Shown piece after piece: positions 1-64,000 of a DNA stretch of 64,000 nucleotides. This stretch comes from Symbiodinium natans. Taxonomy: Eukaryota > Sar > Dinophyceae > Suessiales > Symbiodiniaceae. Where the stretch lies: assembly GCA_905221605.1 (NCBI GenBank), contig CAJNDS010000105.1:107001-171000 (forward strand), written 5' to 3'. The notes beneath the pieces were generated by a model. That model was not told where the DNA came from. It ran no database searches and was given only the letters and a program-made list of their open reading frames with translations. The stretch's first letter is position 1. Each line of letters opens with the position of its first letter. A program made the translations under genes and the position numbers.

Positions 1-782
1 GCTGGAGGGCTCTGAAAAAGTAGAGCCTTCAGGTCCCTGGTCAAAGCTTTATGTTTTGCGATGGCTTGTTGGGCATAATTAAAGGCCTTCTCTCTGCGAA
101 CCCAATGCTCTACCTTACGAACCGGTGTCTGCTACACAACGGGTTCTTTAAGGTACACCCCCCCCTACATGCTTCACAACCCCTGTAAAGCCTGCCCGTG
201 GATTCCCCCGCCCCCCCCCCGCACCCGATCCCTTAACTGAAAGCCTTCGCGAGACGCGACACTCTCATGACCCGACTTGGCAGGAGCCGCTTAAGACCCT
301 GCTTGAAGTCTCATGGACTCAAGCGCAGCTCAAAGTAGAGTAGGCCCGAAGCCCCAAGCCCTAAGGCCCCCCAAAGGCCCTGCCGCGAACCTGTTGCTTT
401 GGGCTTTGGGTTTACAAACTCACCACTACCCCCCCCCCCCCAACCAAAAGAAGACCCACAAGATAAAAAGGCAATACTGATGAAATGCACAGATAAACGA
501 ACGAAAAGCAAGTAATAACATCATAGCAGAATAGTACGTCAACTGACTAGTGCTAATCGTAATGAAAAACCTCTAGCCCTAGGATAAAGACTTGAAACCA
601 AGCCCTACCCCCAAGCTGTAAACCGTAGGCAAGCCTAGACCGAGACAAAGGGAGAAACCTGAGTCAGCACATCCGTCTGAACTCCGTGACCCAAACCTCA
701 GAACTGGGCATTGTGGGCCTTTGGGGGGGGGAGCTTAGGGCTTTGGGGCTTTTGGGTGCACGTGGGCTTCTTAGGGTTCACA
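1..782. other. No gene seen
   Basis: Unique sequence with short C/G runs and a 66-codon - strand frame (311-511) that has no recognisable features. Probably intron or intergenic. Confidence 0.5.
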
Positions 783-975
783 AACCCCAAACCCTAAACC
801 CTAAACCCTAAACCCTAAACCCTCTTAAATGGAGCCCTTTGTGCTCGGTCATCCCGGTGAGGTACGGTCTCCGTGCAGGAGTGGATCGAGGACCTGCCTC
901 TGGAAGTTGCCCTAAGAATTAGTCGATTTAGGGTTTAGGGTTTAGGGTTTAGGGTTTAGGGTTTAGGGTTTAGGG
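783..975. repeat. Convergent telomeric pair around micro-exon 879-905
   Basis: CCCTAAA at 783-824 and TTTAGGG at 927-975, with the coding-like segment between them. Confidence 0.9.
879..905 (+). CDS. Coding-like micro-exon, EWIEDLPLE
   Basis: After acceptor CGTGCAG the frame reads EWIEDLPLE, ending at a possible GT donor (GTTGCC). It lies between a CCCTAAA array (783-824) and a TTTAGGG array (927-975). Confidence 0.35.
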
Positions 976-1295
976 TCACTTCCCCTTGACCTTCGAACCC
1001 GAATGTACCCACGAGTTCTTCGTACGCGTAGGTTTTTCCTAAAACTTAGAACGTTTAGGGTTGGCCTTCGAGTTTCAGGGTGGTTGAAGGCTTGCTCCTG
1101 GGGCTTCAGGGTTTACCGGGGCTTCCCTAAACCTGAAACCCCTAAACCTCAACCCTCCCCTTCACCCCCCCCCCCCCCCCTCCCCGCAAGCACTAGGAAC
1201 ATGGAAGCACGTCGGGTTACCTACCGCCCTCAACCCCCCCCCCCCCCCCAATCCTTTCTCCTGTTAAGGTCCTCTACGGTAGTGTTAGGGTTCAA

Positions 1296-1446
1296 CCCTA
1301 AGCCCTATACCCCAAACCCCAAACCCTCAACCCTAAACCCTGAACCCTGAACCCTAAACCCCAAACCCCAAACCCTAAACCCTAAACCCTAAACCCTGAA
1401 CCCTGAACCCTGAACCCCAAACCCTGAACCCTAAACCCTGAACCCT
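1296..1446 (-). repeat. Degenerate CCCTAAA/CCCTGAA array
   Basis: Mixed CCCTAAA, CCCTGAA and CCCCAAA units, about 20 copies. CCCTGAA blocks recur in clusters, suggesting duplication of mutated units. Confidence 0.9.
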
Positions 1447-1570
1447 TTAGGTGTGATGTTTTCGGCCATGAGGACTGGGCTGTTTGCCTCCTCGGCGCTG
1501 AGAGCCAGCGGCAAGACCTGATCTTTCGCACCTGGGCCCCCAGAGTTTTTTTTTGGATGTTTTGGCTGAG

Positions 1571-1770
1571 GTTTAGGGTTTAGGGTTTAGGGTTTAGGGT
1601 TTAGGGTTTCGGGGGATGAGGGGGATGAGGGGGCTGAGGGGGCTGAGGGGGATGAGGGGGATGAGGGGGATGAGGGGGATGAGGGGCTGAGGGGATGAGG
1701 GATGAGGGTGAGGGGGATGAGGGGGATGAGGGGATGAGGGGATGAGGGGGATGAGGGGGATGAGGGTTTC
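1571..1770 (+). repeat. TTTAGGG run followed by GGGGGATGA minisatellite
   Basis: A short TTTAGGG run (1571-1609) passes directly into about 17 units of GGGGGATGA and shorter or mutated forms, closed again by GGGTTTCGGG. Confidence 0.9.
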
Positions 1771-2230
1771 GGGACGATTAGGAAAGAGGGTTACTTAGGC
1801 ATTGCGATTGCCGTGCAGGGCACTCAAACGTTTGAATTTGATTTGGTACGCTTCTGCCCGGTCAGCAAACGCAAAGAAAGGTTAAGCCGAAATACCCCTC
1901 AAGTAATACTTCTTGAATATGTTTAGGGATCCTTGTTACGATTTAAGGTAGAAAATTCCCTAAATTAACCCCATGCCATATCAACAAGCTGGGGTGAAGT
2001 TGGAGGAGTGCAATGTACGTGCTGCAAACGCTCGCGAGCGTGAGTGGTTAAGGGTTTAGGTGTTCGGGATAGGTTGGGGGTTCGGGGCTTGAGGATCCAG
2101 GTGGACCCCCTTAAGCTCGAATACAAGTTTAAGGTACTTAGGGATTTGTTGGGTCGTTTTTCGAGTTCGGGGCTGCCAGCTCAAAATCTTAGAGGGTTTT
2201 GTTGGGTTGAATCGCTGTGAACTTCAAGCC
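1771..2230. other. No gene seen
   Basis: Unique sequence without splice-bounded coding-like tract; G-rich towards 2040-2100. Confidence 0.5.
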
Positions 2231-2270
2231 CTAAACCCTAAACCCAAAACCCAAAACCCTTACAACTCAG

Positions 2271-2352
2271 AGGCATGTTCGCCACGAGCTCCGAGAGCGG
2301 CCTTGCCATCTCGAACACTGCGGCGAGCGAGTTGCTGTCGCTTGGATCGACT
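2271..2352 (+). CDS. Coding-like exon, MFATSSESGLAISNTAASEL
   Basis: After acceptor ACTCAG the frame reads MFATSSESGLAISNTAASEL then LSLGS. The Met could be a start codon or internal. CCCTAAA-like repeats precede and TTTAGGG follow directly. Not recognised. Confidence 0.45.
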
Positions 2353-2379
2353 AGGATTTAGGGTTTAGAGTTTAGGGTT

Positions 2380-3600
2380 TAGGGTGTAGGGTTATAAGGC
2401 TTTAAGGTATCGTCCGCCCCGCGTCTTTCATAGCCTGTCTGTGGGGGTATACTCCTTATCTTTCAACCCTCACTCTATACCCAAATGCCTTCAGGAGAGC
2501 CGCGCAAGCAGCGCAGTCCGTCTTCACTGCACGGCAGCAGGGGCAGGGGGTCTCAGAAACGAGGATTTAGAGTTTGCACAGGCCTCCGTTGAAACTCTGT
2601 TCTGACTGCATGTTTATATACAAAACCCCAAATAGACCCTAAACCCTAGACCCTAACCCCAACCCCTGCCTGTAAACCCTAACGGTGTGTTTATGGTCTG
2701 ACGCACATGTTGTCGCTTCTGTGGTTTATGGGTCACTTCTTGGGGCACCGTGTATAAATATAAATAATCATATATATATATATGTATTTTTCTTTGTTTA
2801 GATTTATAGATGTGCATATATATATATATAAGGTTATATATATATATGTATACATATGGGTTTAGGGTTTAGGGTTTGGGGTCTAATTAGGGCTTAGGAG
2901 TAGGGTAGAGGGCAATGGGGAGGGAATATAGCAGGGCCCCCCAAGGATCATGGGCATTTTCATGTTGAGGGTTCAGTTTTATGTTGTCATCACAAGAAAG
3001 TACCTCTCTAAGCCTCCTAGGACCTGCTATACAGGATACTCATACGATGGACCCCGTACTTGGATTCATGGAATCTTGGCCCTTCTCGGGTATGTTTTTG
3101 GTACAAGTCTCCGCATTGTCATTGGCGCTTGAAATTCAGCCATAGGGAACTTGCCATAGGGTGCCAAACCCTAGAACCAAAACCCTAAACCTGTCACACC
3201 TTAACACTAATTCCGAAACCCTAAGAACCCGATATTGTATGTACTGGAAGTATAGGGTAGCGAACCCCGAACCCTTTAAACCCCTAAACTAGGCGGGCGG
3301 CGCGGCCGCTACCCGTGCCCCTGCGACGTGAGTCCTTGGCGAAGGAGCCCTTATAAGGACAGTTAGGCCCCAGTTCCCGAAACCCTAAAGCCTAAACCCT
3401 AAACCCTAAACCCTAAACCGGGTTGAGGTGTTTAGGATTAGGGTTTAAGGTATGGAGGGGGGGGCATGGGCGGGAGGTAGTAGGGATCAATTCAGAGTTT
3501 ATGGTGTTTGTAGCATTTAGAGGTTTGCATTGGGGGGCTCATTCGCTTCCCCCCCATCATTAAAACTCCCCCACCCCCCCTCACCCCCGTCCCTCCCCCC
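2380..3600. other. Intron-like sequence with AT tract
   Basis: (TA)n tracts at 2768-2855 flanked by CCCTAAA/TTTAGGG scraps, and a 60-codon frame (2950-3132) with hydrophobic stretches but no support. Short CCCTAAA run at 3392-3418. Confidence 0.5.
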
Positions 3601-3619
3601 CCTCGCTTCAGTGCCTTCG

Positions 3620-3663
3620 GGTTTAGGGTTTAGGGTTTAGGGTTTAGGGTTTAGGGTTTAGGG
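3620..3663 (+). repeat. TTTAGGG array upstream of the 3.7-kb coding-like region
   Basis: Six clean units, preceded by C-rich DNA. Confidence 0.9.
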
Positions 3664-3950
3664 CAGGCCACGCACCAGGCCAGGCTGCAGCCCTGGCACA
3701 TCGAGATGGCAGCAGATTCGGGGAAGACCTCTACGACCCTGCGCCGCTGCCGTTGCAAGAGACGACGCGTGGGACATCGCTATGGACAACGCCCACGGCG
3801 ATGTTTTCCGTGTGCCCCGCGTCCAGGAGGCAAGGGCAGCAGGGGAGCTGTTACTGCTTCGTGTGCCTTTTTCGAGCGAGGTCGGGCAGTTCGCCCAGGG
3901 TTTGTGTGCCTTCATTCCGAACAGCCTATGTGGATCCGTGGCCAGAAGTC
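3664..3950 (+). CDS. GC-rich coding-like region, frame uncertain
   Basis: Open in several frames. The most protein-like readings are LAHRDGSRFGEDLYDPAPLP (from about 3693) and DDAWDIAMDNAHGDVFRVPR continuing QEARAAGELLLLRVPF (about 3763-3860). They are in different frames, so a small intron or frameshift would be needed. No family can be named. Confidence 0.35.
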
Positions 3951-4369
3951 CTTATGTTAGGAGGTTTCGGGCTTCTGAAACCCCACTGCCCTGAACTGTA
4001 AACCCGAAACCCTGAACTCTAAATCGAGGCCTCTCAGGGAATCTGGGATGTAGGGTCTGAGGACTGCGGGTCGTGGACCCGACGTCTTGGTGCGCGGGGT
4101 TTTTTTTGGCAGAATAGCCTAGTGGCACCCGTTTGCCCCTTCTTTTGTCCAAGTATTTCCCTCAAAATGCATTATATAGCCAACCCGAAACAAGGGTCCC
4201 CTTATTACAATAGGGTTACTGAGCTACCAAGTACTACTCCCGCACAGATTCACCTCAAACCCTACAAACCTGTAAAACTGTAAGGCCCAGACACACGAAC
4301 AAGCCCTCTAAACCCCATGAGCCCCGAAACCCGAATCCCTAAACTCTCTAAGCCATTCCTAGGACCTGG

Positions 4370-4442
4370 AGTAGGCCCTTATTTGCTTTTTCTAGGGTAG
4401 GGGTTCCCTTCTAATCCCCTTTAACACCAAAAAGGGTACTCT
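4370..4442. mobile_element. MITE family C, copy 1
   Basis: AGTAGGCCCTTATTTGCTTT ... ACACCAAAAAGGGTACT, a short element with loose terminal inversion. Confidence 0.6.
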
Positions 4443-4553
4443 TTTATTCCTGGGTTTTTCTCCGGGGTCCTGATCAAGCCCCAAACCCCAAACGCTACAC
4501 CCCAAACCCTAAACCCCAAACCCTAAACCCTAAATCCTAAACCCCAACCCTGG

Positions 4554-4635
4554 AACGCCTCTTTTGTCCAATTCGACGTCGAGGAGCCTTGGTGCTCGGA
4601 CGCCCAGGCTGTGACTGAGGCCTGGGCCCTTGGGA
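4554..4635 (+). CDS. Coding-like exon, NASFVQFDVEEPWCSDAQAV
   Basis: The frame reads NASFVQFDVEEPWCSDAQAV then TEAWALG, between a CCCTAAA stretch and TTTAGGG repeats; a GT follows at 4636. Protein-like, function unknown. Confidence 0.45.
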
Positions 4636-4830
4636 GTTTAGGGTTTAGGGTTTAGGGTTTAGGGCTATTAGGGTTATTAGTTATTAGGGTTTAGGGTTTA
4701 GGGTTATTAGGGTTATTGGGGTTTAGGGCTTAGGGTTATTAGGGTTTAGGGTTCAGGGTTTAGGGTTTAGTGTTCATGTTATGAGGGTTCAGGGATTAGG
4801 TTTTAGGGTTTAGGGTTTGGGGGGTTAGGG
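4636..4830 (+). repeat. Degenerate TTTAGGG array with TTATTAGGG units
   Basis: Interspersed TTATTAGGG and TTCAGGG variants. The array starts directly after the exon 4554-4635. Confidence 0.9.
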
Positions 4831-5581
4831 CAGGATTAAGTGTCCGTTACTTTCTTCTCTTTTCTTGAAGGGACAGATGTTGTGAATATTCTCCCGAAGG
4901 TTTGGAGCAGAACTCTGGTAATCTAGGAGCCCTGAAACTACCGACATCATCCCCCCTCTTCCTTCCCGGCAATGTCTAAATTGCCCCCAAACCCAGAATC
5001 CGTAACCGTGCCAATTGGCCCCTGTGTCCTGTGTCGGCCCACCCCTAACCCACCCCAAACCCCAAACCCGGGGGAAGGGGGCTGTGCGGCGGGAGGGGGG
5101 TTCCTCGGATCGCCCTTAGTGTTAGTGGGGGGGTTTTGGGTTTTAGGGCATAGGCCATTGTACGTGAAGTCTCTGGAGGACCCTACAGATAGGAAGTTTG
5201 GGGAATTTTGGGCTTAGGGATTTTGACTTCCGATCCAGCGCAAGGTTATGAGTTGAGAGCACCTGAAATGCCTGCTTTGGGGGGGGGGGGGGGGGTTTGC
5301 AGGGGTAGGTTTTGAACATAACTTGCAGTGGAATGCCAGTTATTGCCCTTAAGCCCCTATGTAATCCTTATGAAGCCATTGAATCTAACATATGGGGCCC
5401 CCAAGCCTACCCCAGTTTAGCAGTTTAGGATATTTGGGTTGAAAAGGATGTTTTATGTTTGAGGTTTATGCTTTAGGTCCGTACAAGCCCGGAGATTTCT
5501 TTCAGAAGTGCTCAGCATGGGTGCTGTTCTAAATGATGGCCTCATTCTCGGTTTTCACGAGGAATCCCTGGCCAAACGGAG

Positions 5582-5855
5582 ACTCTCTGTAATCCTAAAC
5601 CCCAAACCCCAAGCCCCAAACCCCAAACCCCAAACCCTAAACCCTAAACCCTAAACCCTGCTTCGAAAAACCCATGCTTGGCATCTTCGCCACCTTTGAC
5701 CAAGGCGCTGGGCTACGTCGCGCGGATTGATCTGAAGACCTTTGGCCTGTCTGGTAAAGCTAGGGTTTAGGGTTTAGGGTTTAGGGTTTAGGGTTTAGGG
5801 TTTAGGGTTTAGGGTTTAGGTTTAGGGTTTAGGGTTTAGGGTTTAGGGTTTAGGG
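5582..5855. repeat. CCCTAAA and TTTAGGG arrays around exon 5705-5753
   Basis: CCCCAAA/CCCTAAA at 5590-5659 and fourteen TTTAGGG units at 5761-5855. Confidence 0.92.
5705..5753 (+). CDS. Coding-like exon, ALGYVARIDLKTFGLS
   Basis: Between acceptor GACCAAG and consensus donor GTAAAG at 5754 the exon reads ALGYVARIDLKTFGLS. It sits between CCCTAAA (to 5659) and TTTAGGG (from 5761), so the intron starts with TTTAGGG 7 nt after the donor. Confidence 0.5.
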
Positions 5856-6371
5856 CAGTCCCCAAAATTCGTTGTCATGGCTTTATGGAAAGGGTTGCTT
5901 TGAGGTTTTAGGGTTGGGGGTTCGGGCTGAAGCTGGTTTAGGATTAGGGTTCATGGTATAGGGCTGTGTGCATACTTAGTTTCATTGGAACGGTTTTGGG
6001 GTAGTCTGTGATCTCACCATACAGAGATTGCACGGGGGATTTGATTGGTAATTGCCTGGGCCCCTGTATTTGGGCTTTCGAGGCTTAGGTTTATGGAGGT
6101 CCGTCATGGAGCTTCGGGGGAAGAGAGAACCCAACCGTTTGTGTGTTGAGGCTTAAGCACCAGAGACCCCATTTCGAATGGAATGTTTTTGGGCACTAAA
6201 CCCTAAACCCTAATTCCTAAACCCTAAACCCTAAACCCGCCAAAGCCCTTTTTAGCAGCTAAGTTCTCCTCGGTGCCCCAGTAAGCCAAGACAGCGACTT
6301 GGTTTGTGATCTGCGCTGCGGGAGCTAGAAGTCGCAAACCAAGAGGAACTGGAAACGAACTGCTCACTGGC

Positions 6372-6685
6372 GACCCTAAACCCGAAACCCTAAACCCTAA
6401 ACCCTAAACCCCAAACCCAAAATCCCAACCCCTACACTCCAGGGGTTAGGGTTTAGGGTTTAGGGTTTAGGGTTTAGGGTTTAGGGTTTAGGGTTTAGGG
6501 TCCCAAACCCTACACCCCAAACCCCAAATCATGTAAGACCTGAGCTGCCTGAATTCGAGGATGCCGCCGGCTCACGCCGAAGAGGAGCCAAGGTTTTGTG
6601 TGTCTTGAATGTTTCTGAGGTTGGAGGGTTTAGGGTTTAGGGTTTAGGGTTTAGGGTTTAGGGTTTAGGGTTTAGGGTTTAGGAT
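6372..6685. repeat. Three telomeric arrays at 6.4-6.7 kb
   Basis: CCCTAAA 6372-6430, TTTAGGG 6446-6501, TTTAGGG 6627-6685. An inverted repeat (ACTTGGTTTG ... CAAACCAAG) lies just upstream at about 6298-6342. Confidence 0.9.
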
Positions 6686-6821
6686 TTCAGAACCTCCCCC
6701 TAGCCCAAAGGCCCAAAGGTGATTCTTTCCCTTCAATGATTCAATACTCAGCCAGTAAGAAGCCCTAAGAACCCTCCGCGCCTCAGCGGCCCAAAGCCCC
6801 ATTTCCGAAACCCTAAACCCC

Positions 6822-7051
6822 TCCCTAAACCCTAAACCCTAAACCCTAAACCCTAAACCCTAAACCCCCTGAACCCATGCGAACCCCTTTCGCCTGAGCC
6901 CGCCCCCCGTTTCTGAACTTGAGCATCCTACAGGTCTTTGATTCAGTTGACAGAACCCTGAACCCTAACACGGTTTAGGGTTTAGGGTTTAGGGTTTAGG
7001 GTTTAGGGTTTAGGGTTTAGGGTTTAGGGTTTAGGGTTTAGGGTTTAGGGT
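6822..7051. repeat. CCCTAAA then TTTAGGG array
   Basis: CCCTAAA 6822-6868 and eleven TTTAGGG units 6973-7051. The 100 bp between them show no convincing frame. Confidence 0.9.
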
Positions 7052-7381
7052 CGCAATCCTAAACCCCGAACGAAACATGAACCTAATCCATTCTCTGAAG
7101 CCCGCAATCTCAATGTAAGCCTTTTGCACTCGACCTCGAATTGCGCAAACCCTGTAGACCTCTAAGCAACAATTCCTACCCCCTCCGCCTCTGAACTGTT
7201 CCCAGTATACAGTGCGTTGTTGGGCTAAGCCCTGAACCCTAGAACACTACATCCTTCAACACCCTAACCGCCCTACGCCCTTGAACCTTCGCACCCTTAC
7301 AAACCCTGAAAGCCCTTAAGTCCGAAAGCCTCAAACCCTAAACCCTGAACCCAAAACCCTAAACCCTAAACCTTCTGCCAG

Positions 7382-7470
7382 GAGCGCACACTCCTGGACC
7401 GCCTCGGGGGGCGTTTCAGCCCGGAGCATCCGGGCCACGTGGGGGACGTCTGGTGCGCCCTCCCGCGAAC
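7382..7470 (+). CDS. Coding-like exon, ERTLLDRLGGRFSPEHPGHV
   Basis: After acceptor CTGCCAG the frame reads ERTLLDRLGGRFSPEHPGHV then GDVWCALPR. GDxWxxL recalls the first strand of DUSP domains, which is suggestive given the exons at 10.2 and 11.3 kb. The donor is not clear. Confidence 0.5.
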
Positions 7471-8007
7471 AAGCACGGCTTTTGGGTCTCTAGGGTTTGT
7501 GGGGCGTAGAATGTTTAGGGTTTAGGGTTTAGGGTTTAGGGTTTCGTAAGTTCATAGCGTTTCTGGGGCTTCTAAGGGCCCATACATTGTGCTGCTTTTA
7601 AAAGGCAACAAGCTGGTCACCTTTCAGGGTCGGGGTGTTTGGGCGCACCCCCCCGCCCCGCTATTAAGAAGGGAACAAAGCGAGTGGCGGGGGGGCTTTA
7701 ATTCCCTCATTCCCTACAAAGAACGGGGGAAAAGGCCTCGTCGTCTACAGGTAGAAATGCCGTCGCCTTCCCAGAGAGTTTGAATCAATCAGAGGCGGGG
7801 GGGGGGGCGGGGGGTACTTATTAATTTGAACCTTAAACCCCTCAACCCAAACCCCTAAACTCCTTAAACCCCTAAACTCCTAGACCCCTAAACCCCTAAA
7901 CCCTAAACTCACGAACCCCCAACTGTCAGCCGCCCTTCTGCAACTGGGCAGTCGCCACGTGAACATTCCATGCGGCCACACCCCCACCGAACCACCCCCT
8001 GCCGGTC

Positions 8008-8284
8008 AGGGGTTTAGGGTTGAGGGTTTAGGATTTAGTGTTTAGGGTTAGGGTTTAGGGTTTAGGATTTAGGGTTTAGGGTTTAGGGTTTAGGGTTTAG
8101 GGTTTACTGTAGGGTTTCGGGTTTAGAGTTACATGGCCCCTAAAGTTGAGGGTTTAGGATTTAGGGTTTAGGGTTAGGGTTTAGGGTTTAGGATTTAGGG
8201 TTTAGGCTTTAGGGTTTAGGCTTTAGGGTTTAGGCTTTAGGGTTTACTGTAGGGTTTCGGGTTTAGAGTTACATGGCCCTAAAA
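8008..8284 (+). repeat. TTTAGGG array containing a 40-bp duplicated segment
   Basis: The segment starting GTTTACTGTAGGGTTTCGGG and ending ACATGGCCC occurs at about 8103-8141 and 8244-8280, separated by TTTAGGG and CTTTAGGG units. Confidence 0.9.
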
Positions 8285-8563
8285 CGGCAATCCCGAGCCC
8301 CAGCCAGCCTTGCCCCAGTGCCCCCTGCGCGCAGCCCCTGAACTTGAGGGCTCTTTTGATCGTTTGCTTGTGGTATGTATACATATATATACCTATTACA
8401 TATACAAGCACATATTCGCGGCTATGCATTCGGGCTGTTTATACGACTCTACAACATATTCAGGCTGTTTATACCAGGTGGAATTTGGGATTCTGCCCGA
8501 CCCTACACCCTAAGCCCTAGAGCCTAAACCCCTAAACCCTAAACCCCTGAACCCTAAACCCAG

Positions 8564-8617
8564 GTACCTCATCTCCGCACGTTGGTGGCAGCGGTGGCTC
8601 CTGGCTTGAAGAGAACA
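8564..8617 (+). CDS. Coding-like exon with consensus splice sites, VPHLRTLVAAVAPGLKRT
   Basis: Eighteen codons (VPHLRTLVAAVAPGLKRT) lie between acceptor AACCCAG and donor GTGAGT, both close to the eukaryotic consensus. It is flanked upstream by CCCTAAA and downstream by TTTAGGG. Not recognised as a domain. Confidence 0.55.
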
Positions 8618-8849
8618 GTGAGTCCCATTCGAGCGTTTTTTGCTCACGGGTTCAACTCATCCTTACTTGGCCAACAGTTTAGGGTTTAGGGTTTAGGACC
8701 TAGGGTTTAGGGCTAGGGTTCTTAGCCAACAGTTGAAGTTTTAACTTTTTGGGTTTCCTTATTTAGTAGGAATGACAAAAGTTTATGGCTTTGCAGCGGG
8801 TGAGGCGGTTTGGGGTTTGGGGTTTGGAATTAGGGTTTAGGGTTTGGGG

Positions 8850-9990
8850 TTTAGGGTTTGGGGTTTAGGCATGTACCACACGAGCCCCAACAAATACCAA
8901 GATGGTCCCCTTCCAATCCTACCCAGAAAAGAACGCCATTCGAGTTCAATACGCCCCCTCCCCCCCTCCCATATTGGGGTTGGCAGCTGATATCGTGGCT
9001 TGACGTTTGAGGTTTCCTAGGTACTTGGCAAATGTAGGCGCCTGCGAGGGGATCATGTGTCTTCGCTCGGACTGTAACAACGGCTATCCTCCTCATAAGC
9101 CTGCTTCTATGTACACATGAGTCTTCAAGCGGACGCACGTGCATGTATGTGTCTCGTAGGATGATAAAGGCGCTCATGGCCCCGCCTATTCATGATCCTA
9201 TACCCATGAACCATCAAGTAGGTACGGGTTTGAGGAAAGACGTCCCACCCGACCAGGAACCCTTATCAGCCACGAACGCCCCATGAGCCCGAAACCCGTC
9301 CTAAAACCCACCAACCCTAAACCCTGAACCCTGAACCCTGAACCCTGAACCCTAAACCCTAACCTCTGAACCGATCCGAGGCTCGACTTTTCTTCGACCC
9401 CGAACAGCACTCGCGAGCAGGACACAGTGGAGTACCACTTGAAATGTTTCAGGATTTGGGGTGTAGGGTTTAGGATTTGGGGTTTGCGGTTTAAGGGTGT
9501 AGGGTTTTCGGGTCTAGGGGTTCAGGGTTTCGGGTTTAGGCCGGAGGGCCTATTTTTTTGGGTATCTTTTTTTGCTTCAAAGCACAGGAGCGGGTCAGGG
9601 GTTCAGGCTCTGCTTCTTTCTCTGCCTCTCACTCCCTTTGAGGGTTTTGGGTTCAGAATTCTGGGTTCCAGTTTCGCATATGTATCTGGTTGAAACCCAT
9701 TTTGCGAGCCTTGTGTGGACAACTAAGGGGGTGGGGGAGCTTGCACCCTCCAACTTTCAAGCCGCGCGAAGATTGTGCTCAAAGCATATGAACCTTTTAG
9801 AAACCCATCATGCGAGCATTGTGCTTGCACATGGGGCCCCCCAACCCCCCGCGGTTTTCAGCCGTGCAAGGATTGCTTCACGGAATGCCTTGCACGCTTT
9901 TGCGTCAAGTCTCCCAGCACTGTGATCTCCAAGATCTCCCCTGGCAAAACCCCGCGGCCACCAGGGTGTAGGGTTGAGGGCGCCTCCCTA
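8850..9990. other. No convincing gene
   Basis: Open frames of 60-117 codons on both strands (8851-9177 minus, 9572-9925 plus) overlap telomere-like repeats and show no domain. The plus frame is the longest unexplained one in this part. Confidence 0.4.
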
Positions 9991-10003
9991 ACCTCACCAG
10001 CAG

Positions 10004-10048
10004 AGACGACAGCAACTTCACCCTCCAGTTCATCAGCTTCGGAACCTA
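10004..10048 (+). CDS. Coding-like exon, DDSNFTLQFISFGT
   Basis: After CAGCAG the frame reads DDSNFTLQFISFGT and then a stop, so a donor must lie before 10050 if it is an exon. Beta-strand-like; no family. Confidence 0.35.
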
Positions 10049-10089
10049 AAATTCTCCCACTTCAGGCTTTGTAAGCGCTAGAACCCCAA

Positions 10090-10442
10090 ATCCTAAACCC
10101 GAAGCCCTAAACCCTAAACCCTAAACCGCAACCCCTAAGCCCTAAACCCTAAACCCTAAACCCTAAACCCTGAACCCTGAACCCTGAACCCTAAACCCTG
10201 GTTCTGAACCAGGGCCCGCCGTCCATCGACACGACCGGGCTGGTTGACCACGCTTCGGCCTTGGCCGGGGTTGGAGGGTTTTTGGCCAGGGTTTCGGTTA
10301 GGGTGTAGGGTTTAGGGTTTAGGGTTTAGGGTTTAGGGTTTAGGGTTTAGGGTTTAGGGTTCGGGGTTTAGGGTTTAGTGTTTAGGGCGGGTTTAGGGTT
10401 TAGGGTTTAGGGTGTAGGGTTTGGGGTTTAGGGTTTAGGGCT
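10090..10442. repeat. CCCTAAA and TTTAGGG arrays around exon 10213-10269
   Basis: CCCTAAA/CCCTGAA 10102-10199 and TTTAGGG 10308-10442, the second with GTGTAGGG and TTCGGGG variants. Confidence 0.92.
10213..10269 (+). CDS. Coding-like exon, possible DUSP PGPIDN region
   Basis: Nineteen codons read GPPSIDTTGLVDHASALAG between acceptor GAACCAG and a GT donor (GTTGGA). DUSP domains have P-G-P-I-D-N-x-x-L-(L/V)-D at this type of position, so GPPSIDTTGLVD is a fair but imperfect match. A CCCTAAA array precedes and a TTTAGGG array follows. Confidence 0.5.
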
Positions 10443-10449
10443 GGGGTTG

Positions 10450-11290
10450 GTCTGGACTTGTTTTTTTGAACAGCCATGGTAACTTTCTCAAAATGTGAAT
10501 ATCTAGAAATCCTCAAGCCTCGCCCGTTCAACGAAGGGGATCTCTAAAGGCTCTCTTTGCAGGTACCTCAAGCAGCCCATTCGGTTAAGGGATGGCCGCA
10601 AATCCCAAAGCCTCAGCCCGAACTCAGCCCCCAAGCCACATGGTTGCAAGTATATAAGCTCGTCAGCGTCTGCTCCCAAAAGATATGTAGAAGATCCCTA
10701 GATACGTATCAGAACCCTAGATATGTATAGGAACCCTTGAAGGGGTCCCCAGTCGCAGGGCTGAGTGGAAGGAACAAGATGGCTCGCATTTGTTGTCTCC
10801 AAAGAGTGGTTTAGGGTTTTTAGGGATTTTAAGGGTTTTAGGGTTTTAGGGTTTTCGGGGTTTTTAGGCCTTTAAAGGCTTTTAGGGCTTGTCGGGTTTA
10901 GGGTTACTACGAAGCCAGGCGGGGCAGGATTTAGGCTTCCCTCTGGGTAGGGCCACTGCTTTCTACAGTTACGGGGTGGCTGGGTGGGGGGCCTTAAACC
11001 ATAAAGCCACAAGACTTCAAGTCTTACAGTTATAGGTTTGGCAGGCAAGTTTGGCATACGATTAACGACACAACGTCAAGAGGCGTCTCTGCTCCACGTC
11101 GCTGTGTGTCCTTGCTGTAAACAAGGATGCGGGGTAGAGCATATAACTTGTGCCTACTGGGTCTGCGTGGTTTAAGGTTTACTGTCTGTGCACTTTAGGG
11201 GACAGTTTCTCCTAAACCCTAAGCTTTTTGCACCCGAAACTATAAACTCTACTACTCTAAACCCGAAACCCTAAACCCTAAACCCTAAAC
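10450..11290. other. Intron-like sequence, nothing recognised
   Basis: Contains GGGTTTTAGGG-type degenerate repeats (10810-10880) and no splice-bounded exon. Confidence 0.5.
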
Positions 11291-11303
11291 CCCGCCTGAA
11301 CAG

Positions 11304-11365
11304 GGCGCAGAGCCCAGGCCCACGACCTTTTGCGGATAGGGCTCTGCGAGGGCGTGGACTACCAG
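11304..11365 (+). CDS. Coding-like exon, possible DUSP LRxGLxExxDY region
   Basis: The frame reads AQAHDLLRIGLCEGVDYQ and ends at donor GTGCGT. L-R-x-G-L-x-E-G-x-D-Y is the DUSP segment that follows the PGPIDN region, so this and the exon at 10213 could be one domain. If so, the gene at 26-47 kb has an additional N-terminal DUSP or there is a second DUSP gene. Confidence 0.5.
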
Positions 11366-11395
11366 GTGCGTTCGTGGCGGAGGGTTTAGGGTTTA

Positions 11396-11590
11396 GGGTT
11401 TGTAGGGTTTGTAGGGTTTGTAGGGTTTGTAGGGTTTGTAGGGTTTGTAGGGTTTGTAGGGTTTGTAGGGTTTGTAGGGTTTGTAGGGTTTAGGGTTTAG
11501 GGGGGTTTAGGGGCTTAGGGGCTTAGGGGCTTAGGGGCTTGGGGGTTTGGGGGTTTGGGGATTTGGGGGGGTTTAGGGATTCAGGTCCTA
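11396..11590 (+). repeat. TTTGTAGGG 9-mer array, then GGGGCTTA and GGGGTTT units
   Basis: About ten perfect TTTGTAGGG units, a two-base expanded form of the telomeric unit, directly followed by GGGGCTTA and GGGGGTTT runs. Confidence 0.92.
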
Positions 11591-12091
11591 GGGGTTTGGG
11601 GGTTCAATTGCGGGCTTGTAGGCTTTGTGGGTCATGGCTCGGGCCTCAGCGGTTGCTCTAGGCTTTAGAGGCCCCAGGGTCTTACAGGGTTCCGGGCATG
11701 TTTGGAGTTTACCGGTTCGGGGGGGGAGTATGGCTGTTGGAGCTTCTTGTCCGCGCTTGTGCCAGCATTGCAGCTATAGGCCACCAGCCTAAACTGTACG
11801 CCCTGCACCCTACTTAGACCCTTAGTTCTGGTTCCCTTACTTTCATGGTTCATACCGTATCCTCTAAAGCGGAAGTAGTAGTACGCACCAAAGGAGCCAC
11901 CTCTCCTCCTTTTCTGGTTCACACTTCTGGGTTTGCACTTGGGGGTTCCGGGTTCTTTGGGTGCTGCGAGAGTGCTCAGTGCGTGTTGAAGCCTCTCCCC
12001 AGTCCTAAGCCCTGAGACGTGCACCTACCCATACCTGATGCCTATTAAGAACCCTAAACCCTAAACCCAAATAAGGTCCCGAACCTAAGCC

Positions 12092-12136
12092 CTCTCACCT
12101 CCAACGACGCTGCCTGGGCTTTCAGCGGCCTCCTGG
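12092..12136 (+). CDS. Coding-like exon, LTSNDAAWAFSGLLG
   Basis: The frame reads LTSNDAAWAFSGLLG before a GT donor (GTAGCT). A D-x-x-W-x-x-(F/L)-x-x-L-(Y)G pattern would suit the end of a DUSP domain, continuing the two preceding exons. Weak on its own. Confidence 0.4.
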
Positions 12137-12139
12137 GTA

Positions 12140-13230
12140 GCTTGCGGGCTCCACGGCAAACGAAGGCCTTTCACCCTGCACTGTGTCCTAAAACTGAAGT
12201 ACCCTAAACCCTAAACCCTAAAGTCTATGGGGATTCGGGCGGCGGGGATTTCACGCAGCTGGGAGTTTTGCTTCAGGGATTCGTCTACGTGTTAGGGAAG
12301 TTTTCTGTGACGCCATACGCCCAGGTTAAGTAAGCCAAACAAGCTGCTTTGAAGGTGACACTCAGTCAGCACTGGAAAAGCCCAGTGGGACCCTGTTCCA
12401 CCCGTTCGGAGTTTTGGCTCTCTTTCTGCAGTCTCTCGAAAAGATGTGTTTTGCTTCGAATCACCCAACCGAATAGTTAGGCATGTAGCCTTTGGATTAT
12501 GGCTCATGAACAACTACAGCTTTTTTGTTCTGGCAGGGGGCTGTGGCTTGCATATCTGCAGACAGCAGATAGAGAGGAAGGCACGCTTGTGACATGTTTT
12601 CGAGGCTACACTTTGCACTCTTTTGTAAAGCTCGACGACCCGGGCTGGCGTTGGTAATGTAGGACTGCTTTGGGCTAGAAGGGGTTTTGGGTTTAGGGTC
12701 AGGTGTAGGGTTAAAGGGTTTCGGGCTGAAGGCTCCAGGTGGAGGCACCGGCTGCCACCTCGGGGACACTTTAAGGTCTTCAAATGTCACAGCTTCAGCT
12801 GTTGGGGGACGCGGGGGGCCGAGGCGAACTTGTGGGCCCGCGGCGAAGCAGTGTTTTGTTTAGGGTTTCGGGTTTAGTGTTTAGGGTACCAGCTGCAACT
12901 AGTTTTGGTTCGGAATTTTAAGGGGGTTGATCAGGGTTTTAGCTTGGGGTTCGGGCTTAGTCTCCCTAAGACCTTCAACCCTGAACCCTTAACACCTGAA
13001 ACCCAAGACTGGCAGCTTCTCATCCTGCTGTCTTCCGCCCAGCAGGAACGGGAGCTTCTCCCTTTTCTTACTTAGGTCTTAGTAGGGAATTCGACAAAGT
13101 TCCCTGAAGTCCCCACTGAGAATCAGCACGTGTGTGCGGATTCTTGACGGCCCAACCCGCAGAGATCCGATAGGGTCTATATCGCAGGGTTTCGGGTTTG
13201 CACTAATTATCTTGGATGAGGGTTGCCTGA
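12140..13230. other. No convincing gene
   Basis: Overlapping - strand frames at 12292-12790 are open for 73-97 codons, with Pro-rich telomere-derived stretches. No domain. Confidence 0.4.
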
Positions 13231-13247
13231 AGAATCCTGACGGTCAG

Positions 13248-13310
13248 GTTTTGCTTCCGCATCTTACTGGCCCTTTGCGATGAGGAGGCCAGACCGGCCC
13301 CTCAAGCCAC
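13248..13310 (+). CDS. Coding-like exon, FCFRILLALCDEEARPAPQA
   Basis: After acceptor GGTCAG one frame reads FCFRILLALCDEEARPAPQA. Two other frames are partly open. Not recognised. Confidence 0.35.
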
Positions 13311-13579
13311 CCTCAGCACCCTAATCTTTAGCCCTAAACCCCGCTGTAAGCCCCCCAAGCCCTAAAGCGAAGCGATCTGCTTCTTTCTCCTTTAACTTGC
13401 AACAAAAGTGCACGGCACATGCCAAACTCCATGCCCTGCCAAGTTTTTCGAGGCCCCGTAAGAATTAGACTCCACATGAAGAGCATGCCGGTATCTCATC
13501 TCACCCGGAAACATCCTCATCCCAGCCATATTTGCTCGAGGCGCACGGGGGTCTTGAATGCTCCAAAACTCTCGAGAGG

Positions 13580-13592
13580 ATCTCTCTCGCTC

Positions 13593-13641
<49 letters not shown>

Positions 13642-13690
13642 CTATCTTTCTATATTTTTATCTTTCTTTCTTGCTTTCTTTCTTGCTCTA
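13580..13690 (+). repeat. TC dinucleotide and TTTC tract
   Basis: About 60 nt of (TC)n with two CG interruptions, continuing as TTTC/TTTA. The Ser-Leu-rich frames through it are artefacts. Confidence 0.95.
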
Positions 13691-13895
13691 CATCTCTAAA
13701 CCCGATTGGCAGGGCGGGCTCAATGGAGCCAGAAGCAGAGGAGGAGGATCGGGCAGTTCGTAGGGCTTGAAGGTTCATAGGGTACACTTGAAGCAGCTAG
13801 AACCCTGAAGAAGGGCTGGCCACCATGACATCGTCTTGGGGCTTTGTGCTTCAGGAGCCCGAACCCTTAGCCCGCAGCCCCCCCAAACTCCAAAC

Positions 13896-14035
13896 GTTTA
13901 CGATATTGGGGGTACCTTATTGGGGTCCTTATCAGACATTTTCAGGAATCCTACTATTTGGGGTCTAAATGAGGGGTTTAAGGAATCCTATACTATTTGG
14001 GGTCTAAACTAGGCGTCCCTCAGTTTCGTAAACCC
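13896..14035. mobile_element. MITE family D, copy 1
   Basis: GTTTACGATATTGGGGGTAC at the left and CCCTCAGTTTCGTAAACCC at the right. An internal TACTATTTGGGGTCTAAA is duplicated. Confidence 0.8.
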
Positions 14036-14085
14036 CCACACCCTAAACCCTAAACCCCAAACCACCCCTAAACCCCCCACACGCA

Positions 14086-14187
14086 GTCCCTGAAAGGAGT
14101 CCGTAGAGGAGCCTCCACTGGAGCTGCCCAGACTCCTCGGCCACGTCACCTCGGGCGGCGCGCACGCCCGGGGCACCCAGCGCACGG
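14086..14187 (+). CDS. Coding-like exon, SVEEPPLELPRLLGHVTSGG
   Basis: After ACGCAG a GC-rich tract reads SVEEPPLELPRLLGHVTSGG then AHARGTQRT, with GT at 14188. Flanked upstream by CCCTAAA. Not recognised. Confidence 0.4.
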
Positions 14188-14396
14188 GTCTCTAATGACT
14201 TGGGGCTTTGGTGGATTTTAGGGTTTCCTTAATTAAGGGGCTACTTGGGGCTTTGGTGGGTTTTAGGGTTTCCTGAAGGCAAATACCCTAAGCCCTCAAC
14301 CCTAAAGGGTTCGGCGTTTCAGGGTGTTCGGGGTTTCGGGGTGCGGGGCTATAGGGTGCTCATAAAATCGGTTAGGGAACCTAAGCCTCTAGGTAA

Positions 14397-14462
14397 ACCC
14401 TAAACCCTAAACCCTAAACCCTAGGCCCTAAACCCTAAACCCTAAACCCTAAACCCTAAACC
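14397..14462 (-). repeat. CCCTAAA array
   Basis: About nine units with one CCCTAGG variant. No exon is recognised directly after it. Confidence 0.9.
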
Positions 14463-15289
14463 GAGGGTGGAGGGTTGTAGATGTTCGTGCTTTAAGGGCG
14501 TTAGAGCTGTAGGGTAGCGCTTTTGGGCAGTTTTAGGGTGCTTGGCTTCAGGGAGGCTTGTGACCAACAGTCGCCTTTCTTCCATCTTTTCTCAGGGTCA
14601 AGTTTGTGAAACAATTCTTGAGGGGTTGCTTGGGGTCGAAGGGTTTAGAGTTTGGGGCTTCGACTCAAGTATTCCGGGTCTTGAGTTTCTTTTGCTTTTT
14701 TTAGAGCTCCCTTCATTTAATCCTCCGACAAACACCCAGAAACCTCAGGGCTCTGAAGGCCTAGGCGCCGCAGCACCCCACTTCGAAACCTGTAGTCCTG
14801 AAGATAACCCTATGCTTCCAAATTTCTGGGTTTAGGGTTTGGGGTTCAGTTCAGGGTTTAGGGTTCAGGGTTTAGGGTGTAGGGTGTAGGGTTTAGGGTT
14901 ACTCTGGGTAGGCACCTGGAATATCTCCATATTGTTCCTCACAGGGTTTCAGAGAGGGTCGTATTCTTCCGAGGCTTTCATGGGGTACACCTAGTACTTC
15001 CAAGTTAAACGGTAATCTAGATAGTATGCCGTTAGAGGTTTAGGGGCGTGTAGTGAGAAGATGGCCTTCTCTGCACTTCGATGAGTCCCGCAACCCGAAA
15101 CCCTACCGTGGTAGTAGTACCGGTCTGAGACGCCAAAGGCCTGAGCAACCCTAACCTCAAACCCGAAACCCTTGCACTTTGCAAGCCCGAATACCTAAGC
15201 CTTGCGCCCAAAACCCTGACACCCTAAATCCTAACCCCCCCCCCCCACATCATGAAGCCCGAAAGCCCGAAACTGAAGCCGCCTGGTGC

Positions 15290-15424
15290 CACTTGGAGGT
15301 TCAGGGTATTTGTGAACCAATTATAACTTATAACCCACTTGTAAGCCCCTTAAGTGCCCCAAAAATGGTTATACTTTGGGTGCTAGAAGTACCGTTATAC
15401 TTGGTAAATAAGCCCTGAACCAAG
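15290..15424. mobile_element. MITE family F, copy 1
   Basis: ACTTGGAGGTTCAGGG at the left and CCCTGAACCAAG at the right. The internal TTATAACTTATAACCCA and GTTATACTTGGT recur in copy 2. Confidence 0.75.
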
Positions 15425-15758
15425 CAGGGCCATGCTGCCCGCGCAGCCCCGTCTGCCCACGACTTGCGGCGGCGGGAGGCGGGCGGCCGATGCAGTCTTC
15501 ATTCGACCTCATAAGCTCCCAAAGCCTCACTCAGTCGATAAAGCTCGAACCCCCCCCCAAACTCCCAAAGTCTACACACCTGACCTATAAACCCGAAACC
15601 CCAAACCCTCGAACCGCCGCAACACTCCGTAACAATATCACCCCAAACCTCTTACACTCCGTAACAAGACCACCCCAAACCTCTAAAAGCCTCTAAGCCC
15701 TGATCAAGAACCCCTGAGCCCCCAAGGCCCACCCGCCTTATGAAGCAGCCAACTTTGG

Positions 15759-15803
15759 GAAGTGAAGGAGCTCGAACGCTGGGCTCGCTTCGCTGACTCA
15801 GAG
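15759..15803 (+). CDS. Coding-like exon, EVKELERWARFADSE
   Basis: Fifteen codons read EVKELERWARFADSE before a GC donor-like GCATGA. Charged, helix-forming. No family. Confidence 0.4.
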
Positions 15804-16049
15804 GCATGAGATGAACGGCACGAAGGGTTTAGGATTCAGGGTTTGGGGTTTAGGCTTTAGGATGGTTTCTATTGTCTCTACCACTAGCAGAGTACATGCA
15901 GAAGCAACCAGTCTGCGTGGGGGGGGTTAACATAACAAGTGCTCAGGGGCCTCTCCCCGGACCCCTAATCTCTAAACCCGGTACAACCCCGACACTTGTA
16001 AGATAGCAGCCTTAAAAAGCTAAAACCTAAGCTTTACTCTAGACCACCC

Positions 16050-16328
16050 AAAACCCTAAACCCTAAACCCTAAACCCTAAACCCTAAACCCTAAACCCTA
16101 AACCCTAAACCCTAAACCCTAAACCCTAAACCCTAAACCCTAAACCCTGAAAGACAAGACCTGCGCTGCTAACCCTTACAACCCTAAACCTCAAGCTCCG
16201 ACAGCCAGAAGCCCAAGCTCGACTCAGCATCTCCTTTCCTAACGTTTGGGTTCGTTCTTGACCCTAAACCCTAAACCCTAAACCCTAAACCCTAAACCCT
16301 AAACCCTAAACCCTAAACCCTAAACCCT
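16050..16328 (-). repeat. Two long CCCTAAA arrays
   Basis: Fourteen units (16053-16149) and nearly ten (16260-16328), separated by 110 bp of unique sequence. Confidence 0.92.
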
Positions 16329-16487
16329 ACACACCAAAACCCCTAAGCCTTGTCATTCAAGTCTTGTAGTCTAGGTACCCAAGAAAGGGCTCTTATTTCG
16401 GGCTTACTCCAAAAAGTGATCCTACTTTATGTTACACCCCAAGCTTGCCCGGCCATCTCTACCCCGAACATCATCTTCGGGCAATAA

Positions 16488-16583
16488 CCCCCATTATAAC
16501 GGTATACTCATAAGCCCCCGAAGTCTCCCAGTAGACTTACAATTGGGGTGATAAGTATACCCATGAACCTCCAAGTATCCTAC
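16488..16583. mobile_element. MITE family F-like, diverged
   Basis: CCATTATAACGGTATACTCA ... GATAAGTATACCCATGAACC then TCCAAGTATCC. The right end matches the family. Confidence 0.55.
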
Positions 16584-16621
16584 ACCTTAAACCCTAAGCC
16601 CTAAACCCTAACCCTTTACAG

Positions 16622-16692
16622 AGAACGGCGCGTTTGTGGCAGTCGGACCGCGTGCGGCTGTGGCGTCTGTGGGCCGCCACGGGGGCAGAGAG
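16622..16692 (+). CDS. Coding-like exon, ENGAFVAVGPRAAVASVGRH
   Basis: Between acceptor TTTACAG and a GT donor (GTGCCC) the frame reads ENGAFVAVGPRAAVASVGRH then GGRE. The splice sites are good and it follows a CCCTAAA stretch. A 138-codon + strand frame continues through the intron and is judged fortuitous after 16692. Confidence 0.5.
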
Positions 16693-17109
16693 GTGCCCAA
16701 GTTGGTTTGGGTTTTTGTTGCTTCAGGTTTTGCAGAGTCTGTAAGTCTAGGCGTGGGGGTAGAGTTTCACTACATTTCGGGTTTTTTTTTCCAACTTTCC
16801 CCGGATTTCTCAAGAAGAATAACCCCTCCTTTTGGTGGCAGGAAGGGCTTCTGCATGCTTGCGGATGCCTTCGAGCCTGGCTGGCGCTCGTCTAAGCCTA
16901 TCCTCGCCTGCAGCGGCAGGAGCCTTACGGAGAGCCCAATGCCCCTGAGCCTTCTGACTCTTAGTGGGGAAAGAGGGAAGTATGGATGCCTGAATCAGAC
17001 ATTCTACAGGATACTTAACTCCTTCACTCCCTACTTGCAGCCAGTGGGTTAGCCATAGTCTCGTCTTTCTGTGAATTGTGTTCGTATTGTTTGCTTACAC
17101 AAGGGAAAG

Positions 17110-17335
17110 ATTAGCTTTATTCAAGCAGCATTTGACATAGAATTTCTCTTATGGTTGTCAAAGGGGGGTAGAGTTGGGGGGTCTTAGGGTTTGTCAGACT
17201 TAGGGAACCCTATACCTATAGGTTTATGATGAAAGCAGCATTTGGCATAGCATGTCTCTTATCGTTCTCAAGGGAAGGGGGGGGGGCAGAGTCAGTGGTC
17301 TCAGGGTTTGTCAGGCTGACGGAACCCTATACGGG
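17110..17335 (+). repeat. Diverged tandem duplication, about 110-bp unit
   Basis: Copies at about 17124-17213 and 17234-17333 share AGCAGCATTTG(A/G)CATAG, TCTCTTAT, GGGTTTGTCAG and GGAACCCTATAC. Confidence 0.8.
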
Positions 17336-17534
17336 TGCTCCCACCCAAGGTATGAGGAATCTCGAGAAGTTGTGGGCTTCTTGAGAAAGTGCAATCGTGA
17401 GTGCTTAGGGCTTCTAGGCATCCTAGCGCTACTTGAAAGCTGTTTAGGGGTTTAGGGGGTTTGTGGTTGGGGTTTAGGGTGTCAGTGTCGTCGATAGGGT
17501 TTATACTGCCTAAAACTTTCGCGAACAGAACCCA

Positions 17535-17558
17535 CTCCCCCCCCCCCCCCCCCCCCCC
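17535..17558 (+). repeat. Poly-C run
   Basis: About 22 consecutive C. One of many C/G homopolymers of 10-55 nt in this window. Confidence 0.95.
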
Positions 17559-18435
17559 AAACTCAAGCAGTAAAGCCGATCCAGACAGACGCCGTGAAGG
17601 CAATTTTTCAGATGCCCCCAAGTGCCTTCTTTGAACGCTCTTGGACCCTTGTTAAGGAGTACTTCGTGGGATTCAGGCTAAGCCACGAACCCTAACATCT
17701 AACCCCAGAGGAGCTGGTGCCAATGTAAAGAGTCTTTGACCGTCCGCTGCTGCAAATCTCCCTGGGTCGTGGAGGCCGGTGTGGGGTTGAGGGTTTACAT
17801 GTTGAGGATCTTGGGCTTAGAAGGGTTTAGGCTTTTGATATTGAGCGTTTGGGCTCTTACAAGGGTTTAAGGTTCAGGGATTTGGGGCTTCAAAAAAGGG
17901 CCTGGAGGTTTGCAGGTATTCTTGACACTGCTGCGATCCCTGTTGCGGCGTGTATCCTTAGGGATACTCAAGCATCTCAGGTGAACTGAAAGAAGCTGTG
18001 TGCCAAATGCGAGGTGGACATCCAGTGCAATGATCAACTGGTGAAGGAGCCTGAGTTTGGCACTCGGCAATTCTAGGGCTTATAAGGATCACACACACAC
18101 ACACACACCTTACACATGTGAGGGCTGGAGACGCACTAGTCAAAAGAACACACTCCCTTTAGAGCAGAGTTCTGCCCTGAGCTTCGAAGGGCTAGTTGTT
18201 GAGGCTGTAAAGGCTTCCACGATCTGATTTGCCGGAGTAAGTAGTTTACTCTGGTTTGGTCAGGTGCTAGGTGGAATATACCCGAAATGGCCTAGCATAT
18301 AATCCCAACGGTCCCGATTGTCATTCACGAATATTGCTAGGTTCACTTTAGGAAGCTTTGAACTCGAAACCTAAAGCCCTTAACCCGAAGCCGATTCCCT
18401 GATTTTGTGATCCTGGGGATCCCTGGGTCACCAAG

Positions 18436-18512
18436 GCCCAACGACCTCCCGGACGCCGCCGCCTGGGCAGCCATGTACGGCAAGGAGGCGCGCCTCCGAG
18501 ACCCTTTGCCGT
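18436..18512 (+). CDS. Coding-like exon, PNDLPDAAAWAAMYGKEARL
   Basis: After ACCAAG the frame reads PNDLPDAAAWAAMYGKEARL then RDPLPW. D-x-x-A-W-x-x-x-YG recalls the end of DUSP, but no following PxRK is present. Not assigned. Confidence 0.4.
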
Positions 18513-18801
18513 GGAGTTTTTGGGGACCTACTTTAGGGTTCAGGGTAAAGGGTTGTTCGTTTATATTTATGTTCTACGAACCATGAAGATTCATGAAGAT
18601 TAGTTGTGTGCTGCAACCAAGGGTCCAGATCAAGTCAATGGTCGTCAAGCTCAGGGGGTCTGTTGCTAAAGCCTCCACCATCACTCGACCAGGAACATCC
18701 CAAAAACAGGCACGCGTTTTGGGTTTAATTAGGGTTCCCTAAACCTTAAACCCTAAACCCTAAACCACTCTTTCATATATAATATAAATGTTAATGGCTT
18801 T

Positions 18802-19347
18802 GCGGGCAAGGTCCGAAAATTAGTGGGCAAGGTCCGAAAATTAGCGGGCAAGGTCCGAAAATTAGCGGGCAAGGTCCGAAAATCAGCGGGCAAGGTCCGA
18901 AAATCAGTGGGCAAGGTCCATTGGCTGCCCCACGACCTTGCCCACTAATTTTCGGACCTTGCCCGCTGACCCACGACCTTGCCCACTGATTTTCGGACCT
19001 TGCCCACTAATTTTCGGACCTTGCCCGCTAATTTTCGGACCTTGCCCGCTAATTTTCGGACCCGGGAAAGGCCCGAAAATTAGCGGGCAAGGTCCGAAAA
19101 TTAGCAGGCAAGGTCCGAAAATTAGCGGGCAAGGTCCGAAAATTAGTGGGCAAGGTCCGAAAATTAGCGGGCAAGGTCCGAAAATTAGCGGGCAAGGTCC
19201 GAAAATTAGCGGGCAAGGTCCGAAAATTAGCGGGCAAGGTCCGAAAATTAGCGGGCAAGGTCCGAAAATTAGCGGGCAAGGTCCGAAAATTAGCGGGCAA
19301 GGTCCGAAAATTAGCGGGCAAGGTCCGAAAATCAGTGGGCAAGGTCC
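18802..19347. repeat. 21-bp minisatellite in three blocks of alternating orientation
   Basis: Unit GGGCAAGGTCCGAAAATTAG(C/T). The forward block 18802-18919 has about six units, the reverse-complement block 18932-19062 about six, and the second forward block 19073-19347 about thirteen. Unit variants (ATCAG for ATTAG, GTGGG for GCGGG) are shared between blocks, which fits inversion or hairpin-mediated expansion. The long frames rich in FGPCPLI or GKVRKLA are read-through of this repeat, not a protein. Confidence 0.95.
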
Positions 19348-19349
19348 TT

Positions 19350-19351
<2 letters not shown>

Positions 19352-19406
<55 letters not shown>
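19352..19406 (+). repeat. 55-nt poly-C run
   Basis: The longest homopolymer in the window, abutting the 21-bp minisatellite. Confidence 0.95.
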
Positions 19407-19409
<3 letters not shown>

Positions 19410-19738
19410 CACCCCACCCCATGCACTGGGTCATTTGCAAAGCCACTGGCTGGCATGAGGGTTGAGGAGCCCTAAAATTTAGGGTTCAAGGGTTCAGGGC
19501 TGAGGGTTCTACGGTGGTTGAAGGTTCAGGGACAAGAGCGTAGGGTTAAGAATTTGGGTTGCGTGTGAAACTTTTATTGTCTTAATGGTATGGGATTCTC
19601 TGGGTGGGTGGGTACTTTTCGGGCGCTTGAAAGGCTGCCAGCCTAGTGAATGCTTGAACTTTGAGATGCTGAACCCTAAACCCTAAACCCTAGACCAGGA
19701 ACATCTCCCAAGCAAACCGTCAAAGCACCTGAAGCCAG

Positions 19739-19801
19739 AACCTCGAGGCTGAGAAGAGGCGCCACTGGGATGCTTGGGCCAAGCTTCGCGCGTCCAACCA
19801 G
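19739..19801 (+). CDS. Coding-like exon, NLEAEKRRHWDAWAKLRASN
   Basis: Twenty-one codons read NLEAEKRRHWDAWAKLRASN then Q, between acceptor AAGCCAG and a GC donor (GCAATG). Strongly helical and charged. A CCCTAAA array starts about 30 nt after the exon. Confidence 0.5.
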
Positions 19802-19830
19802 GCAATGCCGGCCGCCTGCCAAGCCCTAAC

Positions 19831-19998
19831 CCAAACCCTAAACCCTAAACCCTAAACCCTGAACCCTAAACCCTAAACCCTAAACCCTAAAACTTAACCC
19901 TAAACCCTGAACCCTGAACCCTGAACCCTGAACCCTAAACCCTAACCCTAAACCCTAAACCCTAAACCCTAAACCCTAAACCCTAAACCCTAAACCCT
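19831..19998 (-). repeat. CCCTAAA array with CCCTGAA block
   Basis: About 24 units, including a cluster of four CCCTGAA. Confidence 0.93.
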
Positions 19999-20127
19999 GA
20001 CTCGGCCCAAGGGTCTCTGGCTTAAAGCCCGCCTGGTTCTGTGGGCGAGGGTTCCATACCCGCCATAGCCCCAGTTCAACCCTGGAGCCTAAGCCCGGCA
20101 TTGCGTATGCACCCAATGGGGGGGTTT

Positions 20128-20180
20128 AGGGTTTAGGGTTTAGGGTTTAGTGTTTAGGGTTTAGGGTTTAGGGTTTAGGG
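20128..20180 (+). repeat. TTTAGGG array
   Basis: Seven to eight units, one TTTAGTG, leading into a diverged TIR element. Confidence 0.9.
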
Positions 20181-20184
20181 GGGT

Positions 20185-20282
20185 TTCCATAGGGTTACCC
20201 TTTTGGGGGGTTCCTTTAAGGGGGGATTCTCTTCTATTTGGGGCATAACCGGGGTACCCCTATTTTGGGAGATTCCCAGATC
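20185..20282. mobile_element. Diverged TIR element related to family D
   Basis: CATAGGGTTACCCTTTTGGG ... GGGGTACCCCTATTTTGGGA. Internal TTCTATTTGGGGCATAA recalls family D. Confidence 0.55.
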
Positions 20283-21231
20283 CCGACCCTAATTGAAAGC
20301 CTGTGTGAATGAGTGAATGGCTAAACCTGAGACCCTAGTAAGAACCAATTTTCACTCAATCTTAATCCCTAAACAAACTTAAAGAGTCGGTCGCAAAACC
20401 CTAAAATCTAGATCCCTGTTGCCCGAAGGGCTCACAATACCTGCTCATCTCACGCCTAGGTCCGTAGCGCCCATGAAACACATCAGACCCTTCTCGTGAA
20501 GCATATTTTCCCTGCACTGGTTGTGGGCTCTGGGTTTTTTTGGTTCGAGTTTTTGGGTGTTGGGGATTGGGGTTCTATCCTAAGCCTGTCGGCCCCCGAT
20601 CATACGGTTTTAGGGCGAGCATTAGGTCTTAGGGCTCTTGAAAAGCAAGTCGCTTCTGAGAGCTATTGCGGCACTTCAGGGGTGTTTGTGGAGAGCTTGG
20701 CATTGTTGGGTTTTGAGGTCTGGATTCATAGGAACTGCCGACGATCCTCCAAGTGGCCAGGATCGGGTTGCACTTCTCTTTGACAGAGCTCCTGGGTTTA
20801 GGAAGACGGCTCAAGGGCTTGTCTAGAGGTTCTTCTCGTCTCGTTCTTCCCAGCAAGAGTTTGTCCAGCCACGCATGTTCAGAAGCTCTTCTCGGACCAA
20901 ATGTCTCTTGGCGCAGAGTAATGTTGTTTGAACAACATTACTCTGCATAAGATATTCACAGCACTGGAGCATCAAGTAAAAGCCTGTTGGCATCAGTGTC
21001 CAGCGGCCACTCTAGAACAACGCCGCGTACGAAAGCACATTCTACACCCGAAGCCCAAGCACACACACCCTACCCTAATGACAATACAAATAAATAAATC
21101 ACTATATATATATATATATATCTATCTATGTACAATACATTAAAACCCTATATCCCGTGACTCTCTACAACATTTTGACCCGCAACTAGGGGCCCCTTTG
21201 CTTGTCGCTGACTGCGCGCGGCTCCTGCGAG

Positions 21232-21306
21232 GCTGCCGCTGAGGTCATGTTCTGCCAGCTCGCGGAGCAGTACGCGAAACGCCTGGGGGCCTTGAGTCGA
21301 CACTGA
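21232..21306 (+). CDS. Coding-like exon, AAEVMFCQLAEQYAKRLGAL
   Basis: After TGCGAG the frame reads AAEVMFCQLAEQYAKRLGAL then SRH and TGA. It could be a terminal exon. A TTTAGGG array begins 34 nt downstream. Not recognised. Confidence 0.4.
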   Translation, partial: AAAEVMFCQLAEQYAKRLGALSRH

Positions 21307-21339
21307 ACGTCTACAACTCCTGCTAACCCCAATTTCGGG

Positions 21340-21388
21340 GTTTAGGGTTTAGGGTTTAGGGTTTAGGGTTTAGGGTTTAGGGTTTAGG
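21340..21388 (+). repeat. TTTAGGG array 3' of exon 21232-21306
   Basis: Seven clean units. After it no sizeable telomeric array occurs until about 25.6 kb. Confidence 0.92.
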
Positions 21389-22959
21389 GCTGTATGAGCC
21401 CTAAATGAACCTCAAGCCGAGCCCTTGACCCTGAAGGGTTTAGAAAGTTTGGGTAAACCTCACCCCTCAACAACCTGAACCCCAAAGCCCGCAAGAAAGA
21501 GTCGTCTCTTTGCGTGTGGGTAAACATGCTATCCACCGTTGGTGGCAGGGCCTTTGTAGGCTTGAGGGATTTGTTTGCCGGCGATGCTGCTCTTCATGTA
21601 GCTTGCAGAGTCCGCAGCAGTTGCAGCTAGCTGCTCCGCTCTATGTGGCGTGCGCCTTCAAGCCCTATATACGATGATGTGGGAGATACTCGGCCATGTC
21701 TGCTGCGGTGCCTTGGCTGGAGTATGCGGTGGGTGGCTGTATGTGGGGGCGTGGTGGCTGTTGTTGGGGGCGTGGTTGCTGTTGGTTGAGCTCCGGGAGT
21801 GGCGCCTCAACCGAGAGTGACCCGACTCGCCGAACAATCAGACCAAAGCTTGGGAGAGGCCGCGCCTCAATGTCAAGCAGCAGCGGCTGATCTCACCACA
21901 CGGCTGGGCCATGCCGAGGAAGCTCTGAGAGGGCAGCAGCATCAAGCAGAGGCACAGGAAGAGCATCAACAAGTATGTTGGTAGTTTCTGACATGTGCGT
22001 TGGTGCGGTCTCCGACGGTCGCTTGAAGAAGGAGGTGGCATCGCTAGCCGCCCAGTTCGGCTTCTCACTGGCTCGGCAGAAGAAGCGAGTGGTGGACTAC
22101 GACTGTGCGCATCGTCAGCAGACCCTGAAGGCTTCGAAAACGCCTTCAAGTCAACAGGAAAAGCGGTTAGAAGCCAGATCGCGGAGAATGGATCGTCCCG
22201 AGCGGTTAGATGCGGACAAGCTTCGGGCCGTGGCCGCCCGAGTCAGCCGCAGCGAGAGTGGTGTAACTGGCGTGTCCTCGCCGGAGCCTCAAGGAACGGC
22301 TGCACGAAGAAGGGCAAGCATGCAGGCAGGCAGTTCACGATCTGCATCAAGCAAAGTCTGCGCATGAAGAACAAGTTGCTGATCTCTCCGCGCGACTGCG
22401 CCAAACAAGAGGCTTCCCATCAAGCTCTCAACGCGCGGCTTCATCAAGCAGAGGCTTCATATCAGGAGCTAGTTTCCAATTTCACATTGCGCTTGCACCA
22501 GACTGAGGATGAGGCGAAGATTGCGCAAATTCGTGTGGAGTAATTACCTGAGACGCAAGGTGGCCCGTGTGCGCAGGATGCCTCCGTACCGCAGATGGGC
22601 ACAGCCGCAGGGTCATTGCGCAACAAGCAGCGATACATCGTGGACCGAAATCACCGAGGCTGAACATTGAGTGCCAATTCCCTCCCGGGCATCTCTGTCG
22701 AAGGAACCCGTAGCACTATTCCTTGCTGCTTCGTGTCCGACTCCATCTTCCACGCCGAGCAGCCGGGCAGCTTCATCCACGCCACGACACTCTATGAGGG
22801 CTGCAAGATCGCCTCAGCAGATGGCTCCCTAATTGTTGTCCGGAAGCCCCCGGAGCTCCACCGGGGGCCGAGTGCGCCTGGATCTTGCGTGCTGGCACTG
22901 CTACGCTGCAGGTGACGCGCGACCATCGTATTGTGCTGCCAGGAGGTGGAGCTGCGACT

Positions 22960-23067
22960 GGACTGAACATCCCGAACCTTAATTTACACTTTCTTTTTGT
23001 GTTCATTGGACGTTGCCTATACAAATATTGCGCCATGCCTCAGAAGACTTGTTGTTAGATGTTGAAG
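22960..23067 (+). other. AT-rich insertion 1 in the Hint gene (intron or element)
   Basis: It separates Hint blocks LQVTRDHRIVLPGGG and VPAEHLRVGQ. It ends in GTTGAAG, a usable acceptor; the donor is unclear. Composition differs sharply from the flanking coding DNA. Confidence 0.5.
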
Positions 23068-23142
23068 GTGCCAGCGGAGCATCTTCGCGTCGGCCAAACG
23101 GTCATGGTCCATGACAAGCCCACGCCTTTGACCAGCATCTAT

Positions 23143-23239
23143 ATCCCCCTTGGGAATTATTTTTATTTTTCTTTATATAAAACCCAAGAGGATGTTAAAC
23201 AATATGATTTTGATTAAGGCTCTAATAAGGGGAGTGTAG
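23143..23239 (+). other. AT-rich insertion 2 in the Hint gene (intron or element)
   Basis: It starts ATCCCCCTTGGGAATTATT and ends CTCTAATAAGGGGAGTGTAG. The imperfect inverted ends (CCCCTT / AAGGGG) suggest a small TIR element that either became an intron or interrupts the gene. Confidence 0.45.
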
Positions 23240-23351
23240 GCATCTCCCTCTGCTCCGAGCCCGTCAACGTGCTGAAGCTCGCCTTCGAGCCGGATTTGCC
23301 TGTGGAAGTCTTCACGCACCGCCCCTCCATCCAGAGCAAAGGCTTCTCAGT

Positions 23352-25640
23352 GCAAAGTCTCGCAAAGTCGCAAACCTTGGGCTTCTAGAACCCATAGTTA
23401 AGCTCTAAACCCAAATGCCCATCCCCCCGCCCCCTGCAGCCCAAAGTCCCCAACGACAAGCGCTTCTGCTCTGCCCTCTTCGGCAGCGCTGCGTAACCGA
23501 GGAAGGCACTTCGCAGGGGCCTTGCAAGCCGCCGTGATGCGCAGGAGGAGCCCAGCATCCCTGATACGGAGACTGCATACATGGACTGAGAGTGGGTGCA
23601 GGGATGCAGCGTCGGTGCCTACCTACATGGGCCATTGTACCCTATAACCCCTTAAAAAGGCCCATGCTGGTATAGTGTGGCAGTAGATGTTCGAGTGATC
23701 CAAAGAATAATTCTGGCGCCGACTCTGTACTGATTGTTGTGCCACACGTGCTTCTTTTCATCGATTTTGAGCAGCATCTTGCTATTTTCGCGTTTATTTC
23801 TATGGGCTTAGCTATACAGTTGAGATGATCAGCAAGATGCAAAGACGTATTCAGCTGGAACAGACACTCTTGTACGCTTTTCACTCTTGAGCAGCGCAGG
23901 AAAGCCTTCGCATTCTTTTACTCGCAATCCCGTTCAGTTCTTCCCTCGACAATGCAATTGTAGTTCCCCCGTCAAGGGTTCGCAAAGCTTATCTAGAGCT
24001 GCAGCGCGGGTGAACGGCGAAGGTGTGCACAGTGGCACGGCGGCGAAGTCCTCCGTGTTATCTTGTGCCCGATCAAGATCGTCGGAGTTTTGATCGGACG
24101 GGTTAGCGCATGCAGCCCTTGTTGGTGTTGCTTCTGCTCAGCTTGCAGGATGTGTTTTCTTGGCCCAGAAGCTGCAGAAGAGTTTTTGTTTCCGAAAATC
24201 CTGACATTCAGAAGCCCTGCATAATCGAAACAAAGCCAAAAGCCGGAAGCCCAGGCCCCAAATCTTGAAAGCCTCGCAGTAGCTGAAAGCCGATGATGGG
24301 TTGCTGTGCCTCCGTCCATAGCTTAGGTGCCCTCTACTCTGGGGTTCCTGCAATCATGGTGTATGGGTTGGGGTCTAGGGTTCAAGCGTTTAGGGCTTAC
24401 ATAGGGTTCTAGTTTTTTAGTCAGGGGGCTTTGGCTGTTTTAGGTTTGGCTTTCGAGAACCCCAGCGTACATGCACACCCGTATACATAAAAGTTCCCGA
24501 GTTGGCGCAGAAGCCGCTACATGCACACCGCTTCGCCGTGCAGACTCGGCCAAAACGAGCCAACAAGCTAGGGTACATGGTGTTTGTGCTTTCTCTAATG
24601 TTGAATCATAGTCTCATGGTTATTAGCTATTGTTATGGGGGCGCGGGGTTGGGGGTGGGTGGGGGGGGGGGGGGGGGGGGGGGCGGGTGATAGGGTTTTA
24701 GTGTCTATGGATGGGCTTTAGGCTGCGTTAGCCAAGCCTTGTGGAGCATCTTGTCCGTGACGCGCTTGTACAATCCCTGTGCGGAAACAAGGGGGCAGTG
24801 GGGGTTTGCTGAAGATGTTTCTGACTCAAAGTCATCCATGTGTTCATATCAGGTTCTGTCAAGTAGGTTCTTTGTGGGGTTCCTCATTCGGAGCCTTGTA
24901 TTTCTGGCACCCCCAAAGGGCAAAGGGACCTGTAATTTCTGGACTTAATATATGTGCACTTGCATATATGGTCCCCAAGGAGGGACCATCGTAAGGAGAA
25001 CCGGCCATACACACGAGGGGTCTAGGCTAAGGCTTCAGGGGAGAGAGAACTTCGGCTGGGAAGAATTACAAACAGTATCTCCTTCCGGTTCCTTTATAAA
25101 TATACTATAATTGTTCTAATTATTAAATTATTAAGGCCCATATATTTGCCTCCTCCAGCCTTGCACCGGAGCTTACGAAAGGGTTCTCTAGCTCCTTGGC
25201 CTGATCTTCTGCTCTGTGCAGGAAGCCGGATTCTCATAAATCTCCCGCCAAGATGGGTTCGGGATTGGGTTCAGAGTTTCAGCTTATTAGGACTTCTAGG
25301 GCTTCTAGATGACTTTGTTTTCGCGTTCAAACGGAAGCGCGAGCACGGTACTACAGGCCACAGAAGGGGTCTCCGAACCCCGTAACAAACGCCGAAGTCT
25401 TCCATTGCCCGAGGTGACAACCATCGCGCGCAAGCCTGATTCGAGGAGCACAGCCAGAAAGCCTGCTGGAAGCACCTTGCTCCTCCAATGAGCTGTGTTT
25501 CATCTTTTTCGGCTTGTAGCTCCGAATTAGGAACCCTTAGGAGGCCCTTATTGGCTTGTTTTTGGGAGGCTTCCGCTTCATTTCCGTCCTGAAGCAGCTG
25601 ACTGTTGTTGCCTTCATCGCTGTATATGGAAGCTACAGCC
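23352..25640. other. Telomere-repeat-poor region, no gene recognised
   Basis: 2.3 kb 3' of the Hint pseudogene. Several 60-120-codon frames on both strands, a G22 run at 24660-24683, no domain. It may be part of the same inserted block as the Hint gene. Confidence 0.4.
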
Positions 25641-26117
25641 ATACAAATCGCAAACCCTAAGCCCTAAACCCGTTTCCTCGCGGAAGGTGCTGCGAACATC
25701 CTAGTTATGCTCTTGGAGCCGCAAAACCCTCAGGTGATAGCCTCCCAAACCTACATGTTCATTGTGTCTTTGGGGGTACGTGCGGACAGAGCAAGAAAGA
25801 AGCGCCTAAAATCATACAATTACACCATAGGTAGAGGTTTTGTCGTGTATAGGCTTACGTAGGGATCTAGGGCCATAAGGTTGCAGAGTTTTTGGGTCCT
25901 GGCTTTGAATTTCAAATCTCGGACTAGCACCCCCCAGTGCCACCCGTTCTTTTGCAATCAAGTTCCGTTCCAGGCCAAAGAAGCAGCCTCCCTCATTGTT
26001 TCCCAGACCCTGAACCCTAAACCTGAAACCTTGAAGCCTAAACCCTAAACCCTGAACCTTAAGCCCTAAACCCTAAACCCTAAACTCTGAACCTTAAGTC
26101 CTAAAGCCTAAGCCCAG

Positions 26118-26173
26118 CAGTCCTCGGCCGCTCAGGCTGCACACGTCGGCTACAGACACCCACCCGGCGGACT
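26118..26173 (+). CDS. USP gene exon: DUSP domain, N-terminal part
   Basis: The frame QSSAAQAAHVGYRHPPGGL sits where a DUSP domain has its (W)xxYVGY...PGP region. The exon ends in phase 2 before a GT donor at 26174. The next exon supplies one C, so the junction reads PPGGL-CMNRACL without a break. The acceptor is taken as CAG at 26115-26117 and the CAG at 26118 is the first codon; an acceptor three bases later is equally possible. Similarity to DUSP is weak here and is supported mainly by the clear DUSP end two exons downstream. Confidence 0.55.
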
Positions 26174-26566
26174 GTGACAACAAACCTTTCGAGGGCTGAG
26201 GGCTTTGGGGTTAAGTTAGGATTAGGGTTTAGGGTTTAGGGTTTAGGGTTTAGGGTTTAGGGTTTAGGGTTTAGGGTTTAGGGCGTGTTAGGGTTTAGGG
26301 GTCGAGTTGGTTCTTGAGAATTAAGTTGCACGATAAGGGGTTTCAAGTCTTGAATCGAGGAGGGGAGGAGGCTCCCTTCTCCCCCCCCCCCAAGCATGAG
26401 GAACAAGGAGCAGCAAGTTTTTACTGGCCGCAATAGGAGCGACCCGAATCCCGAAGCTCATCAGCAGCCAGCGAAAACCCTAAACCCTAAACCCTAAACC
26501 CTAAACCCTAAACCCTACATAGAGCCCCAAAAGCCCGCAAGGACGCGCGCAACCTTACACTTTAAG
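26174..26566 (+). other. Intron (GT-AG) in USP gene with inverted telomeric arrays
   Basis: 393 nt. The TTTAGGG array (26222-26283) begins 47 nt after the GT donor and the CCCTAAA array (26475-26517) ends 49 nt before the AG acceptor. The two could pair as RNA. Confidence 0.65.
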
Positions 26567-26641
26567 CTGCATGAATCGCGCCTGCCTGGCCGACCGGCCC
26601 AGCAGCGTCATGAAGCGTGGAGCTGAAGAAGAAAAGGACAT
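26567..26641 (+). CDS. USP gene exon: DUSP domain, middle part
   Basis: After a TTTAAG acceptor the frame reads CMNRACLADRPSSVMKRGAEE and then EKDM. The VMKRGAEEEKDM stretch matches the DUSP pattern L-K-x-G-x-x-E-x-x-D-Y that precedes the (V)VxxxxW motif. CCCTAAA repeats end about 50 nt upstream and TTTAGGG repeats start about 10 nt downstream. The donor is uncertain: GT at 26642 or a GA donor a few bases earlier. Confidence 0.6.
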
Positions 26642-26649
26642 GTCTACTA

Positions 26650-27003
26650 TTTTAGGGTTTAGGGTTTAGGGTTTAGGGTTTAGGGTTTTGCTTAAAGAAC
26701 CCCAACAGAATAAACACATACTACCCTTAATAAGGAAACAATGCTTAAGAACCCCAAAAGAATAAGCACATATAATCCCTGTATTAGCCTTAGCAAGGAA
26801 GTATTTCGTACTTTTTTGGGGGGAACCTGAAGCAAATGGTAGATGTGCATCAGGGGGCCAATGACGACCCCTTGGGTTCTGGACAGGGTTCCGAGTAACC
26901 CGGCACCCGAAGCCCTGTTGTTTTAGGGTTTAGGGTTTAGGGTTTGGGGTTTGGGGTTTAGGGTTTAGGGTTTAGGGTTTAGGGTTTGGGGTGTAAGGTT
27001 TAG
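26650..27003 (+). repeat. TTTAGGG arrays after exon 26567-26641
   Basis: 26650-26687 and 26922-27003, separated by a MITE-like element. Confidence 0.9.
26689..26845. mobile_element. MITE family A, diverged double copy
   Basis: GCTTAAAGAACCCCAA and GCTTAAGAACCCCAAAAG left ends in tandem; right end GGGGGGAACCTGAAGC then AAATGGTAG. Internal AATCCCTGTATTAGCC...AGGAAG matches the family. Confidence 0.72.
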
Positions 27004-27187
27004 GGTGCTCATCGTCAGAAGTAGCCGAAAAGGAGAGTTTCCAGCACGCTGACCCCACCCCGAAACCCCTCAACCCAACAAAAACCATTGAAGAGCCAAA
27101 ACCGAGCCCACACCCTAAATCCCTCAACCTCCCTAAGCCCAACCCTAAAAACCCTAAACCCTTATGAAAGCAGTAAACCCTACGCCT

Positions 27188-27369
27188 AAACCCCAAATCC
27201 TAATCCCCAAACCCAAAACCCCAACCCTAAACCCCAAACTCCCCAAACCGCAAACCCCAAACCCCAAACCCCAAACCTCAAACCCTAAACCCCCTATACC
27301 CTAAACCCTAAACGCTAAACCCTAAACCCTAAACCCTATACCCTATACCCTAAACCCTAAACCCTAAAC
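27188..27369 (-). repeat. CCCCAAA/CCCTAAA array before the DUSP exon
   Basis: A heterogeneous 180-bp array with CCCCAAA, CCCTATA and CCTCAAA variants, ending 10 nt before exon 27380. Confidence 0.92.
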
Positions 27370-27379
27370 TCTCCGGGAG

Positions 27380-27451
27380 GTGGTCACCGAAGGCGCCTGG
27401 AAGGCTTTGTGCGCCTTCTACGGCCTCCAGGGCCCCCCGCTGCCGCGGAAG
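27380..27451 (+). CDS. USP gene exon: C-terminal end of DUSP domain
   Basis: Exactly 24 codons read VVTEGAWKALCAFYG followed by LQGPPLPRK. This is the hallmark end of a DUSP domain, in which an acidic or T-E residue precedes a conserved Trp, then L-x-x-(W/F)-YG, then a Pro-rich PxRK. The exon is bounded by GGGAG at the acceptor side and a GC donor (GCGCGG) at 27452. Splicing to 27939 keeps phase 0 and gives PLPRK-SCQVIE. In USP4/11/15 a ubiquitin-like domain follows DUSP at exactly this point, which is what is seen here. Confidence 0.85.
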
Positions 27452-27938
27452 GCGCGGGCTGCCCAGTAGCCTGATTCGTTGAGTTTCGGGTTTAGGGTTT
27501 AGGGTTTAGGGCAGTTTAGGGTCTAGGGTCTAGGGTCTAGTCTAGGGTCTAGGGTTTAGTGTTTAGGGTTTAGCGTGTAAGGCTTAGGTTTAGGGTTTAG
27601 GGTTTAGGGTTTAGGGTTTAGGGTTTAGGTTTAGGGTTTAGGGTTTATAGGGTTTAGGGTTTAGGGTTTAGGGTTTAGCGTCTAAGGCCTAGGGTTTAGG
27701 GTTTTGGGTTTAGATCCCTTGCTTAGGGCTTCGGGCGGTTGGAGGAACATGCCCTAAACGCTGAAGCCAGAAAGGGAATGTCTCGAACACCAAGAAAAAC
27801 TCGAGCATCAAGAGCTCAGGATGTGACGAGGTTTAGGGTTCCTGCGCTTAGCGCTTTAGGGGCATAGGGTTTAGGGTTTCGTCTCTTCCTGCTCGGACGA
27901 CATTTTCCAAAACTTGCATGTGCTGCTTTCATTGACAG
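27452..27938 (+). other. Intron (GC-AG) in USP gene, fixed by PLPRK|SCQVIE
   Basis: 487 nt, GC donor and CAG acceptor. TTTAGGG-type repeats fill the 5' half and a short TTTAGGG run recurs near the 3' end. This is an exception to the inverted layout. Confidence 0.82.
27489..27716 (+). repeat. Degenerate TTTAGGG/TCTAGGG array
   Basis: Includes a TCTAGGG cluster and a repeated GCGTCTAAGGC-type variant. Confidence 0.9.
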
Positions 27939-28019
27939 AGCTGCCAGGTCATCGAGATCGATGGCCGTGTCGAGCTGGAGATGTACCCGCTGCGCCTGCA
28001 CGTGAATCGCACGGACAAG
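27939..28019 (+). CDS. USP gene exon: start of ubiquitin-like domain after DUSP
   Basis: The exon follows acceptor TTGACAG and reads SCQVIEIDGRVELEMYPLRL followed by HVNRTDK. The V-E-x-E-x-Y-P-L-x-L core is the first strand region of the UBL that follows DUSP in USP4/11/15 proteins. A GC donor (GCCGGA) at 28020 ends the exon in phase 0; reading on gives AGDWRIP before a stop. The intron before it (27452-27938, 487 nt) is GC-AG and holds TTTAGGG-type repeats on both sides. Confidence 0.85.
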
Positions 28020-28279
28020 GCCGGAGACTGGCGAATCCCAGATTTCCCAATTATTCTGTAGGTTCTGTTTACCACAATGGCAGGTACATGTAATTTGTTC
28101 CGTATGTTATACGAGATTGCATGGGCAATGAAGAACAAGTGTATATAAATATGTATACACAATACCGTAGAACAAGTTTATGCAGGAGAGGCCCCTCAAG
28201 GAGTTCCCAACTTCCTGAGCCCAAGGAGCCCTGAAGCCCTAAACCCTGAAACCCCCAAGGGCTCCCAATCCATCGGGGG

Positions 28280-28425
28280 TACTTGAAGGTTCATGGCACT
28301 TATTGACCAATTCTAACCTGTACTTATAACCCAAATTATATCCATATTGGGACACTTAAGGGGCTGACAAGTGGATTTGAAATACAGTTATACTTGGTTA
28401 AGAAGTAACCTGAAGCTCCAAGTAG
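28280..28425. mobile_element. MITE family F, copy 2
   Basis: TACTTGAAGGTTCATGG at the left and AACCTGAAGCTCCAAGTAG at the right. Shares ACCAATTCTAACCTGTACTTATAACCC-type core with copy 1. Confidence 0.75.
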
Positions 28426-28469
28426 GTTTACGGTTCAGGGTTCAGGGTCCAGGGCGGTTTTCGTCGCCT

Positions 28470-28722
28470 AAACCCTAAACCCTCAACCCTAAACCCTCAA
28501 CCCTAAACCCTCAACCCTAAACCCTAAACCCTAAACAATAAACCGCCCCCAAAAGACCTCCGACGCCAGCCAAAGAGCTCAAGCCCCACATTGGATTTCA
28601 ACTGCGAACCATAAAGAGTTTAGGGTTAGGGTTTAGGGTTTAGGGTTTAGGGTTTAGGGTTTAGGGTTTAGGGTTTGGGGTTTAGGGTTTAGGGTTTAGG
28701 GTTTAGGGTTTAGGGTTTAGGG
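28470..28722. repeat. CCCTAAA/CCCTCAA array and TTTAGGG array
   Basis: CCCTAAA alternating with CCCTCAA at 28470-28537 and about 14 TTTAGGG units at 28618-28722. The 80 bp between them hold no convincing exon. Confidence 0.9.
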
Positions 28723-29239
28723 TGTCTCCTCAAGGCAATCTCAATAAATGTAATATTCGTCTATACTACTAAACAAACAACTTGCACCTGCACCAGTAGA
28801 CTGGCCCACACCCCTCCTCAGACAGCCACAACGGATTTCCCTTGCTTGCGTATGTATCCCTCAAGATCAAAAATCATAGCTGGATTTGTTCTCTTGGTTC
28901 TATATATATATATATATACACATAACTATATATATATATATATATATATAGATTTACTGAACCAGAAATCCCGAACCCGTTTACGAAAGGTTAACGTACA
29001 TCAAGGAGGACCCAGAGTATGCTCTCCTGCTTTACACTCCCCTCGAAACCAGAAAAGCTACCCTTTTTGTTCCTAGGTTACTCTTGGGTCTAGTTCACGC
29101 AAACCATAAAAGCTTTAGGGTTCCCTAAACCCTACACCCTAAACCCTACACCCAACTAACCACAATTAAACCCTAAGCCCTAAACCCTAAACCCTAACCC
29201 TAAACCCTAAACCCTACTCTTGGGTCTCAAGCACGCGAG

Positions 29240-29302
29240 GCCGGCCAAGTCATCCTCAAGGAGCATCTTCTGGAGCACCGGGCCCCAGTTTGCATGTGTT
29301 TT
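29240..29302 (+). CDS. Probable USP gene exon, UBL region
   Basis: A GC-rich tract between CCCTAAA and TTTAGGG arrays is open in one frame: EAGQVILKEHLLEHRAPVCM. Position and amphipathic character fit the UBL part of the gene, but no diagnostic motif is present and another frame is also open. The boundaries are approximate. Confidence 0.4.
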
Positions 29303-29309
29303 TTGTGAA

Positions 29310-29374
29310 GTTTAGGGTTTAGGGTTTAGGGTTTAGGGTTTAGGGTTTAGGGTTTAGGGTTTAGGGTTTAGGGT
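29310..29374 (+). repeat. TTTAGGG array after candidate UBL exon
   Basis: Nine clean units starting within 10 nt of the candidate exon end. Confidence 0.92.
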
Positions 29375-29700
29375 TCAGTTATGATTGTTAAAAAGAAGAT
29401 TACAGTTAGTGCCAGTCGTTTTACCATGATGGTGTCAGTTGCCACTGTTGCCATTATTGCCGTTCGTATCATCGCTGTCGTAAGAATCGTTGTTGCTCAT
29501 TCTTGCTACAACCATTGTCTATGCGCATGACGATCGTCATCGTTTATCATTACCATCATGTTCATCATTATTACCCTTGATGTCATTTTCGGAAATGTTA
29601 TCGGTTTAGACACGGTGTTTATGACTGTTGTGTATCTTTCTCGTTATTTTCCTTGCCAATGTGTGTTTGTTTTGACTCCGAGGGTGTTGAGAACCGATTC
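29375..29700. other. Decayed trinucleotide tract
   Basis: Low-complexity sequence dominated by GTT, ATC, CAT and GCC triplets (ATGATGGTGTC, ATTATTGCCGTT, ATCATCGCTGTC). A similar, opposite-strand tract lies at 51430-51560. Confidence 0.6.
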
Positions 29701-29716
29701 CTCGGAGCTCCCCTAG

Positions 29717-29762
29717 CGAGGTCCGGCTCGCGCTTTGGTTCTTCCAACGCCTACTCCCCGAA
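29717..29762 (+). CDS. Probable USP gene exon, UBL region (EVRL motif)
   Basis: After a CCTAG acceptor the frame reads EVRLALWFFQRLLPE. USP4/15 UBL domains carry a T-R-L-W motif at the corresponding place, so EVRLALW is a plausible match. A CCCTAAA array starts immediately downstream, so the 3' end is unclear. Confidence 0.4.
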
Positions 29763-29856
29763 CCCTAAACCCTAAACCCTAAACCCTAAACCCTAAACCC
29801 TAAACCCTAAACCCTAAACCCTAAACCCTAAACCCTAAACCCTAAACCCTAAACCG
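29759..29856 (-). repeat. CCCTAAA array
   Basis: Fourteen clean units immediately after the EVRL exon, opposite to the usual orientation for a donor side. Confidence 0.92.
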
Positions 29857-30095
29857 CCCGAAGCTTGAAGCTTAAAGACTGAACCCCAGAGTTGCTCTTG
29901 ACGATTATTATCGTCAGCTCTCTAACTTAAGCATCTTTTTTGTTGGCCGGAGTCCCTTCTATAACATGGCCCCGCTTACGTTTATTCTGCCCAAGAACAC
30001 GGCCGTTATGTAGAGGCCCCTAAACCCGAAACCCTCAACCCTAAACCCTAAACCCCAAACCCTAAACCCTCTTGATGCGATGTGTACAGCCCAGG

Positions 30096-30170
30096 ATCAG
30101 CCGAGCTGCTGTAGCTGGGGAGGCCAAGAAGGCTCGAGGGGCCTGTGGCGGTTCTTCGCACAAAGGGGTT
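30096..30170 (+). CDS. Coding-like exon, unassigned (USP gene interval)
   Basis: The stretch between CCCTAAA repeats and a G-rich intron is open in one frame as RISRAAVAGEAKKARGACGG. Base composition resembles the verified exons. No domain is recognised and the edges are approximate. Confidence 0.3.
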
Positions 30171-30408
30171 TAAAAGACTATGTGTTCTGAGGCAGCAGGG
30201 TTTGGGTGTTTGGGGTTTGAGGGGTGTTTGGGGCTTCGGATTTGCATCTTAGAACTTGGGATCCGATGTGTGCTCTTGATGTGAAGGCTCAGCCCAAATG
30301 GAACCGCTCAGATGACGATTCCTTACTTCCAGGTTTCGTGTGTTTCGCTTGAGAAGAGTCTGACCCCAAGCCCCAAGCCCAAACTTTTTTTGGTAGTTCC
30401 TTAAATTA

Positions 30409-30523
30409 CTACTATTTGCTTAAGAACCCCCAAAAAATGAACAATGACAATCCCTATATTGTCCTCTTAAGGAAGAATGCTCTTTGTTTTTTTTAGGGGG
30501 GGGGTTCTTAAGGCAATTAGTAG
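30409..30523. mobile_element. MITE family A, copy 1
   Basis: The 115-bp element starts CTACTATTTGCTTAAGAACC and ends GGTTCTTAAGGCAATTAGTAG-like, a near-perfect terminal inverted repeat of about 30 bp. The internal part GACAATCCCTATATTG...AAGGAAGAAT is shared with other copies. Confidence 0.85.
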
Positions 30524-30657
30524 ATCATACTCATGAACACCCTAGCGCCTTACGAACAGCGCGAACACAGCGAACAGTGTGAGCAACCCGAGAACCGCGA
30601 ACACCGCGAACAGGGCAGGGGAACATGCATAAGTCTACTCATGATTGCGTTATCATT

Positions 30658-30988
30658 AGGGTTTAGGGTTTAGGGTTTAGGGTTTAGGGTTTAGGGTTTA
30701 GGGTTCAAGTACTATTGAATCGGACCAGAGTGTAGAGAAGTGCCCGTTTGCCTTCCACTGCTTACAGCCTGAAAGGCAGCCTGTAGGCTACACGGGCTCA
30801 TCGATGAGGCGCCAGACCTCGCCCGGGGGCCCCAGCAGGCGTGCGGTTCAAGGTGTGTAGGGTTTAGGGTTTAGGGTTTAGGGTTTAGGGTTTAGGGTTT
30901 AGGGTTTAGGGTTTAGGGTTTAGGGTTTAGGGTTTAGGGTTTAGGGTTCAGGGTTCAGGGTTCAGGGTTCAGGGTTTAGGGTTTAGGG
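30658..30988 (+). repeat. Two TTTAGGG arrays
   Basis: 30658-30706, and 30857-30988 with a TTCAGGG block. The 150 bp between them read ARLLGPPGEVWRLIDEPV on the - strand, a possible stray coding fragment. Confidence 0.9.
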
Positions 30989-31035
30989 TTAAGGGAGCCA
31001 CAACCCTGCAGCCCGTGTAAACCGACCCTGCTACG

Positions 31036-31425
31036 GTAGATGGGGGTTTCCGACAAGAGGGGGCACCCTTTGTTGGGGGTCCCTGCAGGGGATTCTATGC
31101 TATTCAGGGTCTGTGGGGGGGGGGGGGTTTAGGGTTTAGGGTTTAGGGTTTAGGGTTTAGGGTTTAGGGTTTAGGGTTTAGGGTGTACCCCGCTATTTTG
31201 GGAAATGCGCATGTTAAGCCTGACGAGGCCAAAACCTCGTAAATACCAGCTGACCAAGTCATTGTGGACGGAGATGGGATCGAAACCCAGCGCTTCTTGC
31301 TGACGCCCCTACACCTTGATCTGTATTGCAGGGAGGGTATTTCTAAAAATGCGGGGACCCCTATACCCCAAATAGAAGAGAATGCCCTCAAAGGGGGCCC
31401 CCAAAAAGGGAAACCCGCATACGTA
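31036..31425. mobile_element. Diverged family D-like element interrupted by a TTTAGGG array
   Basis: Left part GGGGGTTTCCGACAAGAGGG, right part CCCCAAAAAGGGAAACCCGC. The internal TTCTATGCTATTCAGGGTC and ACCCCAAATAGAAGAGAAT arms are inverted. A TTTAGGG array and unique DNA lie between the arms. Confidence 0.55.
31127..31184 (+). repeat. TTTAGGG array inside a diverged TIR element region
   Basis: Eight units following a 13-nt G run. Confidence 0.9.
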
Positions 31426-31458
31426 TTAAGAAAACTCTGAAGCTCAGAGGTCCTAATC

Positions 31459-31790
31459 CCTAAACCCTAAACCCTAAACCCTAAACCCTAAACCCTAAAC
31501 CCTAAACCCTTTGTTGATTCGCCGACGCCCACGGCTCTAAGTCCACGTTTTCCTGAAGAGGCGCCAAAAGCCTGAGACGTCAGCGCACCTGAGAGCAATG
31601 ATGCTTAGACTCACAGGGTTTAGGGTTTAGGGTTTAGGGTTTAGGGTTTAGGGTTTAGGGTTTAGGGTTTAGGGTTTAGGGCTTAAGCTGGGATGTTGGG
31701 ATGTCCCCCCTTAGACTCACAGGGGGTTCAGGGTTCAGAGTTTAGGGTTTAGGGGTTTAGGGGTTTAGGGTGGGATGTTCCCGTCCTCAA
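31459..31790. repeat. CCCTAAA then TTTAGGG arrays with duplicated flank
   Basis: CCCTAAA 31459-31510; TTTAGGG 31617-31683. The flank TTAGACTCACAGGG occurs both before the array (about 31605) and after it (about 31711). Confidence 0.88.
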
Positions 31791-31854
31791 TAGGGCCCTA
31801 TTATAGTCCCCATGAAGGACTGTTAGGAACTGTTAGTTTTAGGGGGAACATCCC
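31772..31854. mobile_element. MITE family B, copy 1
   Basis: Starts GGGATGTTCCCGTCCTC and ends TTTTAGGGGGAACATCCC. Confidence 0.75.
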
Positions 31855-31934
31855 AACCTGGACGTCTTGAGCAACACATGCCAGACCGCAGGAAGGTGAC
31901 GGATTGTGAAAGTGCAGTGACTGCCGGGATCGAA

Positions 31935-32032
31935 CATAGGGGCCTCAATAATCAGAATAGGGTTTTGGGGGGGCTTGTTCTAGTATTTTGATATTAAGGG
32001 AACAATATTAGCAATTGTTCCGACCCCTATAT
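31935..32032. mobile_element. MITE family E, copy 1 (inverse orientation)
   Basis: CATAGGGGCCTCAATAATCA at the left and TGTTCCGACCCCTATATTC at the right. Confidence 0.78.
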
Positions 32033-32308
32033 TCGAGACCTGGCGCAGGGTACTGAATGAGAGGGGATTTCTGATTCTTCCTGCAGATCCAAGCCTTTGG
32101 GGGCACATTGCATGCTTGGCCAGGTACCTAAACCCTAAACCCTAGACCCTAGACCCTAAACCCCAAACCACAAACCCAAACCCCAAACCCTAAACCCTAA
32201 ACCCCAAACCCCAAACCCCGTAACCCTAACCCTAAACCCTAAACCTCCCCTGAGTCTTCAGCATTCTGCAGCGCAGCCTCGCTGATTGGCCGAGGTGCTC
32301 TGTCACAG

Positions 32309-32336
32309 GATCAACGAGGACTTCGACTTTGTCGAG
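32309..32336 (+). CDS. Coding-like micro-exon, INEDFDFVE
   Basis: After acceptor GTCACAG the frame reads INEDFDFVE and a possible GC donor (GCCTAA) follows. The acidic DFDFV run recalls the D-Y-x-x-V step of DUSP domains, but it lies downstream of the UBL exon, so it may belong to the linker between UBL and catalytic domain. At 28 nt the case rests on splice-site context only. Confidence 0.4.
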
Positions 32337-32387
32337 GCCTAAACCCTAAACCCTAAACCCTAAACCCTAAACCCTAAACCCTAAGCC

Positions 32388-32435
32388 TGGTGGACGGTCG
32401 GCTGGCAGGGATGGCCCGGGGGCAGCTATTTTGAG
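32388..32435 (+). CDS. Coding-like exon, unassigned
   Basis: Directly after a CCCTAAA array the frame reads LVDGRLAGMARGQLF and stops at TGA. It resembles the other exons in composition. Start and end are approximate. Confidence 0.3.
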
Positions 32436-32932
32436 GGAGGGCGTGGTTCGGCCATCTCAATGGACAGCTGGAAAGATTTTCTATCAACGTCCTGTTTTTG
32501 CCAGGCCAGCTTGGGTCTTCCGGAGGGCCCTGATGAATGCGAGTCGCTGCTGCAAGCTGTCGGCCGCTCCATTTCTACACCGAAGGGCCAGTCTGGAATT
32601 CACATCGTCGGAGAAGCAGTGCCAAGCCCCCGGGCAATGAAGCCCTGTCAGCACTAGAACCACTATGAGCCTGGGCTATTGGGCCTTAGAATCCCCCAAC
32701 CAACCCCTTTAAGGGCCCTTGTTAAGGGGATGTCGGGTATAATAGCCCATGTAGGTATGAGCCGGCCTCCGACGATAGAAGCCCCCTAAGCAGTGACATT
32801 TGTTTGAAGCGCTCGACCACCTTTCAGCCCTCCACCCTATGAAAGTACAACTCTACTGTCCCGGCCGAGCTTCTTCCGCTCTCAGATTTTGAAAGCCCAG
32901 GACAGGGTTAAGTTAGGGTTTAGTGTTTAGGG

Positions 32933-33020
32933 TTTGGAGGTTTGGAGGTTTGGAGGTTTGGAGGTTTGGAGGTTTGGAGGTTTGGAGGTTTGGAGGTTTG
33001 GAGGTTTGGAGGTTTGGAGG
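32933..33020 (+). repeat. TTTGGAGG 8-mer array
   Basis: Eleven perfect units of TTTGGAGG, preceded and followed by TTTAGGG-like sequence, so probably derived from it. Confidence 0.93.
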
Positions 33021-33142
33021 GTTTAGGGCTTAGGGGTTGAGGGTGCCCCAAGCCCAGCACCTTCATTCCTCTCTGTCCTTCTCACGGTGTAACCCACGAC
33101 AAAGCCCCCAACCCTTTGAATGGCGAAGCCTTGGCAGCCCAA

Positions 33143-33210
33143 TGGTACCCTGTACCCCTTTTTTGGTTCTGGGTTCCCTTATAAAGTAACCAACCCCAAA
33201 AAGGGTGCCC
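33143..33210. mobile_element. MITE family C, copy 2
   Basis: GGTACCCTGTACCCCTTTTT and CCAACCCCAAAAAGGGTGCC flank GGTTCCCTTATAAAG. Confidence 0.72.
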
Positions 33211-33349
33211 TTATCATCTATACCCTAAACCCTAAACCCTATACCCTATACCCTAAACCCTAAACCCCAAACCCTAAACCCTAAACCCTTTATTTTATAG
33301 TGATATGGTTGCCGGAGTACCAAGAAGCCCATCCCCTTTCCTCCTTGAG

Positions 33350-33410
33350 AGGTGGATGAGAGTCGGTTCCCCAGCCTCTGGCACCGCGTCCTGGGGCTGC
33401 TCTTCAGGGG
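33350..33410 (+). CDS. Coding-like exon, EVDESRFPSLWHRVLGLLF
   Basis: The tract after a CCTTGAG acceptor reads EVDESRFPSLWHRVLGLLFR. It lies between UBL and catalytic exons, so it may encode the interdomain linker of the protease. No domain assignment is possible. Confidence 0.4.
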
Positions 33411-33430
33411 CTTGAAAATCGTAATTTTGA

Positions 33431-33575
33431 AATAGGGGTCGGAATAATTATTAATAGTATTCCGTTATGGTCGTTTGGTATATTAATATTAATATATATA
33501 TATATATATATGCTAGAATAACATATGCTAGAATAACCCCCCAAAATCCTGTTCTAGTTATTAAGACCCCCTATA
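33431..33575. mobile_element. MITE family E, copy 2
   Basis: AATAGGGGTCGGAATAATTA at the left and AGTTATTAAGACCCCCTATA at the right, with a (TA)n core and a duplicated ATATGCTAGAATAAC. Confidence 0.8.
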
Positions 33576-33913
33576 ATTACATCCATCATCTTGCCGGGGA
33601 TCTTAAGCAAATGGTAGCTTCCTGTACCATGTCACATGGATCTAGATTTTAAAAAAAGGCACCACGCCCTTGTCATGAGAGCTTGACTGAACTTCCGTAT
33701 GTATAGGCCTCTCACATGCCCCCTCCCTGCCCATATCCTGGTTGGCATCTTTTTGGTTGGAGATTCCGAATATACCCCTCGAAGCCACAGAATCAAACAG
33801 GAATGGGGGGAAGGCACCCCTAAGGCCTAAACCCTAAACCCTACACCCTAAACCCTAAACCCTGTGTTGATTCCCTTACACGGTTCAGGGTTGCCGGGGA
33901 CTCTAAACTCAAG

Positions 33914-33982
33914 GCAAGACGCTCCACTCCCTGCACTTCCTCGACGGCCATCAGTCCAAACGGCTCTGTATTGAAAGCCCGG
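33914..33982 (+). CDS. Coding-like exon, KTLHSLHFLDGHQSKRL
   Basis: The exon follows acceptor CTCAAG and reads KTLHSLHFLDGHQSKRLCIE before a GC donor-like GCTGAT. It is flanked by a CCCTAAA stretch upstream and a CTTAGGG repeat downstream, the usual exon setting in this window. Function is not recognised. Confidence 0.45.
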
Positions 33983-33997
33983 GCTGATGTTGGGGTA

Positions 33998-34080
33998 GGG
34001 TTTAGGGCTTAGGGCTTAGGGCTTAGGGCTTAGGGCTTAGGGCTTAGGGCTTAGGGCTTAGGGCTTAGGGCTTAGGGTGC
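33998..34080 (+). repeat. CTTAGGG variant array
   Basis: About eleven units of CTTAGGG in place of TTTAGGG, following the KTLHSL exon. The homogenised variant implies amplification after mutation. Confidence 0.93.
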
Positions 34081-34319
34081 TTAGGGCTAAGGGCTTAGGG
34101 TGTAGGGTTTAGGGTTGGGGTTTAAGAGCTGTAGAGCAGAAAGGCTTGAAGACTTTAGGCGAGGGTCCCCACACCCTGGAACCCCAACCCTAAACCTCAC
34201 GGACCTCCTTTGCCAATCTCTTGCACTGACACCCTAGAACCCCATAGAGCCCCCCATCCCTGAACCCTTCTCCCTACACCCAAAATCTTAAACCTTAAGC
34301 CCTGAACCATAAGCTCTAA

Positions 34320-34621
34320 TCCTAAACCCTAAACCCTAAACCCTAAACCCTAAACCCTAAACCCTAAACCCTAAACCCTGAACCCTCAACCCTGAACCCT
34401 GAACCCTGAACCCTAAACCCTAAACCCTAAACCCTAAACCCTAAACCCTACCCTAACTTGAGGTCCCAAAGAGTCCGACCAACCCACAGCCTCTGTTGCT
34501 GGCAAAGGTCAGGCACTGTTGTAGGAACCCTAATCCCTCATCCCTAAACCCAAATCCTAAGGCCTAAACCCTAAACCCTAAACCCTAAACCCTAAACCCT
34601 AAACCCTAAACCCTAAACCCT
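34320..34621 (-). repeat. Two CCCTAAA arrays before exon 34667-34708
   Basis: 34320-34449, which contains a CCCTGAA/CCCTCAA block, and 34564-34621. Confidence 0.92.
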
Positions 34622-34666
34622 AGCCCCCAAACCTTATACGTCCCCCCAAAGCCTCAAGCCATAAAG

Positions 34667-34708
34667 CTGGACGCCAGGCTGCTCTTGCGCTTCAGGGGCG
34701 TGCAGCAG
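34667..34708 (+). CDS. Coding-like exon, LDARLLLRFRGVQQ
   Basis: Fourteen codons (LDARLLLRFRGVQQ) lie between acceptor ATAAAG and a consensus donor GTGAGC at 34709. CCCTAAA repeats lie about 45 nt upstream and TTTAGGG repeats begin about 85 nt downstream. It probably belongs to the protease linker region; no motif is recognised. Confidence 0.5.
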
Positions 34709-34793
34709 GTGAGCCTGGGCAAGAACAGCCTGCCGCCGAGCGCGGGTGCGGGTTTGGGGCTTTTGAGCTTGCTCCAAACCCTTAGGGTTTACG

Positions 34794-34878
34794 TAGGGTT
34801 TAGGGTTTAGGGTTTAGGGTTCAGGGTTTAGGGTTTAGGGTTTAGGGTTTAGGGTTCAGGGTTTAGGGTTTAGGGTTT
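34794..34878 (+). repeat. TTTAGGG array after exon 34667-34708
   Basis: Twelve units with two TTCAGGG. Confidence 0.92.
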
Positions 34879-35066
34879 CTGGGGAGCTGAGTCTCCGACT
34901 ATGGATGAACTAGCGCCCGCTGATGTGTGCGTTTGAGGGTTGCAGGTACTACCCGAACTCCAAACTCCCAAGCGCATGCGCCCCGGTCGTCTTCTAGATT
35001 GTATCTTGGGGCTAGTGGCAGCAAGCGCTGAAAGCTTGAAGGCTTTCAGGGTAGCTAGGGTCTAAT

Positions 35067-35176
35067 ATAGGGGTCGGAATCATAACTAATTATTAGTATT
35101 CCCTTATGGTCCCTTTTTAATAAACATACTGGAATGTTCCCCCCCGAACCCTATTGTAATCATTCAGGCCCCCATA
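35067..35176. mobile_element. MITE family E, copy 3
   Basis: TATAGGGGTCGGAATCATAA at the left and AATCATTCAGGCCCCCATAG at the right. ATTAGTATTCCCTTATGGTC matches copy 2. Confidence 0.82.
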
Positions 35177-35419
35177 GTGGATTGAAAGAACCGGCGGGCA
35201 AGGGTGCCATGCACGGTAGCCCAGATGCTGAGCACCGCCCAGCCCCCGGCGAAGTTCTTGCAACCCTAGACCCTAAACCCGAAACCCGAAACCCGAAATC
35301 CTAAACCCTAAACCCTTATCCCCAGACCCTAAACCCCATGCTCTTGAGGCCTCAATAGCGTCAGCGGCAAGAACCATGGCCACGTCGGCCTCCAAAACTT
35401 AGGTGCCTGCTCTCAGGGG

Positions 35420-35527
35420 GGTTTAGGGTTTAGGGTTTAGGGTTTAGGGTTTAGGGTTTAGGGTTTAGGGTTTAGGGTTTAGGGTGTAGCGTTTAGGGTT
35501 TAGGGTTTAGGGTTTAGGGTTTAGGGC
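35420..35527 (+). repeat. TTTAGGG array
   Basis: Fifteen units with one GTGTAGCG interruption. Upstream is a weak coding-like tract (ALEASIASAARTMATSASKT, 35342-35404). Confidence 0.9.
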
Positions 35528-36037
35528 GGTTTAGAGTCTAGAGGTTAGGGTTGTTTTTGTTGGGGTTAATTCTGATTAACAGTAAAATTACATTTCCATT
35601 CTTCTATTCTCACATTGACATTGATAGTATTCTATAATCTATCTTTATACTATATACATATATATATATATATTATAGGCTTGAGGGACTTACAGCTCGC
35701 TATTCCTGAGGGCTTTTTGTGCTTCCAAGACCATGCTCGGTAGGGTTCTTTGGCTGGCTCTGAGGCCGCGAGCTTGGAGGATCTCAGGTCTTCTTGAGCT
35801 GCCGGTTTAGGGTTTCGGGTTTAGGGTTTAGGGTTTAGGGCTTACTGTTCTTTGCGATTATCGGCTTCGGGGTGCGGCTTAGGGAGGATGGAGGGCACAT
35901 ACTCTTTTTGCTGCATTTCCGTTTGAGTTCGGGTTCCGGGCTTGGGGTCTACAGAGTTGAGGGGCCGTCTCAGGGGATTCTAAGGCTTCCGAAGCTTCGC
36001 CCTGGTTCCGGGTTCTTGGGTTGAAGCAGTTGATTGT

Positions 36038-36132
36038 TGGGTTTAGGGTTTAGGGTTTAGGGTTTAGGGTTTAGGGTTTAGGGTTTAGGGTTTAGGGTTT
36101 AGGGTTTAGGGTTTAGGGTTAGTTTAGGGTTT
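36038..36132 (+). repeat. TTTAGGG array 5' of the Cys-box exon
   Basis: Thirteen units ending about 25 nt before the acceptor. TTTAGGG rather than CCCTAAA stands on the acceptor side here. Confidence 0.92.
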
Positions 36133-36156
36133 GGGCACCCACCCTGAAATGCGCAG

Positions 36157-36245
36157 GTAACACCTGCTACATGAATGCCTCAATACAGTGTCCGGCGCTT
36201 GGCCGTGCGCGCGACGCAGCTCCGTTCAAAGCAGTTTCGGGAGAT
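36157..36245 (+). CDS. USP gene exon: catalytic Cys box GNTCYMN
   Basis: After acceptor TGCGCAG the exon reads (G)NTCYMNASIQC, the Cys box of ubiquitin-specific proteases. The Cys of NTC is the catalytic nucleophile and the preceding Asn helps form the oxyanion hole. The first Gly is completed by one base from the upstream exon. The frame stays open to about 36245, where a MITE with TIR TGTTCCCCCTTATACTAACA begins. The true donor may be earlier (GC or GT sites at 36193-36205). The next USP block found is 1.4 kb downstream. Confidence 0.85.
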
Positions 36246-36346
36246 GGTGTTCCCCCTTATACTAACAGTAACAGTCCTGAATAGGGATTATAGTACCCTT
36301 TACTATGATTTCTATTAAGGACTGCTAGTATAAGAGGGAACATCCC
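36246..36346. mobile_element. MITE family B, copy 2, at the edge of the Cys-box exon
   Basis: TGTTCCCCCTTATACTAACA at the left and CTAGTATAAGAGGGAACATC at the right. The element starts where the open frame of the Cys-box exon ends. Confidence 0.85.
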
Positions 36347-36461
36347 AAAGCAAGCCCTTCATTCGCAACATCGACCCAAATGCGCCCCAGCTCTCCTAGA
36401 CCATCCTCGAACCCTGAAGACGCAGGCCCCTCTAGGCTCTGCTCCAGGCACTAGCACAATA

Positions 36462-36520
36462 TGAGGGTTTCCGAAAATAGGGTTGTACCCTTTTTGGGCG
36501 TTCCCGTACCCATATACTTC
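36462..36520. mobile_element. Fragment of a family D-like element
   Basis: GAGGGTTTCCGAAAATAGGG then GTACCCTTTTTGGGCGTTCC, cut off at the right. Confidence 0.5.
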
Positions 36521-36618
36521 TCAGCCCTAGACCACGAAAGACTCGACATTGTTGTTATTTGCACAGATTGTCCAGCGTTCCGAAGAACCCAATCTATGAC
36601 GTACAAAGCGCTCTGACA

Positions 36619-36862
36619 GAAACCCTAAACCCTAAACCCTAAACCCTAAACCCTAAACCCTAAACCCTAAACTCGCAGAAGCAGGCTTTGGCTTGGTTGA
36701 GGCCCCACCCCCTGGTCCTTGTGCCTTCACCTTCCTAGTAGTAGAGTAGGTAACCTTTAACCTTTTAGGGTTTAGGGTTTAGGGTTTAGGGTTTAGGGTT
36801 TAGGGTTTAGGGTTTAGGGTTTAGGGTTTAGGGTTTAGGGTTTAGGGTTTAGGGTTTAGGGT
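36619..36862. repeat. CCCTAAA array then TTTAGGG array
   Basis: CCCTAAA 36619-36672 and thirteen TTTAGGG units 36767-36862. The second is bracketed by an inverted GGTAACCTTTAACC / GGTTAACCTTTAG pair. Confidence 0.9.
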
Positions 36863-37335
36863 ATCCCAAAGGTTAACCTTTAGTTCTTCCAGGTTACTGG
36901 ACAACTAGGCCTTAGCCCAAACACGGAATCCGTGAGATTCGCCCAGCCTTCCCTCCTCGCCACCAGGCCTGGTGCACTCGCCTTTCCTGTCGGAGTACTT
37001 CCGGTCACAGTGACCCACTCCTTGGTCTAGTTGGGTAGCATTTTACATTTTCAAGGGTACTCAAACCCAATAAGGAATATAAATTCACATCTTGAAGACG
37101 ATCCCAACCATGAACTAGACTCTGGCAACCCTCAACCCGACCTGGGTGGGATGGAAGGTTGTCATTTGTATTCGACTTGGGGTACCTTTGTTGCAGGAAG
37201 CTTTACAAAAATACTCCCATGTGCAAGTGGACGATGGAAAGGGGCCGTGGTTCAAAACGCCTACCCCAGAAGCCACCCTGCGCTTTCAAGGCCAGCACTG
37301 AACCCTACAAAGTGCGCATGTAAGCATAGTTGGGG

Positions 37336-37433
37336 GGTTTTACGAAAATGAGGGACCCCAAATACACCCCTAAAAAGCGGATTCCCTTATGATCAGGACC
37401 CCTCTCTAAGGTACCCCCTAATATCGTAAACCC
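37336..37433. mobile_element. MITE family D, copy 2
   Basis: GGTTTTACGAAAATGAGGGA at the left and CCCCCTAATATCGTAAACCC at the right; the same ends as copy 1 in inverse order. Confidence 0.8.
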
Positions 37434-37531
37434 TTCGTGTAGAAAGGGCTGGATGGGTGCTGTGCCTTTGCATGCGGGCTGGGCTGAGGCGAAGGAGGGT
37501 GGGTTTAGGCTGTAGGGTTCAGAAACCCTGA

Positions 37532-37576
37532 ACCCTAAACCCTAAACCCTAAACCCTAAACCCTAAACCCTAAACC
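37532..37576 (-). repeat. CCCTAAA array before the DVNPASKWGM exon
   Basis: About six units ending 60 nt before the acceptor. Confidence 0.9.
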
Positions 37577-37636
37577 CATCACCCATAAACCCTGAACCCT
37601 TAGGGTTGCCTGTCCCTTGATCTGAACTTGGCACAG

Positions 37637-37706
37637 GTACCTGTACGATGTGAACCCGGCGAGCAAGTGGGGCATGGATCGAGCCCCGGAAGACTATGCA
37701 ATGCTT
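37637..37706 (+). CDS. USP gene exon: catalytic domain, DVNPASKWGM block
   Basis: After acceptor GCACAG the frame reads YLYDVNPASKWGMDRAPEDY and then AML. USP4/15 proteins have a matching block (N-x-x-NPLGMxGxxAxxYAxL) about 25 residues after the Cys box, so order and spacing agree. CCCTAAA repeats precede the exon and TTTAGGG-type repeats begin about 15 nt after it. The donor is not clear. Confidence 0.75.
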
Positions 37707-38287
37707 TAGTCATGTCAGGGTTTAGGGTTTTGGGGTTTTAGGGTTTACGGTTTAGGGTTTAGGGTTTCAGGGTTTTAGGGTTTTGGGGATTAGGGTTTAG
37801 GGTTTTGGGTAAGCCCGCAACTCGAAATTCTATAGAGGGGAATACTTACGCACGACGTTTGCTTCTCTTGTTCCTCCCCCGTTTCAAGGCGAACTGGAGC
37901 TCATTGTCGGAACAAAAAGGTCCAGGGGTTTCAACGGTTTTAGGTTTTTGGGGTTCATGACGACTGACTTCATGATGACGTAACTTTGCAGGGCGCGAAG
38001 GGCTTGAGGTTGGGGTCAGGGCTTGCGCGATGTCAACAGAAGGAAAGCAAGGTTCGGGGTTCAGGGCTTCGGGTTGTAGGGCATCGGGTTCTAGAGCCAA
38101 GGCATTCTAGTATAGGAGTTTCGGGTCTAGGCCCATATAGGATTTCAGGTTGGGGCCTCGGCCGAAACCACAACCATACACAACCCCGACCCCCGAGGCG
38201 GGGAAGCTGGCGATCGCGTTCGCCGACCTCTTTCAGGAGATGCAAGAAGCGCGGACGCAAGGTCCGGGTTCCGCGGTTGTTTAGGGT

Positions 38288-38796
38288 TGAGGGTTTAGGG
38301 TTTAGGGTTTAGGGTTTGGGGTTTAGGGTTTAGGGTTTAGGGTTTAGGGTTTTGTTCATCCTCCCCGACGCCCGACACCGAAGAGATCCTCGGTGAGTTT
38401 GCGACAAAACATACCAGCCTACAGCCCCCGAGTCCTAGACCAGAGATCATGGAGGACTTCAAGCTCCAACGATGCGAAACCCTAACCTTCAATCCAAAGA
38501 GCCCGAGTTTAGAGTTTAAGGTGCTGGGCTCATGGAGTGTTGGGGGTTTAGCATTGCTAACCCTAAACCCTAAACCCTAAACCCTAAACCCTAAACCCTA
38601 AACATAGGGGTCGGGAACAATAACCCTCCAAACCCTAGTCTAATTACTCAGGTCCCTAGAGTGCATAGGGTTCAGGCTTCAAGGTCGGCTTTTTCTCATA
38701 GGGTTTAGGGTTTAGGGTTTAGGGTTTAGGGTTTAGGGTTTAGGGTTTAGGGTTTAGGGTTTAGGGTTTAGGGTTTAGGGTTTAGGGTTGGGGTTT
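38288..38796. repeat. TTTAGGG, CCCTAAA, TTTAGGG arrays
   Basis: TTTAGGG 38288-38351, CCCTAAA 38560-38603, TTTAGGG 38699-38796. No verified exon lies between them. Confidence 0.9.
38603..38661. mobile_element. MITE family E, short deleted copy
   Basis: CATAGGGGTCGGGAACAATA joined to CTAATTACTCAGGTCCCTAG, about 59 bp. It follows a CCCTAAA array directly. Confidence 0.72.
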
Positions 38797-38998
38797 AGGG
38801 AGCCCTAAACCCTCCAGGTGCTAGAGTCTCCAAAAATCTTGAGGAATCCCATCGCCGAGCCCTTCAAGCACTCATATCCCCAACCCTGGATGCTGAAATG
38901 ATCTTAGTTTTTTTCATCCCTGTTGCAGCAGCCCCTAAACCCTAAACCCCAAACCCCAGACCCCGAACCCTAAACCCTAAACCCGGAGCCTCATGGCA

Positions 38999-39085
38999 GA
39001 GTCGAAGATGGTGGAAGACCCCCGCTGCCAAATCTCGAAGAAGGTCGGGGATTGGATGACCGGAGCCGACACAAGCCATCGTTTG
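38999..39085 (+). CDS. Coding-like exon, possibly USP catalytic domain
   Basis: The GC-rich tract after a CCCTAAA-type stretch is open as SKMVEDPRCQISKKVGDWMT. It lies between two verified catalytic exons, but the residues do not match the family clearly. Edges are approximate. Confidence 0.35.
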
Positions 39086-39971
39086 CCTGCAAGTCTTGCT
39101 GGCAAATGCTTTTAGGGTTTAGGGTTTAGGGTTTAAGGTTTAGGGTGTAGGGTTAAGGTTCCAGGTCCACTGCCTGTCCTGGATGCAGACACACGGTCAA
39201 AGAGTTGAGTGAATACTCGGGAATGCCTCCCCAGAAACCGAGCCATCCGTCGCGACCTTAGAAGGCTTAGGGTCTAGGCCCGAGACCCTACAGACCCTCA
39301 GGCCCTTAGTCCGAATCAAGCCCAGAGTAGTGCAAACATACACCCTGAATTCTGGATTTGTGTCTTTTTAGGCTTTATAGGGTTTAGGGCAATTGGGGTC
39401 GGTTAAAGGAAACTACCCCCAAACCGCGGGATTTGGGTTAGTCTGAACGAAGTGTCAGGCTCCCGCGTCGTTGCCCCACGAGACTTCAAGCGACACTTGG
39501 CTGCTATGTCCGGACCATGCAGGTTTTAGGCTGTTTAGGTGGGCTTTGGGGGGCTTCGGGAGGTTTACGGGGTTTGGGGTTCTTGATGGCTGATGGGTAG
39601 TTCTACGCAATGCGTAAGGTTCTGTTTGCATTAGCCGCTGCTCTAAGCCCGCAGTTGCAGAGACTTTCTCAGCCGGCCCAATTGCAACCTCCAAGATCAA
39701 CGTCCCTCAAAAAAGCAAAAAAGGACAGAGCACGCAAGAAACCTAACCACCCCAAACCCCTATAAACCTCATCCTAATCTCCGACACTCCCCGAAATATC
39801 CCGAAAACTCCTGTATGAAAAAGAAGCAACACCCTCAAAACCCCAAGAGCCCTTAAAAGCCGCTAAAGGCCCCCCCCACCCCCCCTCATGGACCCTAAAC
39901 CCTAAACCCTAAACCCTAAACCCTAAACCCTAAGAACTTCTTAGAAACCCTAAACCCTAAGAACCCCTTAG

Positions 39972-40050
39972 AAACCCCTTTTCCATCATGAAACCCGTCC
40001 AAGGGATCTTCTCAGACTTCAAGCCTCAGTTCGCGGGCTGGAAGCAGCAG
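39972..40050 (+). CDS. USP gene exon: KPQFAGWKQQ, 5' half of the QQDAQEFL motif
   Basis: From acceptor CTTAG the frame reads NPFSIMKPVQGIFSDFKPQF then AGWKQQ and ends at a GC donor (GCGCCT) at 40051. In USPs the stretch P-x-F-x-x-x-(3-5)-F-x-G-(Y/W)-x-QQ is followed directly by D-(A/C)-QE(F/L)L. That continuation begins at 40822. The join is phase 0 and gives GWKQQ-DAQEFL, which fixes both splice sites and proves the GC-AG intron at protein level. Confidence 0.88.
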
Positions 40051-40821
40051 GCGCCTCCCCCCCCCTTCTTTTTGTTTAAAATCTAAGTACTGTCCTTTTT
40101 ACTGTTATATATATATATAATATTTATATATAAGTATGATGTATAAGGTATGGTATGATATGGTATGGTATGGTATGGATGGTCACTTCTCACAATTGTG
40201 GTCCCTTCTTGGGTGCCCGATTGATATTTTTGGGGGCCGCCTTGTAGTAGTAACCCCAGAAGAGACCCGAATTTAGAGAAGTGAACATATGTATATATAG
40301 ATATATGTATATATATATATATACATATGCTTATACAGATACATGTTCGTTGTGGGTGAGGGAGAGTGTGTGTTTGTTTTTTCTTGATGTTTTGCTACTT
40401 TGGGGTTTTAGGAGGTCTTTGGCTTTGGTTTCGTGTGTTTGTTTCAGGGGCCCTGCCACGGGGTGTGTGGGGGGTGGGAGGGCCTTGTTCTTCTGAGTGA
40501 TCTAGAGGTATGAGGTTTGCATGTAGGGTCTTGCTTCTAGGCGCTTTGTTTTGTGGTTTCTGTGCTTCGCCTTGTTCGGTGCGGTGGAGAGGTTGACTCT
40601 GGGACCCGGACTAACTCTAAACCCTAAACCCTAAACCCTAAACCCTAAACCCTATACCCTATACCCTATACCCTAAACCCTAAACCCTAAACCCTAAACC
40701 GTAAACCCTAAACCCTAAACCCTAAACCCTAAACCCTAAACCCTAAACCCTAAACCCTAAACCCTAAACCCTAAACCCTAAACCCTAAACCCAAACCCTA
40801 AACCCTAAACCTTAACCTCAG
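40051..40821 (+). other. Intron (GC-AG) in USP gene, fixed by GWKQQ|DAQEFL
   Basis: It begins GCGCCTCC and ends TTAACCTCAG. Inside are AT dinucleotide tracts, an ATGGT pentamer tract, and a 195-bp CCCTAAA array ending 11 nt before the acceptor. No TTTAGGG array follows the donor, so this intron shows only half of the usual layout. Confidence 0.85.
40617..40811 (-). repeat. 195-bp CCCTAAA array before DAQEFL exon
   Basis: About 27 units with a CCCTATA block, one of the longest arrays here, ending 10-11 nt before the acceptor. Confidence 0.94.
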
Positions 40822-40890
40822 GATGCGCAGGAGTTCCTTTCCATGTTCCTGGCAGGGCTCAGCCCCGGCCTCAGACTGGCAGCGTGCAGG
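40822..40890 (+). CDS. USP gene exon: DAQEFLSMFLAGL
   Basis: After acceptor CCTCAG the exon reads DAQEFLSMFLAGLSPGLRLA, the second conserved USP box (QQDAxEFLxxLLDGLHEDL). A 195-bp CCCTAAA array ends 11 nt before the acceptor and a TTTAGGG array starts about 35 nt after the exon. The exact donor is not determined; the reading frame stays open to about 40890. Confidence 0.88.
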
Positions 40891-40926
40891 GCTAGAGCTG
40901 TCGGGCCAGGGCCAGGGAGTCTGTTG

Positions 40927-41354
40927 GGTTTAGGGTTTAGGGTTCAGGGTTTTAGGGTTTAGGGTTTAGGGTTTAGGGTTTAGAGTTTAGGGTTTCGAGT
41001 TTAGGGTTTTAGGGTTTAGGGTTTAGGGTTTACGGGAGTACAAAGCTTAGAGTGTCGGGGGTTCAGGGCTTACTGCCATTAAGGGCTAGTAGCTTCAGGT
41101 TCAGTGATAGGAGATCCGAAGTATGGACCCTTAGTTTGGGTCCCCTGTTATATAACCGTCATAAACACAATACATAATAAGGGACCATACTTCGGATCCC
41201 TCAAAAACTTTAAGTCCCTTTAAGAAGGGTAAGGGGCCATACTAAGGGCCCCTGGTTCCAACCCTAGAAGTGAGTTTAGGGTTTCAGGTTTTAAAGGGTT
41301 TAGGGTTTAGGGTTTAGGGTTTAGGGTTTAGGGTTTAGGGTTTAGGGTTTAGGG
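40927..41354 (+). repeat. TTTAGGG arrays after DAQEFL exon
   Basis: 40927-41030 (with TTTTAGGG and TTCGAG variants) and 41296-41354, with a palindromic element between them. Confidence 0.92.
41112..41198. mobile_element. TIR element G (single copy here)
   Basis: GATCCGAAGTATGGACCC and GGGACCATACTTCGGATC are near-perfect inverted ends of an 87-bp element that sits between two TTTAGGG arrays. Confidence 0.75.
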
Positions 41355-41676
41355 TCTTGAGGTTTAGGGTTTAGGGTTTCGGGTTTGAAGCTCGGGGTTG
41401 TAGTTCGGCTTCGTGCGAAGCTTGGGTTTGGGTGCATGGGGCTCAGGGAGGGTTTGGGGTTTTGGGTTTAGGGTTTAGTGTTTAGGGTAAATCCCTAAAC
41501 CCTCAACCCTCAACCCCATGTTCTCGCAGGGCGTTTAGATATAGCCGGTGAGACAGGACACCACAACTCTTGACTTGGAGAGGGTGAGATGCGACACACA
41601 GAGCGTAGCCAGTGGGGAGTTTGGCGGTTTAGGGGGTATACAGCCCAAAGCACGAAAGTAAGCATAAAGGTATATC

Positions 41677-41760
41677 TTATGATGGTGATGATGATGATGA
41701 TGTTGATGATGATGATTATTATTGTATACACATATATATATATATATATGTGTGTGTATA
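41677..41760 (+). repeat. ATG/ATT trinucleotide tract and TA/TG tract
   Basis: About 45 nt of (ATG)n, then ATT, then alternating AT and GT dinucleotides. Confidence 0.93.
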
Positions 41761-42531
41761 GACACACCATAGTAAACACTTTCCCCCTCAACCCGAAAGC
41801 CTTCTCAACCCTAAGATCTTGTTGCGTTTCCGAAAATTGAAGGGTACCCTTTTGAAGCTTCCTATGCTCGAGTCTATTGTGCACTGGGGGCTATAGAGGG
41901 TTTCGGGTTCAGGGGCTACTGGGGCTTATGTTGTCGCGGGATCAGGACGATTGATGGAGCAGGTTGACGTCATTTCCTAAGCCCCAGGGGAGGATTTAGA
42001 TTTGCCGCCGCTTTCAGCAGGTGACGATGTGAACCGGACCACGAATAAGCCGTACCGGGAGCTTAAGGACTGTTTAGGGTTTAGGGTTTAGGGTAGAGGT
42101 GTGAGGCTTATGTTGTAAGTTGGGCCTAGGACTCCAATTCCGTTGTTTTGTTTCGTTGAGGGCGGGAGGGGGGGGGGGGGCCTTTGCAAGCTGGGGGCCT
42201 TTGCAAGCTTCTTCGAGAAAGAATGGTTCATGGTTTTCATATGGTTTGGGGTTTGAGGGTCTGTGCAATCGAAAGGCCCAGCACTCCCTGAAATACCCGA
42301 ATGCCCTACACCTTCATACCCCAGAGCCCAAAACCCAAATAATTTCCCTTCAGCCCCCCGAGGACCCTAAAGTTCGATCGCAGCATCGAACTTGAGGTCT
42401 TCAGGTTTAGGGCTTAACCCTCCCATATGCATCCCTAAACCTGAAACCCTAAACCCCAAACCCTAAGCCCTAAACGCTAAAGCCTTAGATTTTGGACAGA
42501 ACGCTGTCAGTGTCGGATCCTTCCATCGCAG

Positions 42532-42570
42532 AGCGAGAACCAGGACTCCGAGAATCGACCCGACGAGGAG
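42532..42570 (+). CDS. USP gene micro-exon: ENQDSENRPDEE
   Basis: Thirteen codons (SENQDSENRPDEE) lie between acceptor ATCGCAG and a GT donor (GTGCTG) at 42571. USP4/15 proteins have a matching K-D-x-x-x-RPDxxVAxEAW stretch between the QDxxE box and the zinc-binding block, so order is right. CCCTAAA repeats lie upstream and a TTTAGGG array downstream. Confidence 0.7.
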
Positions 42571-42604
42571 GTGCTGAGCTCTTTAAGGGCTAAGGGCCTG
42601 CATG

Positions 42605-42670
42605 GGTTTAGGGTTTAGGGTTTAGGGTTTAGGGTTTAGGGTTTAGGGTTTAGGGTTTAGGGTTTAGGGT
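42605..42670 (+). repeat. TTTAGGG array after micro-exon 42532-42570
   Basis: Nine units beginning 35 nt after the donor. Confidence 0.92.
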
Positions 42671-43258
42671 TCTACCCGAGGTGGCTAGAGTTGCCATGAA
42701 CTGTCCTGAAGATGAGCACCAACTCTTCTTACATTAGTCTGCAGGTGCCTTCAGGATGAACTCAGGAAGCTATCTCAAAGCACACGAGCTGACAGAAACC
42801 GCATTCACCTCTATGCCCGGAGACAAAAACCCTCCCCTCCTACCCCTCCTCCCCTTGAAGGTCCACGGGTACGTACAAAGTGGGCTCTAAGCAACCTTGA
42901 GGTATGGTGAGAGTCGAGGCTGCCATAGGTATAAGGCAGGTAGTTGGCTTGGCCTCCTTGCACGGCATACTCCAGCAGCATGTTGGACGTGTCGGGAACA
43001 AGATGCGCTGTCACGAGCATTCGGGACTGTCGCGAACATGCCAAAAAAGTTGGTATTTACGGTATGTTTGCGTGTTTCTTTGCATAATTTATTTTTGCGC
43101 AACATACTGCACAGGGCCAGTTGTGCTGTCAAAACCTCATTTTTTTCATATTTTTCCGCATCACTACGAGCATGTATCAACCGTACAAGTACACGCATCT
43201 TGTGCAAGTCGCAGTTTTCCGCAGGTGTTTGTGCCGATTCCTACTGAGACAGTCGGAC

Positions 43259-43367
43259 CTACTGTTTGCTTAAGAGCCCCCCAAAAAAGTATAAAGTCAG
43301 GATCCCTATGTTACCCTTATAAGGAAGAATATTGTTTATTTTGGGGGGGATCTTAAGCAATCAGTAG
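43259..43367. mobile_element. MITE family A, copy 2
   Basis: TIRs CTACTGTTTGCTTAAGAGCC and GATCTTAAGCAATCAGTAG. The centre reads AGGATCCCTATGTTACCCTT and AAGGAAGAATATTG, as in copy 1. Confidence 0.85.
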
Positions 43368-44342
43368 ATTCCATTTTTTGAAGACCCAAGCGCCGAAACC
43401 ATTGTACATGCCAACGTGAGGCGCCTCTACGCTCACCCCGCACATGCGCCTAAAACACCGCGGCCGGCTAGGTGCCGCGTACTAGGTAGTTAGCACATGT
43501 GAGGCTAGTAGGGCATCTGCGTTTATGGTTCTCCTGAAGAATTTGAGTGGTTCCTGAGCGTTCACCCCCCCCCGGCCCTCCGGCCGGTTCACGCCAGGTT
43601 GCCTTGGAGTTTTGGCAATCGCACTGCCTGCGCGAGGCAGCCCGTGTCTTGATGTTTAGGGGAGTAGAGTTGATTTTATCGTGTTGCGTGTAGACTAAGT
43701 ATTGAGGCTGTAGCATGTTCTTGCATATATTTGGCGCAGGCTTCCTGCCTGCCTTGCACCCACAAGCTCGAGACCATTCGCTAACTCCTGCCCCCCAAAA
43801 TCCTAAAATGGCATTGGATGCCAAAGAGGTGTGACATGCACCACGCTTCAAATCTCTTTTCATCGTTTCCTTGTATCGCACCCATCAGGGACATTCAGGC
43901 ATTCAAGGATAGGAATTTCCATGGAGGCTGTGAAGGTCAACGGTATTTGCATGGCCTGTCACACGTGTATGAAGTTGAAGCTCAAGTAGACTCAGGTACA
44001 GAAGAGTGTGCGACAGGATTCTTATTTCTGAGGTACATGCAACGTCATCTCTCCTTCCATCACTATCTTCAGAGCGAGTAGTCCGGTCCATCAGTGGCAT
44101 GTTGAAATGAGACAAAGCAGGGGACGCTGCTGACCCTGCGAAGATTTTACAACATCATCTACATTTAATCATGCACCAGTTCGAAGACAGAAGTCGATAG
44201 AATAAACCAGCCGTTCTGGCTGAACAGGCTCCTATATGAATCCAGAAAACCCTGTGGTTGATTTTTGTTCGTAAATGCGCCCGCCCTAAACACTGCCCTC
44301 AAGTGAACCCGAACCCGTCGTTCTATTCCCTAGGCCTTGGTT

Positions 44343-44414
44343 GGTACCCTTTTTTCCCTTGTTTGGTTCAAGTTCCCCCCCCCCTATAAAGCAACCAACC
44401 AAAAAGGGTACCCT
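44343..44414. mobile_element. MITE family C, copy 3
   Basis: GGTACCCTTTTTTCCCTTG at the left and CAACCAAAAAGGGTACCC at the right. The centre CCCCTATAAAGCAACC is shared with copy 2. Confidence 0.75.
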
Positions 44415-44523
44415 TAAATATGGTTACTGGGCGACTAAGAAGCCGAGAGCCCCAATCCTCTTGCTCTAGGCCCCCAAACTGCCAAGCCTTAAACCTCCAA
44501 ACCTCATACGCTACACCTCGGGC

Positions 44524-44576
44524 TTAGGGTTTAGGGTTTAGGGTTTAGGGTTTAGGGTTTAGGGTTTAGGGTTAGG
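44524..44576 (+). repeat. TTTAGGG array before the LFSGQ exon
   Basis: Seven units ending 43 nt before the acceptor. It ends a 1.8-kb stretch without telomeric repeats. Confidence 0.92.
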
Positions 44577-44619
44577 GTGCCCCAACTCCCCAAGCCCCTG
44601 GACCTTTCCCTGTGCCCAG

Positions 44620-44688
44620 CGCTCGGCCATCGCCGCGCTCTTTTCGGGCCAGTTCTGCTCCACCCTGCGCTGTGAGAGCTGTGGCCGC
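44620..44688 (+). CDS. USP gene exon: LFSGQFCSTLRCESCGR zinc-binding block
   Basis: Twenty-three codons read RSAIAALFSGQFCSTLRCES then CGR. This is the USP block (I)-x-x-x-F-x-G-x-x-x-S-T-L-x-C-x-x-C that forms half of the structural zinc site. It begins after acceptor GTGCCCAG and ends in phase 0 before a GC donor (GCCCCC) at 44689. Splicing to 45189 gives CGR-SFEAFSFLPIPIP, the expected continuation. Confidence 0.88.
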
Positions 44689-45188
44689 GCCCCCGGCGGA
44701 AGCATCGTTTTAGGGTTTAGGATTGTAGTGTTTCGCGTGTAGGGTTTAGGGTTTAGGGTTTCGGGATAGGAATGAAGGGGTTTTGGGATGCAATTGCGCC
44801 ACAAGGGTACCCATAGCAAGGCCTAAAACCCCAACGGAAGGTTGTTACTTGGTTGGTCGTTGGAGGTTTAGGAGAGTCTAGGACAGGGGTATTGATGTTT
44901 TCTTTGCATTCTCGAGAGTTAACGCTTGTGGCTGTTACTTTTGGTCTTTAGGGCTGAGGGGCTTTTCTTCAGGGTTCGATTTTCAGGCTGTGGTCCGAGA
45001 ATAACCTTGGAATCAAAACTGCGCCGCGTTCTTCTTCTCGCAACATGGGTTTTATGTTTCCGTCAAGGGCCCTAACCACCCCAAACCCTAAGCCCTAGAC
45101 CCTAAACCCCAGCTCCTAGACCCCAAATCGCACTCAGCGGCCCTAAACAATCCCCCAACCCCTGCTCCCTCAAGGCTACACCAACAAG
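44689..45188 (+). other. Intron (GC-AG) in USP gene, fixed by CGR|SFEAF
   Basis: 500 nt. It begins GCCCCCGG and ends CAACAAG. TTTAGGG repeats start about 20 nt after the donor, and degenerate CCCTAAA/CCCCAAA repeats lie before the acceptor. Confidence 0.82.
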
Positions 45189-45254
45189 TCCTTCGAAGCC
45201 TTTAGCTTCCTTCCGATACCGATCCCGGAGCATGACTACCGCCCGGGGCTCGAA
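45189..45254 (+). CDS. USP gene exon: SFEAFSFLPIPIPEHDY
   Basis: After acceptor CAACAAG the frame reads SFEAFSFLPIPIPEHDYRPG and then LEV. It matches the USP block S-x-x-F-(D/E)-P/A-F-x-x-L-x-(L)P(I/L)P. Two donors are possible: a GC site at 45241, which would join in frame to WITCMVVMAT at 45813, or GT at 45255. The GC choice gives the better protein (DY-RWITCMVV). Confidence 0.82.
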
Positions 45255-45812
45255 GTGATGGGGGTTTAGGGTTTAGGGTTTGGAGTTTAGGGTTTGGGGC
45301 TTAGGGCTTACGGACCAGGATGTTCGATGTTTGGGATATAGGATGTAGGAATCTGTGGTTTTGGGGTTTTTGGGGCTGGGTGGAAGCTGAGCTGAACGGG
45401 TTGGGTGCTTCAACTGGGCGGTTCGAGGGCTTGCCTGAATCTGGTCACCTGCACGGAGCATGCACTGAGGTTCTTGAGGTCGCATGCTAAGTAACTTCCT
45501 AAACCCTAAACCCTAAACCCTCAACCCTAAAAAAGAATCGTGGGATCCGGGCCTTGAGCGTGCTTCAAGGCGCTTTGGGTGTCTTGAGCGCGGTGAAGTT
45601 TTCGCAATCAAACGCTGCCCTGCTTACTCGGCATGACGGAGGGGGTAACATGGCTTAGGATTCGGATCAGGATTTCGGACTTGGGGCTCGGGGTTCGGGG
45701 CTTTGGGTCCAGGATGAAGGGTACGAGGGTACGAAGGTTTAGGGTTTAGGGTTTAGGGTTACTGGTTTAGCGTCTAGGCTGTAGGGTGGGATCCCTCCTC
45801 CCCACCCCCGAG

Positions 45813-45850
45813 GATGGATCACCTGCATGGTCGTCATGGCCACCCGTGTC
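45813..45850 (+). CDS. Probable USP gene exon: WITCMVVMATRV
   Basis: In the phase set by the GC donor at 45241 the exon reads (R)WITCMVVMATRV, a beta-strand-like segment expected after the LPIP block. A GC site (GCCCTC) at 45851 ends it in phase 0, and joining to 47145 gives MATRV-ICTRVPKRG. The chain of phases is consistent, but no step here is anchored by an invariant residue. Confidence 0.55.
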
Positions 45851-46389
45851 GCCCTCGGCAAAAGATATTTCAGCAATCCAGGTGGCTCAAAGATTCAGGG
45901 TTTAGGGGGTACTTCTTTCCTCGCCTAAGCCTGACACCTTAAACGAGCACCCGAAGTCCTGTCTCCTTAACCTGAAAAACCCTTGTCCCTATATGGCCGG
46001 CTGCAGGGCCATATGTCTTTTTGATAAAAGGAGAGAGATCAGACTCCAAGGTCCAGTGTCGCTGTCTCGAAATGCGCGCTCTGTAGCTTGAGCCGATGCA
46101 GAGCTTCGAGGGACTAAAGGAGTGACCAGGAGGTTGTTTAGGGGCTACTTGGGGGCTGCTTAGGTGTATAGGGACGATTTAAATATTCAAGGTATATATG
46201 GGGGTTATGCATGGGTTATGTAGGGGAAGAAAATGTTAAGGGACTGAACCCTACACGCTATAAATCCTTAACCCCTTGCACTAAAACCCCAAAGCCCTGT
46301 CACCCTCAACCTTAGAAGCCCAAAACCCCCCAAACCCTAAAACCCGAAGTCCCCGAGGTTCTTTGTCTCTTGCAAGCACTGGTAAGGTG

Positions 46390-46441
46390 CGGAGCCCGAC
46401 CGGCGGATGATCCGGGCAAGGAGCCCGGCGAACGAGTCGGG
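46390..46441 (+). CDS. Coding-like tract, strand uncertain
   Basis: The GC-rich stretch is open on the + strand (ARPADDPGKEPGERVG). On the - strand it reads SFAGLLARIIRRSGSAPY, which is the more protein-like of the two. It lies in the protease interval but matches no family. It may be a chance open frame. Confidence 0.25.
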
Positions 46442-46500
46442 ATGGAATTAGGGTCTACAAGGTTGTTAAGGTTTGAGTTTTGTGGTTTGCCATATAAGTT

Positions 46501-46595
46501 GGAATGTTCTCCCTTATACTAACAGTCCTGGATAGGGATACGAATCGGGGGTACTATAATCCCGTTTAATGTTAGTATAAAAGGGGGAACATCCC
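46501..46595. mobile_element. MITE family B, copy 3
   Basis: GGAATGTTCTCCCTTATACT and GTTAGTATAAAAGGGGGAAC. The centre has CTGGATAGGGAT and TACTATAATCCC as in copy 2. Confidence 0.85.
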
Positions 46596-46989
46596 AAGAT
46601 ATAAGGCAGATCTGAACCCCCTAAACCCCCAAACCCTAAACATTTCCCTCATCTGCCCCACGAATCGTTGGGTTCCAATCCTCACATGAGCACCTACCCG
46701 GTTCCTCTTGCTTGTTTAGGGTTTAGGGTTTGGGGTTTGGGGTGTAGGGTTTCATCCCACACAGCATCCTTATATGAGGCCTTGTCCGCATTGCTTGGCA
46801 AGCCAGTCCGACGCCCGAATATGAACCCCCAAACCCTAAGCCCTAAGCCCTAAGCCCTGGAGCCTTAAATCCGATTCCAGAGGGCAACCCTGTCGCCCAA
46901 ATATCTCGAGTTTGGCTCCGAAACTGCCTGAAACTCCAACAAACCCTAAGCCCTGAATCGTACAAGTCCTATAGACAGCCCTAAAAACC

Positions 46990-47110
46990 CTAAACCTTAA
47001 ACCCTATAACATCTCACAAAAAACACCCCCTACACCTTAAACCCTATAACATCTCACAAAAAACCCCTCACCCTAAACCCTAAAAACCCTATAACATCTC
47101 ACAAAAAAAA
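46990..47110 (+). repeat. Three copies of CCCTATAACATCTCACAAAA
   Basis: Tandem copies of about 35-45 bp, each starting with telomere-like CCCTAAA/CCTTAAA sequence and ending in a growing A run. Confidence 0.88.
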
Positions 47111-47144
47111 ACACGCCCTGAAACCCTGAATCTCTCGACCCGAG

Positions 47145-47206
47145 ATCTGCACCCGGGTGCCGAAGCGTGGGGCCGTGAAAGACCTCCTGGAAGCCAGGGA
47201 ACTCAG
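47145..47206 (+). CDS. USP gene exon: VPKRGAVKDLLEARELSG
   Basis: After acceptor CCCGAG the frame reads ICTRVPKRGAVKDLLEAREL then SGDEG. USP4/11/15 proteins have V-P-K-x-G-x-(V/I)-x-D-L-x-x-A-L-S-x-L-SG at the start of the large insert that splits their catalytic domain. This supports the subfamily assignment. No exon for the rest of the insert or for the second catalytic half was found after it. Confidence 0.7.
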
Positions 47207-47733
47207 CGGGGACGAGGGCTTGGGGCTCACAAGGGTTTCGAGTTGAGGGTTTGAGGGTTTTAGGGTTTAGGGTTTAGTATAGGTTTAGGGTTTAGGGTTC
47301 AGGGTTGAGGGTTTTAGGGCTTATCAAGGGAGAGAACGGGGGACCCCCAGAAGGGACCCTTAATCGTATTCCCCTACATAACCCTTCGGGCAGCTCAAGG
47401 AGGTTGTGTAAGGCTATGAAAGCCCAAGTCTGGAGCCCTAAGCCCTAAACCCTAAACCCTAAGCCCTAAACCCTAAACCCGAAACCCTAAACCCTCAACT
47501 CAAGGCACGGAAGGAGGGGTGCCTACACGGTCCCTGAGTATGGGCCCTTAACTGCGGAACCCTATACCCTAAAGCCTAAACCCTAAACCCCAAAGCCCTA
47601 ATGCCCCTGATATACCCTTAGCACCCCATACGGGCCGAGAGAGTTAGGTGTGACCTGCTTGGGCTCCTGGCTGGGTGCCTGCTTCGAGCTTTATAGAGCG
47701 TGGAGCTTTAGGTTCCGAGATTGAAGTTCAAGT

Positions 47734-47865
47734 TAGGGTTTAGGGTTTAGGGTTTAGGGTTTAGGGTTTAGGGTTTAGGGTTTAGGGTTTAGGGTTTAGG
47801 GTTTAGGGTTTAGGGTTTAGGGTTTAGGGTTTAGGGTTTAGGGTTTAGGGTTTAGGGTTTAGGGT
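47734..47865 (+). repeat. Long clean TTTAGGG array
   Basis: Nearly nineteen uninterrupted units, 5' of the membrane-anchor ORF. Confidence 0.94.
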
Positions 47866-47959
47866 CCAAGGTTTGGGGTTGAAGGGTTCGGGTCCCAGGA
47901 ATGCATGGGTGGCCAAACTCTTCGAAACACCCGCCGAACACTGTTTCTCTAGCTAATCT

Positions 47960-48163
47960 TTGTTCCTGCCAAGACTTAGTGTCCCTTCTTATACGAACGC
48001 TCTTTCTAGGAGGCGTTCGATGATCAGAATCGGTAGCAACCTCCCGCTCCCAGCATCTGAGGAAGGGATGGGGTCCGAACGCCGCTGCTTGCTCCAGCTC
48101 GCCATTGCTGCCTTGCTGTGTGCTGTCTTCGCATGGCTGATGGCCAACTTCATAGACCCATAA
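47960..48163 (+). CDS. Possible terminal exon with a C-terminal membrane anchor
   Basis: This is an uninterrupted frame ending at TAA. Its last 30 residues hold one strong hydrophobic helix, LLQLAIAALLCAVFAWLMA, preceded by SERRC and followed by only NFIDP. That is the layout of a tail anchor. It sits 0.75 kb after the last USP-like exon and 0.2 kb before the first PPR-like exon, without telomeric repeats inside. It could be the last exon of the protease gene, a separate small gene, or a chance frame. The upstream part (from Met) need not be exonic; CTCTAG at 47947-47952 is one candidate acceptor. Confidence 0.45.
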   Translation: MFLPRLSVPSYTNALSRRRSMIRIGSNLPLPASEEGMGSERRCLLQLAIAALLCAVFAWLMANFIDP

Positions 48164-48241
48164 CTACTGGCTTATATACAGCTTCCAGCCCCCAGCATGA
48201 AGGACATCTAGGGCCCTAAACCCTAAACCCTAAAGTTTAGG

Positions 48242-48505
48242 GCCTAGGGCCTAAACCCTAAACCCTAAACCCTAAACCCTAAACCCTAAACCCTAAACCC
48301 TAAACCCTAAACCCTAAACCCTAAACCCAATAGGGTCTGTAGAACTTGTAGGTCTCTTGGAAGTCTTGGGACGCTGGGAATGCAGAGCCCTCAGCGCCAT
48401 GCAGCGTGCTGCCATGGACGAGCGCCGCCTGGTGGGTCGCTTGAAAGATCCCAAGTTGCCTCGAGAGGACGCCCGAACCCTAAACCCTAAACCCTAAACC
48501 CTATA
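48242..48505 (-). repeat. CCCTAAA arrays around the first PPR-like exon
   Basis: 48242-48327 upstream and 48477-48505 downstream. An inverted TTTAGGGC / GCCCTAAA hinge lies at 48215-48250. Confidence 0.9.
48386..48470 (+). CDS. PPR gene exon (candidate): ALSAMQRAAMDERRLVGRL
   Basis: After acceptor AATGCAG the frame reads ALSAMQRAAMDERRLVGRLK. ALSAMQRA resembles the helix A end of dinoflagellate PPR motifs. It lies between two CCCTAAA arrays. The 3' end is approximate. Confidence 0.5.
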
Positions 48506-48789
48506 GACCCTAAACCCTTCAACCTTTTTGACTTATGCAAACAGGGAGAGGCCCACCTCACTCAGGATTTCTGCACCCGTCTTGCTTATTATAGTCTATC
48601 GCGAAGCTCTATGGCCGCCTCTGGAAGTAGAACCCCTGTTCCGCCTTTGTAGGGATAGTGTTCCCCTAGAACCTCCATGAAACAACAAGACGTGCACCAA
48701 ACCCTAAACCCCAAACCCTAAACCCCAAACCCCAAACCCCAAACCCTAAACCCTAAACCCTAAACCCCAAGTAAGCAGTCGCTGGAGAG

Positions 48790-48876
48790 GAGCTGGATCG
48801 CCTCGCGACCTCGCAATTCTCCCCGCCTTCCATGCGAGTCGCCATTGCTGGCATCAGCGCTTTCAGCGCCTCGCAG
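48790..48876 (+). CDS. PPR gene exon: MRVAIAGISAFSASQ
   Basis: The frame reads EELDRLATSQFSPPSMRVAI then AGISAFSASQ. The end resembles PPR helix A (VxxxAxISAxxxxx) in the form GISAFSASQ. A GC donor (GCTTTA) follows at 48877. The exon comes after CCCTAAA repeats; the next telomeric stretch downstream is CCCTAAA as well. Confidence 0.5.
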
Positions 48877-49110
48877 GCTTTATGGGCTTAGGGGTTTACG
48901 GATCTAGGGCTTTTGGGTTTAGGGGTTTAGGGGTTTAGGTTTTTTTTTTTGTGTGTGGGGGGGGGGGGGGGAGGTCTAGGGGTTCAGGGTTTAGGGTTTT
49001 GGGTTTAGGGTTTTGGGTTTTGGGTCCCTAAACCCTGAACCCTGAAAAAGAGACAGTGAAGCCCAGGCGTGAACCGTCACCCCTTTGTACTTTGACTACT
49101 TTGGGGAGAA

Positions 49111-49189
49111 CCCCAAACCCCAAACCCCAAACCCCAAACCCTAAACCCTAAACCCTAAACCCTAAACCCTAAACCCTAAACCCTAAACC
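49111..49189 (-). repeat. CCCCAAA/CCCTAAA array
   Basis: Four CCCCAAA then seven CCCTAAA units. Confidence 0.9.
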
Positions 49190-50140
49190 GTGGTCCTAGA
49201 GTTCCTACAGCCCTTGAGAAGCCGCCTCAGACCAAGGCCGGCAGAACCGCTGGGAAGACAGCTTGGGCGCTTGGCCCTAAAATTTTGGAGGATTTAGGGT
49301 TTAGGGTTTCGGGTTTAGGGTTTATAGGGTTTAGGGTTAGGATCTAGGGGGCAAGGCCACAAGCCGCAACCCAAACTCTAAAGCTGTAACCTCGAACCTC
49401 AGAGTTTAGGGATCAGGGCGGAAGACACAAAAACTGGCGCAGTGCCCTTGGTTTTCATGGCTCCTGGGGATATAAATAGAGGCGGGCAACCCCAGGAGTA
49501 TAGCGGGTACTCAGTAGGAATGTAAGGGCCCTTGTATCTGCATTCTCGCCCCGAAGCCCTCAACTCTAAACCCCACAACCCCTAAACCCTACACCCTAAA
49601 CCCTAAACCCTTAACCCTTAACCCTTAACCCTTAACCCAAAACCCCATCCCTTCTTAGGATTCTTAGGAGCACTTCCCGGGGGTTCTTGGGGTTCAGGGG
49701 AGGGGCTTAGGGTGCAAGAGCCTTGCCGCCGCCGGAAGGGAGGCAGGGCTGGGGTGGGGGGTTCCGGCTCAATCATGCGTTTAGAGACCCTAAACCCTAA
49801 ACTCTAAACCCGAAACCCTAAGCCTTTAAACCGTTTTAGGGCGGGTTTACTTGCATGTTAAAGGGGGCTTCGGTTTGAGGCCCTTGGGCTGGTCAGCCTA
49901 CTTGCAGCCCTTCCCCTGCACACGCACCGTAACCCCTGCTGGGCCTGCCCTTAGATGCCCTTGAATATCTTGGGGTCAGCTTTGCTGTAACCCCAAGAGA
50001 CCGCTGGCTTTCTGTGAAGTCCTTCCCCAAACACCCTTAGGACCCAAACAGCTCCTAAACGCACGACACCCTGAGCCAGACAACCTGTTAACAGGATGTA
50101 ACACTCCGCTTCTGCGTTTACAATTGCATATATCACTGCT
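49190..50140. other. Intron-like sequence of the PPR gene
   Basis: Telomere-like stretches and G-rich DNA. One weak tract (ALEKPPQTKAGRTAGKTAWAL, about 49210-49275) might be exon. Nothing else supported. Confidence 0.45.
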
Positions 50141-50143
50141 TCT

Positions 50144-50197
50144 GCACCACCACCACCACCACCACCACGACGACGACGACGACGACTGCTGCTGCTG

Positions 50198-50248
<51 letters not shown>

Positions 50249-50483
50249 GTACTAGTACTAGTACTAGTACTAGTACTAGTACTAGTACCACCACCGCCAC
50301 CACCGCCACCACCACCACCACCACCACCGCCACCCCCACCACCACCACCACCACCACCACCACCACCACCACCACCACCACCACCTCCACCCCCACCACC
50401 ACCACCACCACCACCACCACCACCACCACCACCACCACCACCACCACCACCACCACCACCACCACCACCACCACCACCACCAC
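50144..50483. repeat. 340-bp trinucleotide tract: CAC, CGA, CTG, CTA, AGTACT, ACC
   Basis: Successive homogenised blocks of related trinucleotides, starting with CAC and ending in about 60 units of ACC. The Gly- or Val-rich frames on the - strand come from this tract. Confidence 0.95.
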
Positions 50484-51083
50484 TATATCTTCGTTGATAC
50501 GCCACTGTCTGAGCTGCCGCACAAGGCTTCCTTGAGGCCATGCACGCTCAGAAGCTTGGCCTGCAGGAGGATAGGGGTTTGAGGATTCAGGGTTTAGGGT
50601 TCAGGGTTGAGCCCTTAAACCAGGGACTTAAGGCTCAGGGGTCGAGCTGCCGGAAGGGCAGTTGACAATGACCGTTCCCAACAGTGGGCATGGTTCATTT
50701 AGAGGAATCCCACAGGAAGCCTCACGAACTTTCGAGACCTTTAGGTCAACCCAGAGAAACATGCAGCACAACGCCCGGACCCCATACCCTCAACCCCCGA
50801 CGATCTAACAAGCTCACAACTCTAAGCCCGTTGGGACCATGAGGCCCCTCTGCATAGTTCAGCCATCTATGGTTGCGTATGCATACACACTCTCTCTCTC
50901 TCTATATATATATATATAGATAGAGTATGTGGCCGCCCTTAACTGCAAATCCCCGCATCTGAAATCTTCAGCCCCAAGCCCTGAGCGACCCTCAACCCTA
51001 AAATCCTAAAGAACCCCTAAACCCTAAACCCTAAGCCCTAAACCCAAAACCCTAAACCCTCCAACCCCAAGTGCCTGCCTCAG

Positions 51084-51137
51084 GAAGTTGCAACGCCACC
51101 TCTACACGCACAGCGCGGCGATCAGCGCGATGGAAGC
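51084..51137 (+). CDS. PPR gene exon: helix A, YTHSAAISAMEA
   Basis: After acceptor CCTCAG the frame reads KLQRHLYTHSAAISAMEA and ends at a GC donor (GCGGCT) at 51138. The split Ala codon (GC|G) continues at 51717, giving SAAISAMEASGQWAHALALL, an uninterrupted PPR core. This pair is the cleanest demonstration of one motif divided between two exons. Confidence 0.85.
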
Positions 51138-51162
51138 GCGGCTTGGGCGCGAAGTTGAGGTG

Positions 51163-51250
51163 TAGGGTTTAGGGTTTAGGGTTTAGGGTTTAGGGTTTAG
51201 GGTTTAAGGCTTAGGGCTTAGGGTTTAGGGTTTAGGGTTTAGGGTTTGGG
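51163..51250 (+). repeat. TTTAGGG array on the donor side of intron 51138-51716
   Basis: Eleven to twelve units with a TTAAGGC/CTTAGGG pair in the middle. Confidence 0.93.
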
Positions 51251-51639
51251 GTGCCAAATTTCACAGAAATGGATTAATAGTGTAAAAGAATTGTTCAAAT
51301 GCCTCAATTAATTGCCTCCAAAACTACAAAAAGACATACCCAATAATGTTTTAAACTTGAAAACCCATCTACAATTAGTTTACCTAATTTCAAAACAAAC
51401 CCATCCAATAATTAAACTACAATACAACTATATAGTACTTCATGCAAAAAAAGAGAGCAATGATTGGAATTCACAATAGCAATGCTAGGAATACTCGTCA
51501 TAACAGTCATGCTAGAAAGAATAGCAACAGTAGTAATCATGGCCATACGAGTAGTCATGATGAACCTAAAGTAATCACAGCGAAAACGCAAGCCTCAACC
51601 CGAACCCTAAACTCCTAAACCCTTAAACCCTAAGCTCAA

Positions 51640-51704
51640 GCCCTAAACCCTAAACCCTAAACCCTAAACCCTAAACCCTAAACCCTAAACCCTAAACCCT
51701 AAAA
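51640..51704 (-). repeat. CCCTAAA array on the acceptor side of intron 51138-51716
   Basis: Nine units ending 12 nt before the GTTGCAG acceptor. Confidence 0.93.
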
Positions 51705-51716
51705 GAAGTGTTGCAG

Positions 51717-51781
51717 GAGCGGGCAGTGGGCTCATGCCCTGGCCCTCCTCACCGAGCTGCAAGGAACCATGGCTGCACGAC
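51717..51781 (+). CDS. PPR gene exon: helix B, SGQWAHALALLTELQ
   Basis: Between acceptor GTTGCAG and the consensus donor GTAAGG at 51782 the exon reads SGQWAHALALLTELQGTMAA. The GQWxxALxLLxEL pattern is PPR helix B. The acceptor lies 12 nt after the end of a CCCTAAA array. Confidence 0.88.
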
Positions 51782-52437
51782 GTAAGGGTTTTTTTGGGGT
51801 GGGTTTCGGGTTCAGGGTTTAGTTTGTTTTTGGGGGGGGGTTTAGGGTTCAGGGTTTAGGATTTTTGGGGGTTTGGGTTTCAGGGTCCAGGTTTTTTGGG
51901 GTTTGGGGTTTAGGGTGATGGTTTAGGGTTCAGGAAGTACTCTGGGGCTAGGATGCCATAGTAAGGATAGTTGGACTTCCCCTCAGCCCCCCCCTTTTCA
52001 AGAAAAAATACAGGTATGCGGGGAAAGCTCTGGTTTACTGTCCGCCCTCATTTTGCTGGAGGCCCGGGGGGAGAGGTTCAATGGGCAAGGCCTTTACGCC
52101 CAAAGCCCTATAAGCCCTTTGAAGCGCTTCCCTTGGCTCATACATCCCAGGCTTTTTCTTTATATCAAACCCAACTCTAAACCCTAAACCCTAAACCCTA
52201 AACCCTAAGCCCGGGCCATTGGGAATCCCAGGTATTGATCTAAAATCGGCGTGTGGCTTCTGTTCCTAAGTATGGTTTAAGGTCAAGGGTTTGGGGGTAA
52301 CCTCAGGGTGTTTAGGGCTTAGGGCTTAGGGTTTTGAGGTGTCCCATTAAACCTCACGAGCCTGAACTTTCAAAGACCAGCTGAGAGTGCAAGGGCCCAT
52401 TATCCACCGGCCCTAATTCCTAAACCCTCAAAAAAAT

Positions 52438-52545
52438 CTTAAACTTGGGATGCAGTCCTCACTAGGGGGGGGGGGGTACTATAATCGCTACTAAGGACTG
52501 TTATAGCAGCCACTATAGTATAAGGGGGAACATCCCAAGTTTAAA
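52438..52545. mobile_element. MITE family B, copy 4
   Basis: Ends TTAAACTTGGGATG and CATCCCAAGTTTAA are perfect inverted repeats. The right half (AGTATAAGGGGGAACATCCC) matches the family; the left half is diverged. Confidence 0.8.
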
Positions 52546-52759
52546 CATGAGTTGTGCAGGGCCTCTACGCCCAAAACATTTTCAACTTGAGTGGCACGGA
52601 GGCTTTGTCCCAATCCACTTCTAGTCGTCCAACAGTGTCCTACAGTGAGGGTCGTAGTATTCGGGGACTATTGGGGTACCCCGAGTTTAGGACACCCGCC
52701 AATGCTTAAGCTCTCGGAACTATCAGAGCTCGACCGACCCTTTGACCAACCCTGATACC

Positions 52760-52880
52760 CTAGAAGCCTCAAGAAGCCTCAAGAAGCCTCAAGCCCCAAA
52801 CCCTGAACTAAGCAGCCCTAAGAAGCCCTGAGAAGCCCTAAGAAGCCCTAAGAAGCCCTAAGCCCCAAACCCTAAACCGT
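52760..52880 (+). repeat. AGAAGCCTCA and AGAAGCCCTA 10-mer runs
   Basis: Three AGAAGCCTCA units and four AGAAGCCCTA units, then CCCTAAA. Another telomere-like unit that has been re-amplified. Confidence 0.85.
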
Positions 52881-52917
52881 GAATTCTCTAGGCCCTAAAA
52901 CCCTGTCTGGTTGAAGC

Positions 52918-52965
52918 TAGAAGAGATGACAGGGCATGTCAACAACTACCCGTCGTAGGATTGTG
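52918..52965 (+). CDS. Possible PPR gene exon: LEEMTGHVNNYP
   Basis: After GTTGAAG the frame reads LEEMTGHVNNYP before GTCGTAGG. It resembles the LxEMxxxxxxP end of a PPR motif. It is short and unsupported by an adjoining partner. Confidence 0.3.
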
Positions 52966-53169
52966 CCCTGCCAGATATCCTGAGCAAAACCGCACTAGGT
53001 TTAGGGTTTAGGGTTTAGGGCTTGCACTCGGCCCAGAGCACCAGTGATTTGGCAGCGCCGACTGCTCACAGAGGTAATGTTTTGTCTGTCCAAAATGGTA
53101 TTTGTGAATCCTTAGAACCATTTTTTCACATGGGGATGCCCCACAGCAAGACAACCACCCGAAGCCCTA

Positions 53170-53232
53170 TATCCTAAACCCTAAACCCTAAACCCTAAAT
53201 CCTAAACCCTAAGCCCTAAACCCTAAATCCTC
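53170..53232 (-). repeat. CCCTAAA array with CCTAAAT variants
   Basis: About eight units. Confidence 0.88.
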
Positions 53233-53297
53233 TAAAAGCAGCCAAGGCCTCCAAATTCAGCTGGACACCATGGCCCCCCTGTCGCGATTTAAGGGTA

Positions 53298-53428
53298 GGA
53301 TGTTCCCCCTTCTTCTAACAGCCCTTAATAGGGATTATTTTGCTCCTACTATAATCCCGAGTAAAGGATTATTTTACTCCTGTTATAATCCCGATTCAGG
53401 ACTTTTAGTATATTAGTGGGAACATGCC
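53298..53428. mobile_element. MITE family B, copy 5
   Basis: GATGTTCCCCCTTCTTCTAA on the left and TAGTGGGAACATGCC on the right. An internal segment ATTATTTTRCTCCTRYTATA is duplicated. Confidence 0.78.
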
Positions 53429-54232
53429 AAGCTCCAGGGTAGGTTCTTTCAGGGGTGTTGCTATAAGGCTTAGGGATTGCGGGCCTGCAGAGTTTAGGGG
53501 TTTTGGGTTCTGAGGCGAAGGAACTCCCAAAAACTCTGGGGTTGCAAGGCGGGTTTCACTTGGGGCTGAGAGGGCTTCTGGACTTTGAAAGGGCTCAGGG
53601 TTTAGGGCTCTCGGAGGGAGCCGCAACTAGAATCGAAGCCCCATAGCACGAGCGTAAAGTCCTACTGTTAGGCCCAAACCGAAGATGTTTAGACTCTAAA
53701 CCTCAAAAGCCCGGGAGCAAGAATGGTTGTGCCGTGGTTTCCGGTTTCGGGTTTAGGTGGACGTAGATACCGGAGTTTGGCTCCGAATTCCTTTTGTATG
53801 GTACACAAGGACCTTGTGGGCTCGGGACTTCATCATCTGATGGGTGGGCTTGAAGGCTTCGGGGTCCCCGAAAGGAAGGGGGGTTTAGGGTTCAGGGATA
53901 CAGGATTTAGGGTTTAGGGTTGAGGGTTTTCGGGCTGAGGGTTTTAGTCAATGTTGGGGGCCTAGCGAATGGAGCTCAGGGGTTTTGCAAGGTTTAGGTT
54001 GAGCAGTTATAGTCCTAAACCCTAAGCCCTGCATCTTCTCAACCCCAAATACTAAACCCCTGAAACCCCAAATCCTAAATCTCTTAAACCCTAAAACCCT
54101 TAGACCCTAAAACCCCACAACCCTAAACCCCTAAAACCCCGACCCTAAAACCCCAAACCCCTAGAAACCCTAAACCCTAAACCCTAAACCCTGGGAAGTT
54201 GGTTCACAGGGTTCTTAAGCCCTACAGCTGAG

Positions 54233-54290
54233 GCTTTCAACACGGCCATGCGCGCCTGCGCGTCGGGCGAGGCCTGGACACAGGCGCGGG
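54233..54290 (+). CDS. PPR gene exon: [21 protein letters not shown]
   Basis: After acceptor GCTGAG the frame reads [20 protein letters not shown]. This is an almost complete motif core (FNxxMxACxxGxxWxxAxxL) on one exon. CCCTAAA repeats end about 40 nt upstream. The donor is unclear: a GC site at about 54283, or later. Confidence 0.75.
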
Positions 54291-54332
54291 ACTTATCATA
54301 AGGACCTCTCTCTGTATTTATTGATAAGAAAT

Positions 54333-54384
54333 ATATATATATATGTATATATATATACATTAATATTTTTGCATATATATATAC

Positions 54385-54415
<31 letters not shown>

Positions 54416-54416
54416 C

Positions 54417-54466
<50 letters not shown>

Positions 54467-54468
54467 GC
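54333..54468. repeat. AT-rich tract with periodic CATATATATATA
   Basis: About 135 bp of (TA)n with C or G every 10-20 bp, in the intron after the AFNTAM exon. The Tyr/Ile-rich frame on the - strand is an artefact. Confidence 0.95.
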
Positions 54469-54517
54469 ATCTACGTATAGACCTTGAACCTTAAACCCTC
54501 AGGCCCAAATATCCCTG

Positions 54518-54553
54518 AACCCGGAGACCTACCTGGATGCCGCAGACAAGAAG
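54518..54553 (+). CDS. Possible short PPR gene exon: TYLDAADKKP
   Basis: The short GC-rich tract after GGAG reads TYLDAADKKP. Its place between a helix A exon and the next helix B exon would suit a loop segment. No clear splice sites; weak call. Confidence 0.3.
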
Positions 54554-54785
54554 CCCGGATTTAGGGCATATAGGTGTTTAGGATTCTAGGGTTTAGGGAT
54601 TTGTGGTTAAGGCGTTCAGGGGCGTTGGAATACCCGAGAGCCACGTGCGAGGGGCCCTTATCTTGGAAGAGGCTTTTAGGGTTCACTATAGAAATTGTAC
54701 AGGGTTTGGGTCGCACTAAGTTTTGACCGAAAGTTTTGAGTTGTTGGAACCTAGGTTCACATTTTGGGGGGAGGGAAGGGTTCAG

Positions 54786-54926
54786 GGTCTAGGGTCTAGG
54801 GTCTAGGGTCTAGGGTCTAGGGTCTAGGGTTTAGGGTTTAGGGTTTAGGGTTTAGGGTTTAGGGTTTAGGGTTTAGGGTTTAGGGTTTAGGGTTTAGGGT
54901 TTAGGGTTTAGGGTTTAGGGTTTAGG
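54786..54926 (+). repeat. TCTAGGG block followed by TTTAGGG array
   Basis: Six TCTAGGG units pass directly into about fourteen TTTAGGG units. Confidence 0.94.
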
Positions 54927-55261
54927 GAGGAGGGTTTAGGGAGGAGGCGGGGGGTGGGGGGTGGTCGGGGCCTTTTGGGAGACCTTCCAGGCCTTTGAGG
55001 TGCGGGACCTTTTGGCCCCTGGGGCCTTTGTGGTCTCCGAACGCACTTTGGAATCCTTTGGAACAATTTACTTGAATTCGGCTGTTTAGACAAACAACTT
55101 GAGAAAAACACAATGACGCCACATACATTGTTCTTTTAAATTTGTCTTGAGGGTCAGGGTTTAGGGTTTAGGGTATGAGACCCTCCAACCTTAAACGGTC
55201 CTAGGCCCGGTGATGTTCTCACGCATGTTGAGGGTGTGAGCTGAAGGCTGCAATGTTGTTC

Positions 55262-55299
55262 TAAACCCTAAACCCTAAACCCTAAACCCTAAACCCCCT
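55262..55299 (-). repeat. CCCTAAA array before PPR exon 55320-55393
   Basis: Five units, about 20 nt before the exon. Confidence 0.9.
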
Positions 55300-55319
55300 G
55301 AACACTTGCATGCTTGGAG

Positions 55320-55393
55320 CCCATGCGGGTGGTCCAGGCGCAGGAGTTGTTCCTGGAGCTCCGCGCCGGGCAGCTTGAGCCGACGGCCATTAC
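55320..55393 (+). CDS. PPR gene exon: helix B, AQELFLELRAGQLEPTAIT
   Basis: The frame reads MRVVQAQELFLELRAGQLEP then TAIT, a helix B plus the conserved LEPTxxT loop of PPR motifs. A GC donor inside the last Thr codon (AC|GCTCCT, intron from 55394) joins to 55849 and gives EPTAIT-FSAVAAALRG. The upstream edge (CTTGGAG) is approximate. Confidence 0.82.
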
Positions 55394-55848
55394 GCTCCTC
55401 CATCGCGTCAGGGGGGGGTTCAGGGTTTAGGGTTTAGGGTTTCGGGTCTAGAACTTAGGGTTTAAGGTTTAGGAGAACGCAGGCATGCGGATGGGCTTTA
55501 GGGTGTTTGGGGTTTTGCAAGGTTTTTAGAGATCCCGGTTTGGTGAAAGTTTAGGGTTGAAGTTAAGGCGATGCAGTTTCAAGGGGCAGATCTCAAGGGG
55601 TCGGGTTTCTGTTGCAGTGGGGGGTGAACCCTAACCGCCCCGACATTCAACTAGGGTTCTTGTCTGACATTGCACAGTTTGGGCCTTGTTTCCTGTAATT
55701 CGCCCCTTGGGTTCTGCAGGGCTTTTGAAGGTTTGCTCGGCTTTTGGGTCTAAGGCTAGGGGGGTTACAGCACTTGAAAGTTCACGTGCCTAAACCCTAG
55801 ACCCTAAACCCTAAACCCTAAACCCTAACTCTGAACCCGAGCATCGAG
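55394..55848 (+). other. Intron (GC-AG) in PPR gene with inverted telomeric arrays
   Basis: 455 nt, fixed by EPTAIT|FSAVAA. TTCAGGGTTTAGGG repeats begin about 32 nt after the donor and CCCTAAA repeats end about 20 nt before the acceptor. Confidence 0.82.
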
Positions 55849-55933
55849 GTTCAGCGCAGTAGCGGCAGCCTTGCGCGGGACCTGGCGCCGGGCGGTGGCG
55901 CTGGTCGCAGAGGCTGGCGCGCCCACTCGCGAA
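55849..55933 (+). CDS. PPR gene exon: FSAVAAALRGTWRRAVALVAEA
   Basis: After acceptor CATCGAG the exon reads FSAVAAALRGTWRRAVALVA then EAGAPTRE. It holds helix A and helix B of one motif together, unlike most other exons of the gene. A GT donor (GTCGGA) follows at 55934. A MITE begins only 18 nt into the intron. Confidence 0.85.
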
Positions 55934-55951
55934 GTCGGACAGATATGATAG

Positions 55952-56091
55952 CTACTAATTGCTTAACAACCCCGGAAAAATAAGAAATATTCTATTATAA
56001 CTACTAATTGCTTAAGAACCCCGGAAAGATAAGAAATATTCTTCCTTGTCAGGGATGCTTTTTCTTTTGGGGGCTCTTAAGCAGATAGTAG
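55952..56091. mobile_element. MITE family A, copy with duplicated left end
   Basis: Left end CTACTAATTGCTTAA(C/G)AAC occurs twice (55952, 56001). The right end is CTCTTAAGCAGATAGTAG. It begins 18 nt inside the intron after PPR exon 55849-55933 and lies 90 bp before the 1.3-kb insertion. Confidence 0.82.
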
Positions 56092-56180
56092 ATAAGGGTT
56101 TATATTGCTGTTCTTGGTGAGTGTATATGTGGTTCCTTTTTTATCTTGGTGAGTGTATATATTGGGTGTCCTTTTGGGGA

Positions 56181-57489
56181 TATAAGAAATATAGACCCTT
56201 AGATGGATTGAGTTTTCGCGCAACAAAGACCTTGTTTCCAGGTTTGCACCTAATGACTCTCCATCTCGAATGGTGGGAAATCCACAAGACGCGCCTACTA
56301 CATGTCGACAAACTGCCCTGAAGCAAGTTGGTCCTCTTGACCTTAAATGGAACAAGCCTAACACTCGATCCAAGAAACAGGGTTGGGGAGGGGATGATGC
56401 TGAATTAAACCTTGTTTTCACTTTCTGGGCAAAGTGGACTACTACGCAAAATCCTCATTCCGAACCGATTCAGTGTTGGTTGCAAGCATTTTTACTTTTT
56501 CTGCGTATTGGAGGACACAAAGCTAATTTTGTTCAACAAGCAGATTTTATTGGACGGTTCTTTGTACAAATTTCGCACGCTATCCATGAAGCTACTCAAG
56601 CTTTGTTGGATGCACAGTGAACAACTCCAAGAATTTCTTGACTTTCAGCCTCAGCCTTACAAATGGATTGACAATTTTCCTTTTGATCTCACATTTCCCA
56701 GCAACCTCTTCTTCGTTCCTGCTTGGGATTTGCAATGCACTTGCAGAAATCTGTCTCTTCTGCAAGCGCAAACTGTGATTGAACAAGGTGTCAATTGTCA
56801 AACCATTCGTATTCCGCCGCAGGCCTTTCTTGACGCAGTTTCTGGCAAAAGCTGTCAACTTCAAGACAAAGATCTTTCAGCTGAATGGCCCACCTTTCGC
56901 ATAAATGGCAAGTTCGCGCCGCCCACCTGGCTTACACAGGTATCGGATTGCAAGCTTTTGCCTATTCAGTTTCAAGAAATTACTTGCATTTCGCATTTGC
57001 CTCTGTCAACTTGGTGCAACATGGATCCTGTTGACATCAGGTGCAAATTGCGTGGCATCACCAAAAGGTTCATTGCGGCCAAGAGGAGATATGAATGCTT
57101 CAAAAAACATTTTTCTCAGGGTTATGGAGCTTGCTAATTTAAACGATGCACGCCTTCCACACTTCCTTTCCTCTGGGTGAAAAATGGATTTCCGTTGTCA
57201 TTTCTGTAAGCGACAAATTTTCTTCTGCAAAGCTCCTGACATGCTTCAATTTTTCTGCTTCAAAGCTGTGCTGCTTGATGCAGACACGGCCGCTGATTGG
57301 GTTCAACGCTTTGATGACACCATTGACTCTATCTCCTCTATCCTTGCGAAGCTTAACCATTGATCGGTAAATTCACGTCCTCGACCACTGATGTTGTGTG
57401 CTTGCTAACCGTGCTTAGTACAAATCTAAGCTGTCTCACCTTGATATGATTCACGACCTCGAGTCCGCAGTATAAGAAATATAGACCCT
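56181..57489 (+). mobile_element. 1.3-kb insertion bounded by a 19-bp direct repeat, with degenerate ORFs
   Basis: The sequence TATAAGAAATATAGACCCT occurs perfectly at 56181-56199 and 57471-57489, as expected of a target-site duplication. Between the copies lies AT-richer DNA, free of telomeric repeats, with three consecutive open frames: 56270-56620 (contains KQGWGGDDAELNLVFTFWAK), 56640-57137 (contains PYKWIDNFPFDLTFPSNLFF and RINGKFAPPTWL) and 57184-57363 (MDFRCHFCKRQIFFCKAPDM, ending TADWVQRFDDTID...). They look like one protein broken by frameshifts near 56615 and 57130. No reverse transcriptase or transposase motif is seen. A 19-bp duplication would suit LINE-type or helper-mediated retroinsertion better than cut-and-paste. 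Family unknown. Confidence 0.65.
56640..57137 (+). pseudogene. Largest ORF piece of the 1.3-kb element
   Basis: About 166 codons from the presumed frameshift to TAA. It is rich in aromatic residues and Cys (WDLQCTCRNLSL, NCQTIRIPPQAF, WCNMDPVDIRCKLRG), with a basic C-terminus (KRFIAAKRRYECFKKHF). Codon use is AT-richer than in the PPR and USP exons, in keeping with separate origin. No known domain recognised. Confidence 0.45.
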
Positions 57490-57661
57490 ACTTCATGCTG
57501 CCCCATAGACTTCCGGTTATTGGAAAGGATGCTTAGCGCTTGCAAGGTGTGAATCGCGTTTTTTGGGTTTCGACCTTCAGTTGCGGATCCTGTTTTGTGC
57601 ATTACCTACCTCTAAGTTATAATGTCTTCTCACACTCTACAATGACAACACAAATTGCCCA

Positions 57662-57778
57662 CCCTAAACCCTAAACCCTAAACCCTAAACCCTAAACCCT
57701 AAACCCTAAACCCTAAACCCTAAACCCTAAACCCTAAACCCTAAACCCTAAACCCTAAACCCTAAACCCTAAACCCTA
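57662..57778 (-). repeat. CCCTAAA array before PPR exon 57816-57870
   Basis: Sixteen to seventeen clean units ending 37 nt before the exon. Confidence 0.94.
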
Positions 57779-57815
57779 TCTTCAGCTTCCACTCTGAAGA
57801 GGCCCGGCATAGCAG

Positions 57816-57870
57816 CGTTCGATTGGACGCGGCCTTCTTCTCCACCCTCATCGCGGGACTGGACGGCGAG
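57816..57870 (+). CDS. PPR gene exon: VRLDAAFFSTLIAGLDGE
   Basis: After acceptor TAGCAG the frame reads VRLDAAFFSTLIAGLDGE, a PPR helix A (D-x-x-FFSxLIxxL). A GC donor (GCCGTG) at 57871 joins in phase 0 to 58530, giving AGLDGE-AWEVALALLADM. Confidence 0.82.
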
Positions 57871-58529
57871 GCCGTGGGGAGTTAGGAGTGGTGCTTTGGT
57901 TTAGGGTTTAGGGTTTAGGGTTTAGGGTTTAGGGTTTCGGGTTTCGGGTTTCGGGTTTCGGGTTTAGGTATGAAGGGTTTTATACGGCTTAGTGGCCTGG
58001 AGGTTATTCAGAATGTTCGAGGGACCTTCCTGGCTTAGGGGCTGGGTAGTGAACCTTTAGCCTGTTTGGTTATATAGAAGCCTACTATATGTCAAAGGTT
58101 CACCTGTTTTGGGGCTGGGCTATTCAGCCCCTAAGCAGGGCTTGTTCTTGTCAGATAAGGTTTGTGAAGTTGACGCCCCAAACCCACACCCTTCAGCTCA
58201 ACACCCGAAGCCCATGAGTGGCGCATGGTGCCTTCACGTCGGTTGTAGTCGTACCCGGACATACACATCAGTACCGAACGTCCGCAATCCAAACGTAGGT
58301 AGGTACCCTGAGCACCTCAGAAGCCCGAGAAGACCCGCTCCACAAACCCGAAACCCTGAAAGCCCGAAGACCTAAGCCCGTCAAAGCCCTAAAACCCTAC
58401 ACCCGCGAGCCCCTCGAGAGCCAGGGGGGCTTATGTAGGCATTCGGGTTTAGGGTTTAGGGTTTAGGGTTTAGGGTTTAGGGCTTAGCCCTGAAGACCTT
58501 GGGTTAGGGAAGCCCAGAGCTGACGGAAG
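57871..58529 (+). other. Intron (GC-AG) in PPR gene, TTTAGGG on both sides
   Basis: 659 nt, fixed by AGLDGE|AWEVAL. Both the donor-side (57897-57966) and acceptor-side (58444-58484) arrays are TTTAGGG, so they cannot pair with each other. Confidence 0.8.
57897..57966 (+). repeat. TTTAGGG/TTTCGGG array after PPR exon 57816-57870
   Basis: Five TTTAGGG then four TTTCGGG units. Confidence 0.93.
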
Positions 58530-58690
58530 GCGTGGGAGGTGGCGCTTGCCTTGCTGGCAGACATGCTCAGGAGAGGTTTGGGGTTTAGGGTTTAGGGTTT
58601 AGGGTTTAGGGTTCAGGGTTCAGGGTTCAGGGTTTAGGGTTTAGGGTTTAGGGTTCAGGGTTCAGGGTTCAGGGTTCAGGGTTCAGGGTT
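58444..58690 (+). repeat. TTTAGGG arrays on both sides of PPR exon 58530-58575
   Basis: 58444-58484, and 58577-58690 with two TTCAGGG blocks. Confidence 0.93.
58530..58575 (+). CDS. PPR gene exon: helix B, AWEVALALLADMLRR
   Basis: The exon reads AWEVALALLADMLRR between acceptor GACGGAAG and GT donor GTTTGG at 58576. WxxALxLLxxM is the PPR helix B signature. The TTTAGGG array downstream starts within a few bases of the donor. Confidence 0.85.
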
Positions 58691-59154
58691 TAGAGCTCCA
58701 TCTGGGAGGGGTGGAGCGTTGTGGAGCTCGAAGCCGAAAGCCCTGAAGCCCTTAAATCCGGAACCCCCTAAACCGAAAACCCTAAACCCTAAACCTTATA
58801 AGCCCTGTAAGCCCTATAAACCCCAAACCCTCAGGGACATGCGATTCCAGATCAAAAAAGAACACCTAACCCCTAAACCCTAAACCCAACCTGAAACTCG
58901 AGCTACATAGGCCCTCTAGCATGATTACAAGGGACTCTGAGGAGTGTGTTGACAGAGCGAGACTCTGAATTAAGCCCTATACCACCACAAGCCCTCAAAC
59001 CCTGAAAGTCTGGAAGTAGGCGGACCTTTGAGTGTACTTTCAGACATTCCTCACAGTCCCGTGTCCTTCATGCGAAGCCGTAAACCCTAAACCCTAGCCC
59101 TAAACCCTAAACCCCAGATATGACTACCGAAGCTTGAGGGTGCCCCTTAGGGTC

Positions 59155-59221
59155 TAGGGTTTAGGGTTTAGGGTTTAGGGTTTAGGGTTTAGGGTTTAGG
59201 GTTTAGGGTTTAGGGTTTAGG
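59155..59221 (+). repeat. TTTAGGG array before PPR exon 59256-59313
   Basis: Nine to ten clean units ending 35 nt before the exon. Confidence 0.93.
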
Positions 59222-59255
59222 GACTCGAAGCATAAAGCGGCGGGCCGCCCGAGAG

Positions 59256-59313
59256 GAGGGACATTCCTGCCGACAGCTGGGTGTTCTCCTCGTGCATGAG
59301 CACGTGCGAGAAG
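59256..59313 (+). CDS. PPR gene exon: helix A, PADSWVFSSCMSTCEK
   Basis: The frame reads DIPADSWVFSSCMSTCEK and stops at a GC donor (GCAGGA). It matches PPR helix A (P-x-x-x-x-FSxxMSxCEKxG). On the opposite strand an 80-codon frame covers the same bases, but the PPR match and gene order favour the + strand. The matching helix B exon was not located before 61.7 kb. Confidence 0.72.
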
Positions 59314-59696
59314 GCAGGACCTACAGTCTCACGTTTTGCTTGACGTGCTGGCTTGCTGATTATGCGTATGTGCGCATGTTTAGGTACCAATACAGAGAGC
59401 GCGAGCGAGGGAGGGAGAGAGAGAGAGAGTGAGAGGGAGCCCGACACATACTCCCCCACTCCCAGCCAGCAAGCTCAGCGTTGCAGGCATCCAGCTGGAT
59501 CGCAGCCCTTGGAATTTTCAGCAGCCAGCCTCGTGAAAGCCCCCCCCCCCGTAAGATGGACACTTAAAGGCTATGCTGCACGTGCGTGCCTTGTAAACAA
59601 ATACTTTACAAAGCAAACACCCGCAGAATAGACGCAACGCACCCGCAGAATAGACGAATTGCACCCTGTCAGCGCACTGTGTCCTGGGTGGGGGCG

Positions 59697-59998
59697 CAGA
59701 GGGTGCGGAGGGCGCGGAGGGCGCGGAGGGGGCGGAGGGCGCGGAGGGGGCGGAGGGCGCGGAGGGGGCGGAGGGCGCGGAGGGGGCGGAGGGGGGGGGA
59801 GGGCGGCGGGAGGGCGCGGAGAGCGCGGAGGGCGTGGAGGGCGCGGGAGGGCGCGAGGGCGCGGGAGGGCGCGGAGGGCGCGGTGCGCGCGGAGGGCGCG
59901 GCGGAGGGCGCGGCGGAGGGCGCGGAGCGTGCAGAGGGCGGAAGGGCGCGGAGGGTGTGGAGCTAGGGCGCGGGCTTGCAAACGCGGAGGGCGCGGAG
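59697..59998 (+). repeat. GC-rich minisatellite, GGAGGGCGC core
   Basis: About 30 degenerate units of GGAGGGCGC / GGAGGGGGC. Pro-, Arg- or Gly-rich frames across it on both strands are not genes. Confidence 0.94.
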
Positions 59999-60332
59999 GG
60001 GCATCCACGTGTCCCCATATCCCCTGCCCATCAACCGAATGTCACTCTCCCCTTCCGCACCGAACCCGTCCGTCAACCTCCATGCATGGTCCACGCCTCC
60101 CCACACCACGCCCCTCTCCAGCAAAATATTCCGAACCCCCTCCCTTGACCGTGTCCTCTCCGCGGTCCGCGGCCTCCCGTCAAAATTCATTCGGTCCGAC
60201 CCTCCAAGAAGCGATCCGATAGAACGCCTTCCGCATTGAAGCGCCAAACGAGAACCCAATTTCAGAATTGGTTTTCGGGAAAAATCCAAGAAAACAAAAA
60301 GCACGCGCAGAATAGACGTTAAGCGTCCAAGG

Positions 60333-60411
60333 CACCCCCCCCCCCTTCCCCCCCCCCTCCCCCCCTGTGCATTTTTTTTTTTTTTTTTTTGGGGGGGGGG
60401 GGGGGGGCTGG
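60333..60411. repeat. C-rich, poly-T (20) and poly-G (17) tract
   Basis: Homopurine/homopyrimidine blocks abut: C runs, then T20, then G17. Confidence 0.94.
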
Positions 60412-60952
60412 GGAGGATTGTGTTTGGGTTTCGGTTTGAGACCTTGCGCCCGAACTTTCAGAAGACAATTCAACCCAGCAATCCTGCTTCGGGGTTTAGG
60501 GTTCAGGACCCTAAACCCTAAACCCTTAAACCCAGGGCTGTTTCGGGTCCAGAGTGGGAGCCTTGGTTGCTCCATCCCTGCTTCGCAAGGGCCCCAAAAG
60601 AGGGAAAACCTCAACCCCGAAGCCGCAGACAGCATATGGGATTTAGGGTTTAGGGTTTAAGGTTTAGGGTTTAGGGTTTAGGGTTTTGGGTTGAGCTTAT
60701 ATAGCCCAAGTTCTAAGCCCCGTTACAGAGCTTTGGTTGTTTTGGTCTGCGTTGGTTTACGCTTCCTTCCTGTGCTACGTAGACCCTGCACCTCCCCAAA
60801 CCCGAAAATAGAACCCAAAACATATCGTCTCAAAATCTAAGCGTCCGGCACTCCGGAAAACTCTATACGACTTAATTGGGTTTAGGGCTTAGGGTTTTGG
60901 GCTTAGTCTTCGGATGATGGGGTTTAGGGTTCAGGATTGAGGCTAGGACCCA

Positions 60953-61027
60953 GAGTAGGCCCTTATTGCCTTTTTTGGGACTTGGGTTCCCCTTATAAGC
61001 CCCTTAAAACCAAAAAAGGGTTAGTAG
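60953..61027. mobile_element. MITE family C, copy 4
   Basis: GAGTAGGCCCTTATTGCCTT to AAACCAAAAAAGGGTTAGTAG-like end. The centre GGTTCCCCTTATAAGCCCC is shared with the family. Confidence 0.68.
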
Positions 61028-61715
61028 GGTTTAGGGTTTAGGGTTTTCCCAGGCTACTCTTGGGTCTAGTAGGGTTTAGGGGTTCAGGGATGGTGGAAAG
61101 GTCTGTAACCTATGGGCCCCTGTAACCTCACAAACACATTGAGCTCCCCAAACCCCTAAAACACCTATTAGCATCTACCTGTGGTGTTTGGGGGCGGGGG
61201 GGGGAACTTGGGATGCTCAGGGTTTATGGGGGTCCGGGAGAACGCCACGGGCTTCAGGGCACTAAGCTTTCTTTCTCACCGCCCGCTCTGCTACAGCTCC
61301 CCTTCCCCCGAATCTCTATGGGGTTTAGGCTTTAGGACCCCTAAGACCCCAATCCCTAAACCCTCAACCTTTCGGGGCCCACGCCCAGGCGACATGCAAA
61401 CTCAGCAGTGGCAGCCAGAACTTTGGATCAACTTCAGTTTTTTTTTTTAATCCACCCGGCAAATTAGGGTTCAGGGCTTAGGTTAGGGTTTAGGGTTGAG
61501 GGTTGAGGGTTGAGGGTTGAGGGTTTCGGACTGTGTTGACAATATGCCGTTCATAGCAGCACATCTAGGCCTTCAAGCTTTTCCTTAAGGAAGAGCCTTT
61601 GCAGGACATACCTCGTCAGCCATCATCGGCACCCTCACTATCTTCCTAAGGTATTGTGCTCTTTACACCCTGAGACCATGAGGTCCTCATGAGGTCCTCA
61701 GCCCTTAGCCCTGAG

Positions 61716-61757
61716 GATGCCAGTGCTTTCAGCAGCGCGGTCAGCGCCTGTGGCAAG
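61716..61757 (+). CDS. PPR gene exon: helix A, DASAFSSAVSACGK
   Basis: Fourteen codons (DASAFSSAVSACGK) lie between acceptor CCTGAG and a GC donor (GCGCCC) at 61758. Joining in phase 0 to 62310 gives SAVSACGK-LWEGALTLFES, a complete PPR core. Confidence 0.85.
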
Positions 61758-62309
61758 GCGCCCTAAGGGCTGGAAGTTTAGGTGTTCAGCGGGATTACAC
61801 CCCCTCCACCCCTAGCCACAGCTTCCCTGAAGGCTTGAATGAAGTAGCGCCCCCCCCCCCCCCCCCCCCCTAGAAAGGCACTACGTAGGAGCCTCTAGGT
61901 ACTTGCTACTTTCTTGCGGGTAGATCTCGACCTCTGAGCATGAGCCCTTCATTTCAGAAACCCTATATGCCCAAAACCCCACCGTGCAGACTATGAGCAT
62001 GTCCTCCATAGGTGTTACCCTTCATACCCACCCCCGAAAACCGTAGATTCCGTTCAACCCTGAACCCTGAACCCTGAACCCTAAACCCTAAACCCCAACC
62101 CCTAAACCCCAAGCCCTAAACCCTAAACCCCCAAAACCCCAAACCCTAAAGAATGCGAATCCCAAGCCAGGCGGAGCTGTTCTAAACCCTAAACCCTAAA
62201 CCCTAAACCCTAAACCCTAAACCCTAAACCCTAAACCCCAAACCCTAAACCCTAAACCCTAAACCCTAAACTAAAACCATAAAGAATGCGAATCCCAAGC
62301 CAGGCGGAG
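61758..62309 (+). other. Intron (GC-AG) in PPR gene with a duplicated acceptor region
   Basis: 552 nt. It holds a roughly 20-nt C run (61851-61870) and CCCTAAA arrays. A copy of the acceptor region ending GGCGGAGCT lies 132 bp upstream of the real one. Confidence 0.8.
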
Positions 62310-62311
62310 CT
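62148..62311 (-). repeat. CCCTAAA array between two copies of an acceptor region
   Basis: TAAAGAATGCGAATCCCAAG and then CCAGGCGGAGCT occur at about 62148-62179 and 62280-62311. The array (62186-62270) lies between them. Confidence 0.93.
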
Positions 62312-62366
62312 CTGGGAGGGTGCCCTCACTCTTTTCGAGTCGGCGGGGCCCAAGCGACGATCCTTG
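62310..62366 (+). CDS. PPR gene exon: helix B, LWEGALTLFESAGPKRRSL
   Basis: Nineteen codons (LWEGALTLFESAGPKRRSL) lie between acceptor GGCGGAG and a GC donor (GCTGCC) at 62367. The 28 or so bases at the acceptor also occur 132 bp upstream, separated by a CCCTAAA array. Confidence 0.85.
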
Positions 62367-62414
62367 GCTGCCGCTCAGGGCTTTTGTGGTTTGGGGTGGC
62401 TTTACGGTTTAAGG

Positions 62415-62500
62415 AGTTTTTGGAGTGTTTTGGAGTTTTTGGAGATTTTGGAGTTTTGGAGTTTTGGGAGTTTTTAGTTTTTGGAGTTTTGGAGTTTGGC
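62415..62500 (+). repeat. TTTTGGAG imperfect repeat
   Basis: About ten units of GTTTTTGGAG/GTTTTGGA in the intron after the LWEGALTL exon. Confidence 0.9.
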
Positions 62501-62639
62501 GGTTGAGTGCTCGGCGGTTTCTAGCTTGCCTGCCCCCAAGTTACATTAATAAGTCTCCTACTTGCTTGTCTCGCTGTTGTGTCTTGAGGTTAGAAGTGAG
62601 TTGTCTCTTTCTTGGAGAGAAACGTGTTGGGGCCCTACG

Positions 62640-62742
62640 GCCCTAAACCCTAAACCCTAAACCCTAAACCCTAAACCCTAAACCCTAAACCCTCCTAAAC
62701 CCTAACCCTAAACCCTAAACCCTAAACCCTAAACCCTAACCC
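62640..62742 (-). repeat. CCCTAAA array before PPR exon 62757-62801
   Basis: Fourteen units with two short interruptions, ending 15 nt before the exon. Confidence 0.93.
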
Positions 62743-62756
62743 CGAGAGAGAGAAAG

Positions 62757-62801
62757 GAGACACCATCACCTTCAGCGCTGCCATCTCCGCCATGGAGAAG
62801 A
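62757..62801 (+). CDS. PPR gene exon: helix A, DTITFSAAISAMEK
   Basis: After AGAAAG the frame reads DTITFSAAISAMEK plus one base of a Ser codon. The GC donor (GCATCT) at 62802 joins to 63557 and gives ISAMEKS-RRWSEALALL. TITFSAAISAMEK is the clearest helix A in the window. Confidence 0.87.
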
Positions 62802-62838
62802 GCATCTTGGCTTCGCCAAATGTCAGGAGTGGAGGAGA

Positions 62839-63039
62839 CCCTAAACCCTAAACCCTAAACCCTAAACCCTAAACCCCCAAAATTATGCTCCTGGTTCGTA
62901 CCTAGAAGTTCAATTCCCCCCCCACTCCCTCGTAAGCCTTAGGCTCTGAGGCGCTGAATGTCAGAGAGGCGCTCACATGCGAAGCCCAATTTTTTGGGGG
63001 TCCTAAACCCTAAACCCTAAACCCTAAACCCTAAACCCT
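62839..63039 (-). repeat. Two short CCCTAAA arrays after PPR exon 62757-62801
   Basis: 62839-62876 and 63003-63039. CCCTAAA on the donor side is against the usual orientation. Confidence 0.9.
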
Positions 63040-63459
63040 TTTTTTGTAATCACCCAAGAATCGTTTAGCCGAAACAACTCCCTTTGAAACTCACGGGCAC
63101 CACTTTTTTCCCCCCACTTATTTGCCTTAGACGGCTTCAAGGGATGAGCGTCTCTGGGCTGCCGAGTAGTTAAAGCCTTAGACCCCTAAATTGCCTGAAT
63201 CCCGGCAGGGCTTACAGGCTTGGATTCACGCACACTGCAGGCACAACTTGATACTTGATAAGCCCATTCTACGCACGACGATACCGGAGGAAGGCACGAC
63301 GGTGCCGGGGCAAGGATACCGCGTAGTTGAAGGACGCTCAGCCTGATGCCCAAAACCCTAAACCCTCAACCCTAAATCCTACAGTTTGGAATCCTGAAGC
63401 CCAAAGCCCTAAGCCCTCAACCCTAAACCCTACAGTTTTGGCATCCTGAACCCTAATTC

Positions 63460-63533
63460 AACCCTAAACCCTAAACCCTAAACCCTAAACCCTAAACCCT
63501 AAACCCTAAACCCTAAACCCTAAACCCTAAACC
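63460..63533 (-). repeat. CCCTAAA array before PPR exon 63557-63621
   Basis: Ten clean units ending 23 nt before the exon. Confidence 0.94.
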
Positions 63534-63556
63534 CCCAAGCTCAACCTGTGCCCGAG

Positions 63557-63621
63557 GCCGTCGCTGGTCGGAAGCCCTGGCCCTCCTGTCAGCGATGAGG
63601 CAGCAGAAGATGACCCCGAAC
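63557..63621 (+). CDS. PPR gene exon: helix B, RRWSEALALLSAMRQQKMTPN
   Basis: After acceptor GCCCGAG the exon reads RRWSEALALLSAMRQQKMTP then N, and a GT donor (GTGCGC) follows at 63622. It ends at the loop preceding the next helix A, so more motifs should lie beyond the window. Sequence just after the donor is duplicated on the far side of the next TTTAGGG array. Confidence 0.85.
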
Positions 63622-63626
63622 GTGCG

Positions 63627-63767
63627 CCAGGGGCTGCACCTCATCGCCCCCCCAACAGGGTTTAGGGTTTAGGGTTTAGGGTTTAGGGTTCAGGGTTTAG
63701 GGTTTAGGGTTTAGGGTTTAGGGTTTAGGGCCCTCCAGGGTCTGCACCTCATCCCCTCCAACAAGGT
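63627..63767 (+). repeat. TTTAGGG array between two copies of exon-edge sequence
   Basis: CCAGGG(G/T)CTGCACCTCATC followed by CCCCTCCAACA-like sequence occurs at about 63627-63659 and 63735-63767. The array (63658-63730) lies between. Confidence 0.92.
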
Positions 63768-63812
63768 AGCGCAGGACCCCCCCCCGCCAGACACCGAAAC
63801 AGGGGAAAGGGT

Positions 63813-63875
63813 GTAGGGTTTAGGGTTTAGGGTTTGGGGTTTAGGGTTTAGGGTTTAGGGTTTAGGGTTTAGGGT
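63813..63875 (+). repeat. TTTAGGG array
   Basis: Nine units with one TTTGGGG; the last array of the window. Confidence 0.92.
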
Positions 63876-64000
63876 TCATCCAACACGCCGATTACCCTGT
63901 GACTTACCCTTAAGACTGGGCCCCCAGAGGCCGCGAAATGTGAAAGCACGTCACTTCTTAAGTGCTAGAATTTGCTGGAAGGTGTCCACTCGAAAGCACG

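Follow-up and report, generated by a model that had tools for sequence, protein, structure and literature searches.

Telomere-type arrays flank many exons in a fixed orientation in a 64-kb window of the Symbiodinium natans genome

Introduction

Why telomere-type repeats lie against exons inside a chromosome, and why their orientation differs between the two sides of an exon, is the question raised by a 64 000-nt stretch of the Symbiodinium natans genome (contig CAJNDS010000105.1, positions 107 001–171 000; hereafter the window). Dinoflagellate genes are very intron-rich and carry unusual donors, and dinoflagellate introns follow an AG|G acceptor rule. A preliminary description of the window had drawn attention to TTTAGGG arrays after donors and CCCTAAA arrays before acceptors. 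Here, these arrays (F and R, respectively, throughout) are related to splice sites placed by protein continuity and reading-frame joins, and the explanations that may account for their arrangement are weighed.

Results

Telomere-type arrays in the window

In the whole window, 216 telomere-type runs are exact over at least 14 nt (107 F and 109 R), and these merge into 156 arrays (77 F and 79 R). With one mismatch allowed per 7-mer, telomere-like DNA makes up ∼35% of the window (0.180 + 0.171). Perfect runs reach 133 nt (47733–47865), and such uninterrupted units inside a chromosome are as in interstitial telomeric sequences. R-then-F neighbours spaced 60–200 nt apart occur 34 times, compared with a mean of 17.8 (sd 3.2, maximum 30) in 10 000 shuffles of orientation, and 30 of the 46 R-to-F gaps measure 82–142 nt, which is the size of an exon; the F-to-R gaps are broad. 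Among other repeats of the window, a long interrupted CAC-type trinucleotide repeat at 50092–50490 leaves several reading frames open, on both strands. Rfam and tRNA searches of the window gave no matches, and relatives of the window were absent from the viral and genome contig collections searched.

Splice sites placed in two genes

Splice sites were placed by protein continuity or reading-frame joins in a PPR gene and in a gene for a USP4/11/15-type deubiquitinase (USP gene), both on the + strand. The exon-joined PPR peptide scores 38.9 bits against PPR_2 (cut-off 30), and the exon-joined USP peptide scores 42.6 bits against UCH (cut-off 23.9) and aligns to USP4 and USP11. Pfam searches with exon chains assembled by eye over 0.8–11.4, 27–41 and 45–49 kb gave no match above the cut-off, but a weak match to DUSP (12.9 bits) had pointed to the USP gene. 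The resulting 17 donors and 17 acceptors comprise both ends of ten complete introns (Table 1) together with one-ended sites; the boundaries of E40, E51b, E54d, E55b, E58 and U3 are less exact, and several exons were first noticed through their flanking arrays. Nine of the ten introns are GC-AG and one is GT-AG, and all ten acceptors read AG|G, counts in which the AG|G and GC preferences themselves helped to choose the boundaries of P5, U1 and U3 (the P5 donor was picked from several by frame and the GC/AG|G rule). The ten introns are of the dinoflagellate spliceosomal type, which is recognized by many GC/GA donors besides GT and by AG acceptors; GC/GA-AG introns account for 25–74% in Symbiodiniaceae (PMC11453091). 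Besides intron type, the size of the exons, the TTTAGGG repeat and the style of the PPR protein point to a dinoflagellate genome. A relict of DinoSL, sought in the window as a pattern with up to 3 mismatches, has 0 matches, and 64 kb need not contain one. A mis-assembly is made less likely by the protein reading on in frame from one side of the introns to the other.

Table 1. Introns, exon, array and repeat copies placed in the window, in order of position
Feature	Position	Strand	Arrays	Basis or remark
Intron U1, GC-AG	27452..27947	+	F 27488-27511 at donor; F 27830-27879 before acceptor	PPLPRK|VIEIDGRVELEMYPL aligns to USP11 (PDB 4mem); alternative end 27938
USP Cys-box exon (NTCYMNASIQ)	36157..36189	+	F 36039-36132, ends 24 nt ahead of acceptor	Exception
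Intron U2, GT-AG	38262..39458	+	F 38290-38352 at donor; none within 100 nt of acceptor	Continuity GKLAIAFADLF..TQG|SRVVAPRDFKRHL
Intron U3, GC-AG	39519..40003	+	None at donor; R 39892-39960 at acceptor	Frame-based boundary, least certain of the ten
Intron U4, GC-AG	40051..40821	+	None at donor; R 40617-40811 at acceptor	Continuity KPQFAGWKQQ|DAQEFLSMFLAGL
Intron P1, GC-AG	51138..51716	+	F 51163-51247; R 51641-51703	Continuity SAAISAMEA|SGQWAHALALL
Intron P2, GC-AG	55394..55848	+	F 55422-55442; R 55789-55828	Continuity PTAIT|FSAVAAALRGTWRRAVAL
Intron P3, GC-AG	57871..58529	+	F 57898-57937 at donor; F 58445-58482 before acceptor	Exception; continuity LIAGLDGE|AWEVALALLADM
Intron P4, GC-AG	61758..62303	+	Donor free of arrays within 100 nt; R 62182-62271 at acceptor	Continuity FSSAVSACGK|AELWEGALTLFESA
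Left copy of 27-nt exact direct repeat	62152..62178	+	Beside R 62182-62271	
Right copy of 27-nt repeat	62285..62311	+		Spans P4 acceptor
Intron P5, GC-AG	62380..62756	+	No 14-nt array at donor; R 62641-62739 at acceptor	Frame and PPR continuity
Intron P6, GC-AG	62802..63556	+	R 62838-62876 after donor; R 63460-63534 before acceptor	Exception; continuity TFSAAISAMEK|(S)RRWSEALALL
F array	63657..63730	+	F	33 nt past PPR donor; an imperfect copy of a ∼20-nt stretch on either side

The preliminary description had given P1 and P2 as F..R introns, and their coordinates match to the base as GC-AG introns by PPR continuity. It had also listed three exceptions, of which P3 (F..F) and P6 (R..R) agree in coordinates and are true exceptions; the third is likewise an F..F exception, although its end is more likely at 27947 than at 27938, as indicated by a gap-free peptide alignment to USP11 (RKVIE) in which the query assumed that join. 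At 26174–26566 the arrays lie as described, while the intron itself was unconfirmed by homology. Among the intervals that had been offered as less certain, those at 5705, 8564, 10213, 34667 and 57816 show R before and F after, and that at 42532 shows F after only, an exact R run of at least 14 nt being absent between 40811 and 45498. An AT-richer segment at 56195–57134, apparently within an intron of the PPR gene, contains two overlapping open frames; the frame at 56409–57134 has three relatives (51–60% identity) on ENA contigs of 271 and 312 kb, has no Pfam match and is perhaps a mobile-element gene.

Array orientation at donors and acceptors

Within 100 nt of the 17 donors, F arrays are found at eight, an R array at one and no array at eight, and within 100 nt of the 17 acceptors R arrays are found at 12, F arrays at three and no array at two (Fisher p = 0.002 for donor versus acceptor orientation), in agreement with the sense-strand polarity of the preliminary description. 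F arrays are present within 45 nt after 8/17 donors compared with 5.8% of random window positions, and R arrays within 45 nt before 12/17 acceptors compared with 6.0%, the control in both cases being any window position rather than intron positions. Coverage at +20 to +60 of the donors is 0.34 for F and 0.04 for R, and at −20 to −60 of the acceptors it is 0.62 for R and 0.07 for F, whereas the window as a whole averages 0.069 (F) and 0.063 (R). The R arrays lie 7–43 nt before the AG and the F arrays 5–44 nt after the donor (median 28 nt), and the polarity weakens past ∼150–200 nt from splice sites. Where introns could be placed, the arrays are intronic, in line with the preliminary description, and adjoin splice sites. 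Telomere-type arrays flank many exons in a fixed orientation, F after and R before, and on both sides the G-rich strand runs outward from the exon.

The same polarity was examined in an array-blind scan that used codon content only and was trained on 350 codons of the placed PPR and USP peptides. The + strand scan gave 26 candidates with scores of at least 10, and removal of the low-complexity stretches at 59702–59868 and 59877–59937 left 24. Within 60 nt of these 24 candidates, 13 of which overlap the training peptides, the upstream side carries R in 16, F in 0 and no array in eight, and the downstream side carries F in nine, R in three and no array in 12 (Fisher p = 3e-5); the 11 candidates outside the training peptides (R 5 and F 0 upstream, F 3 and R 2 downstream) are not significant alone (p = 0.17). 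The − strand scan gave eight candidates with scores of at least 10, five of which overlap + strand candidates. Read in their own sense, they carry R in five, F in one and no array in two upstream, and F in three, R in one and no array in four downstream, as expected of a symmetric pattern. A G-rich GCGGAGGG-type repeat of ∼300 nt at 59690–59990, with a GAE-rich open frame, acted as a false exon in the codon scan.

This symmetry bears on a further claim, that array orientation is linked to the direction of transcription, and here the preliminary description has to be corrected. The arrangement exon-F...R-exon is identical on both strands; F...R is its own reverse complement, and therefore sense and antisense cannot be read from the arrangement. 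The neighbour counts of 46 RF and 45 FR are the same after reverse complementation of the window, and all exons placed by homology lie on the + strand. The accompanying argument, that random telomere insertion is insufficient as an explanation, does hold, as random orientation without selection would not yield strong polarity at splice sites.

Possible splice signals in the arrays

Our best explanation, which we put forward tentatively, is that every array fits the splice site beside it, with R being a branch-point-like C-rich tract and F forming a G-run tract. Telomere-type arrays would be an abundant intron-filling repeat, with telomerase insertion or slippage as the likely source, and the survivors next to exons would be those whose sense strand fits the neighbouring splice site. 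A (CCCTAAA)n array before an acceptor would supply many branch-point-like CTAAA(C) units in an AG-free, C-rich stretch, and a (TTTAGGG)n array after a donor would supply G-runs; F may be kept from acceptors because each unit, TTTAG|GG, mimics an AG|G acceptor. Each array would aid or disturb its own splice site, and pairing between the arrays at the two ends of an intron would not be required. In terms of composition, the R unit has no G, hence no AG, GT or GC, and contains one CTAAA, and the F unit contains one AGG. Branch-point and intronic-enhancer zones fit the distances at which the R and F arrays lie. Position, polarity and enrichment beside splice sites, together with the lack of coupling between intron ends, are features of the arrays as they stand; we infer, beyond this, a function in splicing and maintenance by selection.

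The motif CT[AG]A[AC] is found 5–26 nt before the AG at 10/17 acceptors compared with 103/1371 control AG|G sites, and among the acceptors that lack R, three of five have CTGAA or CTGAC (p = 0.004), a motif picked after the sequences had been inspected. Relative to AG|G controls with R upstream, the acceptors show no excess of the branch-like motif (CTNA[AC], 12/17 versus 34/73, p = 0.11; CT[AG]A[AC], p = 0.17). Three acceptors tolerate F upstream, which counts against the splice-signal explanation; at two acceptors with F upstream (36156 and 58529), all AGGs of the last 34 nt lie upstream of the CT[AG]A[AC] motif, as a scanning rule expects. AGG occurs four times at −32 to −3 of the 17 acceptors, where ∼15.8 are expected. 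An independent avoidance of AGG before acceptors was considered and rejected, as the R arrays explain the deficit (1 versus 11.1 at the 12 acceptors with R, 3 versus 4.6 at the five without). After donors, AGG is found 54 times versus 17.3 at the eight with F and 12 times versus 19.5 at the other nine, where it is not raised. The scarcity of R at donors is explained only if F is favoured there, since R has no obvious donor-harming signal. An extended form of this explanation appears unlikely. In it, this lineage would have recruited the telomere repeat as a two-sided code for splicing, with the C-strand, transcribed ahead of acceptors, as a multi-copy branch-point/3′ splice signal and the G-strand after donors as a 5′ intronic enhancer, and new exon boundaries could form wherever telomerase or slippage drops an array.

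Possible telomerase healing of breaks at exons

A strong rival, though in our judgement a doubtful one, is that exon-bearing 3′ ends of double-strand breaks in or near exons were given TTTAGGG and then rejoined, a break inside an exon yielding a new intron. The G-strand would run outward from exons because telomerase extends the exon-bearing broken ends, and the observed polarity is indeed that of a healed chromosome end. The best case is the R array at 62182–62271, with an exact 27-nt repeat copy on either side, across an acceptor; shorter flanking copies surround the arrays at 63657–63730, 36764–36862 and 31615–31681. In mammals, breaks are described at which telomeric repeats have been inserted, in some cases with duplication of the target site (PMC2246262). 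The flanks of F..R pairs, however, are without duplication: scores of at least 18 were reached by 0/44 pairs with 40-nt flanks (0.33 expected) and by 2/44 with 60-nt flanks (1.7 expected). For single arrays, five duplications score at least 20 compared with 0.43 in mismatched pairs, but 4/85 is hardly more than the ∼2 expected from pseudo-insertions in the same window (2.3% rate). Moreover, a donor F and an acceptor R do not go together, and healing alone leaves unexplained why breaks fall 5–44 nt from splice sites.

A target-site duplication at 57871–58529 had seemed convincing by eye, but the 44 F..R pairs showed none, and splice-centred duplication scores of four introns (14, 20, 23 and 14) are not outstanding beside mismatched scores of 17–33. 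At 47010–47110, CATCTCACAAAAAA occurs three times around short R-like arrays, perhaps through local duplication of an array with its flank.

Possible pairing of arrays across introns

The preliminary description proposed, in a model that we consider improbable, base pairing of (UUUAGGG)n to (CCCUAAA)n within the pre-mRNA, which would loop out the intron and bring the splice sites together. P1 folds with −212 kcal/mol (z = −12.6 versus 100 shuffles) with its arrays paired, P2 also folds better than its shuffles (z = −4.55), and in context the F array of P1 forms 45.8 pairs with the far R and 0.0 with the upstream R, as the model predicts, and hairpins joining exon boundaries have been proposed for the introners of Amoebophrya (PMC7789003). 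Against it, pairing across exons is about as strong as pairing across introns. Thirty-seven R-to-F spacers of 80–220 nt (not all of them proven exons) were taken for in-context folding, and the 31 with a further R within 1300 nt were folded, giving a mean of 24.8 pairs across the exon or spacer versus 22.4 across the following interval. Seventeen of these units are clearly exon-crossing, 13 are intron-crossing and one has 0.0 for both (the script counted 18/31 for the exon). The F array of P2 itself pairs across its exon (20.8 versus 0.0), and an exon-crossing pair would arise first during transcription.

Coupling between the two ends of an intron was not observed. Variants are no more often common to the two arms of one intron than to arms taken from different introns (43 pairs, p = 0.48), and there is no covariation. 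F at the donor is combined with R at the acceptor in only 2/10 complete introns (P1 and P2); P3 and U1 are F..F, P6 is R..R, P4, P5, U3 and U4 have R only and U2 has F only. R is present at the acceptor in 2/5 introns with an F donor versus 5/5 without (p = 0.17), that is, with no positive association. Pairing is possible and, in P1, striking, yet it is neither specific nor general, and a role in joining splice sites is mostly not supported.

Comparison with introners and other telomere-type repeats

It is very improbable that these introns were created by a family of introner transposons whose terminal inverted repeats are the arrays. Dinoflagellates do have introners bearing such repeats (PMC9860276, PMC7789003, PMC10666404), but a telomere-masked self-BLAST of this one window (E 1e-5) returned only the minisatellite at 18.8–19.35 kb and the 27-nt repeat, with no intron family, and none of the F..R pairs reaches a duplication score of 18 (0/44, 40-nt flanks). 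The minisatellite (18799–19358) has a 21-bp unit of the GGGCAAGGTCCGAAAATTAGC type, with an inverted block at 18934–19062 between direct blocks, and a C run at 19352–19420 adjoins it.

The introners of Amoebophrya have inverted repeats near both ends (PMC7789003), the introns of Prorocentrum cordatum are enriched in introner elements with ‘simple inverted repeats at both ends’ (PMC10666404), and the introners of S. microadriaticum have 4-bp duplications and terminal inverted repeats (PMC9860276). P1 and P2 resemble the Amoebophrya and P. cordatum elements in having complementary sequences near both ends, whereas the arrays here are of telomere type, common to many introns and mostly one-sided, and no family with similar interiors is found in the window. 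The published rule calls for inverted repeats of 8–20 nt and direct repeats of 3–5 nt no more than 30 nt from either end (PMC10666404); in P1 and P2 the F arrays start only 25 and 28 nt into the intron.

The arrays share with mammalian interstitial telomeric sequences (PMC2246262) their short, intrachromosomal form, and at least one has an exact flanking duplication, but here 156 merged arrays lie in 64 kb, adjacent to exons and with polarity. A TTTAGGG/CTAAACC repeat is also spread through a large part of the Eimeria tenella genome, where it forms bands with CAG repeats, and the passages on this repeat in PMC9131526 describe no exon-related rule. Plant telo boxes are short AAACCCT motifs within genes; PMC3022908 presents them as lying in the 5′ region, and not as arrays at intron ends. 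Among the literature matches listed, which include few subscription papers, none describes telomere arrays with a polarity at the edges of exons.

Implications

It is worth checking whether some of the introns called ‘introners’ by inverted-repeat rules hold telomere arrays. A telomerase-type repeat that marks exon edges in a strand-specific manner would connect the biology of telomeres with the gain of introns and the recognition of splice sites.
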